A stretch of DNA of 64,000 bases, from the IMG/VR virus record IMGVR_UViG_3300037264_007554, positions 31,494-95,493 of that record; one strand, 5' to 3'. Made by a program: the position numbers and the translations under genes. Every line of letters starts with the position of its first letter. Position 1 is the stretch's first letter. Source of the stretch: a virus. A model generated the notes under the pieces. It saw only the letters and a program-made list of their open reading frames with translations. It was not told where the DNA came from and ran no database searches. Of the stretch, positions 1 through 64,000 are shown in pieces.

Positions 1-691
1 GGTAGTCACGTGACCGTGCGTACACACCATCCCCCTCTCGCCCACCCCCGCGGTTGGTGTTCCCTTCAACGGCCCGCAACCCGGCCGCCTCGGCCGCCGT
101 GAGAATCCCCATGTGCCCGCGACGGTTGCCGTGGTCGATGAGGAAAAGCGTGCCCGGCGGCAGGATTCTTAGATCCTCGAACGCGGCCTCCGGCGAGATC
201 TTGACCTTGGCGGGGGCGCGCTCCCAGTGATCGAGTACGGAGCCCGTGCGCACGAGAGGGTTCGGCTCACCGAGCTTGTGGGCAGCCTCGTTGAAGACCC
301 AGTAGCAAAAAGCCACGCACCAGGGATTGCCCTTCGGCAAGCCCACCGACGCCAGGTACTTCTCGACCTCGGGGCCGCAGTTCGGGCCTCCGGACTCCGT
401 GACCCCGATCTGGAGCTTGGCAATCCGCACGGCTGCGCCCGAGAGCGCGCTCCCAGGCGCCAGCACCGTCGCGGGAGCCGTGCGGAAAAGGGCGCCCCAG
501 GAGACGGGGCCGACGATGCCGTCCGCCTCCAGGCCGCGCCGGGTCTGAAAAAGTCTAACCGCGCTCTCGGTCGCAGGTCCGAAATCGCCGTCGATCGCTA
601 TCGCGTCACCAAACTGGACAAGACGGTCTTGAACCAGCTTGACGAGATCGGCGCGGTCGTCTCCGCGGCGAAGCGCCTTACCTGGGTACAT
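1..691 (-). CDS. Endolysin: peptidoglycan-binding domain plus CHAP amidase/peptidase (3' end cut by window)
   Basis: Cell-wall hydrolase, presumably for host lysis. Residues 1-72 form a PG_binding_1-like repeat with the signature AIDGDFGPATESAV and a second DGIVGP turn. Residues from about 85 resemble a CHAP/NlpC-type cysteine peptidase: NPWCVAFCYWVF carries the likely nucleophile Cys125, and GHMGIL near residue 198 gives the expected histidine, followed by VEGNTN. The start is the ATG at 691-689, which overlaps the upstream stop as TGATG. The frame is open to base 1, so the C-terminus is missing. It is the last gene seen of an operon driven from the promoter near 1040-1075. Confidence 0.88.
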   Translation of the reverse strand, partial: MYPGKALRRGDDRADLVKLVQDRLVQFGDAIAIDGDFGPATESAVRLFQTRRGLEADGIVGPVSWGALFRTAPATVLAPGSALSGAAVRIAKLQIGVTESGGPNCGPEVEKYLASVGLPKGNPWCVAFCYWVFNEAAHKLGEPNPLVRTGSVLDHWERAPAKVKISPEAAFEDLRILPPGTLFLIDHGNRRGHMGILTAAEAAGLRAVEGNTNRGGGREGDGVYARSRDY

Positions 692-1035
692 CAGCGGTCG
701 ATGGTGTGAACGAACCGGAACATCACCATGTAGAACGCAACCCCTGCGGAAAGGAAAAAGATGTCCAGTGGAGGGTTGGCGTTGTGCATCAGGATCGATC
801 CAGGGAACGCAGTTCCGCCCGTATCACAGATCGAAACGAGAAGCCTTGGATCGTTGAGCAGCGCCGTCCACACCGCGGGATCTGTGGTACTGAGCAAAGC
901 CTTCAACGGTCCCGCAGGCAGCGCCGCGAGAATGACCGACTGAAACAACAAGAAGTTTCCGGTATCCAAAGAAGCAGCGAACTTGATGCCGTAAGGCGTT
1001 GCGGACCCGGGTACGATGGTTACGCTTGATGCCAT
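691..1035 (-). CDS. GPLK-family small virion-type protein
   Basis: Function unknown. This 114-residue protein is a clear paralogue of the products at 11086-11457 and 11563-11949. All three share an MA(S/T) start, an IKF/IKY/LKY segment near residue 18, a GPLKxLL motif, a following tryptophan, and a C-terminal strand ending in xRFxHTIDx or LRFHPT. The ATG sits 6 bases after the -10 box of a recurring promoter, so the mRNA is predicted to be leaderless. The stop overlaps the endolysin start. Expected to be a virion component because of its neighbours; no enzymatic motif is visible. Confidence 0.75.
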   Translation of the reverse strand: MASSVTIVPGSATPYGIKFAASLDTGNFLLFQSVILAALPAGPLKALLSTTDPAVWTALLNDPRLLVSICDTGGTAFPGSILMHNANPPLDIFFLSAGVAFYMVMFRFVHTIDR

Positions 1036-1040
1036 GCCTG

Positions 1041-1075
1041 AACTTTACCTCACACCGACGAAGGCACGCAAATTA
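1041..1075 (-). promoter_or_regulatory. Recurring phage promoter, leaderless start
   Basis: Reading the minus strand: TAATTTGCGT, 18 bases, TAAAGT, 6 bases, then the ATG at 1035. The TAA is also the stop codon of the upstream gene 1073-1225. Confidence 0.7.
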
Positions 1076-1225
1076 GCGGCCGCAGTTGCAGTCGCGCTTC
1101 CGGCGCAAGGGTGCCCCAGCCATTCTCTGCGGGTTTTTCTTCCCGCTCGACGCCGCAAGGCCGATGGCGGCCGCCAGACCTCCCAGGATCCCGACAGCGA
1201 CAACGGCCTTGCCGGTATTCGACAT
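1073..1225 (-). CDS. Small single-pass membrane protein
   Basis: A 50-residue protein with one hydrophobic segment (about residues 5-23, AVVAVGILGGLAAAIGLAA) followed by a basic tail ending RRKRDCNCGR. The cysteine-containing basic tail recalls the other tiny basic proteins of this genome. The stop TAA lies inside the promoter of the next gene. An in-frame ATG at 1273 would add 16 residues; the shorter form is preferred because it begins just before the membrane segment. Confidence 0.6.
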   Translation of the reverse strand: MSNTGKAVVAVGILGGLAAAIGLAASSGKKNPQRMAGAPLRRKRDCNCGR

Positions 1226-1278
1226 CGGCGCGGATTCCGTCGCACCAAAATTTTCTCTCCGTCTCAGAAACATACAGG

Positions 1279-2238
1279 TTAACGCCTTCGACTCATGCGG
1301 TTGCTCTCATCAATCCACTGCTTGACATCAGACAGGCTATCAAACTTTAGAAATCTTTCACCTGTGTAGATTTCGTAGTACCCGCTCGGATGCAGTTTGG
1401 TGATTAGCCTACCTTTGTACATTCTGTTCCCAGTCTCCCGACGCGATCCAGCAAACCCAGCACCGTCGATCGCATCCGAAGGCCCTTCGCCTCCGCCCTT
1501 TTTCACCGCGCGATAGACCAAGTACCCCACGGCGGTCACCCCGATGACGATGAGGAATGTGCTGATGAATCCGGCGGATGCTTGCGGAGCTTCACTCCCG
1601 ATTCCCTTGCACGTCTTCGTAGCTTCCGCACGCGACACCTTGCCTGTGCTCATCACACGATCAACGCAATCGAGCTGCGTCTGCACATGAATGATTTCGG
1701 CTTTCGCAGTTTCGATGGCAGCGCCCGGCCAGTTCTTGATGACCACTGCCGTGAGCGTCACGGCCGTCACACCGAGTACGAACACGATGGCGATCCAGGC
1801 GAGCGCCGGGAGCGCACCAAGAGTACCTGCGAAAGCACCTGCCATCGGTGCGTTGTCAAGACAGCCGGGGATGGAATACACCGTGGGCATCACCGGCCGA
1901 GGCTTCGTCACCGTCGCCATGAGGGTGCCGCTCGAATCGTAGACGTACTGCACGATCTTGTAGCTCGGATTCTGCGCGAGAATCTGGTTGAACACCGACT
2001 GCGCGGCTGTCTGGTACGCCCTCACGGCGTTGTTGTGCGCCACCTGCACGTCGCACGGGATCGCTGCGCCGTACACGCGATCAATACGCGAAGCCTGGGC
2101 CTGCAGCACCCGGTACAGGTCCGCGATCTGCCCGATTGCAACGTCGGCCGGGACTGCACCCGGCGGGAGCACCTGGGGCAAGATCGGCGCCTGTGAATCA
2201 CCTGCCCCGAGCCTTCCGAGTGCTACCTGTTCACCCAT
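1279..2238 (-). CDS. Two-pass membrane protein, virion cluster
   Basis: A 319-residue protein of unknown function. Two hydrophobic stretches are clear: around residues 142-166 (ALPALAWIAIVFVLGVTAVT) and around 225-243 (FISTFLIVIGVTAVGYLVY). The segment between them contains two cysteines, and the C-terminus is basic and ends RRR. The N-terminal 130 residues are soluble-looking and alanine/glutamine rich. It is co-directional with the neighbouring membrane protein genes and the start lies 2 bases after the preceding stop. It could be a membrane-embedded virion or cell-entry protein; no family is recognised. Confidence 0.7.
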   Translation of the reverse strand: MGEQVALGRLGAGDSQAPILPQVLPPGAVPADVAIGQIADLYRVLQAQASRIDRVYGAAIPCDVQVAHNNAVRAYQTAAQSVFNQILAQNPSYKIVQYVYDSSGTLMATVTKPRPVMPTVYSIPGCLDNAPMAGAFAGTLGALPALAWIAIVFVLGVTAVTLTAVVIKNWPGAAIETAKAEIIHVQTQLDCVDRVMSTGKVSRAEATKTCKGIGSEAPQASAGFISTFLIVIGVTAVGYLVYRAVKKGGGEGPSDAIDGAGFAGSRRETGNRMYKGRLITKLHPSGYYEIYTGERFLKFDSLSDVKQWIDESNRMSRRR

Positions 2239-2240
2239 GG

Positions 2241-2699
2241 CTACTTGAGTCTCGAAAAGAGCACCGCAGAGCGGCCTGCGATCCCGGCCACCGTGGCACC
2301 GGTGCCGAAACCCAGTAGCGAGCCGAAGCCGACGTTGCGCAGACGATTGCTCGGATCTGAAAACAAGAACGCCGCACCGAACCCGAGGAGCGTGCAGCCT
2401 AGAATCGAAAATATCGCCAAATTTTTACCCGCGAACTCACCCGCGTACGTTTCGATTGCACCGAGCGCTCCGGCCGGAACGAGACGACCGTCCGGCAAGA
2501 ACTTCCGCGGCTCATCGAAGTACGGGTCACGGGCCCAGCCTGACTCCGGATCCGGGGCTCCCGGGAAAGGCGTGCGCGAGACCATCACGGTCTCATCGGC
2601 TGGGACAAGCCGGAACGGCGATCTCCGCAACGGCCCGCCGCCGCTGTCCGGATTGTTGTCCGGGGAAACCCGAACTTGAGCACCGTAACCGAAGTGCAT
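2241..2699 (-). CDS. Membrane protein, virion cluster
   Basis: A 152-residue protein with a proline/glycine-rich N-terminal half and two closely spaced hydrophobic segments in the C-terminal half (NLAIFSILGCTLLGFGAAFL, then GFGSLLGFGTGATVAGIAG). The start has a good Shine-Dalgarno, GGGAGGAAG, shortly before the ATG. Glycine-rich hairpins of this kind recur in the products of 5827-6324 and 6520-7071, so it may belong to the same structural membrane set. Function not known. Confidence 0.68.
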   Translation of the reverse strand: MHFGYGAQVRVSPDNNPDSGGGPLRRSPFRLVPADETVMVSRTPFPGAPDPESGWARDPYFDEPRKFLPDGRLVPAGALGAIETYAGEFAGKNLAIFSILGCTLLGFGAAFLFSDPSNRLRNVGFGSLLGFGTGATVAGIAGRSAVLFSRLK

Positions 2700-2711
2700 G
2701 AACTTCCTCCC

Positions 2712-3209
2712 TTAGATACCGTTCGGATCGCGGTCTTCGTCCTTCGGCTCCATCAGATCAAAATGCACAACGAAAAGACTGCTACCCGACTCGACGTTGG
2801 GAGTCAGAAGCCTGATGGTGGGCCCATAACTCGGATCTGGGAAAGCCGTGGCACTGATGACAGGGCCGCCTGACTCGGTCGAATCAAGATTGTTGATGAT
2901 GCTCCGCGAGAGAAGAAAGCCGGGGATGTTCGACACGTTGTTGTAGTGGTAGATCGAAAGTCGCCAGTTGAGCCGCGCGCGCGGAACAAACGCGGGGTTC
3001 GCCACACCATTCAGGATCGCCGGGTTCGGAAACACAATCGGACGGCCGCGCCACTCGTAATACGCACCCAACGCACTCACAGTCAACGGAGTTACCGCAA
3101 CGCCACCTGAACCGACAGGAGCCGAACGCGAGCCCGGCGCATTACGCACGGCGATGTCGAGATCGTTGCTTTCGGTCGGCATCTGGCAGATGTACGTTCG
3201 TGAAATCAT
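2712..3209 (-). CDS. Virion-type protein of unknown function, beta-rich
   Basis: A 165-residue protein with no membrane segment or enzyme motif. The middle (ARLNWRLSIYHYNNVSNIPG) and C-terminal part alternate hydrophobic and polar residues as in beta-sandwich virion proteins, ending in SSLFVVHFDLMEP. It is the first gene after a copy of the recurring promoter and heads a co-directional run with 2241-2699, 1279-2238 and 1073-1225. The start ATG lies about 9 bases after the -10 region. Confidence 0.68.
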   Translation of the reverse strand: MISRTYICQMPTESNDLDIAVRNAPGSRSAPVGSGGVAVTPLTVSALGAYYEWRGRPIVFPNPAILNGVANPAFVPRARLNWRLSIYHYNNVSNIPGFLLSRSIINNLDSTESGGPVISATAFPDPSYGPTIRLLTPNVESGSSLFVVHFDLMEPKDEDRDPNGI

Positions 3210-3214
3210 GATGC

Positions 3215-3250
3215 AGCCATCCTATACCAGAGCCGACGCCCGAACCAAAT
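3215..3250 (-). promoter_or_regulatory. Recurring phage promoter
   Basis: Minus strand: TAATTTGGTT, then TATAGGAT 16-18 bases downstream, then the ATG of 2712-3209 about 9 bases on. The element lies inside the C-terminal codons of the transglycosylase gene. Confidence 0.6.
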
Positions 3251-3854
3251 TAGCGTCCCAGGCAGGGAGAGAAGCCAGATAGGGCTGCCCTGTCAGCTTG
3301 TCTATGAACAGGCTTGGGTCGCGGCCTTGTTCCACAGCGCTGCTGGCCTGGACACCGCGGTACTGCAGGCGCAAGAGCCTCTCCAGGGGGACTTTTGACG
3401 GCCGCTTTTCCAACGCCCTGCGAACTCTATCGTACACCCCCCGCAAGATCTTTGTACCCCACTCGATGTTGATGTCCGGCTCGAACAGCATCGTCCGCGT
3501 GACACCCGCGGCCGCCAACGCCGGTCCGTGTGCCTTGGTGTTGATCTGCATCAGCCCAATCGACGCACCTTCCGGGAGCACGTGGTAGTCGCCCACACAC
3601 GTCGGGTTGCCGCTGGACTCCGCCAAGATGGTCGCGACCACCCACTTCGCCGGAAGGCCCCGTGCGGCTGCCCATTTTCGCGCCAGGTTGATGATCTCGG
3701 GCGTGAGCTTGCGGGGCTTGCAATAGCCGCTTCGCGCCCTGGCGGCCGCCGCAGGCGTCGCCAGCATAAGCAGCAAGCCGAGCGCTGCAGCAGCCGCGAT
3801 AATAGGAACGGCTACCCGCGTTGCACGTGCAGGCCGCCGCGTACGCCGCCGCAT
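3222..3854 (-). CDS. Lytic transglycosylase (SLT fold) with N-terminal membrane anchor or signal
   Basis: Cleaves the glycan strands of peptidoglycan, probably during genome entry. After a basic N-terminus (RRRTRRPARATR) comes a hydrophobic segment at about residues 16-37 that could be a signal anchor. The catalytic domain shows the SLT signature: the likely catalytic glutamate in ILAESSGNP, then GASIGLMQINTKA, then later helices (NIEWGTKIL). It sits among virion genes rather than beside the endolysin, which fits a virion-associated muramidase. It starts 2 bases after the stop of 3857-4315. Confidence 0.85.
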   Translation of the reverse strand: MRRRTRRPARATRVAVPIIAAAAALGLLLMLATPAAAARARSGYCKPRKLTPEIINLARKWAAARGLPAKWVVATILAESSGNPTCVGDYHVLPEGASIGLMQINTKAHGPALAAAGVTRTMLFEPDINIEWGTKILRGVYDRVRRALEKRPSKVPLERLLRLQYRGVQASSAVEQGRDPSLFIDKLTGQPYLASLPAWDANLVRASALV

Positions 3855-3856
3855 GG

Positions 3857-4315
3857 TTACACCCGACGCTCTCGGTCGCCGATGAGGATGGGAGCGATCT
3901 GCACACGCAACGGCAGCCAGGTTGGCGCGTCCGTCACAGCGTAGAGAGGCTGGTTGCCGGGAAGCACGATCTGGTAGGGCAAAAAAGCAGGAAGCGCATG
4001 GCCGTTGCTCACGCGCACACCTGCGTTCCCGACGAAAATCGAGAACCCGACGAACGGTGCAGAGAGCGTGATCAGACGCGACGCGCGTCCGGCCGGAACG
4101 ATGAGCGTCGGCTCGACTCCGCTTCCGGCGAGCGCAGACTCAGGAATCACCTGCGCAGAAAAGAGATCTGTAGGAGGAGGTGCACCGGTCTCCGACCCGA
4201 GAACTTCGGCATTCGCCTGGCCGGGAATGCCGTTAGATGTCGAGCCAAGAGACTCGGCGCCCGGGTTCCCGAACGACCGCTCTCCCAGGATTTGCGCAAC
4301 AGATCGCGGCGCCAT
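3857..4315 (-). CDS. Virion-type protein of unknown function
   Basis: A 152-residue protein. The first half is low-complexity (Gly, Pro, Ser, Ala) and the second half is beta-rich (SAPFVGFSIFVGNAGVRVS, then LPYQIVLPGNQPLYAVTD). The layout of a flexible N-terminal arm followed by a compact beta domain suits a capsid-associated or spike protein. It lies between 4317-4805 and the transglycosylase in one operon. Confidence 0.65.
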   Translation of the reverse strand: MAPRSVAQILGERSFGNPGAESLGSTSNGIPGQANAEVLGSETGAPPPTDLFSAQVIPESALAGSGVEPTLIVPAGRASRLITLSAPFVGFSIFVGNAGVRVSNGHALPAFLPYQIVLPGNQPLYAVTDAPTWLPLRVQIAPILIGDRERRV

Positions 4316-4316
4316 G

Positions 4317-4805
4317 TTACGTGCGCGGAATCAACAGGGAGCCGATGAAATTGATGTCGACGGTGATCGGGTTGACGGTGTCGAGATTGTCGACCGTGAT
4401 GGTGAGCGCGCCTCCCTTCGGCCGCACGACCCACGGAAACGTCAACTTCCAGGCACCGGTGTCGTCATCGACGAGCAGGGCAACCATGGCCTGGGTCTTC
4501 ATCCAGTCCATGGTGAAGATCTGATCCTTGATGTTGATCCGCCAGTCGCGGAACGTGTGCGCCGGATCCTGACTGAACTTGATGCGCTCAACCTCGAACG
4601 GGTATTCGAGCGCGTTGCTGAAGTCCGTGCCGGTAAGCACTTGCCCCGACAACCCTGCGCCGATCACCGCGCTCGTGCGCAGCGCCATCGAAAACGGAAA
4701 GCGCACGATGGGTTGATCGACGATAGGCTTGATGCGATCGATCACGCCTTTGATGAGCGGCGCGAGTTGGAGAAGACTGGCCTCGATTCCTTCTGATGGC
4801 GGCAT
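4317..4805 (-). CDS. Candidate minor capsid / virion beta-sandwich protein
   Basis: A 162-residue protein whose sequence alternates as in beta-sandwich folds (NALEYPFEVERIKFSQD, FPWVVRPKGGALTITVDNLD, ITVDINFIGSLL). The start chosen is the ATG at 4805, because a promoter (TAACTTGCAG, 17 bases, CAATAT) places the transcript start essentially on it; an ATG at 4814 lies inside the -10 box. It heads the operon 4317-4805, 3857-4315, 3222-3854 just downstream of the terminator that closes the candidate capsid operon. Confidence 0.68.
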   Translation of the reverse strand: MPPSEGIEASLLQLAPLIKGVIDRIKPIVDQPIVRFPFSMALRTSAVIGAGLSGQVLTGTDFSNALEYPFEVERIKFSQDPAHTFRDWRINIKDQIFTMDWMKTQAMVALLVDDDTGAWKLTFPWVVRPKGGALTITVDNLDTVNPITVDINFIGSLLIPRT

Positions 4806-4812
4806 GGGAGTC

Positions 4813-4845
4813 ATATTGCCGATTCTTGTGCAACGCTGCAAGTTA
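4813..4845 (-). promoter_or_regulatory. Recurring phage promoter, leaderless start
   Basis: Minus strand: TAACTTGCAG, 17 bases after TTGCAG, CAATAT, 7 bases, ATG at 4805. This geometry decides the start of gene 4317-4805. Confidence 0.6.
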
Positions 4846-4863
4846 CGTCCAGTCGCCTTGCCC

Positions 4864-4902
4864 CAAAAGAAAAACGCCCCGGCAGCTTTCGCCGCCGGAG
4901 CG
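4864..4902 (-). terminator. Rho-independent terminator after candidate capsid gene
   Basis: Minus strand: CGCTCCGGCGGC, loop GAAA, GCTGCCGGGGCG, then TTTTTCTTTT. The 12-pair stem has two wobble pairs. It directly follows the candidate major capsid gene. Confidence 0.85.
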
Positions 4903-4937
4903 TCCTTCCGACCTTCGCTTTGCGTTGCCGCTTTGCG

Positions 4938-5699
4938 CTAGGTGACCGGACGCTTGACCAACCCTTCGAGGGTCTCGCGGACGTCGAAGCCCAGCGACGT
5001 CGCGGGCAGGCCGGTCCAGTCGGCGTAGCCCTGGATGAACGTCGGGCCCGCGCCCAGAGCGAGGCCGAGCGCCGCCTGCGGCCGCAGCTTCGCGGTGTAC
5101 CCGATGTTCGGGCGCAACCAGATCGGGAGCACGAACGCCCCCTGATCACGCGGGGAGGGCGGACCGTTGTTCGCCACTTCCTGCGAGGTGTTCGTGGTGA
5201 ACACGTGGATGCCCGACCCCTGGGGGTATTCCTCGATCGGCCCCTCGGACTGCACCTTCTGGTTCACAGTGAACTTGTGGAAGGTCTTCCGCATGAAGTC
5301 GAACAACACACCACCCGACGTGACGGCCGGATCGTAGCCGCCGACGCGAGTCGCGCGCGACAACTGCACCCCCGCCGTGTCCTGCAGCGCGAACGCTGCC
5401 ACACCGGCCGCCGAGCCCATCTCGCGGACGATCTCGATCTGGATGCTGTAGATCAGCATCTCCCAGCCCTGCTGGAGCCCGTTGTCACCCGAACGCGAGA
5501 TGTTGGTGTCCACCTCGGTCAAGATGCGGGAGCCGCCGGGGATCGGCGAACCGATGCCGCCGATGAAGGCGATGATCTCTTGCGAGTCATTGCCCTGGAA
5601 CTCCACGGTGTGGAAGAGACGATCGTGCGTCCAGTCCGCGAACTGGATTGCGAACGGTACGCCTCGAACTCGAACTGTCAGTGTGCCCGTGTCAGCCAT
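4938..5699 (-). CDS. Candidate major capsid protein
   Basis: A 253-residue, beta-rich protein without membrane segments. It is the last gene of a promoter-to-terminator operon and the only large soluble product of that operon, which suggests high expression. Features include an N-terminal strand pair (GTLTVRVRGVPFAIQFADW), a central LQQGWEMLIYSIQIEIV segment, and a C-terminal LPIWLRPNIGYTAKLRP reminiscent of jelly-roll coat proteins. The size would fit a small double or a single jelly-roll coat. The ATG at 5699 follows GGAAACGACA; longer in-frame starts upstream lack support. Assignment is by context and composition, not by a recognised family. Confidence 0.55.
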   Translation of the reverse strand: MADTGTLTVRVRGVPFAIQFADWTHDRLFHTVEFQGNDSQEIIAFIGGIGSPIPGGSRILTEVDTNISRSGDNGLQQGWEMLIYSIQIEIVREMGSAAGVAAFALQDTAGVQLSRATRVGGYDPAVTSGGVLFDFMRKTFHKFTVNQKVQSEGPIEEYPQGSGIHVFTTNTSQEVANNGPPSPRDQGAFVLPIWLRPNIGYTAKLRPQAALGLALGAGPTFIQGYADWTGLPATSLGFDVRETLEGLVKRPVT

Positions 5700-5826
5700 T
5701 GTCGTTTCCTTTTTTGTTTCGGGGTCGGCTTTGCCGGTTTGGTCCCGAATACCTGGCATCGAACTGGTTTTGAGGCGCGACGACGGCCGATGCCAGACCG
5801 CCGTCGCGTCTTTCAGGACAGACGAA

Positions 5827-6324
5827 CTAGGACAGGAAGTTCGAGCCGAAGGCGCCGAGCAGCTCGACATCGGGGACGCCACCGGCGCCACTCATGTCTT
5901 GCTCGGGGACCACGGTCCCGAACATGCCGGTCGAGCCCGAGCCCGAATCCAGCAACTGCACGTCACCCGCCGGGACACCGGTGTTGGCACCGAAGTACCC
6001 CGCCAGCTCCTGCTCGGGCGTGATCACGCCGAGGTAGCCCTGCATCGGGCCACCCATGACCATGTCCTCGATCTGGCGGGGGATACCCACCAGCGCGGCC
6101 GTCGCCAGGCCCTGGATGCCCATGCGCCGGTAGCGCGGCGAGAACATCAGTCCCGCCGAGATCCCGCCGCCGAGCAACGTGCCGATCAGGCCCGCCCACT
6201 TGGTGATGGGTTTGCCCTTGAAGAGCATTTTGGTCGCCAGCATGCCCACCTGAGCAGCGCCGCCGCCGATCAGCGGACCTGCCAGGTCTTCGCCGACTCC
6301 CTCGAAATCTCCGAAGTCATCCAT
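5827..6324 (-). CDS. Capsid-operon membrane protein
   Basis: A 165-residue protein with an acidic N-terminus, then hydrophobic glycine-rich stretches (about residues 44-60, KWAGLIGTLLGGGISAGL, and 68-80) and an acidic glycine-rich C-terminal half. The start has a good ribosome site (AAGGAAACAACACC before ATG). It sits between the tiny basic gene 6385-6474 and the candidate capsid gene. Possibly a virion membrane protein. Confidence 0.68.
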   Translation of the reverse strand: MDDFGDFEGVGEDLAGPLIGGGAAQVGMLATKMLFKGKPITKWAGLIGTLLGGGISAGLMFSPRYRRMGIQGLATAALVGIPRQIEDMVMGGPMQGYLGVITPEQELAGYFGANTGVPAGDVQLLDSGSGSTGMFGTVVPEQDMSGAGGVPDVELLGAFGSNFLS

Positions 6325-6384
6325 TGGTGTTGTTTCCTTCTTGAAAAATTTGTTGCTGGTTTGGGGTTTTGGGTTTCGCGAGAA

Positions 6385-6474
6385 CTAGCGGCGAGCGCGC
6401 TTGTTCTTCAGGCACTGGCCCTTGCGGCGGCCGCGCTTCACGATTCCGAACTTGCAGTGTCGCTTCCTTGCCAT
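6385..6474 (-). CDS. Tiny basic HCK-type protein (29 aa)
   Basis: A 29-residue protein, nearly half Arg/Lys: MARKRHCKFGIVKRG, then KGQCLKNKRARR. The start has the strong Shine-Dalgarno AGAGGAGAT. The HCK and CLK elements match the larger Cys-rich basic proteins at 7458-7631 and 23125-23271. It lies inside the candidate capsid operon, so a role as a packaged DNA-condensing or virion-core peptide is a fair guess, but no family is recognised. Confidence 0.65.
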   Translation of the reverse strand: MARKRHCKFGIVKRGRRKGQCLKNKRARR

Positions 6475-6519
6475 GCCGATCTCCTCTGTTGTTGGTTGAT
6501 TTTCTCGGACAAAAATTTT

Positions 6520-7071
6520 CTAGCTGATCGCCGCCCGGGACGTGATGATCTGGCCGTCCTTGTCGCGCTGGTAATCGGCCGACGGGATGCTGGCGTAGCC
6601 GCGCCTCCGGAGCGCGTAGAGAGCCACGGCCGCGGCGCCCACGCCTGCGACTCCGCCCACGATCGCGCCGCGCGTGCGGCTGTCCGGCGCACCGAAGATC
6701 CCGCCGAGGATTCCGACGACCGCACCGACACCGGCACCGAGGATCCAGTGCTTCTTGTCGATCGTCCCGACCACTGCCCCTGCCTCGCCGAAGCCGGAGT
6801 AGCCGAAGCCGTTGATCGGCGCGACACCCGGCTGCATTGCCACCGGTGCATTCGTCACGCCCTGAACGTGCCGCTCGGAGATGTCCTGACGCGCGTTGAT
6901 CGGATTGAACGGCGAGATGACGCCCGTTCGCATGACGAACTGAGGAATCGAATCCATGTCGCTGTGTCCGAATTGTCCTTGCAGCACCGTTGAACCTTTC
7001 CAGCGGCCAAAAGCAAAACGGCGTCCGACACGAGCCTTCTCGTGAGGGACGCCGTTGTCTACGGTCGCCAT
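6520..7071 (-). CDS. First gene of capsid operon: glycine-rich membrane protein
   Basis: A 183-residue protein. Residues 1-100 are soluble. Then come two hydrophobic glycine-rich segments (ILGAGVGAVVGILGGIFG and GAIVGGVAGVGAAAVALYAL), an RRR stop-transfer and a polar tail. The ATG at 7071 follows a GGGGG run and lies about 35 bases after the -10, so unlike most genes here it has a real 5' leader. It heads the operon 6520-7071, 6385-6474, 5827-6324, 4938-5699, ending at the terminator 4864-4902. Confidence 0.72.
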   Translation of the reverse strand: MATVDNGVPHEKARVGRRFAFGRWKGSTVLQGQFGHSDMDSIPQFVMRTGVISPFNPINARQDISERHVQGVTNAPVAMQPGVAPINGFGYSGFGEAGAVVGTIDKKHWILGAGVGAVVGILGGIFGAPDSRTRGAIVGGVAGVGAAAVALYALRRRGYASIPSADYQRDKDGQIITSRAAIS

Positions 7072-7107
7072 GGGTTGTGCCCCCTGCGAGAGCACTATGT
7101 ACCAAGA

Positions 7108-7142
7108 GGATTACAGGGCTATTTCCCGGCTGTCAAATTAAG
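7108..7142 (-). promoter_or_regulatory. Promoter of the candidate capsid operon
   Basis: Minus strand: TAATTTGACA, 17 bases, TAATCC, then a leader of about 35 bases to the ATG at 7071. One of the few copies of the recurring promoter that is followed by a leader. Confidence 0.7.
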
Positions 7143-7154
7143 CGGACCGCTATT

Positions 7155-7183
7155 TTGCGTGCGTTGCAAAATCGGCCTACTGT
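7155..7183 (+). promoter_or_regulatory. Recurring phage promoter, leaderless start (divergent partner)
   Basis: TTGCGT at 7155-7160, 17 bases, TACTGT at 7178-7183, 6 bases, ATG at 7190. It lies back to back with the capsid-operon promoter. Confidence 0.65.
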
Positions 7184-7189
7184 TTCGAC

Positions 7190-7444
7190 ATGCGTGGCTC
7201 GATCTCCCAGAGCATCATCGGCAAACTGACCGAAGCCGAAGTTCCAGTTCCGTTCTGGAAATTCGCAGTACCGATCGTCGCAGGCAGCGTGGCCGGGAGA
7301 GGCGCCGCCTACCTCGTCAAGAACACATTCGTGGAATCATCCCCACGCACGCAAGAAACCGCCAGCATCGTCGCGGGCATTGCTGCCTTCTGGATCGTTG
7401 CTGGCGGCACCTGGATCGCACTGTCGCCGAAGCGCGGCGCCTGA
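7190..7444 (+). CDS. Small two-pass membrane protein
   Basis: An 84-residue protein with hydrophobic segments at about residues 26-41 (AVPIVAGSVAGRGAAYL) and 59-77 (TASIVAGIAAFWIVAGGTWI) and a basic C-terminus. Transcribed alone, divergently from the capsid operon, from its own leaderless-type promoter. Function unknown; a holin-like or virion membrane role is possible. Confidence 0.68.
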   Translation: MRGSISQSIIGKLTEAEVPVPFWKFAVPIVAGSVAGRGAAYLVKNTFVESSPRTQETASIVAGIAAFWIVAGGTWIALSPKRGA

Positions 7445-7457
7445 GCGGCGCGCGCGG

Positions 7458-7631
7458 CTATCTGCGCTTACCGCGGCGGCCGGAGCGGCAGCGGTTGAAG
7501 CCCTTGAAGCAGCTTCGGCCGGTCTGCGGGCTCAGCGCGGGCCCCGACTTCAAGCAGCTCTTGAGCGCGGTCTTGCAATGAGCGGGAGCGCTTGCTCCTC
7601 CGCGGCCGGACTTTCTTCGACGACGTGCCAT
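7458..7631 (-). CDS. Cys-rich basic mini-protein, HCK family (57 aa)
   Basis: A 57-residue, strongly basic protein, MARRRRKSGRGG at the start and RRGKRR at the end, with four cysteines in HCKTALKSC and SCFKGFNRC. The product of 23125-23271 has the same arrangement (HCKQALSHC and HCMKRFNAC), so the two are paralogues. The spacing could suit a small zinc-binding or disulfide fold that binds nucleic acid. It is translated after the large PG-binding protein gene with the ribosome site GGGAGA 10 bases before the ATG. Confidence 0.72.
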   Translation of the reverse strand: MARRRRKSGRGGASAPAHCKTALKSCLKSGPALSPQTGRSCFKGFNRCRSGRRGKRR

Positions 7632-7643
7632 GGTGATTCTCCC

Positions 7644-9374
7644 TTACGCGGTTCTGAGACGCCGACGTGGCGCCGATCGGTATCCACTCTGCGACTTTTT
7701 TCCGCGGAACGCAAAATAGCCGATCGTTCCGAGACCGATCACGCCCACACCGGCGGCGATGTAGTGCCAGACCGGACGCTTCCCTTGTACTGCTTGCGTG
7801 GCTGCCTGCGCCTGTTCCACCTGCGCCGCAGCCGCCTGCGTCTCCTGCGTCGCCTGCGCGACTGCTTCTTTCGCTTGTGCTTCCTGTGCAGGTGTTGTCG
7901 CCTGCGCTGCAGCAGCCTGCGCTACAGCCTGCGCAGCCAGTGCCCGATCCATCTGTGCCTGTGCCGCTGCTTCCTGGGCCTTCGCCGCCGCTACCGCCTC
8001 CGCCTCCGCCCGTGCCTGCGCGGCCGCGGCCGCAGCCTGCTCTGCTGTGGGCAACTGCTCCGCGGGAACCGCCGGTGTCTGAGCAGGTGTCGTGGCCGTG
8101 GCCGCCACGATCTGATCGGGCTCCGGAGAAGGCTTCGGAACTTCCGTCACCTGTGTCGGAGTCTCACCACACTCTGCAATCCTTGCCGCGAGGTTGTTCG
8201 CAATACTTTCAGCCTTGGCCGACACCTGCGCGATCGAGTACCCGGGGCTCAGACCGGTGTGAGGTAGCTTGGAACAGGGCCCCACGTCACTCAACGCTCT
8301 GTTCACGGCCGCCGTCGTCTTCGGACCGTTGATCCCGTCAACGGGAACAGTCAGACCTGGATCTTTTGCGAGCAGTGCAAGCTGCCCGAGGCTCTGCTGG
8401 ATCTGTGTGATCGCTGCCGAGCGCGAAAGCCCAGGCTTCGGAGCTGCTGCCGGGAGCTTCGGCGGTTTCACACCGAGTTGTGCCAGATGTGCTTCGACGA
8501 TCTTCGCAATGCTCTCCGCATTCATCACGATGTCGGACTGGCTCAACATGCCCGTACGAAACTGCGAAGGCGCAGTCGCGATGCTCGCCAACGCTCTGTT
8601 GACGGCGGTCGCCGTCTTCGGTCCGATCAAGCCGTCGGCACCGATCTGCAAGACCTTGTCGCCGAGCTTTTTGCCGAGCGCTGCGATTGCCTGCTGCAAC
8701 CGCTGCACGGTCGGCGACTTGGTAGGCTTGGACGGAGCCGGAGCCACCGGCTTCGTCACTATCGAAGCCTTCGCATTGGCCTCGCTCGTGATCGAAGTGA
8801 CGATGTTCGGGTTCGTCAGATCCGCGGCCGTCACCTGACGCGAGTACACGCCATAAGACGACACGGCCTTGTTCACGGCCGCGACCGTCTTCGGACCGAC
8901 AGCACCATCGGCCGCAATCATCAAGGTCTTGTCCCCGATCTTGCTGCCGAGCGAACGCAACGCATTTTGCATCGCCTGCACCTGAGAGCGACTCGCGCCT
9001 GCGGCCGGTCTCTTCGGCGCGACGGCCGGTGCAGCGGCTCGCGGAGCCGTTGTCGTGAGCAACTGTTTCGACCCAGGAGCGCTCCGGCTCGCGGCAGCCG
9101 ATTCGATCGCGCTCGAAAGAGGAGCTGCATTTTGCGAGACGTTCAACGGCGTGAGTTTGCCGGTACGCAGACTGGCGGGCGCCGTCGTCACGTACTTCGT
9201 CATCGCGCGATTCACGGCCGCCGCGGTCGCGGGCCCTGTGATCCCGTCGGCGTTGACCGCGAGAGCGGTATCGTTGACTGCAAAACCGAGAAGCGCGAGA
9301 GCGCGTTGCAAACGCGCGACGGCTGGCGAAGAGGCAGCGCCGAAACCGTAACCCATGAAGTGCTGGGACAACAT
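7644..9374 (-). CDS. Large peptidoglycan-binding repeat protein with C-terminal membrane anchor
   Basis: A 576-residue protein probably anchored in a membrane with its repeats reaching the host wall. Four PG_binding_1-like repeats of roughly 90-100 residues each carry the signature (I/V)xxDGxxGPxTxxAVNxA, for example GADGLIGPKTATAVNRAL. Then comes a long Ala/Gln/Glu-rich coiled-coil-like stretch (about residues 425-530), a membrane segment (HYIAAGVGVIGLGTIGYFAF) and a basic tail RRRLRTA. The single-repeat protein at 51648-52181 looks like a short paralogue. The start follows GTAGGAAGAACG. Confidence 0.85.
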   Translation of the reverse strand: MLSQHFMGYGFGAASSPAVARLQRALALLGFAVNDTALAVNADGITGPATAAAVNRAMTKYVTTAPASLRTGKLTPLNVSQNAAPLSSAIESAAASRSAPGSKQLLTTTAPRAAAPAVAPKRPAAGASRSQVQAMQNALRSLGSKIGDKTLMIAADGAVGPKTVAAVNKAVSSYGVYSRQVTAADLTNPNIVTSITSEANAKASIVTKPVAPAPSKPTKSPTVQRLQQAIAALGKKLGDKVLQIGADGLIGPKTATAVNRALASIATAPSQFRTGMLSQSDIVMNAESIAKIVEAHLAQLGVKPPKLPAAAPKPGLSRSAAITQIQQSLGQLALLAKDPGLTVPVDGINGPKTTAAVNRALSDVGPCSKLPHTGLSPGYSIAQVSAKAESIANNLAARIAECGETPTQVTEVPKPSPEPDQIVAATATTPAQTPAVPAEQLPTAEQAAAAAAQARAEAEAVAAAKAQEAAAQAQMDRALAAQAVAQAAAAQATTPAQEAQAKEAVAQATQETQAAAAQVEQAQAATQAVQGKRPVWHYIAAGVGVIGLGTIGYFAFRGKKSQSGYRSAPRRRLRTA

Positions 9375-9391
9375 CGTTCTTCCTACGAGCC

Positions 9392-9424
9392 AGAGTACGA
9401 CAGGCCGGGGGAGCCGCGCAAATT
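9392..9424 (-). promoter_or_regulatory. Recurring phage promoter for the PG-binding repeat gene
   Basis: Minus strand: TAATTTGCGC, 18 bases, TACTCT, then a 17-base leader with AGGAAG before the ATG at 9374. The TAA is also the stop codon of gene 9423-9611. Confidence 0.65.
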
Positions 9425-9611
9425 AGGGCAGATTGGGTAGATTCGCAGGCAGGTAGCTACGGTTCACACGCACCTGCTTGATCTGGCCGCCTTGAATAGA
9501 AAGCGCGACTTCTGCGTGCGCACCCTCTTTCATCAGGCCGCCGACGAGCTTGCTGTAGAGCGCCCAGAACGTCGGCAGATCTAGTTTCGGATCAGACGCG
9601 AGATTCCCCAA
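9423..9611 (-). CDS. Small protein of unknown function
   Basis: A 62-residue protein (from a TTG at 9611), including LPTFWALYSKLVGGLMKEG and ending LPANLPNLP. The TTG is preferred because GGGAGGG lies 8 bases upstream; an ATG at 9656 would overlap the preceding gene by 75 bases. The stop TAA is part of the next promoter. No family is recognised. Confidence 0.5.
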   Translation of the reverse strand: MGNLASDPKLDLPTFWALYSKLVGGLMKEGAHAEVALSIQGGQIKQVRVNRSYLPANLPNLP

Positions 9612-9766
9612 ATTGTGAGCCCTCCCAGGAGCAGGCCGCCCAATACGGGAATCCATACCGGCGTCGACGATACAACCGCGCCCGAAAGCTGTCCACCCGG
9701 AATCGGGATGTCAAAAGAGCCGCCACCGGGGAGAAAAAGTCTTTTCGTGCCGCCCATGTTTTTCAT
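9581..9766 (-). CDS. Small single-pass membrane protein
   Basis: A 61-residue protein. A polar glycine-rich N-terminus precedes one hydrophobic segment (VWIPVLGGLLLGGLTIWGIS) and a short basic end. The ATG overlaps the stop of the transglutaminase-like gene as ATGA, so the two are translationally coupled. Confidence 0.65.
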   Translation of the reverse strand: MKNMGGTKRLFLPGGGSFDIPIPGGQLSGAVVSSTPVWIPVLGGLLLGGLTIWGISRLIRN

Positions 9767-10278
9767 TCCTTCGCCGCTGCGAAATCTTGGTACTTGGCCC
9801 GAGGAGGCTCGGCAGCGAACCGGCCGAGCCCGAGTGTGGTGTCGAGTGCAATCCAGCGCCTCGGCGCATGCTTCGGCACCCCCGCCATGCAGTAGATGTG
9901 ATCCCACGACGCGCCGGTGTTCGACGTGATCCGCCACTTCGCTTGAAAACCATTCTCCATCGCAAGCACAGCATTCAAAATTGACGCATCGTCACAATCA
10001 CCTCCGCCAAACTGCAACGTCCGCAGCGCCGACTGAAAAGTGTCCTTGAAAGTGATGTCGCCGGTGTACCGCACGTTCTTCGTGACGAACTCAAAGATCG
10101 ATCGCAGCTCACACACGTCGTCTCGGGCTGGACACTGGCGCGTCGCAAGCAGTCCGATCTGGCGCATTAACGGGTCGCGTAGTCCACCGTCCGCCAGCAT
10201 CACGAGCCTGCGCAAATGCTTCACGCGATCTTCGAGGCTTCTGCCTACCTCGTGAGCTTGCAGAGTCGGGTTCGACAC
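9763..10278 (-). CDS. Transglutaminase-like cysteine protein
   Basis: A 171-residue protein with the Cys-His-Asp layout of the transglutaminase-like superfamily: FGGGDCDDASIL (Cys), SWDHIYCMAG (His) and WIALDTTLG (Asp). Such proteins act as peptidases or crosslinkers, and in phages they occur among virion genes. The start is a GTG at 10278 placed 8 bases after a -10 box, again suggesting a leaderless message. It is coupled to the downstream membrane gene. Confidence 0.72.
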   Translation of the reverse strand: MSNPTLQAHEVGRSLEDRVKHLRRLVMLADGGLRDPLMRQIGLLATRQCPARDDVCELRSIFEFVTKNVRYTGDITFKDTFQSALRTLQFGGGDCDDASILNAVLAMENGFQAKWRITSNTGASWDHIYCMAGVPKHAPRRWIALDTTLGLGRFAAEPPRAKYQDFAAAKE

Positions 10279-10286
10279 GCCTCTGA

Positions 10287-10345
10287 GAATGCTCCGGCCG
10301 CCCCTACCCCGTCAAATTGCACCCGGCGGAAAAATTCCCTATGCT
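10287..10345. promoter_or_regulatory. Back-to-back promoter pair with abutting -35 boxes
   Basis: The core GTCAAATTGCAC (10311-10322) holds a minus -35 (TTGACG, 10315-10310) and a plus -35 (TTGCAC, 10317-10322) separated by one base. Plus: 17 bases, TATGCT, 6 bases, ATG at 10352. Minus: 17 bases, GCATTC, 8 bases, GTG at 10278. Confidence 0.68.
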
Positions 10346-10351
10346 GGCGGC

Positions 10352-11014
10352 ATGATCAGCACGGACGACCAATTCGGCATCAGCTTCAAGAAACTTGCCA
10401 AGGGTGTCGGCAAGGGCATCTCGAAAGGCGCCAGAGGCGTCGCGAAGGGAGCCAAAGCCGTCGGCACAGTCGCCGTGAGCGCAGCACTTCTGCCGTTCAA
10501 GCTCGCCATGCGGGCCGTCATCAAGCTCGCAATTCCTCTCGGACGCGCGCTCTGCATGGCACCGCCGCAGATTCTTTCTGTCGGCGCAGCCTCTGCGGGC
10601 GTCAGCATGAACGTCGTGCCGATGTTCTGCACGGCCCTCAATCTGAAGAACATGGGAGAGGTACGGCGACTGCTGCCACCGGTGCTCAAGATCGCCGTCA
10701 AGGTTGCAGCCACCGGCGCCGTTCCCGGCATCGGACCGGCTCTGAGCGCGATTCGAGTCGTGCCAGGGCTGAAGCTCATCCCCGGCTTGAAGTTCCTGGC
10801 CGGAGCAGATGCAAATGACGATCTCGCGATGGCCGAAATCAATGGTTTCGCGTACGCACTCTCCGGTGTGAGCGATGAAGAGTTGGCGGAGGCGGTCGAC
10901 GAAATGTCCGGATTCGGTGCCGCCACGCTCACCCCCAACGTCGGCTACGGTATCGGTATGGGAATCGGCGTCACGGCGCTCGCGGCCGGGCTGTTCTTGG
11001 CGTTCAAGGACTGA
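10352..11014 (+). CDS. Hydrophobic virion-type membrane protein
   Basis: A 220-residue protein. An amphipathic basic N-terminal repeat (FKKLAKGVGKGISKGARG) is followed by several long hydrophobic stretches between residues 40 and 160 and a final membrane segment near the C-terminus (GIGMGIGVTALAAGLFLAF). The start at 10352 is fixed by a -10 box 6 bases upstream. The lysine/glycine-rich amphipathic helix could disrupt or coat membranes. No family is recognised. Confidence 0.68.
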   Translation: MISTDDQFGISFKKLAKGVGKGISKGARGVAKGAKAVGTVAVSAALLPFKLAMRAVIKLAIPLGRALCMAPPQILSVGAASAGVSMNVVPMFCTALNLKNMGEVRRLLPPVLKIAVKVAATGAVPGIGPALSAIRVVPGLKLIPGLKFLAGADANDDLAMAEINGFAYALSGVSDEELAEAVDEMSGFGAATLTPNVGYGIGMGIGVTALAAGLFLAFKD

Positions 11015-11024
11015 TCTCCGCCCT

Positions 11025-11058
11025 AATTTGCTTTTCGTTTGCAATCGGTTTTAAGTAA
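11025..11058 (+). promoter_or_regulatory. Promoter of an abundant-type gene, with leader
   Basis: TAATTTGCTT, 17 bases, TTAAGT, then a leader of about 30 bases containing AAGGAAAG and GGGAG before the ATG at 11086. Confidence 0.65.
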
Positions 11059-11085
11059 GGAAAGAAAGGTTCGGGAGAAAAACAA

Positions 11086-11457
11086 ATGGCAACAGCAGCA
11101 ACCAAGCAATCCGCTTCCCAGAACAGCATCAAGTACGCTTTGTCGAGTACGGGTGCTGGGTCTCTCACGCAGACGACCCTGCTCGCAGACTGCGTGCCCG
11201 GGCCGCTCAAGTCCTTCCTTGCAGGATTGAACACGAATGCTCTCTGGGACGCTGGCTGGCCGGGGACCGCAGCGGCCGTCGCGAACGCGGGCAAACTGTC
11301 CGTCACCCTGACGCCGACGCTCTCCCCCGCCGCCGCCACCGCTGTCAATCCGAGTGCTTTCTTCTCCTCCATCACCAATCGGCACATCGACATCAATCAG
11401 GCGACCGAGGGCAACACCATCCTCGAACTCCGGTTCCACCCGACGCCCGAGCAGTAG
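11086..11457 (+). CDS. GPLK-family virion-type protein, probably highly expressed
   Basis: A 123-residue soluble protein, paralogue of 691-1035 and 11563-11949: IKYALSS, a GPLKSFLAGL motif, a central tryptophan, and a C-terminal strand ILELRFHPT. It has its own promoter, a real ribosome site and a strong terminator directly after the gene, which together suggest a high, independent dose as expected for a structural subunit. Fold and function are unknown. Confidence 0.75.
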   Translation: MATAATKQSASQNSIKYALSSTGAGSLTQTTLLADCVPGPLKSFLAGLNTNALWDAGWPGTAAAVANAGKLSVTLTPTLSPAAATAVNPSAFFSSITNRHIDINQATEGNTILELRFHPTPEQ

Positions 11458-11488
11458 GCGCGGTAGGCCAGAACGGCTGATACCGGAG

Positions 11489-11524
11489 ACCCCGTTCCCT
11501 TTCCAAAGGGGGCGGGGTTTTCGT
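11489..11524 (+). terminator. Rho-independent terminator
   Basis: CCCCG-TT-CCCTTT, loop CC, AAAGGG-GG-CGGGG followed by TTTT. It separates two GPLK-family genes; the next promoter begins immediately after it. Confidence 0.82.
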
Positions 11525-11556
11525 AATTTGACAGATCAATCCCACCGGATGAAAAT
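11524..11556 (+). promoter_or_regulatory. Recurring phage promoter, leaderless start
   Basis: TAATTTGACA, 17 bases, GAAAAT at 11551-11556, 6 bases, ATG at 11563. Confidence 0.7.
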
Positions 11557-11562
11557 ACGCTC

Positions 11563-11949
11563 ATGGCAACAGTACTCACGCTTCTTGCGAGATCCCAACA
11601 CTCCTTGAAGTACCTTGCCGCTGATGATGGCGGAGATGGCGGTCCCCTGCTCGGCAAGGTGACCCAGGCCCAAATGTTCATCGACGCAGCCCCCGGGCCG
11701 TTGAAGAAACTTCTCGGAAAGATCTTCTCCGCTGCGCGGTGGACAGACCTGATAGGAGACGTCAACGCCAGTCCGCCCACGCCGCCGCAGTTGTCGGTGT
11801 ACCTGACTGTGGACCCCGAGAGTGTGGTGGTTACCGCCGCAGCAGCCGGTCTCTTCAACGACGGCGCGGACAACATTCTCGGTGCGCATTCCGAGGCCAC
11901 AACACGAGCCATCGTCGAACTCCGATTCAATCACACCATCGACTTCTAG
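11563..11949 (+). CDS. GPLK-family virion-type protein
   Basis: A 128-residue protein related to 11086-11457 and 691-1035: LKYLAADD near residue 16, AAPGPLKKLLGKIF, a tryptophan, and the C-terminal strand AIVELRFNHTIDF. The last six residues nearly match the HTIDR end of the 691-1035 product. Tandem arrangement with 11086-11457 suggests local duplication. The mRNA is predicted to be leaderless. Confidence 0.75.
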   Translation: MATVLTLLARSQHSLKYLAADDGGDGGPLLGKVTQAQMFIDAAPGPLKKLLGKIFSAARWTDLIGDVNASPPTPPQLSVYLTVDPESVVVTAAAAGLFNDGADNILGAHSEATTRAIVELRFNHTIDF

Positions 11950-11961
11950 GACTCCTGACTT

Positions 11962-12477
11962 CTAGCCGCCGACAATTTCGGCCGCGAGTCTGTCCGGCAG
12001 CCAGAGCCCGAATGACCAGCGCTCGGTCAGAGCATCGACGCAGTGCCAAGAATCCGGGCCGGTTTTAAACAAGTTCGCGTGCCCGTTTTTATCCAGGATG
12101 ATTCCTTCAATCGTCTTGAAGTAGGAGCGGGCGTTCTCCGGCACTCGTACGACGTACGCGCGCCAGCCCGGCTTGTCTGAGTTGGTATGCCAACCCATGC
12201 CGCCGCCAGGCGGGTAGTAGTACATCCCGCGGGGAACAACACCTGGATAACAGGGATCCGACGAGTAGCTCGCGGTCAAACTGGCGCATACGGCGCATAC
12301 GTTAAGAGAGGCTGTGCACAGATCTGTTTTTTGCGGCCCGTTCGCGATGTCGACTACGAGCGCCGCACGATCTCGTTCTCGGTTATTCCAAACGTGCATC
12401 ACCGGTTGCACGATCAAGGATTGCCAAATCTGCATGAGCAGCGGATGCTGCTCAACAGGAACTTGCTGGACTTCCAT
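11962..12477 (-). CDS. 2OG-Fe(II) oxygenase-like protein
   Basis: A 171-residue protein from the ATG at 12477, overlapping the lectin stop as TGATG. The segment YYYPPGGGMGWHTNSDKPGW contains the first metal-binding histidine and a nearby acidic residue. A distal histidine and arginine follow in DSWHCVDALTERWSFGLW. This order matches phage iron/2-oxoglutarate oxygenases, but the first motif is H-T-N-S-D rather than a strict HxD, so activity is uncertain. Whether it modifies the adjacent lectin or another substrate cannot be told. Confidence 0.6.
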   Translation of the reverse strand: MEVQQVPVEQHPLLMQIWQSLIVQPVMHVWNNRERDRAALVVDIANGPQKTDLCTASLNVCAVCASLTASYSSDPCYPGVVPRGMYYYPPGGGMGWHTNSDKPGWRAYVVRVPENARSYFKTIEGIILDKNGHANLFKTGPDSWHCVDALTERWSFGLWLPDRLAAEIVGG

Positions 12478-13250
12478 CACGGTGCTTCGCAGATGGCGCC
12501 GAACGGTATGTAATCGCAGGGTTCATCAAACCATCCCGTATCGTAGTAGAGAATGCAGTCTTCACCGTTCGGATTGCTCTTCGTCAAGTTGTTCGGCTGC
12601 CCCGGTGCCCAACCAACGTGCGCTACCGTCGTACCGTCGAGCCACACATATGTACCTTCAACCGCCCGATCTGAGAGCCCGATCCAATACCAAGAGGTAA
12701 ATAGCTTGTGGCTGCGCAACCAGAGATCCTCGTCCATCGTCTCGATTTTTACGAGATGGTATCCAAGCGACAGGCACAACGCTTTTGATTCATCCCAAGA
12801 AATTCTGCTTTGAATGAACAGGTAGGCGTGGCCACCAAAGATGTTGTGTTGGCCGGGGCATCCGGCGCTGTCGTCTATCACACCGTTGCAGTCGTCATCC
12901 TTGCCGTTGCAGATTTCTGCCAAGGGGATACAAGCAGAAGTACCGGCCGCGCCTCCCGCTCCGGCCGTGCCTCCCGCGCCTCCCGCTCCGGCCGTGCCTC
13001 CCGCTCCGGCCGTGCCTCCCGCTCCGGCCGTGCCTCCCGCTCCGGCCGTGCCTCCCGCTCCGGCCGTGCCTCCCGCTCCGGCCGTGCCGCCCAGGCCCCC
13101 CGCGTCCGTCTCCTCGACCATCATCCGCCCGCGCACCACCCCGAAATCCGCCGACGCCTCGGCGTCTCCCTTCATGACCTCGCTCGGATCGACGCTATCC
13201 GCCCCGCACGCAGCCACAAGACAAAACAGAATCAAGCCAAGACAACGCAT
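12477..13250 (-). CDS. Secreted lipoprotein with Gly-rich repeats, MopE-type motif and C-type lectin domain
   Basis: A 257-residue protein. The ATG at 13250 follows AGGAGGGGTC. The N-terminus is a lipoprotein signal peptide (LGLILFCLVAACGADS) with lipidated Cys15. Next come TAGAGG-type repeats, then CNGKDDDCNGVIDD, a motif frequent in myxobacterial surface proteins. The rest is a C-type lectin fold with WIGLSD, the sugar-binding GQPNN motif, EDC, and a final ICE. It probably coats the infected cell surface and may bind carbohydrate, for instance in superinfection exclusion or altered adhesion. It looks acquired from a Myxococcota-like host. Confidence 0.85.
   Translation of the reverse strand: MRCLGLILFCLVAACGADSVDPSEVMKGDAEASADFGVVRGRMMVEETDAGGLGGTAGAGGTAGAGGTAGAGGTAGAGGTAGAGGTAGAGGAGGTAGAGGAAGTSACIPLAEICNGKDDDCNGVIDDSAGCPGQHNIFGGHAYLFIQSRISWDESKALCLSLGYHLVKIETMDEDLWLRSHKLFTSWYWIGLSDRAVEGTYVWLDGTTVAHVGWAPGQPNNLTKSNPNGEDCILYYDTGWFDEPCDYIPFGAICEAP
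12945..13095. repeat. 18-base coding tandem repeat in the lectin lipoprotein
   Basis: Near-identical copies of an 18-base unit (plus strand CGTGCCTCCCGCTCCGGC) encode the TAGAGG linker. Copy number probably varies by slippage. Confidence 0.8.
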
Positions 13251-13258
13251 GACCCCTC

Positions 13259-13801
13259 CTACTTTTTCTTGAAACACCCATCGCTCGCGTCGGTCCGGGC
13301 CCGCTTGCTGAAACGCCGGACCCACTTGCAGAACTTCTTGTCGAACCGCGACGGTGCCTTCACCGGTGACGCCGTATCCACACGGCCGCGACGCCCAGGC
13401 GCAGACCACTCGATGTAGACTTCACGCTGCCCCAGGTCTCCGGCCACCTGCTGCGCGAGTTCCTCGACGTTCTTGAAGAACGTCCCACGGCGCCTCTCAG
13501 GCTTTTCCCCGATCCAGATGATGTCGATCTTCATCGACGGCTCCCGCGTGCCTTTGTAAAGACCCTCGGCGCGAACGCCCGTCAAGCCGACGTTCGTCTC
13601 GCCGATCTGATCTGCTCGGCGCTCGAAGACAGCTCGGAACACCGAGCCCGGCTTGATCTTCTCGCCCTCTTTCCAGCCGCCGTAGCTCAACCCGGCCTTG
13701 CGGCCGATGCTGAGAGTGGCTTTCGTGCCCTCTCCGTAGCTGCTGTAGCCGCTGAGATGCTCCACGTACCCGCGCCAGCCTTGCCGTTGTTGCCGGTTCA
13801 T
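13259..13801 (-). CDS. Protein of unknown function with basic Cys-containing tail
   Basis: A 180-residue protein. The first 140 residues look like a globular alpha/beta domain (ATLSIGRKAGLSYGGWKEGE; MKIDIIWIGEKPERRRG; REVYIEW). The last 35 residues are very basic with two cysteines (KKFCKWVRRFSKRAR, then GCFKKK), like the tiny Cys/Lys/Arg-rich proteins of this genome. It starts inside the stop region of the HicA-like gene, so the two are coupled. Confidence 0.6.
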   Translation of the reverse strand: MNRQQRQGWRGYVEHLSGYSSYGEGTKATLSIGRKAGLSYGGWKEGEKIKPGSVFRAVFERRADQIGETNVGLTGVRAEGLYKGTREPSMKIDIIWIGEKPERRRGTFFKNVEELAQQVAGDLGQREVYIEWSAPGRRGRVDTASPVKAPSRFDKKFCKWVRRFSKRARTDASDGCFKKK

Positions 13802-14013
13802 TTTTGCGCCACGCTTTCGCTACAGTGTTGATCAGACCGCGTTCCCTGTCCACGAAGTAACCGCAGCACCGAGCGCTCGGCCCTGCGACCCATATCGCCC
13901 AGAGACACCGTCGCCATCCGGCCGCCCTTCTCCAGCAAGGTGTGCTTGCCGGTCTGGCGGATGATCGTCCAGCCTTCTCCGCGCAAACGACGAAGCGCTT
14001 CCTTCCCGTTCAC
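13798..14013 (-). CDS. HicA-like mRNA interferase-fold protein
   Basis: A 71-residue protein resembling HicA/YcfA toxins (dsRBD-like fold that cleaves mRNA): NGKEALRRLRGEGWTIIRQT, then GKHTLLEKGGRMATVSLGD. The catalytic histidine of HicA corresponds to the H in GKHTLL. The start is a GTG overlapping the previous stop as GTGA. No HicB-like antitoxin is evident next to it, so it may serve as an RNA-binding or shutoff protein rather than in a toxin-antitoxin pair. Confidence 0.68.
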   Translation of the reverse strand: MNGKEALRRLRGEGWTIIRQTGKHTLLEKGGRMATVSLGDMGRRAERSVLRLLRGQGTRSDQHCSESVAQK

Positions 14014-14231
14014 TTTTTCACCAGCACTTTCTGGAAGTAGACCGGGCCGCTCCAGTCCATCGCGATCCCTCGCTTCGCCTCCGAGACTCCCTTGGGCGTC
14101 AGCACTGACCCGGTGCCGACCGTCCAGCCGTCGCCGCCCTCGAAGACACCGACGTACAGAATTCTCCGGCCGTCGCGTGGCCACCACTTCGGGGCGCGCA
14201 CAGGGCGGAAGAACAGATGGTAGCGTCTCAT
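14010..14231 (-). CDS. Small protein of unknown function
   Basis: A 73-residue protein, basic and aromatic-rich at the start (MRRYHLFFRPVRAPKWWPRD), ending VYFQKVLVKK. The start overlaps the stop of 14228-14638 and its stop overlaps the HicA-like start, so three genes are translationally coupled. No family is recognised. Confidence 0.6.
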   Translation of the reverse strand: MRRYHLFFRPVRAPKWWPRDGRRILYVGVFEGGDGWTVGTGSVLTPKGVSEAKRGIAMDWSGPVYFQKVLVKK

Positions 14232-14638
14232 TCATCCTCCGGCCGCGGCTGGATGTACTCCGAAATTGCCGTCGCTGTGTTGTTGGCACGCTCCCGGGCC
14301 ACGTCTTCCGTGATGACCTGGCCAGCGCACGTCAGCAAAGACTTACAGATCATCTCCGCCACCGCGAGCACGGCCGCATGCTTCCGCCGGACTTCATTCC
14401 TCTCGTCGCGGAGCATACGCCTGGTGCATTCACTCACCGTCTCGGAATCGTACGCCTCCCAGTAGTCCCCCATGAGGTGAAAAACCGATGGCTCCCAGAT
14501 TTTTCCGTCGTCGGCCCGAACGATCATATTTCCGCCCAGGCCGAAGTCATCAATCCTCAGTGGTGAAGCAGAGGGGCTCGGTCTGATCAAGGCCCCCGGC
14601 ACCTCGCAAGTTTTCCAAAGTATCTCGTAGATGTTCAT
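14228..14638 (-). CDS. Protein of unknown function
   Basis: A 136-residue acidic protein. The N-terminal half is mixed, and the C-terminal half is helical with two cysteines (AEMICKSLLTCAGQVITED). It starts 84 bases after the 14723-15592 gene. That gap holds a short GC hairpin (CCAGGC, GAAA, GCCTGG) without a T-run. The ATG follows AAGGGAGACATC. Confidence 0.6.
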   Translation of the reverse strand: MNIYEILWKTCEVPGALIRPSPSASPLRIDDFGLGGNMIVRADDGKIWEPSVFHLMGDYWEAYDSETVSECTRRMLRDERNEVRRKHAAVLAVAEMICKSLLTCAGQVITEDVARERANNTATAISEYIQPRPEDE

Positions 14639-14722
14639 GATGTCTCCCTTCCGCAGTTGCGCGCGGTGCGGGTGTTGATCCCGCCCAGGCTTTCGCCTGG
14701 CCCACTGAGGCCGCGCTGCTCG

Positions 14723-15592
14723 CTAGGCCGCGAGCGCGGCTGCCACCACACTCCCCGCCAGCCCTTCGATCCGGGTCTGGATCTCGGGCAGCTTGACGCC
14801 CAGGAGCGTCTCGTACGACCGGATCTTGTCGAGCAGCTTCTCGCAGCGGACCTTGCGGCTCGCCAGTGCCCGGTCACCGATGCCGCTCTCCTCGGTCCGC
14901 GCGGCCAGCTCGGCCTCGATCTCTTCGGCCGCGTCGCGCGCCTCGCGTGTGATCGAGTCTAAGATCGCCTCGACCGCTTCGTCGCAGTGCAGAGCCGGGA
15001 TACGGAACACCCGGTGCTCACCTGCGGCCTGGATCGCGCGGGCGACCTGCTCCCAGAACGCGACGTTCGGCCGGGGCACGAAGTAGATCCCGCCCGAATC
15101 CCGCAGGCTCGTGGCGGCCTTGCCGTCGGCCAGCTTGACCAACCACCCGCCGATGTCCGTCGAAGCGAGCGTCACGCGCGCCGCACGGAAAGCGGCCTGA
15201 ATCTCGTTCGAGATCTTGGACGTCTCGACCGAGAGGGTGTTGATGTCCGTGCGGATGATCTGATACCCGACGTCCCAGCGCGCACGGATCAACTCCGTGG
15301 TGTTGACGTGCCCGTCCTTCGTGTCGACCTCGACGAGACCCCACCCGCCGTTGAAATCGCCGCCCTTGATCTTGAACGCCTTCCGATTCGCGGATTCCTG
15401 GGAGACGACCGCGCGACGGATCGCGACTTCGGCCGATGGCTCGCTCGGCAGCAGCGCCGCGTCGAGGCCCTCCGCCTGCCACGCCTGAGTTAGTTTCGCG
15501 AGCGTGGTGTCCCCCGACAGGCGCCAGTAGCTGATCGCGCCCGCGGTGTCCGTGTTGGTGACGATGAAGTTGCTGCTCTTGGTGTTGGTCAT
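14723..15592 (-). CDS. Conserved phage protein linked to the MoxR/VWA cassette
   Basis: A 289-residue protein. The centre (SLRDSGGIYFVPRPNVAFWE) and the helical, coiled-coil-like C-terminal third (AAEEIEAELAARTEESG onward) recall uncharacterised phage proteins encoded beside MoxR-type ATPases, possibly of the DUF6744 kind; I cannot confirm the family. The ATG at 15592 has AGGAGG 8 bases upstream. A palindrome TTCTTATTTGAGAA lies 27 bases before the start and recurs at 21033, so it may be controlled together with that plus-strand operon. Confidence 0.62.
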   Translation of the reverse strand: MTNTKSSNFIVTNTDTAGAISYWRLSGDTTLAKLTQAWQAEGLDAALLPSEPSAEVAIRRAVVSQESANRKAFKIKGGDFNGGWGLVEVDTKDGHVNTTELIRARWDVGYQIIRTDINTLSVETSKISNEIQAAFRAARVTLASTDIGGWLVKLADGKAATSLRDSGGIYFVPRPNVAFWEQVARAIQAAGEHRVFRIPALHCDEAVEAILDSITREARDAAEEIEAELAARTEESGIGDRALASRKVRCEKLLDKIRSYETLLGVKLPEIQTRIEGLAGSVVAAALAA

Positions 15593-15614
15593 GTTCGTTG
15601 CCTCCTGTTTATCA

Positions 15615-15635
15615 GACGTTCTCAAATAAGAAAAC
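15615..15635. promoter_or_regulatory. Candidate operator TTCTCAAATAAGAA
   Basis: A 14-base inverted repeat (arms TTCT/AGAA). The minus strand continues ACGTCTGATAAA. The same 14 bases, followed on the plus strand by ACGTCTCATCAAA, lie before gene 21076-21525. Confidence 0.5.
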
Positions 15636-15636
15636 T

Positions 15637-16080
15637 TCACTTTCTCAAAGAAATTTCCGCGATGATTCTTTTACGCTCCACGACGGATTTCACGGCCTTG
15701 CGCAACGGCACGAGATTGTCGATCCCGATCGTGTGCGCCCAGCCTGGGATGAACAACTCGTCGAATCTGACCCCTGTCTTGCTTTTCCCCTGCAAGCGCT
15801 TGACGGTCACGCTTTCGGCCGCGTACTTCCCGGCCAGCTTTGAATCGACACTTTCCCAGTCGCTACGAATCAACCGATTCCGACGCCCCTCCCACGTCAA
15901 CCGCTCGACGCCCTCCCGCGAGATGATCGCCGGGTACTCTGCGTCTACGACGCCCCGCAGGCCGCGCAGGGCCCCGAGCACGCGCTTACGGGCATTGCGT
16001 CGAGCGATTGGTCGATCGGTCGTACCGTCGAGCGTACGCAGCACCCTGCGCAGTTTCTTGATGTGCTTGTCGAAGTTCAT
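15637..16080 (-). CDS. Basic protein within the MoxR/VWA cassette
   Basis: A 147-residue protein, rich in Arg/Lys (KHIKKLRRVLRTL; IARRNARKRVLGALRGLRG), with no recognised domain. The ATG overlaps the stop of the VWA metallopeptidase gene (ATGA), so they are made together. It could be an adaptor or substrate of the ATPase-VWA pair. Confidence 0.62.
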   Translation of the reverse strand: MNFDKHIKKLRRVLRTLDGTTDRPIARRNARKRVLGALRGLRGVVDAEYPAIISREGVERLTWEGRRNRLIRSDWESVDSKLAGKYAAESVTVKRLQGKSKTGVRFDELFIPGWAHTIGIDNLVPLRKAVKSVVERKRIIAEISLRK

Positions 16081-17372
16081 GCTGCCTCCACTTCTCGTGC
16101 GCCGTCGTCGTCGATCTCGATTCGCGTGCCCCAGGGCGCCGCGGGCCCTCCGCCGATCACACACCAGATCGTCTTGCACCACGTGGGCTCAGCGGCCGGA
16201 AAACCGTCGCCCAGGTGCCCGTCGGTCAGCACGATCACTACCTCGCAGCGCGGCCGCGCCTTTTCCAGTTCCACGAATGCGGGCGTCATGTCGGTGCCCC
16301 CGCCGCCCTTGAGTTGCGCGCACGCTGCCGCGATGTCCCGCACCCGCGCGATACCGTGCACCCGGGCATCGATCGCCACCACCGTCACCTGGGCCGCGAC
16401 CGCGCGGAGCACGCCCTCGATCTCGGACGCGGCCTCGGCCAATTCTTTGTCGCCCATCGAGCCGGACGTGTCAACGACAACACCGACCTCCGGCACCGGC
16501 GCGCGGTACGCAGGCAGCACCGGCCGCCCGACGCCGTAGCCGAACCCGGCCTGACGTCGGCTCGGGCGGCCCCAGTGCAGATCGACAGCACCCGGCCGGT
16601 AAGCGACGGCGTCGCGCACCACACTCGCGAGCTTGGTCCGCCAATCGACCTTCGCCGGAGCGAGAAACTGATCCGCCCAGCGCGCCAGATCCCCCGGCAC
16701 CGTGCCCCGGCCCTGCGTCGCCTGCACGGCCTCCGCGACGGTCCGCTTCATCCGATCTAGTTCGGCCTGGGACCGGCCGCCTCCCTCACCACCGCCCGGC
16801 TCCTCTCCCGGTGTCGGATTGCCGCAGCACGATCCGCACTGGCCGCTGCCGACACCGTTACCCTTGCCCTTGCCCTCGCCTGGCTTGCCCTGCCCGCCGC
16901 CCTGGCTCTGCTGCGGCTGCTTCTGCTTCTGCTGATCGAGCAGCCGGAAACGCTCCTCGAAAATCAGCTTCTCCGGCTGCTGCAGGGTCTCGGGGTACAC
17001 CCATTCCTTCGGCAACTCGCGGCCCAGCTTTTTCGCGGCGTCGCGCAGCGATTCATTGATGCACGCGTCCTGTGCGACGTTCGCCTGCGACGCAGTCTCC
17101 CCGGTCACGCCGAGGGCCTCGGCGCGCGTGAAGTGATCGAGCATCACGTGCATGCACTCGTGGAACAGGCCCCAAGCGACCGTCTCCGGCGTCTGCGAAT
17201 CCACCCACGCCCGGCCCCAGTACAGCACGCCGTCCTTGCTCACCGCGAGCGTGGGCACCTGAGAGGACTCACGCCGTACCAGCGTCGCGAAGACGCTTGC
17301 CAGGTACGGCGCGATGCCCTTCTCGTCGGTGAGCCGCGTGATCGCGACGCCGAGCTTCGTCTGCGCGTCCAT
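16077..17372 (-). CDS. VWA-like metallopeptidase (DUF2201 type), partner of MoxR ATPase
   Basis: A 431-residue protein. The N-terminal domain has a zinc-site-like HECMHVMLDH at residues 71-80. Residues about 140-205 are a Gln/Gly/Lys-rich linker with a CGSCCG cluster. The C-terminal VWA domain has the metal-dependent adhesion site DTSGSMG near residue 302, GGGGTDM, and VIVLTDG. In bacteria, such proteins pair with MoxR AAA+ ATPases as metal-chelatase-like remodelling machines. The MoxR gene ends one base before this start, and the next gene overlaps its stop. Confidence 0.86.
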   Translation of the reverse strand: MDAQTKLGVAITRLTDEKGIAPYLASVFATLVRRESSQVPTLAVSKDGVLYWGRAWVDSQTPETVAWGLFHECMHVMLDHFTRAEALGVTGETASQANVAQDACINESLRDAAKKLGRELPKEWVYPETLQQPEKLIFEERFRLLDQQKQKQPQQSQGGGQGKPGEGKGKGNGVGSGQCGSCCGNPTPGEEPGGGEGGGRSQAELDRMKRTVAEAVQATQGRGTVPGDLARWADQFLAPAKVDWRTKLASVVRDAVAYRPGAVDLHWGRPSRRQAGFGYGVGRPVLPAYRAPVPEVGVVVDTSGSMGDKELAEAASEIEGVLRAVAAQVTVVAIDARVHGIARVRDIAAACAQLKGGGGTDMTPAFVELEKARPRCEVVIVLTDGHLGDGFPAAEPTWCKTIWCVIGGGPAAPWGTRIEIDDDGAREVEAA

Positions 17373-17373
17373 G

Positions 17374-18543
17374 TTACTTGCCCCCCACGAGACCGGCGCC
17401 ACGGAGGAGGGGTTCGAGACGCCCGAGCAGCGGCCGGGCCGCGGGCAACGACGTGAGCAACTCTTTCGTGCCGGGGAACGGCTGCGCCCGCGAGAGCACC
17501 CGCGCGGCCGGGATCGCGCAATCCGCCGCGTCGGCGATCACTTCGCCGATCGTCTGCCACAGCTTGGCCGCACGTTCACGGCGCCGCTCCGCGGTCGGAG
17601 GAGCCACCAGCGCGGCGCACGCACCGAGCACGGCCAGCGTGCGATCCAGGCGGCGCACGTCGTGCTTCCAGTCGACTTTGCCGTCGAGGTAGTCGGCCGT
17701 GTCCGGCAGATCCGCGGTTGCGCGGAAGGTCGCCAGCTCCGAGACCCAGGCCGAGCCGACGAACGCCCCCACGAACTCGTCGGACTCCGACTCGGTCAGG
17801 CCGTGGACCTTGCTCGCCGCCAGCGCGAGCGCGGCGTACTCGACGGAGCGGCGCGACGGCCACGCCTTACCCGGGGCACCCTGCGCTGGCTGCTTGTGCA
17901 GCAACTCGGGGCGCCTCTGGATGAAGCCCGCGACGAGACCACGGGCAGCCGCGTCGGCACCCGGCCACGCGTCCTGCACGCGCTTCTCCTCGGCGAGAGC
18001 GTCGATCGGAGTGACGTCGCCGGAGCGAAAACCGCCCAGGAAACCAGCGACCCACTCCGTCGTCGACAGGCCGTTGTACTCCAGATGACCGAACCGGTTG
18101 CGCAGCGCCGGGGCCAAATCCCAGCCTCCGGCCGCGTCCCGCACTTCGTTCGCCGCGCCGATCACCCGGGCACGCTTGCCCAGGTAGTGCGACCCGATGG
18201 TCCGGAGCTGCACAGCGCCGAGCAGCGGCGCCTGCAGCGCGGGCGGCGCCGTGTTGATCTCGTCCAGAAAAAGCAGCCCGCCGCGCTCGAACTTCTGCGC
18301 GTAATCCGGCGCCGGGTAATGCAGGAACCCGTCCTCACCGGGGATTGGTACGACCCCGAAAGCGCCCTCGCCGCGCTCGGCCGGGGACAGCCGCTCGTAC
18401 TGCAGGCCGGTGCGCGCCGCGATCGACGCGAGCAGACTTGTTTTCCCCACACCCGGGGGCCCCCAGAGCAGGAGCGGCAGGCCCCAGGCCCCCTCGGGGG
18501 ATGGTGTGAACAGCGCGGCGTGGATGATCTTCTCGATGCTCAT
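17374..18543 (-). CDS. MoxR-family AAA+ ATPase
   Basis: A 389-residue ATPase: Walker A GPPGVGKT at residues 28-35, Walker B GLLFLDEIN near residue 90, sensor 1 IGAANEVRD, and an arginine-finger region APALRNRFGHLEY. The C-terminal half is the helical lid. Expected to power a chaperone-like machine with the VWA protein encoded next. First gene of the cassette: AAAGGACAC precedes the ATG and a palindromic operator (GTGATATACGTGTATCAC) begins about 20 bases upstream. Confidence 0.88.
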   Translation of the reverse strand: MSIEKIIHAALFTPSPEGAWGLPLLLWGPPGVGKTSLLASIAARTGLQYERLSPAERGEGAFGVVPIPGEDGFLHYPAPDYAQKFERGGLLFLDEINTAPPALQAPLLGAVQLRTIGSHYLGKRARVIGAANEVRDAAGGWDLAPALRNRFGHLEYNGLSTTEWVAGFLGGFRSGDVTPIDALAEEKRVQDAWPGADAAARGLVAGFIQRRPELLHKQPAQGAPGKAWPSRRSVEYAALALAASKVHGLTESESDEFVGAFVGSAWVSELATFRATADLPDTADYLDGKVDWKHDVRRLDRTLAVLGACAALVAPPTAERRRERAAKLWQTIGEVIADAADCAIPAARVLSRAQPFPGTKELLTSLPAARPLLGRLEPLLRGAGLVGGK

Positions 18544-19039
18544 TGGAGTGTCCTTTCGCGAGAGTGATATACGTGTATCACATGGTAGGACCGGGCGGCT
18601 ATCTTTTTAATTCACTCTTTTTCAAACTTTCTTCCGACCCCAGCCCGATCCGTGTCAGACCCCCATGTATCATTAGAGGGGCGCCAGAGGGCCGTCCAGG
18701 TCGGTTAAAACGGCTCCCGAGGGTCTTTTTAAGACGGGTCGCGTTATTCAAAAGAGTGCTCGCCAGAACGCATACGCGGCCCGTGGCTGCACGTAAAACG
18801 CCAGGCCCCTTTGCTACACGTATATCAAGATCGCAAAATCGGTATCTCGCGTCATCAAGGGGTTACACGTATGGTCATACGTAAAAAAGTAGGGTTAGTC
18901 GTGAATAGTCGAATAGTTGCAAACGTCCGATTCCGGGCGCGAGCCCGCGACCGGGCGCCTGACCTCCCGCGAAATAAGTTTGAAAAAGTGTGAATGGCAA
19001 GAAAATGTGATACGTCTATATCAGTAGGAGACAGAGACC
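18544..19039. promoter_or_regulatory. Divergent regulatory region with repeated TACGTGTATCA-type operators
   Basis: No gene is seen in these 496 bases. Related palindromic or half-site elements lie at 18564-18581 (GTGATATACGTGTATCAC), 18815-18827 (TACACGTATATCA), 18863-18884 (TTACACGTATG and CATACGTAA arms) and 19007-19024 (GTGATACGTCTATATCAG). The outer two sit just before the MoxR and PP-loop start codons. A similar element is found at 25385-25401. This suggests one regulator controlling both operons. Confidence 0.6.
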
Positions 19040-19858
19040 ATGACGACACCAGACCTGAAGAGCTACGATGTGATTTTGGTGAACAGCAGCGCGGGCAAGG
19101 ACAGCCAGGCGATGCTCGACTACGTGGTGGCGCTCGCGACGGCCGCCGGGGTGCGTGACCGGGTGTCGGTCGTGCACTGCGATCTCGGGCGCGTCGAGTG
19201 GCAGGGCACCTTAGCCCTGGCCGAGCGCCAGGCCGCCCACTACGGTGTGCCGTTCCGGGCCGTCTCCCGGCCGCAGGGTGACCTGCTCACCCACATCGAG
19301 ACCCGCGGCAAGTTCCCGTCGTCCACGGCCCGCTACTGCACGAGCGACCACAAGCGCGGCCAGGTCCGGCGCGTGATGACGGCCCTGACCGACGCGGTCC
19401 GCGCGACGGGCGGCACGACCGGGCGCCCGGTGCGCATCCTGAATTGCATGGGGATCCGAGCCGACGAGAGCCCGGCGCGCGCCAAGAAAATCGACTTCCA
19501 GCGCGACGAGAAGGCCAGCAACGGTCGCCGCTCCGTCGATGCCTGGCTCCCGATCTTCACCTGGACCGTCTCCCAGGTCTGGGATCGCATCAAGGCGTCG
19601 GGCGTCGAGCACCACCGCGCGTACGATCTCGGCATGAAGCGCCTGTCGTGCGTGTTCTGCATCTTCGCTCCCAAGCCCGCGCTGCTGATCGCCGGTGCGC
19701 ACAACCCCGAACTGCTCGCCGAGTACGTGCGGGTCGAGGAGAAGATCGGCCACGACTTCCGCAAGGGCTTCAAGCTGCGAGTCATCCAGGACGAGATCGC
19801 GGCGGGCGTCGACACGGCGAAGCTCGCCGACAGCGACACCGGCTGCTGGAACATGTAA
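19040..19858 (+). CDS. PP-loop ATPase, PAPS-reductase-like (first of a pair)
   Basis: A 272-residue protein of the PAPS reductase/N-type PP-loop superfamily, which adenylates or transfers sulfur. The nucleotide loop is VNSSAGKDSQAM at residues 13-24. Downstream signatures are ARYCTSDHKRGQ, GIRADESPAR and LSCVFCIFAP; the spaced cysteines could hold an Fe-S cluster. Phage homologues are usually annotated as PAPS reductases, but sulfur-dependent DNA or RNA modification (DndC-like) is an alternative. The start has GGAGACAGAGACC before the ATG. Confidence 0.8.
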   Translation: MTTPDLKSYDVILVNSSAGKDSQAMLDYVVALATAAGVRDRVSVVHCDLGRVEWQGTLALAERQAAHYGVPFRAVSRPQGDLLTHIETRGKFPSSTARYCTSDHKRGQVRRVMTALTDAVRATGGTTGRPVRILNCMGIRADESPARAKKIDFQRDEKASNGRRSVDAWLPIFTWTVSQVWDRIKASGVEHHRAYDLGMKRLSCVFCIFAPKPALLIAGAHNPELLAEYVRVEEKIGHDFRKGFKLRVIQDEIAAGVDTAKLADSDTGCWNM

Positions 19859-19879
19859 CACCGGAAAGGGACACCGACC

Positions 19880-21028
19880 ATGAAAACAGTTCTCAGTTTC
19901 GGGATGGGCGTCGACAGCGCGGCGATCTTGCTGCGTTGGCTCGATGATCCGGCCTCGCGCGACTTCGACCTCGCCGACCTCATCGTCATCACGGCCATGA
20001 CAGGCGACGAATTCGAGCAGACCCGCATCGACTGTGAAACCCACATCCTGCCGCGCCTGCGGGCCGCTGGCGTGCGTTTCGTGCAGGTCGCGCGCGGCAA
20101 CCGCCAGGGCATGCTGGCCGTCCTTGACGACAGCCGCGCGCCCCAGGCAGTGCTCCTCGAAGGTTGGTACAAGCTGTCGCAGGAATGGGAGGAGTCCGGC
20201 ACCATCCAGGCCACGGCTGGACAGCGGCTGTGCAGCATCCACGCCAAGGGCGAGATCCTCGACAAGTGGCTGCTGCAGGAGTTCGGCAACCAGCCGTTCC
20301 GCCACGTGATCGGGTTCGAGTGCAACGAGACCGGCCGCCGCGACAAGGACGCAGCCCAAACGCGCGCGACCCAGCCGGACAAAGCCAACCGGATGCCGAA
20401 CAGAGTTCCCTGCTACCCGCTCATCGACTGGGCATGGGACCGGCAACGCTGCATCAACTACATCGCTTCGGTGACGAGCGCGGCCTGGGAGAAATCCTGC
20501 TGCGGCTACTGCCCGTTCGCCGGACAAAACAAGGCCGGGCGCGCGGACTTCGTGCGCCGCTTCCGCCGCGAGCCGGACCGCGCGGCGCAAGCGATCTGGC
20601 TCGAACACAACGCCCTGGCCTTCCACGACGGCATGAAGCTCTACAAGACCACCACCGTGCGCCAGGTGTGCAAGGATGAAGGTCTCACCGACGGGCTGAA
20701 GTTGTTCGACGAGAAGCTCGCGGCCGTCTCGGAGTGGTCCGTCTACCGCGTCGGCCGCGTCTACAACGGTGCGGCCGTGCCGCCCCGCTCGATTGTGAAA
20801 GAGGGCACCGGCAGCCGCGCGGCGATGCTGTCGCTGCTCTCGACGTTCGGACAGGTCGAAGTGGACGAACACGACCACCACCGGGTTCACCTTTCGCACA
20901 GGCCCGCACCAAAGCGTCAAGGCGTCGAGGAATACCTCGTGGTGGCCCCGGCGCACGTGCACGAGAAGACGAACAAGGCGTTCGTGAACGCGCGGGCAAG
21001 GCTGGCGGGGCTCGTGGTCGCGGCCTGA
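19880..21028 (+). CDS. PP-loop ATPase, second of the pair
   Basis: A 382-residue protein with a PP-loop at its N-terminus (SFGMGVDSAAILLRW, residues 6-20), then AMTGDEFEQT, HVIGFECNETGRR and a cysteine cluster KSCCGYCPFAGQNK near residue 211. It is therefore related to, but distinct from, the product of 19040-19858, 21 bases upstream. Two PP-loop enzymes in tandem suggest two steps of one sulfur- or nucleotide-transfer pathway, possibly nucleic-acid modification. The C-terminal 130 residues have no recognised domain. Confidence 0.76.
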   Translation: MKTVLSFGMGVDSAAILLRWLDDPASRDFDLADLIVITAMTGDEFEQTRIDCETHILPRLRAAGVRFVQVARGNRQGMLAVLDDSRAPQAVLLEGWYKLSQEWEESGTIQATAGQRLCSIHAKGEILDKWLLQEFGNQPFRHVIGFECNETGRRDKDAAQTRATQPDKANRMPNRVPCYPLIDWAWDRQRCINYIASVTSAAWEKSCCGYCPFAGQNKAGRADFVRRFRREPDRAAQAIWLEHNALAFHDGMKLYKTTTVRQVCKDEGLTDGLKLFDEKLAAVSEWSVYRVGRVYNGAAVPPRSIVKEGTGSRAAMLSLLSTFGQVEVDEHDHHRVHLSHRPAPKRQGVEEYLVVAPAHVHEKTNKAFVNARARLAGLVVAA

Positions 21029-21032
21029 ATAA

Positions 21033-21056
21033 TTCTCAAATAAGAACGTCTCATCA
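21033..21056. promoter_or_regulatory. Candidate operator TTCTCAAATAAGAA (second copy)
   Basis: The same 14-base inverted repeat as near 15619, followed by ACGTCTCATCAAA and then the ribosome site AAAGGGGCG of gene 21076-21525. Confidence 0.5.
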
Positions 21057-21075
21057 AAACTGAAAGGGGCGCATC

Positions 21076-21525
21076 ATGACCACACCAATCAAAGCCATCC
21101 ACATCGAGCGCGCCGAAGGCACCGACGAAGACTGCCGCGCGGGCCAGGGCGTGCACGCTGACTGGGCGAGCGCAGAGGCTCACATCAAACGCATGGCACG
21201 CACGGCGCCCGAGGGTGGCGGCTACGACAAGACCGACATTCGCGTCGAGTGGGCCGACGGCGAGAGCTACGCCTGGCGCTTCGACATGACCCGCGAACAC
21301 GCGACCGATCCGGCGCCGCTCGCGAGCGAACTGCGCAGCATCTCATCCTGCTGGGCCGGGCGCCGCTGCCCTGATCATCTGGATGCAGCCGAGTACCTCA
21401 AGCTACGCGAACGCTTCGCGAAGTACACAGAGACAACGCGTGAAGCGCGCGACGCGGCCTTCGGCCACCTGCTCGACGAATACGAGATCGGGGCATGCAC
21501 CATACGAGAGGAAACACGAACATGA
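21076..21525 (+). CDS. Conserved phage/plasmid accessory protein, LPD-like
   Basis: A 149-residue protein. The region GGGYDKTDIRVEWADGESYAWRFDM followed by a helical part (AEYLKLRERFAKYTE) resembles domains found in large polyvalent proteins of conjugative elements and phages (LPD25 type). The family match is from memory and not proven. It heads a run of five coupled genes, and its stop overlaps the next ATG. Confidence 0.55.
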   Translation: MTTPIKAIHIERAEGTDEDCRAGQGVHADWASAEAHIKRMARTAPEGGGYDKTDIRVEWADGESYAWRFDMTREHATDPAPLASELRSISSCWAGRRCPDHLDAAEYLKLRERFAKYTETTREARDAAFGHLLDEYEIGACTIREETRT

Positions 21526-22028
21526 AAATCACTCCGGAAAAATGCCGAGCCTGCAGCGCCGCGCGCTACGTAAAAAACGACAACACAGCAACGTGCGACG
21601 GGCACAAGAATGGCGCTGTGCAGCCCTCCACGCCGACGCAACCGAAACCACCGAAGCCTTGGAAACCTGGCGACGCGATCAACCCCCAGAGCGTCGACGC
21701 GGATTCTCTCGGCGACATCTTGCTCGTGCTCCAGAACGTACTAGATCACATGAAGCACCCGCGCAAGATCGCGCTCGACAAGGAAAAAATTGAACGCGCG
21801 CTCGACGATGCGAGAGGTTTAGCCGAAGACCTGGGCAAGCTGTCCGGCAACGCGGCCGACGCAGAAAACTACATCGACGAGAACTGGAACGAGAGCGCCG
21901 TCGACGCGCTCGACACACTCCGTGATGCCCTGACCGACAACCTCCCGCCCTGGGTGTGGTCCGAGGCTCTGGATGCGGCGGAAAAAGGTGATACCATTCG
22001 TGTGCGGAAAGTGTTCGAGCTGTCATGA
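21522..22028 (+). CDS. Protein with N-terminal Cys/His cluster
   Basis: A 168-residue acidic protein. Residues 1-30 contain CRACSAARYVKNDNTATCDGH, a possible small zinc site. A proline-rich linker and a helical acidic domain follow (IALDKEKIERALDDARGLAE, DALTDNLPPWVWSEALDAAEK). Both ends overlap neighbouring genes as ATGA. Function unknown. Confidence 0.58.
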   Translation: MKITPEKCRACSAARYVKNDNTATCDGHKNGAVQPSTPTQPKPPKPWKPGDAINPQSVDADSLGDILLVLQNVLDHMKHPRKIALDKEKIERALDDARGLAEDLGKLSGNAADAENYIDENWNESAVDALDTLRDALTDNLPPWVWSEALDAAEKGDTIRVRKVFELS

Positions 22029-22408
22029 ACCTCGACGATCTTGTGGGCAAACGCTGGGCCTTTTACGGCGTGGACAACAACACGTTCCGGATTCGAGAGA
22101 TCGGAACCCGCAACACAATCACGCTCGAAGTTGTCGAAGACAAAGAGGACGGATACCGATCTTCTCTCGACAAATTGAGAACGATCGACAGCCCTGCCGA
22201 ACTGAAGAAACTCATTTTCTTCAAACGCCCGGTCGTCACCTTGACTGGGCGTAGCGCCGAAAACGATGCCAACATCGTCGAGCTATACAGCGGGACAGAC
22301 TTCGTCTGGCTACGCATCGGAACCGACGAGAGCGACTCCTACTACCCTACCTTCGTCTTCAGCTACAACACGCCGGAAGACGCGAGCATCGAGGCGCTGG
22401 TACGATGA
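22025..22408 (+). CDS. Protein of unknown function
   Basis: A 127-residue soluble protein with alternating beta-type sequence (MNLDDLVGKRWAFYGVDNN, TFRIREIG, NTITLEVVEDKEDGY). Coupled at both ends by ATGA overlaps. No domain is recognised. Confidence 0.58.
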   Translation: MNLDDLVGKRWAFYGVDNNTFRIREIGTRNTITLEVVEDKEDGYRSSLDKLRTIDSPAELKKLIFFKRPVVTLTGRSAENDANIVELYSGTDFVWLRIGTDESDSYYPTFVFSYNTPEDASIEALVR

Positions 22409-22596
22409 CCTGGGACAGAGTCAACGAGCTGCTCGACGCCGGGCAAGACGCCCACGCGATCGAACTCGCGCACAACCTGGCGGCATCCTTACAGCGGCAC
22501 ACGGACGCCCCGCGCTTCACCCGGCTGCCAAACTACCGAGACATCGAAGTGCTCGACCGAGTGAAGGCCGCGCTGATTCGCAAGGTGCTGTCGTGA
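22405..22596 (+). CDS. Small helical protein of unknown function
   Basis: A 63-residue protein (RVNELLDAGQDAHAIELAHN, then VLDRVKAALIRKVLS) resembling a short helical-repeat hairpin. The stop overlaps the GTG start of the next gene. Confidence 0.55.
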   Translation: MTWDRVNELLDAGQDAHAIELAHNLAASLQRHTDAPRFTRLPNYRDIEVLDRVKAALIRKVLS

Positions 22597-22874
22597 GCTA
22601 CATCGCGATCCAGGTCACCGAGGAAGGCGGCGAGGAAATTCTCGGCGCGGCTCTCAGCCTCGAACTGCTACGGACGCAAGTGATCGAAGACGTGACCGCG
22701 CTCTACATCGAGCAAGTGACGACCGACAAGGACAGAGAAGCGATCTGCGTCCTCATGGAAGAAGGGGTCGACAACCGGGTCGCCCTGCACACCGTGCTAG
22801 GGCCGGACTTCCCGCTGCGCCTGATGCGTTTCGTGAACGACGTCCTGGCGTCGGTGAAGTTCGAGCCTGCCTAG
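22593..22874 (+). CDS. Protein of unknown function, end of plus-strand operon
   Basis: A 93-residue protein from a GTG (GTGA overlap): SYIAIQVTEEGGEEILGAAL and a helical C-terminal half. Its stop meets the stop of the minus-strand RMF-like gene. No family is recognised. Confidence 0.55.
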   Translation: MSYIAIQVTEEGGEEILGAALSLELLRTQVIEDVTALYIEQVTTDKDREAICVLMEEGVDNRVALHTVLGPDFPLRLMRFVNDVLASVKFEPA

Positions 22875-23119
22875 TCTCCGCTCTCTTCGCCCTCTTCACC
22901 CTCGTGCGCGTACCACCAACCCTTTTCCCAGAGCGTGTACAGATCCTTTTCCTTGTCAATCGTGTGCGGGTTGCCGTTGAGCCGTCCACCGGCCTGCGCG
23001 AAGTCGAAGCCCGCGGCGTACGGATCACCCGGAGCCTCGAACACCCGATGACGAACGCCCCGTACACGACGGCGTCCTACCGGTCGCGGGCGCTCTGCGA
23101 GTGCGGGCACAGGTGCCAC
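22871..23119 (-). CDS. Ribosome-modulation-factor-like protein
   Basis: Translated here from a GTG at 23119 (82 residues; the start is uncertain). The C-terminal half (AAGFDFAQAGGRLNGNPHT, then LYTLWEKGWWYAHE) has the pattern of RMF/CrpP-type small proteins: a glycine-rich turn, NPx, and a final WxxGWxxAxE helix. RMF-like proteins bind ribosomes or act as small modifiers in phages and plasmids. It directly follows the Cys-rich gene 23125-23271, probably on the same leaderless transcript. Confidence 0.5.
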   Translation of the reverse strand: MAPVPALAERPRPVGRRRVRGVRHRVFEAPGDPYAAGFDFAQAGGRLNGNPHTIDKEKDLYTLWEKGWWYAHEGEEGEESGD

Positions 23120-23124
23120 GGCGG

Positions 23125-23271
23125 CTAACGCTTGCACGCGTTGAAGCGCTTCATGCAGTGGCTGGCCTTTCGGCGGCCTCCCTTACCCCGCATGCAGTGC
23201 GAGAGGGCTTGCTTGCAGTGACCTGGAGCGGCCTTCGCCGCGCGCGCGGCGCCGGTGAGTCGTCTTGCCAT
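23125..23271 (-). CDS. Cys-rich basic mini-protein, HCK family (48 aa)
   Basis: A 48-residue basic protein with four cysteines: GHCKQALSHCMRGKGG, then SHCMKRFNACKR. It is a paralogue of 7458-7631 (HCKTALKSC, SCFKGFNRC). The start ATG lies 7 bases after the -10 box of a TAATTTGACA promoter, so a leaderless message is predicted. It may be a DNA-binding virion or core protein. Confidence 0.72.
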   Translation of the reverse strand: MARRLTGAARAAKAAPGHCKQALSHCMRGKGGRRKASHCMKRFNACKR

Positions 23272-23278
23272 GCGTCGA

Positions 23279-23313
23279 AGGCTACGCGAAGCCTCGAACG
23301 CTTGTCAAATTAG
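23279..23313 (-). promoter_or_regulatory. Recurring phage promoter, leaderless start
   Basis: Minus strand: TAATTTGACA, 18 bases, TAGCCT, 7 bases, ATG at 23271. The TAA is not shared with a stop codon here, but lies next to the end of 23318-25381. Confidence 0.65.
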
Positions 23314-23317
23314 GTGG

Positions 23318-25381
23318 CTACGCCTGCGCGACTTGCCCTTGGTGACCGGCCCCCGGAGGCGGCCGCAACTGGGCTTCGAGCGCCTCGACGATAGCGCCGT
23401 GGCTCTCGTCTTCCAGTTCGGGGAACAGCCTCTCGACCAAGATGTCCAGGTGCTTGCCGTTCAACACCTCGATGCACGGCGGGACCATCCCGAGGGACAT
23501 GAGTTGCTGCCGGGCCATCATCACGAACTGCGCGACTTGCTCCGGCGTGGTTTCTTCCAGCGCCTTGCGCAATTCCAGGACGTTGTTGTGCGCCGGTCCG
23601 AAAAAGTCTTCGTCCGAAAGCTCGTCGGTGAGTTGCCGGATGACCTCGGTCGGGGCCCCCACGATGGGGATCGCCGGAGGCCCCGCGGGCGTGACGACCA
23701 TACCGGTCGGAGACACGACGGCGTCCGGAACCACCGGCGCGGGAGCCGGAGCAGCAACGCGTCGCTTCCGCGGCGCCGGAGCGGCGGTCTGGGGCGGAGG
23801 GGCGACGGCCGCGGCGGGCGGCGGCGCGACAGCGGCCGGAGGGTAGACGACGGCCGCGACAGCCTCACGCTGTTGATCTGCAGCCGGGACCGGCCCGAAC
23901 ACCTGATCCGCGATGCGGTCCCGCTCGGCATCATTCGCCGTCCGTCCGGGGACGGCCGCCGGAGGCGCGGCCTGCGCCACCTGGGGGGCCTGGGGGGCCT
24001 GTTGCACCTGCTGCGGTTGCTGGCGCTGCGGCTGCGGCTGCTGCACCTGCTGACGCTGCGGCTGTTGCTGTTGCTGCGGGGGCTGGTACTGCGGCCGCTG
24101 CGGTTGCTGTGCCTGAGCCATCTCCCGGGCCTTGGTGGCGGCGTACATCTGGGCGACGCGGCCGAGCGCCTGGACACCTTCCTGCGCGACCGGCAGCCAG
24201 GCCGGGCCGCCCGACTGCGAGTACATCTCGGCCTGCTCTTTCACGAGACCCTTGGCCATGCCGAACAGGTTCTGGAACATCTCGACCATCGACGAGTTGA
24301 TCTTGTCGTTTGATGTCGTGTCCTTCGCCGTCTTGATCATCTCGACGATCTGCAGCGGGGTCATGATCGATCCGCCGAGCCGATCCGCGATGATCTGCGC
24401 GTGCCGCTCCGACGCGGACGCCTGAGCCGTCGCCGACGCCTGGACTGCTTTCGACGTCTCGGCTCCGGCGGCCATCGCCGACGTCATGACCTGGGTCAAC
24501 ATCATCAGCATCGGGTCGGACTTGTTGGCCGTGGTCTCTCGTACCAGCGCCTCCAGCCGATCCGCCGATGCCTTCATCTCGGTGCGCAGGTTGGTCTCGC
24601 GTTGCAACTCGTCGCTGCGCCGACGCTGTTCGTCCAGATCACGTTGCAGTCTCAACTCAGTCTCCGACGGACCGGAAGGCTTCGCCGTCAATTTTTCGAT
24701 CAGCGTTTCCATTCGCTGCCGATCTTCTGCGGCCCGCCGCTCGACCCCTGCGATGAGATCTGCCGTCTCCCGCGCGCGCGCATCTTCCCGGATTTTGTCT
24801 TCCAGAACTTTCACCCGATCGTTCGCATCGGTCGCAGGGTAACTGCCCCAGGGCGGAATCTGGCCGGGCTGCAGCGGCGGGATCGCGCTGGCCGCCGGAC
24901 TGGCGTGACCTCCGGGGATCTGCTCGCCGGGCTTCCAATTGAAGACCATCCGCTGCGGCGTCGTCAACGTCCCCAGCTCGGGGTTGTAGAAGTAGCCGTG
25001 GCCCATCGGGATGCAGCCCTCGGGCACGGGAATGCTGGCGGCCCCTTGCGGGCCGGACGCGGGAACTCCGGGTACGCTCATCAGGTTTGCCTCCGGGACT
25101 TCGGCGCCGAGGCGCACGGTCCATTCGTCTTTTTCCGAACTGCCTTCATCGTGAACCTCGAAATGGTACGTGCCCGGCCCGGCCCCGACGGTCACCGGCA
25201 GCGACTTGTGCAGCTCTGTGATCTGATCGAGCGACGCGTTCTTGATCATCGGCACGACGAGATGCCCGGGGCCCCGCGCGATCCCCTGCCGCGTGACGGT
25301 CACCATCCGCGACGTCATGTTCTGGATCTTCGAGATGTCCGGAGTCGACTTCAGGGGGGCGACGGTCACGGAAGTTGCCAT
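23318..25381 (-). CDS. Large coiled-coil, Gln/Pro/Ala-rich protein of unknown function
   Basis: A 687-residue protein. Residues 1-130 are a beta-rich domain, followed by a proline-rich linker (GYFYNPELGTLTTPQRMVF, then PGGH). Residues about 185-300 are a long charged coiled coil (EDKIREDARARETADLIAGV onward). About 430-475 is a Gln/Pro tract (PQQQQQPQRQQVQQPQPQ) and 500-580 an Ala/Pro tract. The C-terminal 90 residues are globular and acidic. This architecture suits a scaffold, internal virion or membrane-tethering protein. It starts near a promoter and operator shared with the divergent gene 25460-25831. Confidence 0.68.
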   Translation of the reverse strand: MATSVTVAPLKSTPDISKIQNMTSRMVTVTRQGIARGPGHLVVPMIKNASLDQITELHKSLPVTVGAGPGTYHFEVHDEGSSEKDEWTVRLGAEVPEANLMSVPGVPASGPQGAASIPVPEGCIPMGHGYFYNPELGTLTTPQRMVFNWKPGEQIPGGHASPAASAIPPLQPGQIPPWGSYPATDANDRVKVLEDKIREDARARETADLIAGVERRAAEDRQRMETLIEKLTAKPSGPSETELRLQRDLDEQRRRSDELQRETNLRTEMKASADRLEALVRETTANKSDPMLMMLTQVMTSAMAAGAETSKAVQASATAQASASERHAQIIADRLGGSIMTPLQIVEMIKTAKDTTSNDKINSSMVEMFQNLFGMAKGLVKEQAEMYSQSGGPAWLPVAQEGVQALGRVAQMYAATKAREMAQAQQPQRPQYQPPQQQQQPQRQQVQQPQPQRQQPQQVQQAPQAPQVAQAAPPAAVPGRTANDAERDRIADQVFGPVPAADQQREAVAAVVYPPAAVAPPPAAAVAPPPQTAAPAPRKRRVAAPAPAPVVPDAVVSPTGMVVTPAGPPAIPIVGAPTEVIRQLTDELSDEDFFGPAHNNVLELRKALEETTPEQVAQFVMMARQQLMSLGMVPPCIEVLNGKHLDILVERLFPELEDESHGAIVEALEAQLRPPPGAGHQGQVAQA

Positions 25382-25384
25382 TGC

Positions 25385-25453
25385 TGTACGAGTATCAGTA
25401 CCGGCCGCGCAGAGTCAAGAGCCTTGACGGGGCCTCGGATTTCCGGCTACAAG
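25385..25453. promoter_or_regulatory. Divergent promoters with operator-like TACGAGTATCAGTAC
   Basis: Minus: TTGACT, 16 bases, GATACT, 9 bases, ATG at 25381. Plus: TTGACG (25424-25429), 18 bases, TACAAG (25448-25453), 6 bases, GTG at 25460. The minus -10 lies inside a palindrome related to the 18.5-19.0 kb operators. Confidence 0.55.
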
Positions 25454-25459
25454 GACACA

Positions 25460-25831
25460 GTGACGATAGGCGAAACGGGATGGCAGCCGATCCGGCCGAC
25501 CGGCGGCGACGGCGACCGCGGCGCGGCCGGAAAAGTCGAAATGATCTCCGGCCTTGAGGACCGGCCCTGCGTGATGTGCAAGTCCTGGGAATACGACGTG
25601 CCGAAGCTCATCCGGCACTTGATGTCGAAAAAACTCACGCTGCTGCCCAACGGGCACTTCCTGACGCCGATCGCCAAAGACTTCCCCGGCCGGAAGTCCC
25701 TCATCCTCGATCCGGTGAAAAACGGCTTCTGCCGTTACGAGTGTAGCGTGACGGAGGATCTTGCTACGTGTGAAAATTGGAACCCTGTGCGTACAGTTTC
25801 CGAGCTACAGAGCCGACTCAAACGCCGATGA
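25460..25831 (+). CDS. Four-cysteine, probably zinc-binding protein
   Basis: A 123-residue protein started at a GTG placed 6 bases after a -10 box; no ATG fits. LEDRPCVMCKSWEYDVPKL and NGFCRYECSVTEDLATCENW supply CxxC, CxxxC and a further cysteine, as in small rubredoxin- or zinc-ribbon-like domains. The middle is HLMSKKLTLLPNGHFLTPI. The stop overlaps the next ATG (ATGA). Function unknown. Confidence 0.68.
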   Translation: MTIGETGWQPIRPTGGDGDRGAAGKVEMISGLEDRPCVMCKSWEYDVPKLIRHLMSKKLTLLPNGHFLTPIAKDFPGRKSLILDPVKNGFCRYECSVTEDLATCENWNPVRTVSELQSRLKRR

Positions 25832-26151
25832 TACAGCTACAGCAAGTCGCCCTGTTCGCGATCCTGTGCGCCGTCATCCACTGGTTCGTCGCACGGTCGT
25901 CGATCATGCGTTGGTTCTGGGGCCGGGCCACCGGTTGGCTTGCGGAATTGCTTGTCTGCCCCGCTTGTTTTGGATTCTGGACTGGCCTGCTGCTCGATGT
26001 TACAGGTATATCACCGCTCGGACCGTCGCAGCACTGGGGCGAAGTGCTGCTGTCCGGAGCGCTCGGGCTTTTCTTCACCCCGCTCGCGGAGGCCCTGCTT
26101 CTCTGGGGGATCGACAAGGCGGCCGTGCGCGAGGCGCCGCCCGAGGGCTAA
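25828..26151 (+). CDS. Membrane protein with CPxC motif (DUF1360-like)
   Basis: A 107-residue protein with three hydrophobic segments: residues about 4-20, around WLAELLVCPACFGFWTGLLL, and LLSGALGLFFTPLAEALLLW. The CPxC followed by GFWxG within a membrane segment is the hallmark of DUF1360-type small membrane proteins of unknown function. It is coupled to the upstream zinc-binding gene. Its stop TAA overlaps the TAG stop of the convergent gene. Confidence 0.65.
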   Translation: MIQLQQVALFAILCAVIHWFVARSSIMRWFWGRATGWLAELLVCPACFGFWTGLLLDVTGISPLGPSQHWGEVLLSGALGLFFTPLAEALLLWGIDKAAVREAPPEG

Positions 26152-26378
26152 CCCCGCTCAGCCTTGGCAATCCCCTCTTCGAGCCGCTCCGCTGCGCTCC
26201 TCAACGCCTGAACCATCAACTTCGCATCCTCTGTGGTCATGTGGCTACGAGCCCAAGCGATGCTCCTGTCGCCCCCGAGCGTCTGCGTTGCGGCCAGAGC
26301 TTCGTGTTCCTTCTGAAAATTCTCACGTAAACGCGTCGCCCCGCATGCTGCGCACCGCAAGTGTTCCCGAGTGACCAT
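26148..26378 (-). CDS. Small helical protein with CxxC
   Basis: A 76-residue protein (ATG at 26378), beginning MVTREHLRCAACGATRLREN and continuing as a helix (AKLMVQALRSAAERLEEGIA). A longer form from 26441 is possible. Convergent with 25828-26151, sharing CTAA so that both stop codons overlap. Function unknown. Confidence 0.52.
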   Translation of the reverse strand: MVTREHLRCAACGATRLRENFQKEHEALAATQTLGGDRSIAWARSHMTTEDAKLMVQALRSAAERLEEGIAKAERG

Positions 26379-26425
26379 CTCACTACTGAGTTTACCACCG
26401 GTTGGCCCCCTGCCGCTTGGCCCCC

Positions 26426-26455
26426 TTGACGCCGTAGACACCCCTGGTGTACCCC
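26426..26455 (+). promoter_or_regulatory. Leaderless-type promoter
   Basis: TTGACG, 18 bases, TACCCC, 6 bases, ATG at 26462. Confidence 0.5.
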
Positions 26456-26461
26456 TACCGC

Positions 26462-26662
26462 ATGCCCCGAGCTAAACCGGCCGAAAAAGAGTTTCCCGAG
26501 CGCGACGTCGTCTCCTCGGATCTGCGCGACGGCCAGGGCCGGGTGGCGCCGCCGGTGATGGTGAAGCTCTGGGTGTTGAAGCTCTCCTGCGGCCACGAAG
26601 AGATCCGCGTCGCGGCCAAAGGCAAGGACGCCCCCACGAAAGTCCACTGCGGAAGTTGCTGA
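26462..26662 (+). CDS. Small protein with C-terminal CxH...CGxC zinc-ribbon-like end
   Basis: A 66-residue protein. The C-terminal half, LKLSCGHEEIRVAAKGKDAP then VHCGSC, has CGH and CGSC elements that could form a tiny zinc ribbon. Start chosen from the promoter geometry. No family name can be given. Confidence 0.6.
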   Translation: MPRAKPAEKEFPERDVVSSDLRDGQGRVAPPVMVKLWVLKLSCGHEEIRVAAKGKDAPTKVHCGSC

Positions 26663-26705
26663 CAACAATTTTTTGTTGACGGCCGCCGCGCGCCGGTGGT
26701 GTAGT
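26661..26705 (+). promoter_or_regulatory. Promoter overlapped by palindromic operator CAACAATTTTTTGTTG
   Basis: The operator at 26663-26678 overlaps the -35 TTGACG (26676-26681); 18 bases on comes TGTAGT, then 6 bases to the ATG at 26712. The palindrome resembles that upstream of the Cro-like repressor gene at 44418-44436. Confidence 0.6.
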
Positions 26706-26711
26706 GCGGCC

Positions 26712-26945
26712 ATGAAGCGCAGGGGGATCACCGCAGGCGTCGTCGAGGATTCCGAAGGCTCCGAACACGGCTACTGGGCCACGGTGCTCAACCGGCGCGG
26801 GGAAGTCATCTGGCACTCCGACACGTCGTCCCCTGACATAGTCGCGGCCTTCGCGGCTGCGGCTGAAAAGAAAAAAGAGATGGTCGCGGCCAAGGACGCG
26901 CCGACGGCAGAACCGTCCCAGAGTAAGGGCAAGGGCAAAAAGTGA
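26712..26945 (+). CDS. Small protein under putative repressor control
   Basis: A 77-residue protein. GITAGVVEDSEGSEHGYWAT and NRRGEVIWHSDTSSPD form a short beta domain, followed by a helical Lys/Ala-rich tail ending GKGKK. The predicted mRNA is leaderless and its promoter carries a copy of the Cro-like repressor operator. Function unknown. Confidence 0.58.
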   Translation: MKRRGITAGVVEDSEGSEHGYWATVLNRRGEVIWHSDTSSPDIVAAFAAAAEKKKEMVAAKDAPTAEPSQSKGKGKK

Positions 26946-26963
26946 GCTGAAGGAGCAACGAAC

Positions 26964-27335
26964 ATGGACCGACGAGATCTTCCTCCCGATTTGTACATGG
27001 CGAATCTCTTGAAGGACGCCCAGAAGCAGCGCGTCCCTCTGATCGCGATCTACTCCACGCTCGAAAACGAAAAGCTGATGCTCAAGGTCGTCGCGAACTG
27101 CGGCGAAGCCATCATGAAGCAACTCTGGGGTCAGGTCTTCCCGCTCACCGACGCGGCCATCGAGACCGCGGCGAAAGCGCTCGCGGCGACGGAAGGACAA
27201 AACTGGGACGGCCTCGACGACGGCCCCCGCGCGGCCTTCCTCTCCATCGCACGGACGGCCGTGACTGCGGCCTACCGCGCCCACGCTCCGAAACTGCCCG
27301 CGGCAGAGCCTACACCGATCATCAAGCCTGCGTGA
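26964..27335 (+). CDS. Helical protein of unknown function
   Basis: A 123-residue protein with an ordinary ribosome site (GAAGGAGCAACGAAC). Largely helical (YSTLENEKLMLKVVANCGEA, DAAIETAAKALAATEG). The stop overlaps the GTG start of the methyltransferase gene. No domain is recognised. Confidence 0.6.
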   Translation: MDRRDLPPDLYMANLLKDAQKQRVPLIAIYSTLENEKLMLKVVANCGEAIMKQLWGQVFPLTDAAIETAAKALAATEGQNWDGLDDGPRAAFLSIARTAVTAAYRAHAPKLPAAEPTPIIKPA

Positions 27336-28210
27336 TAGACGGTAGCGAAGATAATAAAGTGAAACGGATTGCTCTTGGTGAAGACATTCAATTATTGGAG
27401 GGGGATTCGCGAACAATTCTAACTACCATACCGGGCGAGACTTTTCAGTGTTGTGTTTCAAGCCCGCCATATTGGGGTCTCAGGGATTACAGCGTTGACG
27501 GCCAGATCGGTGCGGAGGCCGCGATAGGCGACTATCTCAGCGCCCTGGTAGCGATTTTCCGTGAAGTACGCCGCACCCTGCGTCGCGACGGAATGCTATG
27601 GCTTAACGTTGGCGATTCGTTCACAAGCGGAGATCGCGGCTGGCGAGCGCCAGATAAGAAAAACCGGGCGCGAGCCATGACCTATCGGCCCCCGACACCG
27701 GAAGGGCTCAAGCCAAAGGATCTGATCGGGGTGCCATGGCGACTGGCGCTGGCACTCCAACAGGATGGCTGGTTTCTCCGCTCAGACATCATCTGGAACA
27801 AACCAAACTGCCAACCGGAATCCGTCAAAGACCGGCCGACTCGTTCCCATGAATACATTTTCCTCATGAGCAAATCTGAATCGTACTTTTATGACCATGC
27901 GGCCATCGTCGAGCCTGCGGCCAACGGACAGACAAAGAATCGACGAACGGTTTGGAACATCAACACCAATGGTTTCCATGGCGCACACTTCGCCGTGTTT
28001 CCCCCCGAATTGGTGCGCCTCTGCATCCTCGCAGGATCAAAACCCGGCGACCTTGTGCTCGATCCTTTTTTCGGGTCCGGTACGGTAGGGTTAGTTTGCC
28101 GCGAACAGAGACGACGATGCGTTGGGATCGAGCTGAATCCTGAATACGTAGAGATCGCGAAAAAACGGATAGCCGGATTGATCATGCAACCCGGCGGACC
28201 CACTACCTGA
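27332..28210 (+). CDS. DNA methyltransferase, beta class (N4-cytosine or N6-adenine)
   Basis: A 292-residue SAM-dependent DNA methyltransferase. Motif IV is SSPPYWGLRDY near residue 48, and motif I comes last as VLDPFFGSGTVGLV near residue 250, the beta-class order; SPPY favours N4-cytosine. Other signatures are LWLNVGDSF and GIELNPEYVEIAKKRI. The GTG start overlaps the previous stop. The gene is clearly more AT-rich than its neighbours, suggesting later acquisition. Probably protects phage DNA from restriction. Confidence 0.87.
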   Translation: MIDGSEDNKVKRIALGEDIQLLEGDSRTILTTIPGETFQCCVSSPPYWGLRDYSVDGQIGAEAAIGDYLSALVAIFREVRRTLRRDGMLWLNVGDSFTSGDRGWRAPDKKNRARAMTYRPPTPEGLKPKDLIGVPWRLALALQQDGWFLRSDIIWNKPNCQPESVKDRPTRSHEYIFLMSKSESYFYDHAAIVEPAANGQTKNRRTVWNINTNGFHGAHFAVFPPELVRLCILAGSKPGDLVLDPFFGSGTVGLVCREQRRRCVGIELNPEYVEIAKKRIAGLIMQPGGPTT

Positions 28211-28223
28211 TAGACTCCGCGCC

Positions 28224-28433
28224 ATGGATCAATTTCTTGCCCAGGTTTCCTCTCTCGCACAGAAGAGCGGGATCCGCAGTCTCGTGATCGGCTGCCGCGA
28301 CCCCCAGTCCGGCAACGTGAAAGTCTTGACCACGGCCGGAGCTGTCGAAGATCTCAAAGTCGCCGTCGCGCAGAAGTTCGGCCTGACCGATCCGGCGCAC
28401 GCCGAAACCGAAGTGGGCTGGGGCGGGGCCTAA
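28224..28433 (+). CDS. Small protein of unknown function
   Basis: A 69-residue protein: QKSGIRSLVIGCRDPQSGNV, then VAVAQKFGLTDPAHAETEVG. The ATG lies 7 bases after TAGACT, but no clear -35 is seen. Its TAA stop overlaps the TAG stop of the convergent ParB-like gene. Confidence 0.55.
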   Translation: MDQFLAQVSSLAQKSGIRSLVIGCRDPQSGNVKVLTTAGAVEDLKVAVAQKFGLTDPAHAETEVGWGGA

Positions 28434-28798
28434 CGGCAAGTACGCCAGCGGTTCCAGTCCGTTTTCGGAACGAGCACGTCGATGTCCCGGTCCCCGCGCA
28501 GGCGCGCAGCAGCTCCGCGGTGGTTCCCGTTCCACACGAACAGCGTGGTGATCCGGCGGCGGCAGGCGCGCTCTCCGTAAGACGCCAGCACTGCGGGAAA
28601 TGGTGTCTTTCGCGCGGCGTACGCGGCGACGCGGCCTACATCAGCAGGCTCGTGAATGTCCAACGCGTCCAGTGGAAGCCGAATGCGCACATGGGGCTCG
28701 TCTCTGACACGTGCGATCGTCGCAGGTCTGCCGTGCTTGCCTCCGGTGTCCGTCCGTGCGACGTGTCGGCGCACTTTCGATGCAGGAACGATCCGCAT
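28430..28798 (-). CDS. ParB-like nuclease-fold protein
   Basis: A 122-residue protein. Its C-terminal half (TLFVWNGNHRGAAARLRGDR, then IDVLVPKTDW) matches the ParB-N/sulfiredoxin-like pattern of (D/N)GNHR followed by a valine-rich strand. The ATG overlaps the upstream stop as TGATG. Such small ParB-like proteins in phages may be DNA nucleases or CTP-binding factors; the role is not certain. Confidence 0.68.
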   Translation of the reverse strand: MRIVPASKVRRHVARTDTGGKHGRPATIARVRDEPHVRIRLPLDALDIHEPADVGRVAAYAARKTPFPAVLASYGERACRRRITTLFVWNGNHRGAAARLRGDRDIDVLVPKTDWNRWRTCR

Positions 28799-29151
28799 CA
28801 GCACTTCCGCCAGAGCGTCACGCCGCCCGGCCGGACGACGGCGTAGAGGCCGCCGTGCACCGGTTTCTTGCCCTTCCGGGTGACGAAGGTCTTGTACTTG
28901 TACGGATCGTACGTGACGGCGATTTTGCAAGCGCCGCGCGGGGCGCCCTTGCTCGTCAGCGTTCCGCGCACGAAGGCGTGGACGTTCTTGCGCTTCTCTC
29001 GCAACACACGCGCGCGGCCGCCCGCGCCGACCACGAACTTCGGCGTCAGCAAGGCGACCTTCTGCGAGCACTTCTGCACGCGGCCGCCCTTACGGACGCT
29101 GATGCAGCCCTTGTGCAAGTTGCGGTAGGCGTCGACGGTCACGGCAGCCAT
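28798..29151 (-). CDS. Conserved phage hypothetical protein
   Basis: A 117-residue protein. The pattern YRNLHKGCISVRKGGRV, then GRARVLREKRKNVHAFVRG is one I recognise from phage hypothetical proteins without known function. Basic and beta-rich, with four cysteines. Its stop overlaps the start of the ParB-like gene. Confidence 0.65.
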   Translation of the reverse strand: MAAVTVDAYRNLHKGCISVRKGGRVQKCSQKVALLTPKFVVGAGGRARVLREKRKNVHAFVRGTLTSKGAPRGACKIAVTYDPYKYKTFVTRKGKKPVHGGLYAVVRPGGVTLWRKC

Positions 29152-29402
29152 CCCTCCGGCGCAGGCATGAAACCGTAGGGCGCTTCGGTGCGGCCGTAGC
29201 CAAGGGCTTCCACACCTGCCTGTGTGGCAACCCCCCACGGTATGTTCCCACGGCCGTACGTCGCCCGCCGCCAACCGAGACGAACGAGACCCATGCGAGT
29301 GAGCGCCCGCGCCGTCGGTTTGGACAAGTAAGAGAATTCGCCGTAGCCATGCCCGCCCGCCTGCGCAAATTTTCTCAGCGCCTCTTGTTGAGCTTTCGTC
29401 AT
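29139..29402 (-). CDS. Small winged-helix-like protein
   Basis: An 87-residue protein: KAQQEALRKFAQAGGHGYGE, then KPTARALTRMGLVRLGWRRA, then TQAGVEALG. The helix-turn-helix-wing order (TxxALxxxGLV and TxxGxxAL) fits a small winged helix. The last bases overlap the next gene's start by 13. May bind DNA. Confidence 0.58.
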   Translation of the reverse strand: MTKAQQEALRKFAQAGGHGYGEFSYLSKPTARALTRMGLVRLGWRRATYGRGNIPWGVATQAGVEALGYGRTEAPYGFMPAPEGWLP

Positions 29403-29409
29403 CAACGCC

Positions 29410-29649
29410 TCACCTGAGAGATTTCCTGAGACGATTCACGTCGGCAAGTTTGTAACAGCGGCTGTCGTGCATCACAAGGTAGCCTGTGTCGTACGCCTCT
29501 CGGGATTGCGCGCCCATATGCCAGCAAGCGCCCTTCCAGCGGCCTTCCCGCGCCGCAACAATCACCCGCGACTCGCCGACGAAAGTGATGCCCCCTTTCC
29601 GCACCGAGCCTTCGACGTAGTCTAGGTTGAACCGGCGTTTTCGACGCAT
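29410..29649 (-). CDS. Small basic protein of unknown function
   Basis: A 79-residue protein: MRRKRRFNLDYVEGSVRKGG, then KGACWHMGAQSREAYDTGYL, ending LADVNRLRKSLR. No family is recognised. Co-directional with neighbours, separated by 7 bases from 29139-29402. Confidence 0.55.
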   Translation of the reverse strand: MRRKRRFNLDYVEGSVRKGGITFVGESRVIVAAREGRWKGACWHMGAQSREAYDTGYLVMHDSRCYKLADVNRLRKSLR

Positions 29650-29684
29650 GCCCTGATTGTAAGGCCGCGGCCGCAGGCCGCAAC

Positions 29685-29993
29685 TTACGACCTCGGCAGC
29701 CTCATCCGGGCGAACTGATACTTGAACGCCGAGTACCCTCCCAGGTCGCCAGGCTCGCCTGGCTCATCCAGCCGGGCGTCGTCCTCGTAGGCCGGTAACT
29801 TCCGGCCCGTCGCGGACGTCGCGTCGTACGGCTCGCCGTGGTCCGGCGTCAGCGACATCTGCGTCTGTGCGCCGCCTTTCAGGGGCAGCAGCCGGAACAA
29901 GAAGTCGCCGACCCAGCGATCCCGCGGCGTGCCTTGCACGAGAAAGCGGGCCATCTGGAAGATGCCGCGGTCGATGGTGGTGACGCCCCTCAT
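29685..29993 (-). CDS. Protein of unknown function, coupled to the DnaA-like gene
   Basis: A 102-residue protein (RGIFQMARFLVQGTPRDRWV, then GAQTQMSLTPDHGEPYDATS). Its ATG overlaps the stop of the DnaA domain IV gene (ATGA), so both come from one message. It may work with that protein at the origin, but there is no domain evidence. Confidence 0.58.
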   Translation of the reverse strand: MRGVTTIDRGIFQMARFLVQGTPRDRWVGDFLFRLLPLKGGAQTQMSLTPDHGEPYDATSATGRKLPAYEDDARLDEPGEPGDLGGYSAFKYQFARMRLPRS

Positions 29994-30430
29994 GCCTGGG
30001 GGCTCTCGCGGTAGAGCGGGATCGTCCCCTGGGGCGGTGTCACCACGCACACCGTCTCCCGTGTCCCCATGTTCGACAGCAGCTTCGAGATCTTAAACAA
30101 GTCCTGCCGGACTTGAGCACCTGTCAACTCGTGCGCCAGCAGCCCCTCGACCGTCTCCACGGCGTGCATGACCGTCGTGTGGTGCTTGCCGCCGAACTCT
30201 GCCGCGATACCTGGGAAGCTCAACTCCGTGAGCCTGCGCATCAGGAACATCGCGAGGGACCGCGGGTACGTGTGCACGCGTGCACGGCTGCTGCCGATCA
30301 GCACCCTGCGCGTGATCTTGAAACGCTTCTGAACGGCCTCCCGGATCTCGGCTGCGGTCCAGATGGAGACGGTCCGGATGACACTGGTCCTGCTGACGAT
30401 AGGCGGCGCGTTCGACGGCACGTGGTCCAC
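29990..30430 (-). CDS. Stand-alone DnaA domain IV (DnaA-box-binding domain) protein
   Basis: A 146-residue protein matching only the C-terminal DNA-binding domain of the bacterial initiator DnaA: YPRSLAMFLMRRLTELSF, then IAAEFGGKHHTTVMHAVETV. These are the basic loop/helix and the GGKxHTTVxHA signature that reads the DnaA box. The AAA+ ATPase and domain I are absent. It is encoded next to an iteron-rich AT-rich gap and close to a perfect DnaA box (31376-31384), so it may recruit, mimic or block host DnaA. The GTG start at 30430 is uncertain; a GTG at 30421 is possible. Confidence 0.88.
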   Translation of the reverse strand: MDHVPSNAPPIVSRTSVIRTVSIWTAAEIREAVQKRFKITRRVLIGSSRARVHTYPRSLAMFLMRRLTELSFPGIAAEFGGKHHTTVMHAVETVEGLLAHELTGAQVRQDLFKISKLLSNMGTRETVCVVTPPQGTIPLYRESPQA

Positions 30431-30545
30431 TCACCGTAGCACGGGCCGCGCGAACCGAGGCAACAGAAAAGAGCCAGACCGCGGCGCGGGCGGCGCGGGC
30501 GGCGCGCGGCGCGCGGCGCGGCGCGGCGCGGGTGGCAACGCCGCA

Positions 30546-30584
30546 AAAAGAAAACCGGGGGCCCCTTTCGGAGCCCCCGGTCGC
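30546..30584 (-). terminator. Rho-independent terminator
   Basis: Minus strand: CCGGGGGC, loop region TCCGAAAGGGG, CCCCCGG, then TTTTCTTTTT. It closes a short transcription unit that contains the tiny ORF 30593-30664. Confidence 0.75.
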
Positions 30585-30592
30585 CCGGGGCC

Positions 30593-30664
30593 CTACCTCT
30601 TCCGGAAGCGGGGTCGTCTGAGCAGGATCGCAGCCACCGTAACGGCAACGGCGTAACGAGTCAA
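30593..30664 (-). CDS. Possible tiny hydrophobic peptide (23 aa)
   Basis: TTG-started 23-codon ORF: a short hydrophobic core AVAVTVAAILL followed by RRPRFRKR. AGAGGAAACAACCGC precedes the TTG and a strong terminator follows the stop. Could be a membrane-active peptide or the leader of a regulatory RNA. Confidence 0.38.
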   Translation of the reverse strand: MTRYAVAVTVAAILLRRPRFRKR

Positions 30665-31467
30665 GCGGTTGTTTCCTCTGTGCTGTTGACGCGCCGTCCA
30701 CGCGCCTGTCTACGGCGTTTTCGAGCAACTTCCGAGAGCCCCTGAATACCCCTTTTTAATTACGCAGCACAGCAGCACAGGTTCTCGTCTATATTGTAGT
30801 GGGTAAGGATGATGTTTTTTTTTCAGAGGTTTCTTCAGTCAATTTCACTCCAACTGTTGTGCTGCGTTATCTTTTTTCCGTTTTCCTTAATGATTATCAC
30901 ATCTAATGCAGCACAACATAGTTTTTGTGTTGTGCTGAGTTAAAATAAAGAATAAAGAGATCAAATATTTAGAGAATTTGACACGGCACAACGATTTCCG
31001 AAATGCAGCACAGCATCTTTGTGTTGTGCTGCGTTGATCAAATATAAGTGGTCCCCGCGAAAATGCGCTCGACGGAATTAATAATCGCATTATGTGCTTT
31101 TGTACCGCAGCACAGCAAGTGATGTCGAAAAACACCATGTTGTGCTGCGCCAGTGTGCCGCGTCATTCGTCTGAAAACGACCGGAAGCGATCTTCTGAAG
31201 CGGTCCTGAAAACGACCCGGGAAGCCGGTCTTTGGATGCACCTCCCGGACGCGACGAAGTGACCTTCGGAGGAGACCCGCGCGTGCGCGCGGGCCGGGCC
31301 ACGGGGCGCGCGAACGGGAGGGGGAAGGTGCTGGCCGTGACCGCGTGTCACGCGGTGGTCGCGTTTTTCTGATCCTGTGGATAAGAAAATTCTTGCCTCG
31401 TGCGATCGAAAAGGAGCATCTTCTTTTTCCCTCTTCCGGTCCGGCCCGAGTCGTTTTGAGTCGCTCG
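30665..31467. other. Candidate replication origin: AT-rich region with inverted GCAGCACAACA iterons
   Basis: No convincing gene is seen in these 800 bases. Repeats of GCAGCACA(A/G)CA or its complement TGTTGTGCTGC lie at 30764, 30772 (partial), 30855, 30908, 30928, 31005, 31022, 31107 and 31138. Several form plus/minus pairs that could fold into cruciforms. Long AT-rich stretches lie between 30730 and 31080, in contrast to the GC-rich genome. The region is flanked by the DnaA domain IV gene and the primase-helicase gene. The layout suggests an iteron origin, a promoter with multiple operators, or both. Confidence 0.65.
31376..31384 (-). promoter_or_regulatory. Perfect DnaA box TTATCCACA
   Basis: TGTGGATAA on the plus strand, identical to the consensus DnaA box on the minus strand. 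It lies between the iterons and the primase-helicase start. Confidence 0.65.
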
Positions 31468-33861
31468 ATGCTGATCAGTTATTTTCCGAACATTCAACAG
31501 ACCCTCCCCGATCGCCAGGACAAAACCTGGGACGAATTCGCCGCAGATCTAGAGAGCCGCGGCCACGACTTCACGTACGCACGCAAGCTCGACGTGCCTG
31601 CGATTTCTCCGGCTGAGTACGCTCCAGGCGTGCACCGGCTCAAGAGCAAGGTCTTGGCTGTCCACTTCGGGTTCCTCGACTGGGACAAACTCACCGACGA
31701 GCAGTTCGCGGCCGCGAACGCCAAGCTGCAAGGCTACGAGCACATTTTCTACACGACGTGGTCGCATGCGGCGAGCGCGCCGCGCCTGTGCGGCCGCGTG
31801 GCCGTACGTTTCAGCAGGCCGGTGCTGGCGTCGGAGTGGGACGTTTTTTGGCCGCGGATGAACGCGCTGTTCGGGAACGTCGGCGATCCGGCCTGCAAGG
31901 ATCCAAGCCGGGTCTACTTCATCCCCGCGGCCCCGGCCGGAACCGAGGGCGACGCCATCCTTCACCATGAAACCGGCATGGCGATCGACGTGGACGCGCT
32001 GCTTGCGGCCCCTGCACAGACGACGGAGGCCGGTACAGAGAGCATCGCCCGGCGAGATGTAGAAGAACTCGCGAAGCGGCTCAAGCGCCGTCACTCTGCG
32101 CACCATCAGAAGATGGGTGGCGCTCTGACGCAGGTGTTGGAGGGCGAGCCTTTTGCTGACGAAGGTGAGCGGGATGAGGTGATCTTCCAGGTCACGTCGA
32201 TCTTGGTCGAAGCCTGGCCGAAGGCGAACGCGCACACGCTGGCGAATTTCTTCGCGCCTTCGATCGGCAAGATGTCGAAGATATCGACCGGCTGTCCTAC
32301 AGTAGCGGACGTCGAGGCGAAGATCCGGCGGCACCAAGAGTCTTTTCAACAAGAGCAGGCCGCGAAAGATCAGGAACAGTTCGAGAAGCGATCGGCGACG
32401 ATCCGCCAGGCATTCGCGAACGGACGATCGCACCCATACACAGATGACGAGCTGAATCAGTTCGCGGAGAGCGCAGGGTGTTCACGGGAAGCCTTCAGGC
32501 GTCGGTGGATAATTCAAAAAGCCAAGAGCTACTACCTGTATTTCAACGGCAGCTACCGGCCGCCGTTTTCAGATTCGGACATGGCCGTCGCCGCTCTCCG
32601 TGATCTGGCGCCCGCGCACTCGGCTGGCGTCGATCTCTGGAAAGTCTCCGCGCGTGGAGATCTGACTCTGAAATCGGCGCCTGAGTTGATGCAGAGCTAC
32701 GGCACGGTCGCGAGCGAGATCGTCGTGGACTTGACGGCCCAGGTGGCGAAGTTCGACGACAAGACGCAGACGTTCTACGAAGCGCCGTGTCCTCTGAGGA
32801 AGCTGAGACCGACGTACGATTGGCAGGTAGACGAATGGCTGCGCTGGCTCGCCGGGCAGCAGCACTACGAGACACTGTGTGACTGGATCGCGGTGGTCAC
32901 GAATCTGAAAGAGTCCTGCGCGGCCGTGTACCTCGACGGCGTGCCGGGCGCCGGGAAGACGCTGCTGGCCGACGGCCTGGCGCGGCTCTGGACCGAGGAA
33001 AAGCCGACGCCCTGCGAGGAAGCCATGAGCAGCTTCAACCAGTCGCTGTCTCGGTGTCCTCTCGTGCTCGCGGATGAAACGCTTCCAAAAGATTTTCGCG
33101 GCCGGGTGCGCACGGCGGATCTACGCCAGTTCATCCAGGCACGCGCGCGGCCGCTCTCGCGGAAGTTCTTGCCGAACGCGTCGATGCGAGGATCGATCAG
33201 GCTCATCATCACGGCGAACAACGAGGAGTTGCTCGTCAGCGGCGAAGCGCTTTCATCCAACGACATCCAGGCCATCGTCGACCGGGTGATCTACATCTAC
33301 TGTCCGAAGAACGCGGCCAGATACTTGAAGACCGTAGACACGCGCAGCTTCGTGACCGGCGATCGAATCGCGAAGCACGCGCTGTGGCTGGCGGAGTACA
33401 GAGCTGTGAAGGAGGGGAAGCGGTTCTTGGTCGAAGGCTCGGACTCGTCGCTGCACCGGACGTTAACGACATCGACGGGACTTCGATCTGCCGTCTGCAA
33501 CTGGTTGGTCGCGTTCTTGCTCTCGCCGAAGAATGCCGAGACCACGACGAAAAAGCTGGTTCGGGTACATGAGGGGCAACTGCTCGCGACTTCGCGCGGC
33601 CTCGCGCAGTGGTGGGATCTCTACAAGACCAACGAGCCATCACCGGCGGCTGGGCGGGTGAGCCAGGCGCTGGCCGGGCTGAGTAAAGGCCCCAAGATGC
33701 AGCTAATAGACGGGGAGGACAGAAGAACGCACTACTGGGTGATCGATCCGGAGAATCTCGTTTCCTGGGCCGACAGGAATGGGTACGCGACCGGCAACGT
33801 GATCTTGGAGGCGTTGATAGCTGCGGCGGAAAAAACTGAAACTACGGCGGACCTGAACTGA
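31468..33861 (+). CDS. Primase (AEP-like) fused to SF3-type helicase
   Basis: A 797-residue replication protein. The N-terminal part has features of archaeo-eukaryotic-type phage primases: the acidic FGFLDWDK near residue 70, the TTWSHAASAPRLCGRV histidine region, and SRVYFIPAAP. The C-terminal third is a helicase: Walker A GVPGAGKT near residue 491, Walker B PLVLADET near 531, and IRLIITANNEELL near 580. Expected to prime and unwind DNA at the adjacent origin. The ATG at 31468 is preferred; an upstream in-frame start at 31345 would run through the DnaA box. Confidence 0.84.
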   Translation: MLISYFPNIQQTLPDRQDKTWDEFAADLESRGHDFTYARKLDVPAISPAEYAPGVHRLKSKVLAVHFGFLDWDKLTDEQFAAANAKLQGYEHIFYTTWSHAASAPRLCGRVAVRFSRPVLASEWDVFWPRMNALFGNVGDPACKDPSRVYFIPAAPAGTEGDAILHHETGMAIDVDALLAAPAQTTEAGTESIARRDVEELAKRLKRRHSAHHQKMGGALTQVLEGEPFADEGERDEVIFQVTSILVEAWPKANAHTLANFFAPSIGKMSKISTGCPTVADVEAKIRRHQESFQQEQAAKDQEQFEKRSATIRQAFANGRSHPYTDDELNQFAESAGCSREAFRRRWIIQKAKSYYLYFNGSYRPPFSDSDMAVAALRDLAPAHSAGVDLWKVSARGDLTLKSAPELMQSYGTVASEIVVDLTAQVAKFDDKTQTFYEAPCPLRKLRPTYDWQVDEWLRWLAGQQHYETLCDWIAVVTNLKESCAAVYLDGVPGAGKTLLADGLARLWTEEKPTPCEEAMSSFNQSLSRCPLVLADETLPKDFRGRVRTADLRQFIQARARPLSRKFLPNASMRGSIRLIITANNEELLVSGEALSSNDIQAIVDRVIYIYCPKNAARYLKTVDTRSFVTGDRIAKHALWLAEYRAVKEGKRFLVEGSDSSLHRTLTTSTGLRSAVCNWLVAFLLSPKNAETTTKKLVRVHEGQLLATSRGLAQWWDLYKTNEPSPAAGRVSQALAGLSKGPKMQLIDGEDRRTHYWVIDPENLVSWADRNGYATGNVILEALIAAAEKTETTADLN

Positions 33862-35777
33862 TGTGGACGGATCACGCTTTCTTGCACCTGGGGGACTGCC
33901 TCGAAGCGCTGGCGACGCTGCCGGAGAGCAGCATCGACGCGGTCGTGACGGACCCGCCGTACCACCTGACACAAGTCTCGCGTGGCGGTTCTCCTCGCAA
34001 GAACGATCCCGAGAGCCCGTTCGGCCGACACCACATCGGCGAGCGTGGGTTCATGGGCCGGGTCTGGGACGGCGGCGATGTCGCGTTCCGGCCGGAGACC
34101 TGGGCCGAGATCTTGCGCGTGGCGAAGCCCGGCGCGCACTTGCTGGCCTTCGGTGGGACACGGACCTGGCACCGGTTGGCGTGTGCGATCGAAGACGCAG
34201 GCTGGGAAATCCGTGACACGATCATGTGGGTCTACGGTACGGGGTTTCCGAAGTCGCTGAACGTGCAGCAGGCAATCAATAAAGCGGCGCGGGGAGTTCC
34301 GCAGGGTGTGGCCGATCCAAAAAGCCCGAATCATGGAAAATTCAAGGGAGGGTGTTCGGTTGAATCGCCAAATGGGCGAGGGTTTGGTGCAGGGGCCGGA
34401 GCATTTATGCAAGAGCAGGGCGTGCGGCGTGGAGATGATGAGGGGCCATGGAACGGTTGGGGCACGGCGCTCAAACCGGCAGTCGAATATATCGTGTGCG
34501 CAACAAAACCTCTTGATTTGCAGGGTTTGTGTGAAAGACTGGCTTTTAAGATAGGGGACAGTGTATGCCAGTTGAGATTGTGTGTGAAGGCTGCGGTAAA
34601 CGATTCTTCGTCAAACCAAAAAGAGTACGACGCGGGTGCAGATTTTGCTCGCTGGCGTGTCGTGCCTCCGTTCAGTACACCGGCAGATTTGTTCGCAGCG
34701 ATGGATACGTTGCGGTGCGTGTCGGATCTTCCTTTGAGCTTGAGCACCGCGCTCTCATGGCTCGATCTCTTGGGCGCCCTCTCAGAAATTGGGAGCACGT
34801 TCACCACAGAAACGAAAACAAGTCTGATAACAGACTTGGAAATCTTGAACTCATCTTCCGCAGCGATCACACCAGAATCCATCATCGCGGCATCGACCAT
34901 TCAACGTGGCATAGGATCAAATGCCTTACTTGCAGCAAGTATTTTCAACGTCGTATCAGCCAAACTCGTGAACATCCTCGGTGCTTCTGCTCCAGGTCTT
35001 GCTACATCGTTGGACGGGCATCCGGGCTTACGCCCTAACTGGCTTCCGATCATTCTGGCTCGCAAGCCGCCGGAAGGAACGGTCGCGGCGAACGTCCTGA
35101 AGCACGGGACAGGTGGTATCAACATCGACGGATGCAGAATCGAAACGAATGAGAATTTGAACGGAGGAGCTTACAGCGGCGGAATAAGACCCACTTCACT
35201 TCCCGGAGATGCGCGTCCGGCAGCTACTAGAAGCTATGCAAAACGTCGTGATCCAGAAGATTTCAAGCAGCCACCGGGCCGCTGGCCCGCGAATCTAGTC
35301 CACGACGGTAGCGATGAAGTGCTGGCGGCGTTTCCGGTGACGACGAGCGGATTGCTCTCACCGCATCATAAGCGAGGTGAGCAGGTCAACGTGTTTGGAA
35401 AAAGCAATGGTGCTTCACCTTCGAGAGAATTTGGAAACGATGTCGGCTCTGCGGCGCGGTTCTTCTACTGTGCGAAAGCAAGCAAGTCAGACCGTGGTGA
35501 AGGGAACAACCATCCGACGGTCAAGCCCCAGGCGCTCATGCGCTGGCTCGTCCGATTGGTGACGCCGCCCGGCGGCATGGTGCTCGACCCGTTCATGGGT
35601 TCGGGCACGACCGGCGTCGCCGCGCTGCTCGAAAAGTTAGACTTCATGGGCATCGAAAAAGAAGACGACGCGTTTCACATTTCAGAAAAACGCATCTCGC
35701 GAGCATTTTCCGGTGGACAGCCGGAGGTGACTCGTGCAAATACTGACAACGAAGCGGCCCCTCCTGGGTCGGGTTAG
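33861..35777 (+). CDS. DNA methyltransferase, beta class, interrupted by an HNH-encoding insert
   Basis: A 638-codon frame. Motif IV is VVTDPPYHL near residue 34; motif I is VLDPFMGSGTTGVAA near residue 575. The family segment ALKPxxxPIxxARKP occurs twice: as TALKPAVEYIVCATKP (34464 onward) and again as LRPNWLPIILARKP (35028 onward), with 558 bases between corresponding points, an exact multiple of three. The intervening stretch is AT-rich and holds an HNH nuclease gene in another frame. The methyltransferase frame stays open through it, so the gene is either spliced or read through as a long fusion. It starts with TGATG after the helicase stop. Confidence 0.85.
   Translation: MWTDHAFLHLGDCLEALATLPESSIDAVVTDPPYHLTQVSRGGSPRKNDPESPFGRHHIGERGFMGRVWDGGDVAFRPETWAEILRVAKPGAHLLAFGGTRTWHRLACAIEDAGWEIRDTIMWVYGTGFPKSLNVQQAINKAARGVPQGVADPKSPNHGKFKGGCSVESPNGRGFGAGAGAFMQEQGVRRGDDEGPWNGWGTALKPAVEYIVCATKPLDLQGLCERLAFKIGDSVCQLRLCVKAAVNDSSSNQKEYDAGADFARWRVVPPFSTPADLFAAMDTLRCVSDLPLSLSTALSWLDLLGALSEIGSTFTTETKTSLITDLEILNSSSAAITPESIIAASTIQRGIGSNALLAASIFNVVSAKLVNILGASAPGLATSLDGHPGLRPNWLPIILARKPPEGTVAANVLKHGTGGINIDGCRIETNENLNGGAYSGGIRPTSLPGDARPAATRSYAKRRDPEDFKQPPGRWPANLVHDGSDEVLAAFPVTTSGLLSPHHKRGEQVNVFGKSNGASPSREFGNDVGSAARFFYCAKASKSDRGEGNNHPTVKPQALMRWLVRLVTPPGGMVLDPFMGSGTTGVAALLEKLDFMGIEKEDDAFHISEKRISRAFSGGQPEVTRANTDNEAAPPGSG
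34565..35038 (+). CDS. HNH homing endonuclease nested in the methyltransferase gene
   Basis: A 157-residue protein in a different frame from the surrounding methyltransferase. The N-terminal zinc-like part is IVCEGCGKRFF with CRFCSLACRAS. The core is EHRALMARSLGRPLRNWEHV then HHRNENKSDNRLGNLEL and DHTRIHHRG, a textbook HNH_3 pattern. A second zinc element (CLTCSKYF, CFCSRSCY) closes it. The stop TAA falls exactly where methyltransferase similarity resumes. It is much more AT-rich than the genome. Likely mobile, in a group I intron-like or intron-less insertion. Confidence 0.85.
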   Translation: MPVEIVCEGCGKRFFVKPKRVRRGCRFCSLACRASVQYTGRFVRSDGYVAVRVGSSFELEHRALMARSLGRPLRNWEHVHHRNENKSDNRLGNLELIFRSDHTRIHHRGIDHSTWHRIKCLTCSKYFQRRISQTREHPRCFCSRSCYIVGRASGLTP

Positions 35778-35788
35778 CGAGTGAAGAG

Positions 35789-36496
35789 TTGAGCGAAAAA
35801 GCTGCTGTTCCTTTCATATACGGGCCCCAGTCTCGGGATACTGAGGACGATCGCGTGTGGTTCGCCGATCATCCCGGGAGGGATTGGAGAATTAGGGACA
35901 TAGGGTCGGGTGAAATGGAGTGGCTCTCTCTGACAACGCATCAAGGACAAGTTCCTGATCAGGTTCTTATGTATGAGCTGCTAAAAGCGCTCGCAGAAAA
36001 AAGTCAAAAGAGTTTCGAGATCAGGATGTGCGTTTTTCAAATCAAGCCGGGGCATCGCTACAGAGTTCCAATTTTAGGGCCGCGAGGCTGCTCTGACGAC
36101 GCGAAAATTATTTTTCAAGAAGAGTCCTTCGCTCGGCCTGTTTCTGCGAAAGAAAAATTGGAGGAATTGAGGAGAAGGTGGGCAGAAGTGGGAGAAGAAG
36201 CAGGGGTCTTGTCTGCAGATCCTCACGAGCATTGCGCGCAGTGTTCTACGAGTTTCAAAAACGGAGACATCACTATAGCTTTCGAGGGGCCAGTTCATCT
36301 TTGCGAAAAATGCGGCGTAGCTAGAGGGGGATCTCCGATAGGTTTGAGCGTGTTCGTTTTAGGTAGTAGCCGAGAAGACGCGAACGAAAATTTAGTTTAT
36401 TGGCTACAGAAAAGCGCTCGCCGGATACCGTCTGTAGCGAAGCAATTCGGAATGACGCTCAGGAAAACTAATACGGACAGGCAAGGCAGCAGTTGA
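35789..36496 (+). CDS. Protein with Cys-pair domain, unknown function
   Basis: A 235-residue protein from a TTG at 35789. The N-terminal DDRVWFADHPGRDWRIRDIG resembles a short conserved phage segment. The middle has CAQCSTSF and LCEKCGVARG, a probable zinc ribbon. Codon use is markedly more AT-rich than in most neighbours, suggesting recent transfer. Its stop overlaps the nuclease start (TGATG). Confidence 0.6.
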   Translation: MSEKAAVPFIYGPQSRDTEDDRVWFADHPGRDWRIRDIGSGEMEWLSLTTHQGQVPDQVLMYELLKALAEKSQKSFEIRMCVFQIKPGHRYRVPILGPRGCSDDAKIIFQEESFARPVSAKEKLEELRRRWAEVGEEAGVLSADPHEHCAQCSTSFKNGDITIAFEGPVHLCEKCGVARGGSPIGLSVFVLGSSREDANENLVYWLQKSARRIPSVAKQFGMTLRKTNTDRQGSS

Positions 36497-37677
36497 TGAG
36501 CGAAGACTTTTCCACGCCGGACGGCGACTATATTTCTGCGAGTCAGATCGAATCCTGGCGTCTGTGCAAGCGGCGATGGGCATGGGGCAAGATCGACAAG
36601 ATCTACGGCCCGGCGAATCCTGCGGCCGAAAAGGGCAAGATCGTTCACGAGGTTCTTGAGGAATGGCTGAAGCATGGCGTGGTGATCGATCTCGATGCGA
36701 CGCGGACGCTGCCCGACGGCACGGTGTTCAAACCCGGGCCGATCGCGGCCGCGGGTCTGAAGCATTTGCCGATGCCGGGCACATGCGGGACCGAGCGAAA
36801 CATTTTCGTCAGGACGAAGGTCGCGAAGTACCAGGGGTATATCGACTGGGACACGAAAGGTGAGATTCCGGTCGTCGGCGATCACAAGACCACGTCGAAC
36901 TTCAAGTGGGCGAAGACTGAAGATGATCTGAGAAAAGATCCGCAGGCAACGATCTACGCCGCAGCTTTGATGGAGGAGACTAAAAAGTCTACCGTCGAGC
37001 TGCGGTGGGTTTACTACCTGACGAGCGGCAAGAGCCAGTCGAAAAAGGTGAGCCTGCTGGTCTTGCGCGAGGACATCGAGAAGAACTTCGATGACCTGGA
37101 CGTGACGGCCGCCGAGATTATGCACGCCAGGAAGACCGTCAAGACGGCGAAAGATTTGGAACCGAACGTGCGCTCGTGCGACATGTTCGGAGGATGTCAG
37201 TACAGGGAAAATTGCAATTTGAGTTCAACAGAAAGGATCAAGGGAATCATGGCACAACAGTCATTGGCAGAGAAAATGGCGGCGAGGAGCGCGGGCAAAA
37301 CTCCGGCCGCGGCAGGCCCGGCGACGAAGACCAACGGTGCGGCAGTCGGCGCGGGCATCAACCCGCCGGAGGGTAAGGCGCCGACGACACCGGCGGACAT
37401 GGCGGCCGCAGCGACCGCTGCGACCGCGGCTGCGGCACCTGCAGCGGCAGCGCCTCCCCAGGTGGAAGCGGGCAAGAAGCGAGGCCGACCGGCCGGAACG
37501 GCGGCAACTTCCGCGGCCGGGCCGACGGCTCTGCCGGAGACGACGCCGTCCGGCGGTCTGCGCACGGCGAAAGAGGTGTGGCGGGGGTACGCGAAGGCCG
37601 CGCTCTCCGGCGGGCACGACTTGCAGACGGCGATCGGGCTCGCGAACGGCATGCTGGATTACGATCTGAGCAACTAG
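36496..37677 (+). CDS. PD-(D/E)XK nuclease, RecB/Cas4-like
   Basis: A 393-residue protein. Catalytic elements are GYIDWDTKGEIPVVGDHKT (Asp...Asp-x-Lys) and the DPQATIYAAAL motif. Cysteines in RSCDMFGGCQYRENC near residues 228-240, with CKRRW near the N-terminus, suggest an Fe-S cluster as in Cas4/AddB-type nucleases. The C-terminal 120 residues are an Ala/Pro-rich linker plus a short helical end. Likely a DNA end-processing or recombination nuclease for replication. The ATG overlaps the previous stop. Confidence 0.83.
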   Translation: MSEDFSTPDGDYISASQIESWRLCKRRWAWGKIDKIYGPANPAAEKGKIVHEVLEEWLKHGVVIDLDATRTLPDGTVFKPGPIAAAGLKHLPMPGTCGTERNIFVRTKVAKYQGYIDWDTKGEIPVVGDHKTTSNFKWAKTEDDLRKDPQATIYAAALMEETKKSTVELRWVYYLTSGKSQSKKVSLLVLREDIEKNFDDLDVTAAEIMHARKTVKTAKDLEPNVRSCDMFGGCQYRENCNLSSTERIKGIMAQQSLAEKMAARSAGKTPAAAGPATKTNGAAVGAGINPPEGKAPTTPADMAAAATAATAAAAPAAAAPPQVEAGKKRGRPAGTAATSAAGPTALPETTPSGGLRTAKEVWRGYAKAALSGGHDLQTAIGLANGMLDYDLSN

Positions 37678-37680
37678 CTC

Positions 37681-38103
37681 ATGACCCTCGCCGACAGGAT
37701 GCGCGCGAAGGCTCAGGAGCGCTGGGCAGAAAAAGGGCCAGAGTACGCGCAGCGGCGGGAGCAACGAGCCAAGGAACAGCAGGCAAAGGCAGAAAAGAAA
37801 GCACGTGCCGCCGAAGCACAAGAAAGGGCACGGCAGGAAGCCTGGCGGCATTTTCACGCGCAGCAACAACAGAGACAGCAAGCAGAGCAGAACACGTACC
37901 GGATATGGGAGGATGCTTTTGGATTTGGTCGAAGTCAGCCTCAGCCTCAGACGAAGGCGCTCTCGAAAGAGCGCGTCAAGGTCATCGACAGAATCCAAAA
38001 GCTCCTCCGGCTCGCGGCCGGGGGCACGACAGCAGAGGAATCTCGGACGGCAGCGACGGCCGCGTACAAACTGATTGAGGAACACAGGATCGAATTCAGA
38101 TGA
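37681..38103 (+). CDS. DUF2786-containing coiled-coil protein
   Basis: A 140-residue protein. The first 85 residues are a highly charged Ala/Glu/Gln/Lys coiled coil. The end, RIQKLLRLAAGGTTAEESRT then AYKLIEEH, is a DUF2786-type helical domain common in phages and of unknown function. The stop overlaps the next start (ATGA). Confidence 0.75.
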   Translation: MTLADRMRAKAQERWAEKGPEYAQRREQRAKEQQAKAEKKARAAEAQERARQEAWRHFHAQQQQRQQAEQNTYRIWEDAFGFGRSQPQPQTKALSKERVKVIDRIQKLLRLAAGGTTAEESRTAATAAYKLIEEHRIEFR

Positions 38104-38471
38104 GTCTCGCAGAAAAAATGCGTGCGCGGGCGAAGGCCCGGCAGTGGATCCGGGAGGCGGGCTCGCTCGGGCTCGACGACATCACGCGCCGTCGACGCCT
38201 GGGCGGGGACAGCGGCGCAGTCCCCACGCTGCGGCCGTCGGACATGCCCGCGCTTGAGGCAGGGAGCTTGAGGGCGCTCGCGTTGTTGCGGGACTTCCAG
38301 TGGCACGCTGCAGATGAAATCCGGGCGACGGCAGGACATCCTGGGTGTCCGGCGTCGGAAGGTCTGCGCAGGATGCGGGAGCTGCGCAAGGTCTACGAGG
38401 TCGAGAAGCGTCGGGTGCACGACACCCGGCTGTGGGAGTACAGGTTGGTAGGTTTGAAAAAGCAGACATGA
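38100..38471 (+). CDS. Winged-helix-like protein
   Basis: A 123-residue protein with an N-terminus resembling that of the preceding gene (MSLAEKMRARAKAR versus MTLADRMRAKAQER), a local duplication of the leader segment. The C-terminal domain SLRALALLRDFQWHAADEIR, ASEGLRRMRELRKVYEVEKR looks like a winged helix-turn-helix. Coupled to the helicase gene by ATGA. Confidence 0.65.
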   Translation: MSLAEKMRARAKARQWIREAGSLGLDDITRRRRLGGDSGAVPTLRPSDMPALEAGSLRALALLRDFQWHAADEIRATAGHPGCPASEGLRRMRELRKVYEVEKRRVHDTRLWEYRLVGLKKQT

Positions 38472-40285
38472 GCATCCTCGACAACATGCTCGCGCGCGTC
38501 GGCAAGACCCGGGAAGACTACGGGAAGTCCGACAAGCTCGGAAAGATCTTCCGTCGTCAGGGTGTGAAGCAATCCGGAGAGTTGGACCGGATTCTCCATC
38601 TGCCCAGGCGCGACTGGGAAGCAGCGCCGTCGCTGCACGTGGATTTGACGGACTGGCTCAAGACTCCGGCCGGGACGATGATGTTGCGGCCGGTGCAGGC
38701 GTACGCGCTGACCGAGATGCACGACTTCTCCGGCCTGCTGGCGCCGATTCGCGTCGGTGGAGGCAAGACCCTGATCTCTTTGCTCGCGGCCGAAGTGCTC
38801 GAAGCGAAGCGGCCGCTGCTGCTGATTCCGGCGAAGCTGAAGCGGAAAACCCAGAACGAGATCGAGGCGCTCCGGAAGCATTGGCGGTTCAAACCGCCGG
38901 AGATCATCTCGTACGAATGGCTCGGTCGCGTCCAGGCCGCCGAGCACCTGGACAAGATGCAGCCCGACCTGATCATCTCGGACGAAACACACAAGCTGCG
39001 CAACAAGTCCGCGGCCGTCACCCGGCGTGTCGGTCGGTACATGGAGGCGCAGCCCGAGACGAAGTTCGTCGCGATGTCCGGCACGATCACGAAGCGGTCA
39101 CTCGAAGACTACGCGCACATCGCTGAGTGGTGCCTGGGCCGGGTGGCGCCCGTGCCGCTCGACTGGAAGATCTTGCGAGAGTGGTGCGATGCCTTCGATG
39201 AAAAGGTCATGGCTGAAAACCGGCTCGCGCCTGGGGCGTTGCTCAAGCTCTGCAACGATCAGGAGCTTCAGGAAATCCAGGGAGACTCTCTCGGGACGAT
39301 TCGCCGTGCGTACCGGCGGAGGCTCGTCGAGACGCCCGGGGTGATCGCGACCAAGGAAGGCTTCGTGGACTGCTCACTCGGGATCTCGGCCGTCGAGCCT
39401 CGGTACAACAGCCAGACCGAGGCCGCGTTCGAGAATTTGAAGTTGAACTGGGAGACGCCTGATGGCTGGCCGATTTCAGATCCGGTCACGTTGTGGAGGC
39501 ATGCGCGGGAGATGGCCTTGGGCCTGTACTACATCTGGGATCCAAGGCCACCGAAGGAATGGATGGCAGCCAGGAAAGAATGGTGCGCGACCGTGCGCCG
39601 GATCATCAAGTACAAGAAGCTCGACAGCGAGTTGCAGGTCGCCCAGGCCATCGCGTCTGGGCGGATCGACGACCCGGAGTCCGAGCGAAAAGATTTGGCA
39701 GGGAATAGGCTCGGCGGTACGGTGTACTCGAACTGGATTTCCATTCGCGACACGTTCAAGCCGAACACGGTCCCGGTGTGGATGGACCACGGGCCGTTGG
39801 AGTTCTGTGAAAACTGGATGAGAGAGAACACCGGGATCGTCTGGGTTGAGCACGTCTTTTTCGGTGAAGCACTTGCGAAGCGAACCGGGCGGCCATTCTT
39901 TCACCGAAAAGGCGAAGACGCGCAACGAAACCTGATCGATCAGTCAACTCCGGCCGGAGGCTCGATCATTGCGTCGATCGCATCGAACTGTGAAGGCAGG
40001 AATCTGCAAGCGTGGTCGCAGAATCTCGTCGCGTCACCGCCGCCCACCGGCAGCGTCTGGGAACAATTAATTGCGAGAAGTCATCGAGATGGGCAACTCG
40101 CTGACGAAGTTTCGGTCGATGTGGTCTTGGGGTGTGTCCAACAGTGGGGCGGGTTTGAGCAGGCTCGGTTGGATGCGAACTACATTCAATCGACGACGGG
40201 GCAGTTGCAGAAGTTGAATTACGCGGACTTGGATGTTCCAAGCCCGCGAGAAGTCGCTGCGCGGACAGAAGCGCGGTGGTTGTAG
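38468..40285 (+). CDS. SF2 (SNF2-like) DNA helicase/translocase
   Basis: A 605-residue helicase. Motif I is APIRVGGGKTLISLL near residue 97; motif II is IISDETHKLRN near 171; motif III is VAMSGTITKR near 202; the C-terminal core ends with WEQLIARSHRDGQ (motif VI) near 536. Phage enzymes of this type unwind or remodel DNA during replication and recombination. Encoded between the nuclease and the polymerase genes. Confidence 0.86.
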   Translation: MSILDNMLARVGKTREDYGKSDKLGKIFRRQGVKQSGELDRILHLPRRDWEAAPSLHVDLTDWLKTPAGTMMLRPVQAYALTEMHDFSGLLAPIRVGGGKTLISLLAAEVLEAKRPLLLIPAKLKRKTQNEIEALRKHWRFKPPEIISYEWLGRVQAAEHLDKMQPDLIISDETHKLRNKSAAVTRRVGRYMEAQPETKFVAMSGTITKRSLEDYAHIAEWCLGRVAPVPLDWKILREWCDAFDEKVMAENRLAPGALLKLCNDQELQEIQGDSLGTIRRAYRRRLVETPGVIATKEGFVDCSLGISAVEPRYNSQTEAAFENLKLNWETPDGWPISDPVTLWRHAREMALGLYYIWDPRPPKEWMAARKEWCATVRRIIKYKKLDSELQVAQAIASGRIDDPESERKDLAGNRLGGTVYSNWISIRDTFKPNTVPVWMDHGPLEFCENWMRENTGIVWVEHVFFGEALAKRTGRPFFHRKGEDAQRNLIDQSTPAGGSIIASIASNCEGRNLQAWSQNLVASPPPTGSVWEQLIARSHRDGQLADEVSVDVVLGCVQQWGGFEQARLDANYIQSTTGQLQKLNYADLDVPSPREVAARTEARWL

Positions 40286-40314
40286 GAAAAAGAAAAGGAA
40301 AAGGAGAAAGCACC

Positions 40315-40752
40315 ATGGGCTTATTTGCAGGCATCGAAGGAGCACGCGTCGGCGGCGGTGGAGTCTACTTTCTTCCCGGGATCTACCGGGTCGAAGTTCT
40401 GAAGGTCTTCGCGATGAAGGGCAGGAAGGGGGACGACCTGTTCATCGTCGAGTCGAAGATCTTGGAGAGCGACAACGCGGAACGCCGGGTCGGTTCGTCG
40501 TGCTCGTGGGTGGTGAACCTGAAGCACGAGCCCGCCCTGGGCAACATCAAGGGTTTCATCGCGGCCGTCAACGGCATCGATCCGACGAACAAGGGCGAGG
40601 TGGATGCCCAGGTGAACGAAGAGGCGGTCGAGGCCGCGTGTCACGCGGACAACCCGCTCGAAGGCGTGATCGTCGACCTGGAAGCAACCGAGATCAAGAC
40701 GAAGGCCGGTGGGGATTTCACCGTCCACAAGTGGTCGCCGGTCGAGCAGTAG
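40315..40752 (+). CDS. Probable ssDNA-binding-type replication protein
   Basis: A 145-residue protein with a good ribosome site (AAAAGGAGAAAGCACC). The sequence is beta-rich with a phage-conserved look: YFLPGIYRVEVLKVFAMKGR, then DDLFIVESKILES and SSCSWVVNLKHEPALGNIK. Its position between helicase and polymerase and its OB-like strands suggest single-stranded DNA binding; this is inference. Confidence 0.58.
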   Translation: MGLFAGIEGARVGGGGVYFLPGIYRVEVLKVFAMKGRKGDDLFIVESKILESDNAERRVGSSCSWVVNLKHEPALGNIKGFIAAVNGIDPTNKGEVDAQVNEEAVEAACHADNPLEGVIVDLEATEIKTKAGGDFTVHKWSPVEQ

Positions 40753-40812
40753 AACACGCGTCCGAGGGCGGCGTCTTCATGAGTAGGACGCCGCCCGAGG
40801 AGAAATGAAACT

Positions 40813-42798
40813 GTGATCCCTCTTGCCCTGGATACGGAGACGGCTTTGATCGGCATCGGTCAACTGGCGCCGCCGTTGACGTGCGCGACCTGGGCGTATT
40901 CCAAAGCCAAAAGCGGTCTTCTCTGGGTCGGGGAGCCGACGTGTCGTCAGATGATTGAAGGTCTTCTGGATGACCAACAGATTGTGTTCGTCGGTTTGCA
41001 CACGGCTTACGACATGGCCGTCATCGGTGAGGAGTGGCCGGACTTGTTGCCGAGGATCTTCGACGCGTACGCGAGCGATCGGATCACGGACATTGGGCTC
41101 CGGCAGAAGCTCATCGACATCGCGCACGGAAAGTTTCGCGGGTACACGGACAGCCTGACCGAAGAATTCACGTCGCACGAGTATTCGATCGCGGCGCTGG
41201 CCGAGCGCTTCCTGTTTAAGAAACGCGACAAGGACACGCATCGGCTGGGGTTCGGCGTGTTGAGAGATGTACGGCCGGAGGATTGGCCGCCAGGTGCGGC
41301 GGAGTACGCGATCGAAGATGCGCAGGACACGATCGAAATTTTTGGGTTTCAGGAGCCGGAGCACAAGTTCTTGGACGATCAGTTTCGTCAGACGCGTGGG
41401 GCCTTCGGTCTGCACTTGATCTCATGCTGGGGCATCCGGACGTCGGAGCAGAAGATTGACGAATTTCAGAAAGACACGGAAGCCGCTTTCAAGAAAGCGT
41501 TCAAGCACTGCAAAGAGGCGGGTTTCGTGAGGCCGGACGGGACGCGCGACACCAAGATCGCGAAAGCCCGGATGGTGGAGGTGATGGCGGAGTTGCAGGC
41601 ACCGACGAAAAAGACCGACGCGTTCATCGAAGTCCGGCGCAAACGCGATGGGCACAATGAGATGTTGACGCCGCGGGATGAGAAAAATCTGGCGGACCCG
41701 CTGTTCGGAATTTCGATCGATGAGGAAGCGTGTCTCGCGTCGGCGGACGATTCGTTGATTGCCTACTCCCAGGTGTCGAGCTTGAAGACCGTCGTCGAGG
41801 TTCACATTCCAGCGTTGCGAAACGGGATTGAATGGCCGATCCAGCCGAGGTTCGAGCCCCTGGTCGAGACCGGCAGGACTTCATGCAAAGGACATGATCC
41901 GAAGCAGTCAACCAACGGATATCAGCTCCACAACGTCCGGCGGCTGCCGGGGATCCGCGAGTGCTTCACGGCCCGGCCGGGAAAGCTGTTCGTCGAGGCG
42001 GACTACAGCGGTTTAGAATTACACACCTGGGCACAGACCTGTCTGTGGGCGCTCGGAGAGAGTGAGCTTGCGAAAGCGTTGAACGCAGGCACGGACCCTC
42101 ACCTCGTGCTGGCCGCGACCATGCTCGACACCTCGTACGAGAATGCGAAAGCCCGGTACAAGGCCGGAGACGAGAAGGTCGCGGGCACCCAGGGCGCCCG
42201 GCAGTTCGGGAAGATCGGCAACTTCGGTTTCCAGGGAGGAATGTCTGCTGAAACTTTTCGCGCGTGGGCTCGCATCCAGTACAAAACGAAATTCAGTCAG
42301 GAGCAGGCGGACCACATTCGCGCGTCGTGGTATTCGACTTGGCCGGAGTCGGAGCCGTACTTCCGGTGGATCAAGGCTCAGTGCGCGCAGGCCGGAGGCT
42401 ACGCGACGATCACGCAGTTCCAGAGCAACCGCGTCCGCGGTCTGATCACGTTTACCATCGCGGCCAACACGTTCTTCCAGGGACTCGGTGCCGACGCGAC
42501 GAAGGCTGCGCTGTTTGCGATTCAGCGGGAGTGCTACGTCGAGAAGTGGTCGCCGCTCTACGGTTGCCGGATGGTGAATTTTGTTCACGATTCGTACTGC
42601 TTGGAGGTTCCCGAAGATCTGGAATTGGCGAACGCGGCCGCGAAGCGTCTCGTCGAGGTCATGATAGAGGAAGCGACGAAGTGGCTGCCGGACGTTCCTC
42701 CGCGGGCCGAAGTGACGCTGTCAAAGCACTGGTCGAAGAAGGCCAAGGCCGTGAAGAATGAGCAGGGACTCTTGATCCCGTGGGAGTGGTCACAATGA
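40813..42798 (+). CDS. Family A DNA polymerase with 3'-5' exonuclease
   Basis: A 661-residue polymerase. The exonuclease domain has LALDTETAL (ExoI), GLHTAYDMAV (ExoII) and YAIEDAQDT (ExoIII). Polymerase motif A is VEADYSGLELH near residue 396, motif B RQFGKIGNFGFQGG near 462, and motif C VNFVHDSYCLEVP near 591. The tyrosine usual after NFGxx in motif B is replaced by glycine, as in some other phage enzymes. No 5'-3' exonuclease domain. GTG start 40813 after GAGGAG. The next gene overlaps the stop. Confidence 0.92.
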   Translation: MIPLALDTETALIGIGQLAPPLTCATWAYSKAKSGLLWVGEPTCRQMIEGLLDDQQIVFVGLHTAYDMAVIGEEWPDLLPRIFDAYASDRITDIGLRQKLIDIAHGKFRGYTDSLTEEFTSHEYSIAALAERFLFKKRDKDTHRLGFGVLRDVRPEDWPPGAAEYAIEDAQDTIEIFGFQEPEHKFLDDQFRQTRGAFGLHLISCWGIRTSEQKIDEFQKDTEAAFKKAFKHCKEAGFVRPDGTRDTKIAKARMVEVMAELQAPTKKTDAFIEVRRKRDGHNEMLTPRDEKNLADPLFGISIDEEACLASADDSLIAYSQVSSLKTVVEVHIPALRNGIEWPIQPRFEPLVETGRTSCKGHDPKQSTNGYQLHNVRRLPGIRECFTARPGKLFVEADYSGLELHTWAQTCLWALGESELAKALNAGTDPHLVLAATMLDTSYENAKARYKAGDEKVAGTQGARQFGKIGNFGFQGGMSAETFRAWARIQYKTKFSQEQADHIRASWYSTWPESEPYFRWIKAQCAQAGGYATITQFQSNRVRGLITFTIAANTFFQGLGADATKAALFAIQRECYVEKWSPLYGCRMVNFVHDSYCLEVPEDLELANAAAKRLVEVMIEEATKWLPDVPPRAEVTLSKHWSKKAKAVKNEQGLLIPWEWSQ

Positions 42799-43283
42799 AC
42801 CTGCTATCGATCGATCCCGGCGTCACGTGTTGCGGCTGGGCGTACTGGCGCGACGGTAAGCTCGTCTTGTGTGGGCTCTCGCGTACGAAGGAAGTCGGGA
42901 TCGAGGCAAGGATTTGCGCTCACGACTTCCGTCGGCACTGGCTCTACGGCCAGCCAGATTTCATAGTGATCGAGAAGCCCGAGGTGTATCAGCAGCGGTT
43001 TTGGAAGGGAGACCCGCGCGATCTGGTGGAATTGGCGATGGTGGTTGGTGGAATCATCGCTCAGTTCCCCGGTGTTCGGGTTCGGGCCGTGTTTCCCAAG
43101 GAATGGAAAAGACAGGTGCCAAAGAGCGTGAGCGAAAGCAGGACGCTGGCGAAGCTATCTGAGTTAGAGAAGAACAAGTCGGAAAGCCCGGAAGTTTTCG
43201 GTGAGCCGGATACGGCGCCGCCGAGTCTTCTACACAACATGATGGATGCGATCGGGATCGGCCTCTGGGCGCTCGGTCGGTAA
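42795..43283 (+). CDS. RuvC-like Holliday-junction nuclease
   Basis: A 162-residue RNase H-fold protein: LSIDPGVTCCGWAYW (first Asp), FIVIEKPEVYQ (Glu), and HNMMDAIGIGLWAL (last Asp). This matches RuvC resolvases, which cut recombination and replication junctions before packaging. The ATG overlaps the polymerase stop (ATGA). Confidence 0.83.
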   Translation: MNLLSIDPGVTCCGWAYWRDGKLVLCGLSRTKEVGIEARICAHDFRRHWLYGQPDFIVIEKPEVYQQRFWKGDPRDLVELAMVVGGIIAQFPGVRVRAVFPKEWKRQVPKSVSESRTLAKLSELEKNKSESPEVFGEPDTAPPSLLHNMMDAIGIGLWALGR

Positions 43284-43304
43284 CAAGAAAAAGGAAAAAG
43301 GAAA

Positions 43305-44207
43305 ATGCAACTGAAACATGGCAGCGTGAAAAGTGGAGAGTGTCGAGTCTCGACGTGTTCGCATCCGGCGTTGGCCGTCGCGGACGGCCGGACGTTTTTC
43401 TCAAAACGGGCTCCGGCAGAGATCGAGCTTTGCGAGGAGCATCTTTTCAAGGCGCAAGAGATGGCGACCACACAAGGGGAAGATCTGATCTGGAGGGAAG
43501 GTTTGATCGAGGTTTCTGCTCCGGCCGCTGACGCTCCGGCCGCTGCCCCGGCTCCGGCTGCCCCCGCCCCCGCCCCCGCCCCCGCCCCCGCGTCCGCTGC
43601 TGTTGCCGTCGTTGTCGAGAAAGAGTTGGCGCAGGAAACGACCAAGGCAGAGGCCGCGCTATTTCAGATCGAAGCGTTCGAGATCGGTACGAAAGACGAT
43701 CTCGACTTCGCGGCCGAGGTTCTCACGGAGACCAAGCAAAGCTGGAAGAGGATCGAAGAAAAGCGGAAAGAGATCACCGCGCCGCTCAACGAAGCTCTCC
43801 GGGCCGTCAACGCGCTCTTCAAGCCCGCGCTGGGCTTCTACGAGAAGTGCGAGCGGCTGATCAAGGGCAAGATGACCGACGCGCACGCGAAGTCCGAGAC
43901 CGCGGCTCGGCAGGCACTGGAAGCCGCGGGTGCTGCGGCCGCAGCCGGAGATGCCGAAGGTTTGTCGGACGCCTTGGCAGGTCACGATGCGGCCGTGCTG
44001 TTTCCCCAGGCCGACGGCATCCAGTACCGGTCGTCATGGAAGTTCGAGATCATCGACGAGTCGAAGATTCCCCGTGAGTTCATGACGCCGAATCTGAGAA
44101 TGATTCAGGGAGTCGTCTTGCAACAGAAGAGCGCGGCGGAGATCCCCGGCGTGCGCGTGTTCGAGGAGAAGATCGTGGCCAGCGTGGGGACGACGCTGCC
44201 TTCCTAG
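43305..44207 (+). CDS. Conserved phage coiled-coil protein near recombination genes
   Basis: A 300-residue protein. A short N-terminal Cys/His part (CRVSTCSH, ELCEEHLF) leads to an Ala/Pro linker at residues 70-100. A long helical domain follows (EEKRKEITAPLNEALRAVN, LFKPALGFYEKCERLIKG). The C-terminal domain WKFEIIDESKIPREFMTPN, IPGVRVFEEKIVA is common in phage proteins encoded near replication and recombination genes. Function not established. Confidence 0.68.
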   Translation: MQLKHGSVKSGECRVSTCSHPALAVADGRTFFSKRAPAEIELCEEHLFKAQEMATTQGEDLIWREGLIEVSAPAADAPAAAPAPAAPAPAPAPAPASAAVAVVVEKELAQETTKAEAALFQIEAFEIGTKDDLDFAAEVLTETKQSWKRIEEKRKEITAPLNEALRAVNALFKPALGFYEKCERLIKGKMTDAHAKSETAARQALEAAGAAAAAGDAEGLSDALAGHDAAVLFPQADGIQYRSSWKFEIIDESKIPREFMTPNLRMIQGVVLQQKSAAEIPGVRVFEEKIVASVGTTLPS

Positions 44208-44401
44208 AGCCACGACTCGAACGGGACTTCACCCGCGGACCACTTCTGGATCTTGGCCGCGGCGTGAAGCCCAGGCGTCGCTGTTCCAGTCCGGAGCTGC
44301 TGGATGTAACTCTTGGTCAGTTCAAGCTCTTTCGCAGCTTCGCCGTCTGACAACTCCCGCTTTTTCAGGTAGTCGCCGAACTTCGTCGTCGTTTTGGACA
44401 T
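44204..44401 (-). CDS. Cro/CI-type HTH repressor
   Basis: A 65-residue DNA-binding protein: SDGEAAKELELTKSYIQQLR is the helix-turn-helix with the Ala-x-x-Leu and Q-Q/L contacts typical of Cro-like repressors. It is transcribed divergently from 44470-45291. The palindrome CAACAAAAATTATTTGTTG just upstream of its ATG is a likely autoregulatory operator, and a shorter version lies before gene 26712-26945. Confidence 0.83.
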   Translation of the reverse strand: MSKTTTKFGDYLKKRELSDGEAAKELELTKSYIQQLRTGTATPGLHAAAKIQKWSAGEVPFESWL

Positions 44402-44417
44402 CTCGGGAAAGACCTTC

Positions 44418-44442
44418 CAACAAAAATTATTTGTTGTCAAGC
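44418..44442. promoter_or_regulatory. Palindromic operator CAACAAAAATTATTTGTTG with promoter
   Basis: 19-base inverted repeat at 44418-44436. On the minus strand a TTGACA begins at 44441 and overlaps its edge, so binding would block transcription of the repressor gene. Confidence 0.62.
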
Positions 44443-44469
44443 AACGGGCCGAAGTGATAGGAGAAGGAC

Positions 44470-45291
44470 ATGGCGCCAGTAGATCCACCGGATACGAGGT
44501 TGCTGGAAGAAATTCCGTTCGCGTCGGACGTTCGCGATGTCGAAGCGCGAAAGCTCGTAGTGGCGAGAGTGCTGGGGATACTCAAGGCTGCCGGGGCGGA
44601 GACAGGACAGGACGTGATTGATCTCGGGTGCACCGGTCTTGGCGGTGTCGAAGCAGGTATCAACGACGCGATCTTCGTCCGTGAAAATATGGCCGGTGCC
44701 GGGTTCGGTCTCACGTGCTACGTCGGCCCCGACCGCTACTGTCTGGTTCACGAGACGATCGGCGGTCTGCAGACTGACAAGAGACAAGAGCCGAGGCACG
44801 TCGGGTATCTTGCACAAGTCTCGCGGGAATTGACCGAGGCCGAGCGGCAGCACGTTGGCATCGTGGAGAGCGCCAGGCGCGTGAAGGCTCGCGAGGGGAT
44901 CAACAAGCGGGAGACCGCGCGGGAAATTCTCAACGAAGGGCCGCAAGGCTTGCCGCTGGAAGGTGCGGACGAACTTGCCGAGGAGATGCGTCGCCATGGA
45001 TCGACCCATGGGTCTTTTATCCCTGACGAGCCTTTCACGTGCCCGGAGCACGACAAGCTGCTCTGGCGCTGCCGGTTCTGCGTCGCGGCTGAGATTGTGA
45101 AGGGCGAATTGATCCCGTCGTTTTTGTTCGCTCCGGCGACCGAAGGCAACAGCGTCGAGGCCGACAACTTTTCGACGATCGAGCCGAACGACATCGAGTC
45201 ACGTGTGGCTGAGATGGACGGTAAAGGTCTCGACGCGGCCGCGGTGTTCGTCAAGGTCGCGGTCTGGCGCCGCAAGCTCGCGAGGGACTGA
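44470..45291 (+). CDS. Protein with Cys/His cluster, unknown function
   Basis: A 273-residue protein with a good ribosome site (AGGAGAAGGAC). The N-terminal 100 residues include a helix (DVEARKLVVARVLGILKAAG) and a domain around GLTCYVGPDRYCLVHETIG. The C-terminal third has FTCPEHDKLLWRCRFCVAAE, a probable zinc site. The stop overlaps the next ATG (TGATG). No family name. Confidence 0.6.
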   Translation: MAPVDPPDTRLLEEIPFASDVRDVEARKLVVARVLGILKAAGAETGQDVIDLGCTGLGGVEAGINDAIFVRENMAGAGFGLTCYVGPDRYCLVHETIGGLQTDKRQEPRHVGYLAQVSRELTEAERQHVGIVESARRVKAREGINKRETAREILNEGPQGLPLEGADELAEEMRRHGSTHGSFIPDEPFTCPEHDKLLWRCRFCVAAEIVKGELIPSFLFAPATEGNSVEADNFSTIEPNDIESRVAEMDGKGLDAAAVFVKVAVWRRKLARD

Positions 45292-45515
45292 TGGCCGAGA
45301 ATGATGCCATGAAGCAGGTGATGGACGACGTTATTGAAGTCTCGAAGGCTCATATTGTCGATCGTCCCCAGGAGCTAGTGACGGCCTGTTTACAGAATGC
45401 AATCGTAGGCGCGCGTAAAGTTTTCAAGATGTCGCGTGCGGAGTTTCTCGATTTGGTGAATGTGGGGTGGGATGAGGTCGATGTTGAGATGAGGAAAATG
45501 AGGGGTGATGGTTGA
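45291..45515 (+). CDS. Small helical protein of unknown function
   Basis: A 74-residue protein (KQVMDDVIEVSKAHIVDRPQ, CLQNAIVGARKVFKMSRAEF). Overlaps both neighbours. No family is recognised. Confidence 0.55.
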   Translation: MAENDAMKQVMDDVIEVSKAHIVDRPQELVTACLQNAIVGARKVFKMSRAEFLDLVNVGWDEVDVEMRKMRGDG

Positions 45516-45846
45516 TCTGACCTTACGGGAGTTGCAGACGCAGCTTCCTTGGACTGTTCACTACAACCGAGATTTTCGTGCGTCTCCGATGTCCCACAAG
45601 GACTTCGGCCATGCGCTGCTGCACGTTCAGAAGGCGGCCGGGAAGCTCGCGGCCGTCGTCAACGATGCGGAGCACGGTGGCTCCGAGTTCAAGCCGGAGG
45701 AGGTCGACAGGTTCGTGGCAGATCTCGTCGTCTGTGCGTTGCGGATGGCGAACACTTGCCCAAACAGGTGCATTGATCTACAAAGGGCCGTTGAAGATAG
45801 AATCCAGCAGAAAAACGACATGGAATTAAAAAGGGAACATCAATGA
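45508..45846 (+). CDS. MazG-like protein with recoded C-terminus next to a homing gene
   Basis: A 112-residue helical protein resembling MazG-like nucleotide pyrophosphohydrolases: HKDFGHALLHVQKAAGKLAA, then FVADLVVCALRMAN. The last 24 residues (from IDLQRAVEDRI) occur again at the end of the downstream HNH protein. The copy here is AT-rich like the HNH gene, whereas the downstream copy has the GC-rich codon use of the rest of this gene. So the original 3' end was probably displaced by the insertion and replaced by a copy carried on the mobile element. Confidence 0.68.
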   Translation: MVDLTLRELQTQLPWTVHYNRDFRASPMSHKDFGHALLHVQKAAGKLAAVVNDAEHGGSEFKPEEVDRFVADLVVCALRMANTCPNRCIDLQRAVEDRIQQKNDMELKREHQ

Positions 45847-46481
45847 GCGAGCGCTTACGGGGGCTGTGTAAGCATTGCGGCAATAATGCTGAGTTTTATC
45901 CGTCACGCCCCTCACAGTGTATTCAATGTATTACTCATAAGAATGCTCAGTATCAAATTGTAAATCGTGATAAAGTACGGTCACGAAAGAAAACTTGGTA
46001 TGAGCAAAACAAAGACACAGTGATCTCCAAACTACGCCGATATTATCGCGAAAATCAGCCTGAGATACGTAAGCGCGCAAAAGAACTACGTGCTGCAAAT
46101 GCGGAGAGAGTACTCCTTCAATACGCTAAGACTAGGGCGCGTCTACTGCACCTTCCCTTTAACATAACAGTTGAAGATATACACATTCCAGCCGTGTGTC
46201 CGGTGTTGGGGATTGAACTACAACCAGGACAAGGAAAAGTATCACAGCACTCACCTTCGTTAGATCGTATTGAATCATCACTAGGGTATGTGCGCGGTAA
46301 CGTTCGCGTAATTTCCTTCCGCGCTAATAGCCTAAAGCAAGACGCATCTGTAGAAGAAATGAAGATGGTGTTGGAAGACATACGGCGCATTCACATAGGC
46401 CGGGTGATCGATCTTCAACGGGCCGTCGAGGATCGCATCGAGCAGAAGAACAACGTCGAGCTGCGGGGAGAAAAGCAGTGA
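45843..46481 (+). CDS. HNH homing-type endonuclease, fused to displaced tail of the MazG-like gene
   Basis: A 212-residue AT-rich gene. Zinc-like N-terminus LCKHCGNNAEFY, CIQCITHK, then a basic helical part (KKTWYEQNKDTVISKLRRYY). The nuclease part is PAVCPVLGIELQPG, SPSLDRIESSLGYVRGNVRV and ISFRANSLK, typical of HNH-type phage homing enzymes. The final segment, IDLQRAVEDRIEQKNNVELR, repeats the C-terminus of the upstream gene and uses GC-rich codons, so the nuclease is fused to the original host-gene tail. ATG overlaps the previous stop. Confidence 0.82.
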   Translation: MSERLRGLCKHCGNNAEFYPSRPSQCIQCITHKNAQYQIVNRDKVRSRKKTWYEQNKDTVISKLRRYYRENQPEIRKRAKELRAANAERVLLQYAKTRARLLHLPFNITVEDIHIPAVCPVLGIELQPGQGKVSQHSPSLDRIESSLGYVRGNVRVISFRANSLKQDASVEEMKMVLEDIRRIHIGRVIDLQRAVEDRIEQKNNVELRGEKQ

Positions 46482-46840
46482 GCGACAACGTCGACCATCC
46501 TCCGCACTACCAGTCGGGCGGCCTTGAAGCCATCGACGTGATCGAGGCGTTCAAGCTCGACTTTTGTACGGGAAACGCCGTGAAGTACCTGCTGCGTGCA
46601 GGGAAGAAAGATCCCGCGAAGTTCATCGAAGATTTGGCCAAGGCCAAGTGGTACATCGAGCGCGCGATCGAGAAGGCGCCGAGCGCGGCGTTGCCGGATG
46701 AGAAGGCGCCGAGCGCGGCGTTGCCGGATGAGAAGGCCCCGGGCGTCTGCCCGGAGACGTTGCCGGATGGATTCAAGTGCAGTTTTCCGGTCGGGCACGC
46801 GGGGCCACATGTGGACGCACGGGAGATGAAGCTGAGATGA
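46478..46840 (+). CDS. DUF3310 (SaV-like) protein with internal repeat
   Basis: A 120-residue protein. DHPPHYQSGGLEAIDVIEAF, GNAVKYLLRAGKKDPAKFIE and KAKWYIERAIE define the DUF3310/SaV family of small phage proteins, sometimes annotated as nucleotide kinases. After it comes a 10-residue unit EKAPSAALPD present twice, and a cysteine-containing C-terminal segment. GTG start overlaps the HNH stop. Confidence 0.82.
   Translation: MSDNVDHPPHYQSGGLEAIDVIEAFKLDFCTGNAVKYLLRAGKKDPAKFIEDLAKAKWYIERAIEKAPSAALPDEKAPSAALPDEKAPGVCPETLPDGFKCSFPVGHAGPHVDAREMKLR
46672..46736. repeat. Two tandem copies of a 30-base unit
   Basis: GAGAAGGCGCCGAGCGCGGC followed by GTTGCCGGAT, twice in a row, within the DUF3310 gene. 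Exact repetition points to recent slippage. Confidence 0.8.
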
Positions 46841-46868
46841 GAATTAATGTGACCACGGGAGATGAACC

Positions 46869-47237
46869 ATGACGGACGCGGAGATACTGGCCGAAGAAAA
46901 CACCCGGTTGCGCGCAGAGAACGCGCAAATCCCAAGGCTTGAACGCCGGAACCGGTGGGACAGATTTCTTTTGATCTCGATGGCCGTCATCACTTTTGTG
47001 GGCATCTGGTTCGGCCGTATCTACTGGGAGATCGAGGGCTCGCGCATCGCCTGCCCAGAAATCATCAAGCCTGCTGTCGTCGACGACGCGACCAAGGTCT
47101 GCAAGGACGCAATCCTCGGAATCGACTACAACGGAAATGGTAGATGCCCGCATCCCGATCATACCGGCAAGTACCTCTATCGAAGTAATGGTAACGATCT
47201 TCTCATCTGCAACTGTTCTCGGACGGAGAAGCCGTAA
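46869..47237 (+). CDS. Single-pass membrane protein with Cys-rich C-terminus
   Basis: A 122-residue protein. A short N-terminal coiled coil (EILAEENTRLRAENAQIPRL) precedes a membrane segment (FLLISMAVITFVGIWFGRIY) and a C-terminal domain with ACPEII, KVCKDA, RCPHPDHTG and ICNC, probably metal-binding. Function unknown. The stop overlaps the ThyX ATG by one base. Confidence 0.65.
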   Translation: MTDAEILAEENTRLRAENAQIPRLERRNRWDRFLLISMAVITFVGIWFGRIYWEIEGSRIACPEIIKPAVVDDATKVCKDAILGIDYNGNGRCPHPDHTGKYLYRSNGNDLLICNCSRTEKP

Positions 47238-48049
47238 TGAAGATCGTCTTGCTAGATCACGGCTACGTTGAATTGATCGAGGCATGGGGCAGCGACGAAC
47301 GGATCGTTGAAGCCGCACGCATGAGCACGGGCAAGGAGTTTCGTCGCTGGGGGCAGTTGCGTTGCCGATGTGGAGCCGTCAGCGATTCGGCACGATTTGA
47401 CGTGGCGCCGATCTTCAAGGACGCCTCGGATTCGCGCTGCCCGATTGAACGGGGCGGTGCGCATGTTGCGATGCCCGATTCGCTCCCTCCAGGCGACGAA
47501 AAGCTGTTGCGCTACCTCTGGGAGAATAAACACGCGACACCGTTTGAGATGGCGGGCATGACCATCGAGGTCAAGGCTCCGATCTTCGTCTATCGAGAAT
47601 GGCACAGACATAGGACGCAGAGCTACAACGAGATGTCGGCCCGGTACGTGCCGTTGCCAGACGAGAACTACGTGCCCACGGTCGAGCGCCTGATGCTCAA
47701 CAGCAAGACCAACAAGCAGGCTGGTACGGTCAAAGGCGCAGAGGAGTTGACGGCGTTTATGGCCGAGCAATTCCGCATCAACCTCTCTCGACAGTACGAA
47801 CAGCAGGAGGTCCACTACCAGTGGGCTCTCAAAATTGGCGTGCCGAAGGAACTGGCTCGCGTCCATTTGCCTGTTGGCCGATACAGTCGGATGCGCGCCT
47901 CGGCCAACCTGCGCAACTGGCTGGCCTTCCTGACTCTGCGAATGGCAGCGGGGGCTCAATGGGAAATCCGTCAATATGCGAACGCTGTCGCGGCGGTCGT
48001 CGCGGAGAAGTTTCCGCGGACGTACGAACTGTTCCAAGGGACTGCGTGA
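47237..48049 (+). CDS. thyX: Flavin-dependent thymidylate synthase ThyX, with Cys-containing insert
   Basis: A 270-residue enzyme making dTMP from dUMP with FAD and methylene-tetrahydrofolate. The ThyX motif RHRTQSYNEMSARYVP is at about residues 123-138. NKHATPFEMAGMTIEVKAPI and RASANLRNWLAFLTLR are the other substrate-binding parts. An unusual insert of about 40 residues after EAARMSTGKEF contains CRCGAVSDS and RCPIE; three cysteines could bind a metal. Supplies thymidine for phage replication. Confidence 0.93.
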   Translation: MKIVLLDHGYVELIEAWGSDERIVEAARMSTGKEFRRWGQLRCRCGAVSDSARFDVAPIFKDASDSRCPIERGGAHVAMPDSLPPGDEKLLRYLWENKHATPFEMAGMTIEVKAPIFVYREWHRHRTQSYNEMSARYVPLPDENYVPTVERLMLNSKTNKQAGTVKGAEELTAFMAEQFRINLSRQYEQQEVHYQWALKIGVPKELARVHLPVGRYSRMRASANLRNWLAFLTLRMAAGAQWEIRQYANAVAAVVAEKFPRTYELFQGTA

Positions 48050-48375
48050 GGTACACGCGCCTTTTCTTCATTGCGCCGCAGGATCAGTTGCCCGGCGATC
48101 GTGTCGTCACGGAGCCCGGCGTCAGGTTCTACGTCACGGCGTGGTTCATGACGGCGAAGGGGGATCCGAAACTTGCTGCGGATTGGGCTCGTGGGTGCCC
48201 CACAGCCGAGCGGACTGTTCTGATCGCGCGGCAGGTGAAAGGGAAAAATTCGGATGATCCGGTTCCGAATCCTGATCCGGCGTCGATCGAGAGTGTTATA
48301 CGCGTGATCGGCGGTGCGAATGTGCTTGAGGAAGATGTCGCCGAGTTTTTGAAAGCAGAGGAACCGTCCTCGTGA
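48046..48375 (+). CDS. Protein of unknown function
   Basis: A 109-residue protein from a GTG overlapping the ThyX stop (GTGA). PGVRFYVTAWFMTAKGDPKL, then CPTAERTVLIARQVKG; acidic C-terminus (VLEEDVAEFLKAEE). No family is recognised. Confidence 0.58.
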   Translation: MRYTRLFFIAPQDQLPGDRVVTEPGVRFYVTAWFMTAKGDPKLAADWARGCPTAERTVLIARQVKGKNSDDPVPNPDPASIESVIRVIGGANVLEEDVAEFLKAEEPSS

Positions 48376-48521
48376 CCTGCTCCGTCTTCCACACCCCCTT
48401 CGCCGAATTCGCGAAGTGCGCGACTCCGGCCGACTGGACGTTCGCAATTTTGGTGGGCGCGGGCTCGATTGGTCCTGTGATTGCACTCTGCGTTCGGATC
48501 GCGCGCAGGAGATCGACCTGA
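48372..48521 (+). CDS. Tiny single-pass membrane protein (49 aa)
   Basis: GTG-started protein, coupled at both ends (GTGA upstream, TGATG downstream). A hydrophobic segment (WTFAILVGAGSIGPVIALCV) is followed by RIARRRST. Function unknown. Confidence 0.55.
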   Translation: MTCSVFHTPFAEFAKCATPADWTFAILVGAGSIGPVIALCVRIARRRST

Positions 48522-48844
48522 TGGAACTTGCGGTCGAGAAGCCGGTCTCGAAATGGCAGCGTCGGAAAGTCCGCTTCCGCCAGCTCGCTCTCGGTGTGCG
48601 CGACGAGCTTCGTCGTGTGATGGGCAACGTCTGTAAGAAGTGCGGTGCACTTGAGAACCTGACGTTTCATCACCCGCACGGCCGGACCTGGGAGCCCCGG
48701 GACTGCAACGTCCAGCAGCGGATGCGGTACTACAAGCGGGATTTTGAGGCAGGTCTCCTGGAGTTGTGGTGTAATACCTGCAACGGACGGGACGGCGCGA
48801 CGAACGCGAGTTTCTACCGGGAACGAAAAAAGGAAGTGGAATGA
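48521..48844 (+). CDS. Compact HNH nuclease
   Basis: A 107-residue protein with the zinc-HNH fold: VCKKCGALENLTFHHPHGRT, then GLLELWCNTCNGRDG. HH and the terminal Asn match the catalytic layout of HNH enzymes. Unlike the two AT-rich homing genes, its codon use matches the genome, so it is more likely a resident packaging or recombination nuclease. Overlaps neighbours by TGATG and ATGA. Confidence 0.78.
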   Translation: MELAVEKPVSKWQRRKVRFRQLALGVRDELRRVMGNVCKKCGALENLTFHHPHGRTWEPRDCNVQQRMRYYKRDFEAGLLELWCNTCNGRDGATNASFYRERKKEVE

Positions 48845-49083
48845 TCTGTCTTCACTGTCAGCGAGAGACCGGCGCCTACTTCGAGGTCACGCCCAAGGAC
48901 GCGAACGGAACGGACCGAGGCCCTGCCATCCGGCTCTGCTCGACGATCTGCATCGTCAAGTGGGCCTACAACTACAGCGCGCACAAGAGCGCCCAGTTCG
49001 TCAAGACCGCGGCCACGCTCCCGGGGATGGCGAAGTCCATGATCAGCGAGGCTCTCTCACAGATCACCCGAGGGCCGCGATGA
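48841..49083 (+). CDS. Small protein with CxxC, unknown function
   Basis: An 80-residue protein: MICLHCQRETGAYFEVTPKD, then IRLCSTICIVKWAYNY. The two cysteine pairs suggest a zinc ribbon. The stop overlaps the RRM gene start. Confidence 0.6.
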   Translation: MICLHCQRETGAYFEVTPKDANGTDRGPAIRLCSTICIVKWAYNYSAHKSAQFVKTAATLPGMAKSMISEALSQITRGPR

Positions 49084-49412
49084 GCGCCAAGAGCCGGTTG
49101 TTCATCGGGAACCTCGACTACAACATGATGGCCGAAGATCTCGCGACCCAGTTGGCCATGCTTGGTCTCGGGGTCAGCAACGTCCGGATCATCACGGATC
49201 ACGAGACCAAAGCCTCGCGGGGCTTCGGCTTTTTCGACGTTGCCGCGGGCGAGGCCAAGGCCGCGATCGAGATCGCGAACCGTGCGGTCATCAACAATAG
49301 ACAGGTGCGGGTCGACATGGCGTCGCAGCAGCCTGGCGACAAGGCGCCGCCCCGGAAAGACGTGTCGGACGCCCGGAGGGAAGATCAGAAGCGGGGCACC
49401 CGGTCCGGCTAA
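49080..49412 (+). CDS. RRM-type RNA-binding protein
   Basis: A 110-residue protein with a complete RNA recognition motif: RNP2 RLFIGNL at residues 6-12, RNP1 SRGFGFFDV at about 45-53, and the final VRVDMA strand. The tail is basic and polar. Bacterial RRM proteins bind single-stranded RNA and are rare in phages. Its stop TAA is the TAA of the next promoter. It could act on phage mRNA, which is of interest given the many predicted leaderless transcripts. Confidence 0.87.
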   Translation: MSAKSRLFIGNLDYNMMAEDLATQLAMLGLGVSNVRIITDHETKASRGFGFFDVAAGEAKAAIEIANRAVINNRQVRVDMASQQPGDKAPPRKDVSDARREDQKRGTRSG

Positions 49413-49442
49413 TTTGACCGGCCGGGTTTTTCGCGGCAGCAT
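49410..49442 (+). promoter_or_regulatory. Recurring phage promoter, leaderless start
   Basis: TAATTTGACC, 17 bases, CAGCAT, 7 bases, ATG at 49450. TAA is the RRM stop codon. Confidence 0.68.
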
Positions 49443-49449
49443 CATCTCT

Positions 49450-49656
49450 ATGGCTCGAAAGGCCCGGAAGACCCGGAAACGCCGCCGTACGATGCTCGGG
49501 GAAGTGACGAAGCGGGATTTCGTGGCCATCGCCGACATCCTGTGTCGCCGGAGCGCGCCGCCCGGCCTGGTCGACGACCTGACGAGCTATTTCTCGTCGC
49601 AGAACCCGCGGTTCGACTCCATGCGGTTCAAGCGGGCAACGACGACGTGCAGGTAA
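49450..49656 (+). CDS. Small basic protein, leaderless
   Basis: A 68-residue protein: MARKARKTRKRRRTMLGEV at the start, then DFVAIADILCRRSAPPG, ending RATTTCR. The N-terminus resembles those of the tiny basic proteins elsewhere here. Promoter upstream and a second promoter overlapping the stop codon, so it may be transcribed alone. Confidence 0.62.
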   Translation: MARKARKTRKRRRTMLGEVTKRDFVAIADILCRRSAPPGLVDDLTSYFSSQNPRFDSMRFKRATTTCR

Positions 49657-49686
49657 TTTGACGGACCCCCAACGCGAGAATAGGAT
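49654..49686 (+). promoter_or_regulatory. Recurring phage promoter, leaderless start
   Basis: TAATTTGACG, 17 bases, TAGGAT, 6 bases, ATG at 49693. TAA is the stop codon of 49450-49656. Confidence 0.75.
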
Positions 49687-49692
49687 GGCCAC

Positions 49693-50127
49693 ATGATCTT
49701 CGGACAACCGCAGCGAATCGCTTTTCAGCATCCTTCGTCGGCCGGGTACTACACCCCGGGGACTCCGAACGTCGGGTTCTACTCGAACTTCCATCCGTTT
49801 CCGGGGATGTTTCCCCGGATGCAGGCGGTTCGAGCGCAGATCCCGCCGCCCCAGGCGGACATGGCTCCCGGCGTCGCCAGCAGGGTGAACCCGTCGGCCG
49901 GTGGGTTCGGCCACGCCTTCGGCCACAGCTTCGGGAACTTCGGCAGGAACAACGGCAGCGGCAGCGTGAACCCGTATCGAGTCATGAGGAGCGGCGGGAT
50001 CCCCGGCGTCATGTCGTCCGGTGGAGACATCCGCAGGGGTGTCACCAGCGCCGGTCAACTGATTCGCAGGCTCTCCCCCGGCGCGTTCTCGCAGCAGAAC
50101 ATCCCGGCAGGCCCTGGCGGCGGATAA
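49693..50127 (+). CDS. Gly/Pro/Phe-rich low-complexity protein
   Basis: A 144-residue protein without membrane segments: SAGYYTPGTPNVGFYSNFHP, GGFGHAFGHSFGNFGRNNGS. This composition suggests a flexible linker or self-associating virion protein. Start supported by promoter geometry. Function unknown. Confidence 0.6.
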   Translation: MIFGQPQRIAFQHPSSAGYYTPGTPNVGFYSNFHPFPGMFPRMQAVRAQIPPPQADMAPGVASRVNPSAGGFGHAFGHSFGNFGRNNGSGSVNPYRVMRSGGIPGVMSSGGDIRRGVTSAGQLIRRLSPGAFSQQNIPAGPGGG

Positions 50128-50140
50128 GGGGCGGGATTCG

Positions 50141-50698
50141 GTGCCGCAGCGTCGGTATCCAGATCCGGCCGCGATCGTCTATCCGACGACGCAGCCACCC
50201 CGCTTCGCGCCGCAGATGACGTCGCGCGATGCGGGTCCAGGGTATCCGATGCACGACCACTGTGCGTTCGTGGATGCCCAGGGCAACGGTGTGACAGACA
50301 CCGACGCGTCTCACTTTCATCGAATCTCAAACGGCCGGATTCGTCCGGATGAATCGGATGGTCACATGCACACATTCGTAGGATTGCCTTGTGGAGCTGG
50401 CGCTGTGCTTCCGATGCCGGGTGGCCCCGTCTCCGGTGCTCTCGGCGCTGCTTCTGGAGCGACGACCTTGGCCATGCGCCGGGCTCGGACGCGCATGAAC
50501 ATCGCGCGTCAGGCACTTGCGCTCCGGAACTGCCGCCTCGCGACGGCCGGTGTCGCTGACGCCTCGATGTGGATGCAGTCTCTCATGAAGGCCCGCGCGG
50601 ATGTAGGGCTCCCTGCCTACGATCCGGCGGTTCGTCTTCTCATGCTCGACCTGGCCCGGCTCCGGGTGCAGGTGCAGAGGGCTTGCTCGCAGCGTTAG
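50141..50698 (+). CDS. Virion-type protein of unknown function
   Basis: A 185-residue protein from a GTG at 50141. His/Asp-rich centre (DTDASHFHRISNGRIRPDES, DGHMHTFVG), a short hydrophobic glycine-rich stretch (GPVSGALGAASGATTL) and a helical basic end (LARLRVQVQRACSQR). The HFHRI...HMHTF histidines could bind metal. Follows 49693-50127 by 13 bases. Confidence 0.58.
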   Translation: MPQRRYPDPAAIVYPTTQPPRFAPQMTSRDAGPGYPMHDHCAFVDAQGNGVTDTDASHFHRISNGRIRPDESDGHMHTFVGLPCGAGAVLPMPGGPVSGALGAASGATTLAMRRARTRMNIARQALALRNCRLATAGVADASMWMQSLMKARADVGLPAYDPAVRLLMLDLARLRVQVQRACSQR

Positions 50699-51135
50699 GC
50701 CCCGCGCGGCGCCCCGGCAACCACGAAGCCAGGCGTCTGCATTCCGCCCTCGGCGCGTTCAATCTTCAAGATCTGCTGTAGGTGTGCGTCGCAGGACTTG
50801 AGTGACTCTGCGTGCTTGTCCTGCAAGGCCGTGATGAACTTGCGCAGCTTCGTCGGATCGTACCCGGCTTTCACGATCGCATCCCGGCCGACGAGTTCTT
50901 CCAGCGTGTCGAGCAGAACGAGCGCGTAGCTCGCGTGCGTGATCCCGACGATGGGGGAGAGATCTTGAGACGACGCGAAGGCATAGCGCCGGATCTGCCT
51001 GGCGTGGGTGGCGAGCGGACCGACGTCAGGGCCTGCGCCCAGCCCCGGGATGCTCTTGATCTTGGAGTATGCCCAGAGGCCCGCCGCACCGACGGCGATG
51101 CCTCCGATGAACCATGCGGCTTTCACGGAGCCCAT
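50695..51135 (-). CDS. Membrane-anchored helical protein
   Basis: A 146-residue protein with an N-terminal membrane segment (AAWFIGGIAVGAAGLWAYS), a glycine/proline hinge and a helical C-terminal domain with one cysteine pair-like position (SCDAHLQQILKIERAEGG). Convergent with 50141-50698; stops overlap. Function unknown. Confidence 0.62.
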   Translation of the reverse strand: MGSVKAAWFIGGIAVGAAGLWAYSKIKSIPGLGAGPDVGPLATHARQIRRYAFASSQDLSPIVGITHASYALVLLDTLEELVGRDAIVKAGYDPTKLRKFITALQDKHAESLKSCDAHLQQILKIERAEGGMQTPGFVVAGAPRGA

Positions 51136-51149
51136 GGTACGGCGGTTCT

Positions 51150-51183
51150 TAATTTGCGTCTACTTGCGGCGCTCGACTATCAT
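51150..51183 (+). promoter_or_regulatory. Recurring phage promoter, near-leaderless start
   Basis: TAATTTGCGT, 18 bases, TATCAT, 8 bases, GTG at 51192. Confidence 0.65.
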
Positions 51184-51191
51184 AGGGGCCC

Positions 51192-51611
51192 GTGGCTGCT
51201 CAGGTCGTTTTCAACCGGGTTTTGACCGGCGCGTTCGTCGCAGGCACGCCGTTCTTCATCACGGCGGAAAAAGTCGTGCTCGATTTTCTCGCGACTGTTA
51301 CGGTGCTGGCCGCGATCGATTGGTTCCTTGAGTTCACCGGGGACAATCCTCTCAGTGCGGCGGCCGTGTGGAATCAGGAGCTGGCCGAAGAAGACGCGGG
51401 CGGCGGTGTGGTCGCCATGCCCAAGGTCGTCCGGACGTTCAAAGAGAACGGCGGTGCGAATCTCGCGATCGGCACGCATTCTCTGAGTTGCCAGTTCGTT
51501 CGTACGCACAAGTATTGCCGCATCCAGGCCCGGGTGAATGCGGTTCCGGCCGGAGGTGCGGCGAGCTTGCAGGTGTCAACGCAGTTCGGTATCCCGGCGA
51601 CTTCGGCGTAA
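51192..51611 (+). CDS. Virion-type protein of unknown function
   Basis: A 139-residue protein from a GTG. The N-terminal 50 residues are hydrophobic (VLTGAFVAGTPFFITAEKVV, LATVTVLAAIDWFLEF). The C-terminal half is beta-rich (CQFVRTHKYCRIQARVNAVP, SLQVSTQFG). Its length and promoter recall the GPLK family, but the GPLK motif is absent. The stop TAA overlaps the next promoter. Confidence 0.62.
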   Translation: MAAQVVFNRVLTGAFVAGTPFFITAEKVVLDFLATVTVLAAIDWFLEFTGDNPLSAAAVWNQELAEEDAGGGVVAMPKVVRTFKENGGANLAIGTHSLSCQFVRTHKYCRIQARVNAVPAGGAASLQVSTQFGIPATSA

Positions 51612-51641
51612 TTTGACGCCCCTGCGCTGCGGCGGTAGCGT
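51609..51641 (+). promoter_or_regulatory. Recurring phage promoter, leaderless start
   Basis: TAATTTGACG, 17 bases, TAGCGT, 6 bases, ATG at 51648. TAA is the stop codon of 51192-51611. Confidence 0.75.
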
Positions 51642-51647
51642 GGGGAC

Positions 51648-52181
51648 ATGGAGATCTACACGATCAGCGGCGCGGCCTTCGGTGCAACCACGTGCCCGCC
51701 AGGCTGGACGCCGACTCCGAACGGCAACTGTGGCGGCCCCGCCCCTCGGTACTACCTGAAGGCCGCGGCCGATCTACAGGCGGCGCTGCGCGGCCTCGGA
51801 GCGCGAGTCGGCGATGCAGGGCTCGCGTCTCTGCCGATCGACGGCATCGTTGGCCCTGCGACCGTCCAGGCCGCCGAGCGCGCGTTCTCCACGCACATCG
51901 GGCCGGGCCAGGCTCCGGCCGCTCTGCGTGCGGGTGGCCTCGGTATCCTCGGCGTCGCGCAGAGCGCCTCGGTCATGGCGGATCTGGCCAACGCCGAGAC
52001 CACTCGCCGCGGTGGCGCTCTGGTTACGACGCCGCCTCCGCCGAAGGGCACGGTTCGCGTCGAGATTGGCCCGGCCGAGATCATGACGGAGCCTTCCTCC
52101 AGGAAGATGTGGGCGCTCGTCGGTCTCAATGCGCTCGCGGCGACGATCGGGATCTACTTCGTGGCGACACGGGATTCGTAA
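51648..52181 (+). CDS. Single peptidoglycan-binding repeat with C-terminal membrane anchor
   Basis: A 177-residue protein, a short version of the 7644-9374 product: one PG-binding repeat (ADLQAALRGLGARVGDAG, IDGIVGPATVQAAERAFSTH), a proline-rich linker (VTTPPPPKGTV) and a membrane segment (MWALVGLNALAATIGIYFVA). Probably displays a wall-binding domain from a membrane, in the virion or the cell envelope. Confidence 0.78.
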   Translation: MEIYTISGAAFGATTCPPGWTPTPNGNCGGPAPRYYLKAAADLQAALRGLGARVGDAGLASLPIDGIVGPATVQAAERAFSTHIGPGQAPAALRAGGLGILGVAQSASVMADLANAETTRRGGALVTTPPPPKGTVRVEIGPAEIMTEPSSRKMWALVGLNALAATIGIYFVATRDS

Positions 52182-52562
52182 ATGCTTCACGCGGCTATGT
52201 GTCCACCGGCCATCGAGCCGGTCGCGCTCACGCCGCCTCCGCAGCCGAAACATGTTCGGTACGGCGATCCGGCATTGCAAAACGCCTACGCTTATCTCGT
52301 CGCGGCGTTGCGGACTAAGTCGGTTCCAATCTACGGCAGAATTTTCAGTGAAGATGAAGCCGATCAGATGGCGCAGCACGCGATCAACGCCGTGCGTGCC
52401 TTGCCAGGCTCTGCCGAGTTGAAAACCCGCGCGCAGTGCGCGCTGGAGCCGCCGGTCACCGCAGCGGTACGGGATACCGTCGGTCGGTTGCTCCTCGGGA
52501 GCTTCGTTTTCGGCCTCGGCGTTGTGGTGGCGGGGGCTACGTTCAAACTCGTGACGAAATGA
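52182..52562 (+). CDS. Small membrane protein
   Basis: A 126-residue protein. A polar proline-rich start, a helical middle (DPALQNAYAYLVAALRTKSV) and one C-terminal membrane segment (LLLGSFVFGLGVVVAGATFK). It starts immediately after the preceding stop and its own stop overlaps the next ATG. Confidence 0.62.
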   Translation: MLHAAMCPPAIEPVALTPPPQPKHVRYGDPALQNAYAYLVAALRTKSVPIYGRIFSEDEADQMAQHAINAVRALPGSAELKTRAQCALEPPVTAAVRDTVGRLLLGSFVFGLGVVVAGATFKLVTK

Positions 52563-52699
52563 AAGAGCGCAAGTCACCTCGACGGGTCCGGCGTGTCTCG
52601 AAGCCGCGCGGTCACAAGGCGAAGCCGTCTGATCTGAAAGTCATCCGGGCGAGCGCTTCGATGACTCGCGCAGCCGTGCGACTTTCGTCGAGAATGTGA
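52559..52699 (+). CDS. Tiny basic protein (46 aa)
   Basis: 46 residues, about one third Arg/Lys: MKERKSPRRVRRVSKPRGHK, then DLKVIRASASMTRAAVRLSS. ATGA overlap with the upstream gene. Overlaps the convergent 52641-52871 by 59 bases, so one of the two may be spurious. Confidence 0.45.
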   Translation: MKERKSPRRVRRVSKPRGHKAKPSDLKVIRASASMTRAAVRLSSRM

Positions 52700-52871
52700 T
52701 GTCGTCTTCGACGACGCGTAACGGGGTGCTCCCTTCGAGGCCCTTGCGCGCACGTGCTGCGGTCGCGCGTAGGGCGATGCCCAGGGCTTGTAGATCGTCA
52801 TGGCAGGCGCGGCTTCGATCGTCGATGTCGTGCAGCCTCTGAGCCCGAGCGTGCGCCACGGCCTTTTTCAA
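52641..52871 (-). CDS. Small helical protein, TTG start
   Basis: 76 residues: KKAVAHARAQRLHDIDDRSR, then LQALGIALRATAARARKGLE. The TTG has GGAGG 7 bases upstream, encoded in the end of 52873-53124. Placed after a membrane coiled-coil gene, as spanin partners often are, but no lipobox or membrane segment is present. Confidence 0.48.
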   Translation of the reverse strand: MKKAVAHARAQRLHDIDDRSRACHDDLQALGIALRATAARARKGLEGSTPLRVVEDDITFSTKVARLRESSKRSPG

Positions 52872-52872
52872 T

Positions 52873-53124
52873 TCACATCCTCCGTGAGAGAGAATCGAGA
52901 ACCGTTTTCATGTCGCTGGCGTGTTCGTTGTACTTCTCGATCCATTCCTCGGCTTTTTTGAGGTGGCGGTCGTACAGTTCGCGCTCCCGTGTTTCAACTT
53001 TACGCTTTTCCAGGTAGAAAAAACAGGCCGCGGCCAGGAACATGAGGCAGACGGCCCCCAGGATGCCCTGATTCAAAAAGCTCGACGTGACACCCTGCGC
53101 GGTCTGTGTGGCGACATCGTTCAC
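52873..53124 (-). CDS. Membrane-anchored coiled-coil protein, possible lysis accessory
   Basis: 83 residues from a GTG at 53124: a polar start (VNDVATQTAQGVTSSFLNQG), a membrane segment (ILGAVCLMFLAAACFFYL) and a charged coiled coil (EKRKVETRERELYDRHLKKA). This layout resembles i-spanins or virion assembly proteins. The GTG is chosen because TTGACC, 17 bases, GCATCC lies just upstream; an ATG at 53151 would give 9 more residues. Confidence 0.6.
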   Translation of the reverse strand: MNDVATQTAQGVTSSFLNQGILGAVCLMFLAAACFFYLEKRKVETRERELYDRHLKKAEEWIEKYNEHASDMKTVLDSLSRRM

Positions 53125-53129
53125 TTCGA

Positions 53130-53182
53130 CAGGATGCGGCGGATAACCCATCGCGGTCAAATTGCGGCTCAACTCGGGCGGG
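53130..53182. promoter_or_regulatory. Possible back-to-back promoter core GTCAAATTGCGG
   Basis: Same arrangement as at 10311: minus TTGACC, 17 bases, GCATCC before the GTG at 53124; plus TTGCGG, 17 bases, TTGCTA, then a leader to the next gene. The plus -10 is weak. Confidence 0.4.
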
Positions 53183-53221
53183 ACTTGCTACGCGTGTAAC
53201 ACTTATGCGAGAGTGAAAAGC

Positions 53222-53740
53222 GTGCAGATCGTTCGTCTTCGTGACTTGATCGTCCTCTCAGGGGCACCCCACCGGGAGGGCGGCGCGGTCACCGAAAAGC
53301 GTGACGCGACGGCCCCGGAGAATGGTCCAAACGGGGACGACGTCGTGGTTACGAACCAGAGTCGGAGGATCTCCAAGGCCAGGCGCGCGGCCGACACGTT
53401 CGTGGTCTCGTACAGCCGGAAGTTGCGCAAAGATCGGCTGCTCTGGACGCCTTTCGGCGCTCTCTACGATCCGAGCGTGCTTGAGAAATTGCAGGCGTTG
53501 CTGGCCGTGATGACCAAGGAAGCGGCCGAGTTCAACGCTTATCAGTCCGGTGGGTCGGGGGACTGCAAGATCCGGAACTACCTGCTCTGGGAGCCGCTGC
53601 GCGACACGCGCAAGGCTGCCGTCGAGGGCTGGATTACACGGCAGATCATGGACGGTGATCCGGAGGCGACGGCCGCGCTGCCGAAGCTCGTGGCGGCCTC
53701 ACGTGAGCTTCCCGAGCAGCTTCCCGATGTCCGCGTCTGA
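53222..53740 (+). CDS. Helical protein of unknown function
   Basis: 172 residues from a GTG at 53222 (a GTG at 53213 is also possible). The C-terminal two thirds are helical: ISKARRAADTFVVSYSRKLR, VLEKLQALLAVMTKEAAEFN, IRNYLLWEPLRDTRKAAVEG. The last 42 bases overlap the convergent thioredoxin-like gene. No family is recognised. Confidence 0.55.
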   Translation: MQIVRLRDLIVLSGAPHREGGAVTEKRDATAPENGPNGDDVVVTNQSRRISKARRAADTFVVSYSRKLRKDRLLWTPFGALYDPSVLEKLQALLAVMTKEAAEFNAYQSGGSGDCKIRNYLLWEPLRDTRKAAVEGWITRQIMDGDPEATAALPKLVAASRELPEQLPDVRV

Positions 53741-53956
53741 GATTGCGCCGATGCGCTTGGTGACGGTCCCGGCGCTGTCGCGCACGACCGTGGTCGGAGT
53801 GGCCTTCACGCCCAGGCGGTCGGCTAGCGCGGCCGCGCGCCGGTCGCGAGAGACATCGAGAATCCGCGCACCCCGAAACGCTTTCCGAAACCTGGGCACG
53901 TATTCGTGGCAGGCAGGGCAGCCGGTCATGACGAACACGAGAACAGCGGGGGCCAC
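53699..53956 (-). CDS. Thioredoxin-like protein
   Basis: 85 residues from a GTG at 53956: APAVLVFVMTGCPACHEYVP gives the first strand and the redox CPAC motif; then LADRLGVKATPTTVVRDSAG supplies the cis-proline strand. Shorter than typical thioredoxin because the first helix is missing. Could keep the many cysteine-containing small phage proteins reduced or help fold them. Confidence 0.75.
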   Translation of the reverse strand: MAPAVLVFVMTGCPACHEYVPRFRKAFRGARILDVSRDRRAAALADRLGVKATPTTVVRDSAGTVTKRIGAISDADIGKLLGKLT

Positions 53957-53961
53957 TCCGG

Positions 53962-53995
53962 TAATTTGACCACGGGCGGGGTGGGAGCGCAATCT
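53962..53995 (+). promoter_or_regulatory. Recurring promoter at the head of the mini-gene array
   Basis: TAATTTGACC, 18 bases, CAATCT, 7 bases, GTG at 54003. It is the only clear promoter seen before the 24-gene run. Confidence 0.65.
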
Positions 53996-54002
53996 AGGCC
54001 CT

Positions 54003-54335
54003 GTGGGTGCGCGCTGTCTGACTCTGGTGAAGTTGCGGCTCAAGAACAAATGGGCGGGCTACGGGACCGTCCACACCGCAGGCAAGTTCAGAGGGCTCGA
54101 TCTGGAAGTTCCACATTCGGAGTTGGCCATGCACACCCGGGCCGCAGGCAAGAAGTTGATCGCCTGGGCATGCAAGCCGTCCGGCCGCGAGTGCGGCATC
54201 GTGTTCGCCGAGCCGAAGGGCGGTTGTGGAGACACGTTCGGACTTCCGACCGAGGTGCTGCCTCACGGGGTTCTGCGCAGGATGGGCGGGCCCGCGGCGC
54301 GGAGCCTTTCCGGGGCTCACCGGAGGCGGCGATGA
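54003..54335 (+). CDS. Mini-gene array 1: basic protein with RRRR end
   Basis: 110 residues from a leaderless GTG: LVKLRLKNKWAGYGTVHTAG, CGIVFAEPKGGCGDTFGLPT, ending AHRRRR. The last codons (CGGAGGCGGCG) also form the ribosome site of the next gene, whose ATG overlaps the stop. Confidence 0.62.
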   Translation: MGARCLTLVKLRLKNKWAGYGTVHTAGKFRGLDLEVPHSELAMHTRAAGKKLIAWACKPSGRECGIVFAEPKGGCGDTFGLPTEVLPHGVLRRMGGPAARSLSGAHRRRR

Positions 54336-54505
54336 AGCGTAAGATCTGTGACCCGTGGGCGGCGCGATTTCTTCGTCGGACGATGTTCAACGATATCAAG
54401 ATCGCTCGTGCCAACAAGGTGTTTACGGACAAGGACATCACGGATCTGCGGAGAACGGCATTTCGGATGCTGAGTGCGTGCAAGCGCCGTCGGAGAAGAC
54501 GCTGA
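54332..54505 (+). CDS. Mini-gene array 2: poly-Arg-tailed protein (57 aa)
   Basis: MKRKICDPWAARFLRRTMFN at the start, a helical middle (FTDKDITDLRRTAFRML) and ACKRRRRRR at the end. Two cysteines. The tail codons CGTCGGAGAAGACGC precede TGATG and supply the Shine-Dalgarno of the next gene. Confidence 0.62.
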   Translation: MKRKICDPWAARFLRRTMFNDIKIARANKVFTDKDITDLRRTAFRMLSACKRRRRRR

Positions 54506-54714
54506 TGCCTTACATCGTCCTCAAGAAGAACGGCAAGAAAGAGCATCCGTCGTTCTTGTTTTTGGAACGCGACGTGGTGAACCTCGCGCGTGATCGGAAG
54601 AACTGCTACACGCTCATGAACACGACGACCCGCCGAACACGGAAAGTCGGCATGTGCAACGGGGTTTCGGCCGGGCTCAACGGGTCTCGAAGGCGTCGTC
54701 GGAGGAAGCGCTGA
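54505..54714 (+). CDS. Mini-gene array 3: poly-Arg-tailed protein (69 aa)
   Basis: MPYIVLKKNGKKEHPSFLFL, RDRKNCYTLMNTTTRRTRKV, ending GSRRRRRRKR. The tail codons CGTCGGAGGAAGCGC double as the next ribosome site before TGATG. Confidence 0.62.
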   Translation: MPYIVLKKNGKKEHPSFLFLERDVVNLARDRKNCYTLMNTTTRRTRKVGMCNGVSAGLNGSRRRRRRKR

Positions 54715-54971
54715 TGGCGAAATACCAGATCCAGGTCGGCCGTTGTCAGGGAGCTTTCCACACGCGCTATTCACTGGACAACCACTTTTCCGCTGAAATG
54801 TATTACCGCGGCCTCAACGTGGGCCGAGGGTACAAGAAACGGATCAAGGAAGACGGTAGAGTCATCGCCAAGACTGCGCCGGACATGGACTACTGCCCTT
54901 CACCTTCATCAAAACGCGCTGAACGTGTTTCTTTTCTGGGCGGTGCGCGTCGCCGCCGGAGGAAGCGCTGA
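54714..54971 (+). CDS. Mini-gene array 4: poly-Arg-tailed protein (85 aa)
   Basis: MAKYQIQVGRCQGAFHTRYS, YYRGLNVGRGYKKRIKEDGR, ending GGARRRRRKR. The same CGCCGGAGGAAGCGCTGATG junction follows. The body is unrelated to array 3, although the tails are nearly identical. Confidence 0.62.
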   Translation: MAKYQIQVGRCQGAFHTRYSLDNHFSAEMYYRGLNVGRGYKKRIKEDGRVIAKTAPDMDYCPSPSSKRAERVSFLGGARRRRRKR

Positions 54972-55240
54972 TGGCTCTCTATCGTCTGAAAGTCTGGACA
55001 GGGCCGGTGGGGGTCGTCGAGATCGGACGAAAAGTTCGTCGCGCCGGTCTCAAGAGCTACACCACGGGTACAGAGCACATCTACGTCGACGTGAAGGGTC
55101 AGTCCTGCGACGGGGCCGCGTGGAACATGCGGGCGCAGTTGTTCAGGAAGTACCGCAACGATTTCGGTCTGAGGGCGGTGTCGTGTCACATACGGAAGAA
55201 GTCCCGGCGAGCGCCGATGAGTTTCGGGTGGCGCAGATGA
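54971..55240 (+). CDS. Mini-gene array 5 (89 aa)
   Basis: A beta-alpha-beta-like basic protein: ALYRLKVWTGPVGVVEIGRK, HIYVDVKGQSCDGAAWNMRA, ending SFGWRR. ATGA overlap with the next gene. Function unknown. Confidence 0.6.
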   Translation: MALYRLKVWTGPVGVVEIGRKVRRAGLKSYTTGTEHIYVDVKGQSCDGAAWNMRAQLFRKYRNDFGLRAVSCHIRKKSRRAPMSFGWRR

Positions 55241-55575
55241 AACGGCGCCGGAAAATCCGCCTCGGGTCTACTTCGGCTGAACACGAGGAACGTGCTGCGT
55301 ATCATCGCGGGAGCGCGGAGCACGCAATCACGCGCGGTTTGCAAGCCCTCGAAGACATGAACTGCTCGCGAGCGTTCAGTGAATTTGCAAGCGCGAAGTT
55401 GTATATCGGGGAGTACGAAGCGCACATGGCATCGGCTGGAAAGGCGTCGAGCCACGAACGCATTTCCGGCAAGATCATGGACATTCATCGTCTCGAAGTA
55501 GACATCGGACGGATGTGTCTTCGTCCCAAGTCGGATTTCGTTGTGCGGAAACAGAAGGGCAAGGGGCAGAACTGA
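55237..55575 (+). CDS. Mini-gene array 6: helical protein (112 aa)
   Basis: MKRRRKIRLGSTSAEHEERA, then a helical bundle (AITRGLQALEDMNCSRAFSE, ISGKIMDIHRLEVDIGRMCL) and a basic tail RKQKGKGQN. The only clearly helical member of the array. TGATG junction with the next gene. Confidence 0.6.
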   Translation: MKRRRKIRLGSTSAEHEERAAYHRGSAEHAITRGLQALEDMNCSRAFSEFASAKLYIGEYEAHMASAGKASSHERISGKIMDIHRLEVDIGRMCLRPKSDFVVRKQKGKGQN

Positions 55576-55796
55576 TGGCCAAGTCTTGCAGCTTGTGGAT
55601 TCGTGAACACCGGCCTTCCGGCTCGGCGCCCTGGGTGCGCCGTTGTACTTTCGGGGACCGCGCCGAGATCGTTTCGGGTGGTTCATATTTCACGTACAAC
55701 GTCTACAAGGACAATACGTTCGTCAAACGCGGCAGCACGAAGTCGTTAACGGCCGCAAAAACTGCGGCGTCGCGGATCTTGGGGAGGCGGCGTTGA
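55575..55796 (+). CDS. Mini-gene array 7 (73 aa)
   Basis: MAKSCSLWIREHRPSGSAPW, NVYKDNTFVKRGSTKSLTAA, ending ILGRRR. The tail codons GGGGAGGCGGCG form the next ribosome site before TTGATG. Confidence 0.6.
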   Translation: MAKSCSLWIREHRPSGSAPWVRRCTFGDRAEIVSGGSYFTYNVYKDNTFVKRGSTKSLTAAKTAASRILGRRR

Positions 55797-56110
55797 TGAA
55801 ACGTGCCCGTTCACATTTTGGTCAGCCAGCGGCCACCCGCCCGCTCAAGACCTACGGCTACCCGAAGAAGACGCCGATGGGCTGGGCGCTCACCGACGGG
55901 CACGGCAACATCATCGGCCGCGGGAAGTTGAACGAGTGCCACAAGATCCGGCCCGGGGCTCCTGGGTCTTGGATCGATTCCAAGCGCTGTAGCTACCACT
56001 TCAAGATCGCGGGCGCGGCCGGGAAGGCGAAGTGGTACTCGTGCCGAGGGTACGGTGAGGGGATCGCGGTGTCGTGCCGCCGGATGAAAAAGCCGCCGAG
56101 GTTCTCATGA
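55796..56110 (+). CDS. Mini-gene array 8 (104 aa)
   Basis: MKRARSHFGQPAATRPLKTY, GRGKLNECHKIRPGAPGSWI, KWYSCRGYGEGIAVSCRRMK. Four cysteines and many basic residues. ATGA overlap with the next gene. Confidence 0.6.
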   Translation: MKRARSHFGQPAATRPLKTYGYPKKTPMGWALTDGHGNIIGRGKLNECHKIRPGAPGSWIDSKRCSYHFKIAGAAGKAKWYSCRGYGEGIAVSCRRMKKPPRFS

Positions 56111-56340
56111 AGAAGAAGTGGATTCGCACCGATCGTCCGTACGGATCTGAACATATGGACGCAGGCCGCTGCGGCGGCCGTATTCGCCAGCTTACCGGGC
56201 GTTCAAAAGCGTACGAATGGTCGTCGTGGATTGGAGAGCCCGGCAGCCGTGTGCTTCACAACAACGGTTTGGTCAGGACGAAGGCGAGTGCGAAACGTGC
56301 TGCGGAAAGAAGCTGCGCACGTCTGACGGGGAGACGCTGA
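56107..56340 (+). CDS. Mini-gene array 9 (77 aa)
   Basis: MKKKWIRTDRPYGSEHMDAG, GRCGGRIRQLTGRSKAYEWS, ending SCARLTGRR. Two cysteines. TGATG junction preceded by GGGGAGACGC. Confidence 0.6.
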   Translation: MKKKWIRTDRPYGSEHMDAGRCGGRIRQLTGRSKAYEWSSWIGEPGSRVLHNNGLVRTKASAKRAAERSCARLTGRR

Positions 56341-56594
56341 TGGCGACGCGCGGCCGAATGAAAGGTATCTCGAACCGAGTGCTCTGCAAGCTCGGTACGC
56401 TGTCGCACAACCGGCAATTCTCCTCGCGGGATTTTGTCGATTACACTGGCGAGGCCCCGACGCAACTTCGCGTGTTGATGAAACGCGGCATTGTTGAACA
56501 GAGTAGAGAGGGTTTGTACGCGGTTCGCAGCTACTACCCGACGCGCCGCGGGTGGGACATCATCGAGCGCGCGTGCAGGATCGGATACAAATGA
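56340..56594 (+). CDS. Mini-gene array 10: winged-helix-like (84 aa)
   Basis: NRVLCKLGTLSHNRQFSSRD, FVDYTGEAPTQLRVLMKRGI, YPTRRGWDIIERACRI. The order helix, TQLRVLMKRGIV recognition-like helix and a wing suggests a small winged helix. ATGA overlap with the next gene. Confidence 0.6.
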   Translation: MATRGRMKGISNRVLCKLGTLSHNRQFSSRDFVDYTGEAPTQLRVLMKRGIVEQSREGLYAVRSYYPTRRGWDIIERACRIGYK

Positions 56595-56794
56595 CGAAGC
56601 GCGCGGCCTGGTACGCCATCGCAACGAACGCGGGGTTCGTCGTCAAGAAGACGCGCAACCCGAAGATCCGTGGCGGCCGCTACGCGTTCGGGCCGTACAA
56701 GACCAAGGGAAAAGCCTGCCAGGTCGGCATGTACCAGCGCCATGGTAATGTGCCGAGAGGGTGCGAAGGCGTGTCGGTCCGGAGGGACAACTGA
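56591..56794 (+). CDS. Mini-gene array 11 (67 aa)
   Basis: MTKRAAWYAIATNAGFVVKK, KTKGKACQVGMYQRHGNVPR, ending GCEGVSVRRDN. Two cysteines, basic. TGATG junction preceded by CGGAGGGAC. Confidence 0.6.
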   Translation: MTKRAAWYAIATNAGFVVKKTRNPKIRGGRYAFGPYKTKGKACQVGMYQRHGNVPRGCEGVSVRRDN

Positions 56795-57057
56795 TGGCGA
56801 AGAAAAAATTGGCAGTCAGAAGTTGCGATGCCTACTACGGCGTGTCCGTCGAGCAGGTGAAAAATTACTTGGCGCGGAAAGGCGCCGGGCACGTTCACCG
56901 CAAGCGTTTCCTGCGAGACGCGAAGTTCCAGCAGTCGGGCAAGTCCGTGCTCGCGGAAACCGGGCGCCCGCACTCGTCGGATTGGGATCAGACCTTGTAC
57001 CGTTGCGAGTACGGACGAATCGTCGGGTACGCGGACTACCGAGGATCGTTGCGCTGA
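56794..57057 (+). CDS. Mini-gene array 12 (87 aa)
   Basis: MAKKKLAVRSCDAYYGVSVE, YLARKGAGHVHRKRFLRDAK, ending YADYRGSLR. Two cysteines. TGATG junction with the next gene. Confidence 0.6.
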   Translation: MAKKKLAVRSCDAYYGVSVEQVKNYLARKGAGHVHRKRFLRDAKFQQSGKSVLAETGRPHSSDWDQTLYRCEYGRIVGYADYRGSLR

Positions 57058-57197
57058 TGGCCATGACCTGCGTAGAATACAACCGCGGCTACGGCTGGGA
57101 AAGTCTCGGCTGCTTCCGTAAACGCAAACAAGCCTTCAAAAAAGCCAGGAAGATTCGCATGAAGGGCTACAAAAAAGTACGCGTGAGGGCTTACTGA
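57057..57197 (+). CDS. Mini-gene array 13: tiny basic protein (46 aa)
   Basis: MAMTCVEYNRGYGWESLGCF followed by a Lys/Arg-rich helix (KRKQAFKKARKIRMKGYKKV). Two cysteines. TGATG junction with the next gene. Confidence 0.6.
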   Translation: MAMTCVEYNRGYGWESLGCFRKRKQAFKKARKIRMKGYKKVRVRAY

Positions 57198-57409
57198 TGA
57201 CGAAGTCACGCGGCCTCTTCATCGTTTTCAAGGGCAAGAAACGCTTGTCCAACAACGTCGCCGGGCGTGTGTCCCCGTACGTCTGGAAGAAAAGCGAGGT
57301 TCGCAAGCTCGCGGCGCGCAACCCACGCGTCTGCTACAAGCTCGGCAACATCGACACGCAGCGGGTTTCGTACGTCGGCGCGTGCAAGCGCCGTCGGAGG
57401 AAACGTTGA
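57197..57409 (+). CDS. Mini-gene array 14: poly-Arg-tailed protein (70 aa)
   Basis: MTKSRGLFIVFKGKKRLSNN, RNPRVCYKLGNIDTQRVSYV, ending GACKRRRRKR. The tail codons CGTCGGAGGAAACG supply the ribosome site; the next gene starts at a TTG within CGTTGA. Confidence 0.62.
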   Translation: MTKSRGLFIVFKGKKRLSNNVAGRVSPYVWKKSEVRKLAARNPRVCYKLGNIDTQRVSYVGACKRRRRKR

Positions 57410-57681
57410 AGAAAAAAGATCCGCCCGACTGTCGTATCTCCTCCTCATTTCCAGATCAGAGACTCATTTTCAAATCTCGATCCGGCAATCACGCTTTGTG
57501 GACGTACCGGCGTTCGGATACTGGAAAAGAACGTGCGGCGGTAGCCATCAACTGCCTGAGTGGCTTCACAGATTATCCGATTAGATACGACGACGGCGGT
57601 GTAGGCTGGGACCGTCCAGAGGCGTTTCCTGCTTCTTTTCGCAAAAGCGTTCAGCGCATGTTTGGTCGGAGGAAGCGCTGA
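57406..57681 (+). CDS. Mini-gene array 15, TTG start (91 aa)
   Basis: Starts at the TTG of TTGA, which overlaps the previous stop. KKKDPPDCRISSSFPDQRLI, ERAAVAINCLSGFTDYPIRY, ending QRMFGRRKR. The tail codons GGTCGGAGGAAGCGC double as the next ribosome site before TGATG. Confidence 0.58.
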   Translation: MKKKDPPDCRISSSFPDQRLIFKSRSGNHALWTYRRSDTGKERAAVAINCLSGFTDYPIRYDDGGVGWDRPEAFPASFRKSVQRMFGRRKR

Positions 57682-57941
57682 TGCGCGTGCTTAAGGGCCA
57701 AGTTTTTCCGGGGCAGTCTGTCTGCATCCGCAAGAATCAACGTGTGCAAGTGGGTGCGCAGACACGAATTGGCGCTGTCCAAGAGTTCAAGAAACTCAAG
57801 CACGAGGTTTGCGGTGTTTTGGCCAGGGTCGGGGGACAGGGCGCGTGGGTTCACATGCCACAGGGAGAGTTGCTGTTTTCTCCGTGGAAATCTGTTTTTG
57901 TTCGACGCGGTAAACGCAAAGTTAGCTTGAGGGTGGTGTGA
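57681..57941 (+). CDS. Mini-gene array 16: beta-rich protein (86 aa)
   Basis: MRVLKGQVFPGQSVCIRKNQ, KKLKHEVCGVLARVGGQGAW, ending GKRKVSLRVV. SH3-like alternation. TGATG junction with the next gene. Confidence 0.58.
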   Translation: MRVLKGQVFPGQSVCIRKNQRVQVGAQTRIGAVQEFKKLKHEVCGVLARVGGQGAWVHMPQGELLFSPWKSVFVRRGKRKVSLRVV

Positions 57942-58021
57942 TGGCCAAGCGCCGCCGTATCACGCTCGGCAATGCTCCGAAGCGCGGCCTGTCCGGGGCT
58001 CGTCGTCGGAGGCGTCGTTGA
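57941..58021 (+). CDS. Mini-gene array 17: shortest member (26 aa)
   Basis: Only 26 residues, MAKRRRITLGNAPKRG then GARRRRRR. Apart from a short centre it consists of the shared MAKRRR start and poly-Arg end, as if it were a bare cassette. Junction GTCGGAGGCGTCGTTGATGG. Confidence 0.55.
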   Translation: MAKRRRITLGNAPKRGLSGARRRRRR

Positions 58022-58338
58022 TGGCGAAGAAATGCAGCATTGCGCAGACCAAGCAGTATGCTGCCAATCAGGTAGCGCATGGTGGAGAGCGCATGGCATT
58101 TGGTGTTCTGCAACAACGTGTGGCACGGCTGGGGTACAAGCTGCAGCGTGAGCACAGCTACCACAACAACTACAACCCGCCCGAGTGCTGGCGTGCGGCC
58201 AGTTTTACGACCATCGATCGCGAAACAGGTAAAAGTTTTGCGCATTACCAGGGCCGCCGCGATGCACGTTATCAAGAGTTGCAGCGTCTTCGACGCTACG
58301 CCGTTGTGCTGCACCGCGGGCGTCTGGTGGAGTTCTGA
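58021..58338 (+). CDS. Mini-gene array 18 (105 aa)
   Basis: MAKKCSIAQTKQYAANQVAH, LQQRVARLGYKLQREHSYHN, RRDARYQELQRLRRYAVVLH. Basic, mostly helical. TGATG junction with the next gene. Confidence 0.58.
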   Translation: MAKKCSIAQTKQYAANQVAHGGERMAFGVLQQRVARLGYKLQREHSYHNNYNPPECWRAASFTTIDRETGKSFAHYQGRRDARYQELQRLRRYAVVLHRGRLVEF

Positions 58339-58529
58339 TGGTAAAGCGCGCGGCTTGCAAGGTGGTTTTCGACAGGGACAACCGTTCGGCATTTTTGATG
58401 TCGAAGTCCGGTTACGTCCTCAACGCGATCAACTACGACCCGGGACACTGGCCGTCGAAAACCGAAAAGATTCGCGATCGTCGCAAGCTCATGCGTGGAT
58501 GCGAGGAGTTGTTGCGGAGGCATTTCTGA
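58338..58529 (+). CDS. Mini-gene array 19 (63 aa)
   Basis: MVKRAACKVVFDRDNRSAFL, KIRDRRKLMRGCEELLRRHF. Two cysteines. TGATG junction preceded by GCGGAGGCA. Confidence 0.58.
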   Translation: MVKRAACKVVFDRDNRSAFLMSKSGYVLNAINYDPGHWPSKTEKIRDRRKLMRGCEELLRRHF

Positions 58530-58741
58530 TGGCTCGACGTCGCAAACTCACGCACTGCACGGTCAAGGATTATCTTCGCGCGCAAGGCATCGATTTCTCT
58601 CGGGACTTTTTTGTGCTTCCGTCGAGAGATGTCGGGCTGATCGTAGATGGCGCCAAGGCGGCTGGATACCGCAAGAGCAAGAACGCCCCAGGCTCTACCG
58701 GCCGGATGTACTTCAGCCTTTTGCAACGGAAGTCTTGCTGA
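58529..58741 (+). CDS. Mini-gene array 20 (70 aa)
   Basis: MARRRKLTHCTVKDYLRAQG, VGLIVDGAKAAGYRKSKNAP, ending LLQRKSC. The N-terminus resembles other MARRR/MAKRR starts. TGATG junction with the next gene. Confidence 0.58.
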   Translation: MARRRKLTHCTVKDYLRAQGIDFSRDFFVLPSRDVGLIVDGAKAAGYRKSKNAPGSTGRMYFSLLQRKSC

Positions 58742-59010
58742 TGTCGCTGCGTAAAATCCACACCACGCGCGTCGGCCGGTGCTCGGTAGGGATCTACCGC
58801 GACTCCGAGTACGGCGAGTTCGTGGTCAAGAGCGTCGGCGCGGGCAAGGACACCGGCTACTTCACGAGCGACAAGCCCGACGCGCGCAGCACGGCCGCGT
58901 TTTTGGTTCGGCGTTTGCGCAAGGACAAGAGGTGTCGCGGCGAGGAGGGTGCCGTAGATCCGCGAGCTGCGCGTCCGCGGTACATAAAGCCGTGGGGACG
59001 GAGGCACTGA
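58741..59010 (+). CDS. Mini-gene array 21 (89 aa)
   Basis: RKIHTTRVGRCSVGIYRDSE, ARSTAAFLVRRLRKDKRCRG, ending PWGRRH. Two cysteines. TGATG junction preceded by GGACGGAGGCAC. Confidence 0.58.
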   Translation: MSLRKIHTTRVGRCSVGIYRDSEYGEFVVKSVGAGKDTGYFTSDKPDARSTAAFLVRRLRKDKRCRGEEGAVDPRAARPRYIKPWGRRH

Positions 59011-59228
59011 TGCCGAGGCGCCGCATCTCGACCCAGTATTGCGTCCACACCGGTGTGCCGTCGTGGCACCAGCAGCGCGCCGGGCACGGCTCGGCAGGCG
59101 CGATGTGCTTCTGGATGAAGACCGAGGCGAAGCGGTTTCTTCGTCGGGTGAAGAAGCTGCGGCCTCATGAGCCCGCGTTCATCACCACGAGTCGGAAGCT
59201 GCGTCATTTCGCGGGAGTGCGCCGGTGA
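59010..59228 (+). CDS. Mini-gene array 22 (72 aa)
   Basis: MPRRRISTQYCVHTGVPSWH, KTEAKRFLRRVKKLRPHEPA, ending FAGVRR. GTGA overlap with the next gene. Confidence 0.58.
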   Translation: MPRRRISTQYCVHTGVPSWHQQRAGHGSAGAMCFWMKTEAKRFLRRVKKLRPHEPAFITTSRKLRHFAGVRR

Positions 59229-59491
59229 AACACTGTCTGGTTTTTAACTCGACCACACGGGGAAAGCAGACGCGAGTTGATTCGTGTTTCACGACCAAGG
59301 AATACGCCAAGGCTGAAGCGGCACGGCACAATCGAACGGCCGGTTACGGCGGATTTTACTCCGTACACAAGGCGGCAACGATCGCGATGTGGCGCAGATT
59401 GAAGTACGACATGAACTTCGAGGCGCTGGATACGCCGACGTTGGCGGGTGTGCGCTCGCGCCCGCGCCAGCGAAGGGTTGTTCGGCCATGA
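59225..59491 (+). CDS. Mini-gene array 23, GTG start (88 aa)
   Basis: KHCLVFNSTTRGKQTRVDSC, EYAKAEAARHNRTAGYGGFY, ending RPRQRRVVRP. ATGA overlap with the next gene. Confidence 0.57.
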   Translation: MKHCLVFNSTTRGKQTRVDSCFTTKEYAKAEAARHNRTAGYGGFYSVHKAATIAMWRRLKYDMNFEALDTPTLAGVRSRPRQRRVVRP

Positions 59492-59697
59492 AGTACAAGA
59501 CGTACTACGAAAAAGGCAGCCACCGGCGCGGAACCCACAAGTTCCATCGAGGCGGGCCGTACTCGTCGAAGGAAAGGGCGATCGAGGCCGCTTGCCGTTT
59601 GTCCAAGCGGGTGCGCACCTGGGTATTCGTGGCGAACGCAGGCACGCGGGGATTGACCGTCGCGGCCTGTGCGAACGGGAAGCGCAAGGAACTATGA
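59488..59697 (+). CDS. Mini-gene following the array (69 aa)
   Basis: MKYKTYYEKGSHRRGTHKFH, ERAIEAACRLSKRVRTWVFV, ending NGKRKEL. It shows the KxYxxKG..TxxFH..G.YSSKE layout also visible in 55575-55796 (YNVYKDNTF, TKSLTAAKTAASRI), suggesting a shared small fold. ATGA overlap with the next gene. Confidence 0.58.
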   Translation: MKYKTYYEKGSHRRGTHKFHRGGPYSSKERAIEAACRLSKRVRTWVFVANAGTRGLTVAACANGKRKEL

Positions 59698-59906
59698 GGC
59701 AGGTATGCAACCGCTCCGTCCATGCGAAGAAGGTCAATGAGATCCGCCGCATGAAATTTCAGGTCGCCCGAGAGTTGCGCCCGTTGTTTGCGCACATTCT
59801 GAAGCTCTCGATCAGCAGCGCCAAGCACGGGTACTGCCAGCGCGCCGGTCAAGAGTTGCGAAAAGCGAAAAACCTGGCGAAAAAATATCCTGCCGTCTGG
59901 AACTGA
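59694..59906 (+). CDS. Small helical basic protein (70 aa)
   Basis: VHAKKVNEIRRMKFQVAREL, FAHILKLSISSAKHGYCQRA, ending AKKYPAVWN. It resembles the helical member 55237-55575 in its cysteine-containing A-x-x-G/E helix pairs. One base separates it from the next ATG. Confidence 0.57.
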   Translation: MRQVCNRSVHAKKVNEIRRMKFQVARELRPLFAHILKLSISSAKHGYCQRAGQELRKAKNLAKKYPAVWN

Positions 59907-59907
59907 A

Positions 59908-60165
59908 ATGACCCAACGTCGACGTACCATCAAGTGCCGTGTCGGTGAAAAGCGCTTCACCGTCGTCCGGGTCAACGGCGATCCGTACGACACGCATGCG
60001 GGGCGCAGTTTCGAGCAGGCGATGAGTACGGCTACGCCGGACCGAGGCTCGACTGTCGAAGTCTTCGCGGTCTGCGGCAAAGATCCGGGCGCCGTCCGGC
60101 TGCCGTCCGAGTACGAGAGGCGCGGGCAGCTCCTGCGGACGTTCAAGGCGAAGGGCGGCCGATAG
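59908..60165 (+). CDS. Last plus-strand mini-gene (85 aa)
   Basis: MTQRRRTIKCRVGEKRFTVV, HAGRSFEQAMSTATPDRGST, ending FKAKGGR. Two cysteines. Its end overlaps the convergent glycosyltransferase gene by 23 bases. Confidence 0.57.
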   Translation: MTQRRRTIKCRVGEKRFTVVRVNGDPYDTHAGRSFEQAMSTATPDRGSTVEVFAVCGKDPGAVRLPSEYERRGQLLRTFKAKGGR

Positions 60166-61432
60166 GCCCGTCGGGCGCCCTTTTGTGAAGGTTCGCTCGC
60201 ACGTAGGAAATGTTGTGCTGGCGGTGCCAGGGCGACGGGAAATGGGTGGTCAGTTCGGCCATTTGAAACCGGATGTCGCGATTGCTGATGTACTTGGCCT
60301 GTTCGTCGTGGATCCAGTACCAGAAGGCAGGCTCATTCCAGTAGGACACGTGTGTCGGATCCATGAAGGCTCCGCGGCCGTCGGTCGACGGCGTCTCTGA
60401 CAGGAGCCAGCCGCCCGGCGCCAGACACCGCCATATCTCGGACATCGTGTGCTGCTTGTCGGGTAGATGTTCGAGTAGATCATGGGCGCGGAATGCGAAG
60501 ACGCTCCCATCTTCCCAAGGCCAGCGCTCCCGAAGATCGGCTTCAACACCGTCAGTCCGAGTTTTGTTCGTTTGACTGGCCCAGGTGTTGTCGACAGGTA
60601 TCCAGCCTTCGCGTGGATTGAGAGCACCGCCCAAATCGTAGGCGGGCAGTCCGACGATCTTGGCTTCACGGAGAACCAGAGCCTCGATGTTCTTGCGACC
60701 GAGTTCGGTAGATTTTTCCCGAATTTCGTCGGCACGCGGCGCCCAGGTGTTCCCCTTGTGAATCCGGTAGAGGTAGAGCGGTTTGGGAATGTGAATCATC
60801 TCGGTGTGCAGATACGTCCGTATAAGCAGGTCGTGGTCGTCGCACAGGTCGAAGCCGCCTTTGTGGCCTCCAACTTCCTCGTACCAGGATCGGCGCCAGG
60901 CTCGTATGTGATTCGGTGCCCACAAGATCGTGGAAAGAGATGCGGCCGACGGCCGAAACGATCTAGGACAGAGGTAGGTCTTGCCCGCGATCTCTGCTTC
61001 GTAGAACGTCCAGCCCGAAGCCTCCCAGGCCGCGCGGTTCATTTCGTATGTCTTGCCCTCGAAGTCGGTCCAGTCAGAGTAGAAAAACCCGGCGTTGGGA
61101 TGATTGGTCGCGTATTCGGTCAAGGTTTCGAGAGCAGTCGGTGCGAGCCTGTCGTCGTGATCCAGCTCGATCAAGAGATCGCCTGTGGCTTGTTGGAAAG
61201 CCGCCAGCTTGATCTGTCCGATGCCCCAGTCTCGCGCGGGATGACTTACGACACGAACGCGCTCGTTAGTACCGGCAATGTGTCGACCAAGAACTGCAAT
61301 CTCTTTGGCGTACTGTCCGTTGCAGAAGATGATCCATTCCCAGTCTTCCAGTTTCGTCTGAGACTCGATCGACTCCCAGACTTCCAGAAGATGGAGTGGA
61401 TCGTGCGTGGGGGTGATGAGGGAGAGCTTCAT
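60143..61432 (-). CDS. Family 2 glycosyltransferase fused to a methyltransferase-like domain
   Basis: A 429-residue protein. Residues 1-245 are a GT-A fold glycosyltransferase: MKLSLITPTHDPLHLLEVWE, the metal-binding LIELDHDDRLAPTAL, and DHDLLIRTYLH. Residues about 255-410 resemble a class I methyltransferase (FRAHDLLEHLPDKQHTMSEI, LAPGGWLLSETPS), though the usual SAM-binding glycine loop is not clear. Such fusions modify surface or virion glycans. It is coupled to the 2OG oxygenase gene and lies downstream of the fibre genes, which suggests fibre or cell-surface decoration. Confidence 0.84.
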   Translation of the reverse strand: MKLSLITPTHDPLHLLEVWESIESQTKLEDWEWIIFCNGQYAKEIAVLGRHIAGTNERVRVVSHPARDWGIGQIKLAAFQQATGDLLIELDHDDRLAPTALETLTEYATNHPNAGFFYSDWTDFEGKTYEMNRAAWEASGWTFYEAEIAGKTYLCPRSFRPSAASLSTILWAPNHIRAWRRSWYEEVGGHKGGFDLCDDHDLLIRTYLHTEMIHIPKPLYLYRIHKGNTWAPRADEIREKSTELGRKNIEALVLREAKIVGLPAYDLGGALNPREGWIPVDNTWASQTNKTRTDGVEADLRERWPWEDGSVFAFRAHDLLEHLPDKQHTMSEIWRCLAPGGWLLSETPSTDGRGAFMDPTHVSYWNEPAFWYWIHDEQAKYISNRDIRFQMAELTTHFPSPWHRQHNISYVRANLHKRAPDGPIGRPSP

Positions 61433-61986
61433 TCGTCGAAGAAGAAGACCATGAAAAGACGGCTGTCGTCCACGGTGTTGCCGAAGTAGCAGGAGGCCGA
61501 GTGCACGAGGTTACCCTCCCACAGAACGAGTCTGTTGTAGACGTTGCCGATGCGGTCAACTTCCTCCCACTTCGTCCGATCGTAAAGGTTGCCGCCGTAC
61601 ATGAGGTTCTCTGTTTCAGCATCCGGGGGCGGCCGTCGAAGCCCCGTGATACGGCTACGGAAAAAAGAAAGTCCCGTTTCGGGGGGTGCATCGGGCGTGA
61701 GATAAAGGGCTCCCGCCCACTTTTGCCCGTCTGAATGATAGACGAGTGGATCTTCGCTCGTGCAGAATTGCAGGCGAGCGTTCATGCCGTGCTTGGCCCA
61801 ATCTGGGATGACGATGTCAAGCAAGCGCTCGAATTCGGATTTGTCGATGAGATCGAGGTATCGTTCGATGCTGCGGCGGCCCTTGTGGTAGTCGCTTGTC
61901 CGGTATGGTGCTTCAAGAGCCGTCGCGCGCACCTCGTCCGGGTTCGGTAAGAAGTCGTCAACGACGACCAAGGACGGGCGCTTCAT
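61429..61986 (-). CDS. 2OG-Fe(II) oxygenase
   Basis: A 185-residue dioxygenase-type protein: LVYHSDGQKWAGALYLTPD contains the HxD pair, and NRLVLWEGNLVHSASCYFG has the distal histidine, with a following arginine in DSRLFMVFFF. These supply the 2-His-1-carboxylate iron site and the 2-oxoglutarate contact. Phage enzymes of this type hydroxylate proteins or other small targets. The stop overlaps the glycosyltransferase start (ATGA), so the two probably act on the same target. Confidence 0.82.
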   Translation of the reverse strand: MKRPSLVVVDDFLPNPDEVRATALEAPYRTSDYHKGRRSIERYLDLIDKSEFERLLDIVIPDWAKHGMNARLQFCTSEDPLVYHSDGQKWAGALYLTPDAPPETGLSFFRSRITGLRRPPPDAETENLMYGGNLYDRTKWEEVDRIGNVYNRLVLWEGNLVHSASCYFGNTVDDSRLFMVFFFDE

Positions 61987-61988
61987 GG

Positions 61989-62384
61989 CTAGATGCCGAA
62001 GATAGCCGCGTGAAGGTTCGCCACGTCGAGCGCAGATGCCGCGTTGATTGTCAGGCCGGAACTGTCTTTGATGGCTACAGGGTAGACAAGCGAGAGTCTG
62101 CCGTTGAAGTACGCGGTGAGATCGGTGCGCTTGTCTCCCGTGAAAAGGTAACGTCTGCCGCCGAAGGCGATCTTGCCTTGTTGCACGTCGATCGCAGTGT
62201 CGACGGCGTCTTTTTCGGCCTGCGACATTTCGACGACCGAACCCGAGACGATCTTCCAGTAGCGTTGACGTACGCCCGCAACTGCCGACAGATCAGGATT
62301 TATCATCCAGTCTGCCGGGGGGTAGTCGGGCGTGTTCACAGATTCGAGGTACTGAAGACTCGTTTTGTTGAGGACGTTCGCCAT
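61989..62384 (-). CDS. Tail-fibre/adhesin-associated protein
   Basis: 131 residues from the ATG at 62384. VNTPDYPPADWMINPDLSAV and VRQRYWKIVSGSVVEMSQAE is a segment I recognise from phage fibre and host-range proteins. The middle has GGRRYLFTGDKRTDLTAYFN. Probably part of a fibre or its attachment. It lies between the LamG-like protein and the oxygenase genes. Confidence 0.68.
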   Translation of the reverse strand: MANVLNKTSLQYLESVNTPDYPPADWMINPDLSAVAGVRQRYWKIVSGSVVEMSQAEKDAVDTAIDVQQGKIAFGGRRYLFTGDKRTDLTAYFNGRLSLVYPVAIKDSSGLTINAASALDVANLHAAIFGI

Positions 62385-62448
62385 GGTTTTTATCTTAAGC
62401 GGCGTGTCCCCGCGGCACAAGTGCACCTGGAAAATAAGTGGGGCCTTC

Positions 62449-63168
62449 CTATGCGACTCTTCTACGTGGGCCGAGAACCGATGAAGAGTACACGGGAACA
62501 CTCACAGTTGTTGTTCCCTGCGCGCCGATGGGCCCGCTGTTCTTGACGGCGGCAGTTGCGCCGATCCCAAGCTCGTTCATGCGCCACCGGCCGCGCAATC
62601 CGAAGGTAATGCCATCGCGGCCCCGCGACGTGTAGATCGTGAGAATTTCCGCCAGCGACAGCGCGCGGCTGTAGATGCGGGCGTCCTCGATGTCGCCGTC
62701 AAAGAAATTGGCAGTGCCATCCACGCCAGCGCCGATGCGGCCGTTCTTTTCGTTGGTGGCGCTGAAATTGACGGACGAAGAATTGGTAAAGGTTCCCGTA
62801 CCTGCTGCTGCGCCGTTGATGAACAGCGACGCGAGCCGGGTCGAGTTGACGTAAGTCCCGGCAACGTGCGCCCAGGTGTTAGCGACGATCGCACCTGGGC
62901 CTGACGAGTTTACAGTGGTTGGACTGTTAGCATCGAGGTCTCTCCCGATGAGAAACACTAGCGTTGTATCGATGCCCAGGCGCATCCTGCTAGAAGATGA
63001 CGAGCCGGGTGGAGGACCGATCGACACTCCTACGATACTTTGGGATGTACCTGTCGTTCTGGTAGTCCGTGCCCACCCCATGAGGGTCGCCCCAGACTGG
63101 CCGTTGAGAAATGGCAAGTCCGACCCGAGACTGACCACATCGTCGACGTTGTCAAAATCTACAGCCAT
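62449..63168 (-). CDS. LamG / concanavalin-like adhesin
   Basis: A 239-residue protein with the LamG-like jelly-roll fold: LNGQSGATLMGWARTTRTTG, NTWAHVAGTYVNSTRLASLF, DGDIEDARIYSRALSLAEIL. Those three signatures are typical of concanavalin-A-like sugar-binding domains in phage fibres. The C-terminal part is Gly/Ser-rich. Expected to bind host polysaccharide. Confidence 0.85.
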   Translation of the reverse strand: MAVDFDNVDDVVSLGSDLPFLNGQSGATLMGWARTTRTTGTSQSIVGVSIGPPPGSSSSSRMRLGIDTTLVFLIGRDLDANSPTTVNSSGPGAIVANTWAHVAGTYVNSTRLASLFINGAAAGTGTFTNSSSVNFSATNEKNGRIGAGVDGTANFFDGDIEDARIYSRALSLAEILTIYTSRGRDGITFGLRGRWRMNELGIGATAAVKNSGPIGAQGTTTVSVPVYSSSVLGPRRRVA

Positions 63169-63173
63169 TTAGA

Positions 63174-64000
63174 TCACGTCGATGTGACCCGGAGAAGAGC
63201 GAGATGAAGGTCTCCGGGTAGCTCGTTTGCTAGACCTACGTTGCGTGTGATTTCGATGTTGTTCAACGTGTCGGCCGCCAGCGAAAGCGCCGCGAGCGTG
63301 AATGTGTCAGTGAATTTTTGAAGGCGGGTATTGGTAGGCATGCTCTGTTCCGTGAAGTTTACGGCTGCCGACCACGCTGTGGGTGCCACGTTGCTTGCGT
63401 ATTCTTTGCGGTAGTGCTTGAGCTGGACTTGATCTGCAGGTGCTGTGGGCGCAGTGGCCGCAGCGATCCAGTAATCGTAAACTATGTTGGCCACTCCTGA
63501 CGCCGGAATGTAGAGCGCGAAGCCTCTGCCTTCCTCAGTCGTGTCGTCGTAGGCTGCTACTTTTAGATCATCGTCTGTACCGCCCTTGGTAGTCGTGGGC
63601 GCGATTGCGTTGATTGTCCAGTCGGCATTGTCCGGTACGTCGAGTTGGTCCGCGAAAAGTTGGAAGTTTACGCCCGACGCCGCTGCGCCCTGAGCGCCCT
63701 GCGCACCGGCCGCGCCCTGAGCGCCCTGCGCACCGGCCGCGCCCTGAGCGCCCTGCGCACCGGCCGCGCCCTGAGCGCCCTGCGCACCGGCTGCGCCCTG
63801 AGCGCCCTGCGCACCGGCTGCGCCCTGAGCGCCCTGCGCACCGGCTGCGCCCTGAGCGCCCTGCGCACCGGCCGCGCCCTGAGCGCCCTGCGCACCGGCC
63901 GCGCCCTGAGCGCCCTGCGCACCGGCCGCGCCCTGAGCGCCCTGCGCACCGGCCGCGCCCTGAGCGCCCTGCGCACCGGCTGCGCCCTGAGCGCCCTGCG
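63174..64000 (-). CDS. Collagen-like fibre protein (5' end cut by window)
   Basis: The reading frame enters from the right edge with about twelve 9-residue units of Gly-x-x triplets (GAQ GAA GAQ type), which should form a collagen-like triple helix. A 160-residue C-terminal domain follows: [40 protein letters not shown], then a beta-rich end [11 protein letters not shown]. Collagen-like phage proteins are fibre shafts with C-terminal trimerisation or receptor domains. GTG 63494 lies inside this frame and is not a real start. The triplets hold no proline or lysine in the visible part. Confidence 0.87.
63676..64000. repeat. 27-base tandem repeat coding for Gly-x-x triplets
   Basis: Plus-strand unit GCGCCCTGAGCGCCCTGCGC plus ACCGGCC, about twelve copies running off the window. 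Some copies carry GGCTGC in place of GGCCGC. Confidence 0.88.

Follow-up and report, generated by a model that had tools for sequence, protein, structure and literature searches.

Overlapping mini-genes of a tailed phage share a joint that encodes a basic tail and the next ribosome-binding site, and their products carry paired cysteines

The accessory regions of phages tend to be portrayed as collections of orphan genes with no relation to one another. The host-takeover or accessory clusters of the SPO1 type are tight runs of small genes without known relatives. In a limited literature search, neither a shared coding joint nor paired cysteines turned up. In cluster K mycobacteriophages, the Start-Associated Sequences (SAS/ESAS) are formed by a 13-bp sequence, GGGATAGGAGCCC, which has a Shine-Dalgarno core and lies in one orientation before the starts of many unrelated genes (PMC3203893). 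The internal proteins of T4-type phages are small, diverse and variable among close relatives, and a shared N-terminal tag targets them to the capsid; three of them in T4, Ip1, Ip2 and Ip3, are injected and inhibit restriction enzymes of the host (PMC3012670, PMC12373910). In thermophilic archaea, disulfide-rich proteomes were inferred genome-wide for intracellular, unexported proteins (PMC3177088).

We analyzed a 64,000-nt stretch (the window) of a 95.5-kb phage record from IMG/VR. Like the SPO1-type clusters, positions 54003-60165 (plus strand) hold closely packed small genes without known relatives. The original prediction described a tandem array of about 24 mini-genes of 26-112 residues joined by TGATG, ATGA, GTGA or TTGA overlaps. 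The array, the sizes and the overlaps were borne out; the count was not, as there are 26 ORFs (26-112 aa). Overlap was found at 24 of the 25 junctions: 1 nt is shared (TGATG) at 16 and 4 nt (ATGA, GTGA, TTGA) at 8, and the remaining junction has a 1-nt gap. For comparison, we used 60 array genes from the window phage and two relatives (96.3 kb and a 41-kb record). Genes are labeled W in the window phage, Y in the relative G003 and X in the relative G001. In the three phages, TGATG/ATGA-type overlaps occur at 51 of 57 joints. The ORFs are real genes: dN between orthologues is well under dS (for example, 0.04 versus 0.54), and this and the conservation of cysteines led us to reject the idea that they are spurious. 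The genes are as follows.

54003-54335, plus strand: W01, 110 aa, 4 Cys, tail SGAHRRRR; orthologue Y01 (G003)
54332-54505, plus strand: W02, 57 aa, 2 Cys, tail ACKRRRRRR; 20 tail nt identical with W14, bodies unrelated
54505-54714, plus strand: W03, 69 aa, 2 Cys, tail RRRRRRKR; orthologue Y05, paralogue W14
54714-54971, plus strand: W04, 85 aa, 2 Cys, tail GGARRRRRKR; joint has 31 nt identical with unrelated Y02
54971-55240, plus strand: W05, 89 aa, 2 Cys; orthologue Y11
55237-55575, plus strand: W06, 112 aa, 2 Cys, N-terminus MKRRRKIRLG; relatives X03, X04 and Y13, both Cys invariant
55575-55796, plus strand: W07, 73 aa, 2 Cys
55796-56110, plus strand: W08, 104 aa, 4 Cys
56107-56340, plus strand: W09, 77 aa, 2 Cys
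56340-56594, plus strand: W10, 84 aa, 2 Cys
56591-56794, plus strand: W11, 67 aa, 2 Cys; orthologues X01 (4 Cys, tail GARRRRKR) and Y15 (without tail)
56794-57057, plus strand: W12, 87 aa, 2 Cys; orthologue Y21, relocated in G003
57057-57197, plus strand: W13, 46 aa, 2 Cys
57197-57409, plus strand: W14, 70 aa, 2 Cys, tail ACKRRRRKR; orthologue X08; AlphaFold model b-b-a-b-b
57406-57681, plus strand: W15, 91 aa, TTG start, 2 Cys; orthologues X11 and Y08; relocated in G003
57681-57941, plus strand: W16, 86 aa, 2 Cys; relatives X07 and X10 (duplicated, G001)
57941-58021, plus strand: W17, 26 aa, 0 Cys; last 15 aa match the X10 tail (93%)
58021-58338, plus strand: W18, 105 aa, 2 Cys
58338-58529, plus strand: W19, 63 aa, 2 Cys; distant relatives X12 and Y16
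58529-58741, plus strand: W20, 70 aa, 2 Cys
58741-59010, plus strand: W21, 89 aa, 2 Cys; phrog_7884 match, E 6.6e-10
59010-59228, plus strand: W22, 72 aa, 2 Cys
59225-59491, plus strand: W23, 88 aa, GTG start, 2 Cys
59488-59697, plus strand: W24, 69 aa, 2 Cys
59694-59906, plus strand: W25, 70 aa, 2 Cys; orthologue Y19
59908-60165, plus strand: W26, 85 aa, 2 Cys; final array gene, without tail; orthologue Y20

The 26-residue member predicted at 57941 is present (W17) and is probably a deletion remnant, judging from its match to the X10 tail. The bodies are mostly unrelated, as had been claimed; an exception is W03 and W14, paralogues that have diverged to 41% identity and retain both cysteines. 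Searches of Pfam, PHROGs, NCBIfam and PADLOC gave only the match of W21 to phrog_7884, a family of unknown function, and one weak NCBIfam match (0.0004). Fold searches with the W14 model gave nothing at E 0.001, and no convincing match came from profile searches of solved structures. A zinc finger in W18 was considered and rejected, because the Zn_ribbon_16 match was below the cutoff. Scans for promoters and terminators did not exceed the shuffled background.

The first rule of the array is found at the joints, two of which are given here.

54688-54716, plus strand: joint W03/W04, CGAAGGCGTCGTCGGAGGAAGCGCTGATG; one stretch is peptide tail, Shine-Dalgarno, stop and start
54945-54975, plus strand: joint W04/W05, GCGCGTCGCCGCCGGAGGAAGCGCTGATGGC; 31 nt identical to a G003 joint between unrelated genes

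When the stretches before all starts were read, the SAS consensus was not found and the repeat at the joints was CGNCGGAGGAARCGYTGATG. Like SAS, this repeat has a Shine-Dalgarno core at ribosome-binding distance from unrelated genes, in one orientation. Unlike SAS, it lies inside the upstream gene, where it also encodes a basic peptide tail, and it keeps a constant position with respect to the stop codon: the Shine-Dalgarno is 8 nt from ATG in TGATG joints and 5 nt in ATGA joints. The tail consensus is (hydrophobic)-x-Gly-Ala-Arg(4-6)-(Lys/Arg)-Arg. We defined a strong tail as at least 4 R/K among the last six residues. In the three phages, 20 of 60 genes possess one versus 1.0 expected from body composition; among conserved ORFs outside the array in these phages, the figure is 6 of 137. 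Thus, the "many" poly-Arg tails of the original prediction are a true enrichment, but only 7 of the 26 window genes (W01-W04, W14, W15 and W17) carry one. Similarly, GGAGG had been placed in the tail codons before the next start; it lies 5-8 nt upstream at 10 of 25 window junctions, with the codons CGG-AGG at -4/-3 in nearly all, and the other 15 junctions lack it. In the three phages, which are the only ones with the array and whose counts are not independent because joints share descent, GGAGG is found within 4-12 nt at 26 of 57 joints.

It may be asked whether overlap alone forces a Shine-Dalgarno into the end of the upstream gene, where it happens to read Arg-Arg, so that there is neither a module nor a function of the tail. 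Some joints do have the forced Arg-Arg only (VRRDN in W11, LRRHF in W19). However, a Shine-Dalgarno accounts for two Arg, not for five to seven and the preceding Gly-Ala. A spacer encoding Gly or Glu would be expected to suit the ribosome about equally, yet such spacers are rare: of the 21 GGAGG in TGATG joints, 17 fall in the Arg frame. Moreover, core genes lack such tails, and 20-31 nt are common to unrelated genes. This by-product explanation is already disfavored and we regard it as very unlikely.

Codon usage in the tail keeps the Shine-Dalgarno intact. The Arg codon at -3 is AGG in 27 of 30 cases (8% of body Arg codons) and that at -4 is CGG in 24 of 27 (16%); Arg codons at -1, -2, -5 and -6 vary. 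Position -1 is Arg in 20 of 20 strong tails, with 8 synonymous and 0 nonsynonymous departures. These statistics for -1 to -6 are partly biased because the tails were selected as basic. Because Arg and Gly-Ala are kept while codons vary, the tail might primarily be a functional peptide tag, for DNA binding or capsid loading, in which the Shine-Dalgarno was nested secondarily. All array products are basic (net +5 to +20, pI 10-12) and have no hydrophobic segment, and 46 of 60 carry at least three R/K in residues 2-7 or the last six, versus 15.4 expected on shuffling. However, a strong tail is present in 20 of 54 genes with an immediate downstream partner and in 0 of 6 without one (p 0.08), and the orthologues W11, X01 and Y15 gained and lost it. 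We therefore treat the peptide tag as a possibility of less than even probability. Alternatively, a run of Arg codons may delay ribosomes at the stop, where the embedded Shine-Dalgarno may recapture them for efficient reinitiation along the operon. The frequent TGATG/ATGA-type overlaps and the restriction of strong tails to genes followed by another are consistent with such a translation device. In contrast, many joints in the same arrays have no tail, and the Gly-Ala part is left unexplained; we consider this alternative rather unlikely.

Identical joints were found between unrelated genes: W04 and Y02 share 31 nt, Y05 and Y06 share 28 nt and W02 and W14 share 20 nt. This shows that the joint is either mobile or copied. 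Among 1741 pairs of non-homologous genes, 27 have exact words of 14 nt or more in common at their joints, versus 0 of 1567 for interior windows, where the longest shared word is 12 nt. All but one of the 25 longest shared joint words are in register with the stop. Gene content also changes rapidly. Although the polymerases are 87% identical, the arrays of the window phage (26 genes) and G003 (21 genes) clearly share only about 8 genes, and W12 and W15 are relocated. In G001, the W16-type gene is duplicated and array genes are interrupted by structural-type genes. Thus, gene order is not fixed, and whole units are gained, lost, duplicated and moved. The proposal that the joint serves gene gain and shuffling as a cassette is supported, indirectly, by the shared joint DNA and this turnover, with the strong tail limited to one third of the genes. 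Neither of the two outcomes named in the original prediction as refuting it, a fixed order of genes in relatives and tail codons that spoil the Shine-Dalgarno, was observed.

The second rule was not seen in the original prediction. An even number of cysteines, mostly exactly two, is present in 59 of 60 array proteins; Y09, with three, is the sole exception. Among 40 independent families, 34 have two, five have four and one has three (chance probability about 6e-11). In the same phages, odd numbers occur in 24 of 59 conserved small non-array ORFs and in 33 of 78 of another control. Both cysteines are aligned in 20 of 21 homologous pairs tested, at identities down to 28%, and X01 acquired two cysteines together. 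Cysteine parity is a usual sign of disulfide bonding. Unlike in thermophilic archaea, it is confined here to one type of phage operon, and other proteins of these phages lack it. In the AlphaFold model of W14 (pLDDT 76), Cys46 and Cys63 appear to be at facing hairpin ends, judged by strand positions; a second structure model was poor. Conserved pairs could also be metal-binding or redox sites instead of structural disulfides. However, no array protein contains CxxC, 20 of the 51 proteins with two cysteines contain one His or none, and the spacing ranges from 14 to 69, so that this reading is improbable. The near-universal pairing suggests that the proteins share one chemistry and one destination. 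A thioredoxin-like gene lies beside the array.

53699-54049, minus strand: thioredoxin-like gene (CPAC); start uncertain, conserved part about 53699-53995

A homologue is found near the array in both relatives. Its product could equally reduce disulfides as help form them.

Taken together, we think it somewhat more likely than not that the locus represents an accessory operon of tailed phages that is hypervariable and assembled from exchangeable mini-gene cassettes, whose putatively disulfide-bonded products may be delivered with the DNA. Short homology or copying at the joint would let any body insert while translation coupling is kept. The resulting cassette library of small basic proteins would form intramolecular, putative disulfides, perhaps aided by the thioredoxin-like protein, and disulfide-bonded products may end in an oxidizing place such as the released virion. 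More tentatively, the exchangeable library may comprise dozens of unrelated small proteins whose pairing rule comes from one oxidizing route, on virion DNA and delivered at infection, with the joint acting at once as peptide tag, ribosome-binding site, stop, start and recombination homology. The weakest step, by analogy with T4 internal proteins, is that the products might be an anti-host or anti-defense cocktail bound to packaged DNA. Like those proteins, they are small, diverse, variable between close relatives and have a short terminal tag. Unlike the T4 tag, theirs is C-terminal, basic and in one third of genes, and the cysteine pairing is new. No T4-type N-terminal capsid-targeting sequence is common to the array proteins (an MKRRRxxLG-like start occurs in only 5 of 60), and they showed neither a signal peptide nor a known packaging tag. 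Because two thirds of the genes lack a strong tail, it is not a required packaging signal for all. Encapsulin cargo-loading peptides, which are C-terminal and bound by an HK97-fold shell, resemble the tail only loosely (hydrophobic-x-Gly, then basic residues). Arg tails, a pI of 10-12 and cysteine pairs would also suit protamine-like proteins that condense phage DNA and are crosslinked through cysteines. However, the bodies are diverse and look globular (aromatic residues, predicted b-b-a-b-b), and turnover between close relatives is fast, unlike a structural need; we give this idea little credence.

Two hidden rules, the coding joint and cysteine parity across 40 families, are thus present in the array. 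The joint would account for the insertion of new genes with translation maintained, and it offers a testable mechanism for fast gene gain. Parity points to a common chemical environment; function may therefore be approached from the destination (virion, oxidizing) although every protein is uncharacterized. Should the proteins be injected, the array would supply a ready collection of counter-defense candidates.

In known phages, no match was obtained by a DNA search with the array or by tblastn with the concatenated array proteins, a long query of low sensitivity. A strict chain test of 14 further polymerase relatives gave no array; unfiltered ORF chains of at least seven were discarded because they occur by chance. 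The single genome scan turned up no more than a weak match to the polymerase, located in an Acidimicrobiaceae MAG. In viral contigs, the single-protein scan with W08 found none and that with W15 found G001 only. The degenerate GARRR-joint pattern also found G001 only. In a pattern scan, the match L007 was set aside because it lies in another frame of a 337-aa ORF. The alignment search with the W11 family found G001 and G003 only. The phages that carry the array are a new lineage of tailed phages.

The array in the window (54003-60165) consists of 26 plus-strand ORFs, which encode proteins of 26-112 aa. Successive ORFs meet at TGATG in 16 of 25 junctions, by a 4-nt overlap in eight and across a 1-nt gap in one. 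The window phage, G000, is a 95,493-base IMG/VR virus record, of which the window covers bases 31494-95493; the same array type occurs in two related records, G001 (96,328 bases, IMGVR_UViG_3300002460_000002) and G003 (40,979 bases, IMGVR_UViG_3300033233_000079). The array genes were named W01-W26 in the window, X01-X13 in G001 (stretch L019) and Y01-Y21 in G003 (stretch L018), and pooled array counts refer to these three phages only (60 genes). Because dN between array orthologues of different phages is far below dS, the ORFs are genes. The polymerase of the window phage is remotely like those of known phages (best full-length match, 28%). Two records of 42-46 kb, G004 and G005 (L041-L046), have a polymerase at 57-60% and replication genes in common with the array phages; the array was not found in these two polymerase relatives. 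One G005 gene matches at both ends of the contig, consistent with a circular map. Among the array proteins, only W21 (58741-59010, plus strand) is clearly related to a known family, phrog_7884 (function unknown), which is present in Pseudomonas phages UAVern and Bitten amid small hypothetical genes.

The original prediction held that the codons of the basic C-terminal tail contain the Shine-Dalgarno sequence of the next gene, and codon usage bears this out. A strong tail (at least four Arg/Lys in the last six residues) ends 20 of 60 array genes, against 1.0 expected from body composition; outside the array in the same phages, 6 of 137 conserved ORFs have one, several being doubtful ORFs. GGAGG stands 4-12 nt before the next start, a distance suited to ribosome binding, in 26 of 57 junctions. 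Its spacing is 8 nt in 17 of 21 TGATG joints and 5 nt in three of four 4-nt overlaps, and therefore it falls on codons -4 and -3 before the stop in both. Arg at -4 is encoded by CGG in 24 of 27 cases and Arg at -3 by AGG in 27 of 30, whereas the bodies use these codons for 16% and 8% of Arg, respectively. In contrast, Arg codons at -1, -2, -5 and -6 are mixed. Thus, the Shine-Dalgarno sequence is fixed at the codon level and its flanks at the residue level. Position -1 is Arg in all 20 tails, where departures from CGC are synonymous in eight cases and nonsynonymous in none (p 1.5e-4, an optimistic value because the tails are related by descent and were selected for their basic residues). In many tails, (hydrophobic)-x-Gly-Ala precedes the Arg run (LSGAHRRRR, FLGGARRRRRKR, RGLSGARRRRRR, TFSGARRRRKR, ALAGARRRRRKR, TLGGASRRRRKR). 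The tail is absent from all six genes that lack an immediate downstream partner (p 0.08); this speaks, though not decisively, for a junction role rather than a pure peptide tag.

Non-homologous genes have exact words in common at the joint, and these almost always keep the same position relative to the stop (W04/Y02, 31 nt; Y05/Y06, 28 nt; X10/Y10, 21 nt; W02/W14, 20 nt). Words of at least 14 nt were shared in 27 of 1741 non-homologous pairs at joints versus 0 of 1567 for interior windows. The gene content of the array turns over quickly: G000 and G003, whose polymerases are 87% identical, clearly have only about eight array genes in common. Gain, loss and reordering of whole units had been anticipated, and W15 and W12 have indeed changed position relative to other genes between G000 and G003, a W16-type gene has two copies in G001, and X02 and X03 are separated there by structural-type genes. 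Orthologues also differ at their ends: W11 ends in GVSVRRDN, X01 in FSGARRRRKR, and Y15 stops at PPKGCP. W17 (26 aa) is probably a deletion remnant because 15 of its residues match the X10 end at 93%, with start and tail kept. From this joint sharing, turnover and movement, the tail differences and the remnant, the idea of a cassette joint for gene gain and shuffling stands; we infer the recombination step at the joints.

Array-like genes and a related N-terminal motif were also observed as follows.
L082:11968-12503 (G001): two adjacent array-type genes related to X09, four Cys each; a small satellite group about 11 kb from the array.
L018:185-418 (G003): X02 homologue with two Cys and N-terminus MARKRRRR, outside the array near structural-type genes.
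W06, W17, X02, X03, Y13: N-terminal M-(K/R)RR-x-x-LG on unlike bodies.
L019:15704-16138: membrane-type protein beside the array, starting MAKRRRTNFG, akin to that motif.

Cys numbers in the window array are all even: two in 23 proteins, four in two and none in the remnant. Across the three phages, 59 of 60 array proteins have an even number, the exception being Y09 with three. After collapsing to 40 families (two Cys, 34; four, five; three, one), the probability of at most one odd family is 6e-11; outside the array in the same phages, Cys numbers are odd in 24 of 59 small conserved ORFs and 33 of 78 large ones. Of the 21 homologous pairs tested, with identity as low as 28%, 20 have both Cys aligned (exception, W19/Y16), and in the four-member W06 group both Cys are among the 12 invariant columns; X01 has gained two Cys at once. 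In the predicted structure of W14 (pLDDT 76), Cys46 starts one hairpin strand and Cys63 comes after the facing strand. Neither CxxC nor a hydrophobic stretch was found in any array protein of the three phages. All array proteins are net positive (+5 to +20), and in all three phages a thioredoxin-like gene lies beside the array or within about 1 kb. Small, very basic four-Cys proteins of the form C-x6-C ... C-x6-C (e.g. HCKTALKSC ... SCFKGFNRC) are encoded outside the array.
7458-7631, minus strand.
23125-23271, minus strand.
L006:5845-6000, minus strand.

The best reading of these sequences is that the array may be an exchangeable operon whose products are small, basic and disulfide-bonded. 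An oxidising destination together with no signal peptide points to the virion. Being basic, they could travel with the phage DNA like the T4 internal proteins, which are diverse, have a short terminal tag in common and inhibit host restriction enzymes (PMC3012670, PMC12373910). This likeness is one of working, not of membership, and packaging of the array proteins is our proposal; moreover, the array tag is at the opposite end from the T4 tag. The closest known counterpart of the joint is the Start-Associated Sequence in cluster K mycobacteriophages (PMC3203893). It has no coding tail and differs in sequence.

Other genes in the window are as follows.
60143-61432, minus strand: fused glycosyltransferase-methyltransferase, directly downstream of the array on the opposite strand.
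61429-61986, minus strand: DUF6445 protein (PHROGs label, minor coat protein), also downstream on the opposite strand.
19040-21028, plus strand: two neighbouring genes, PAPS-reductase-type by eye (SSAGKDSQAML, SFGMGVDSAA).
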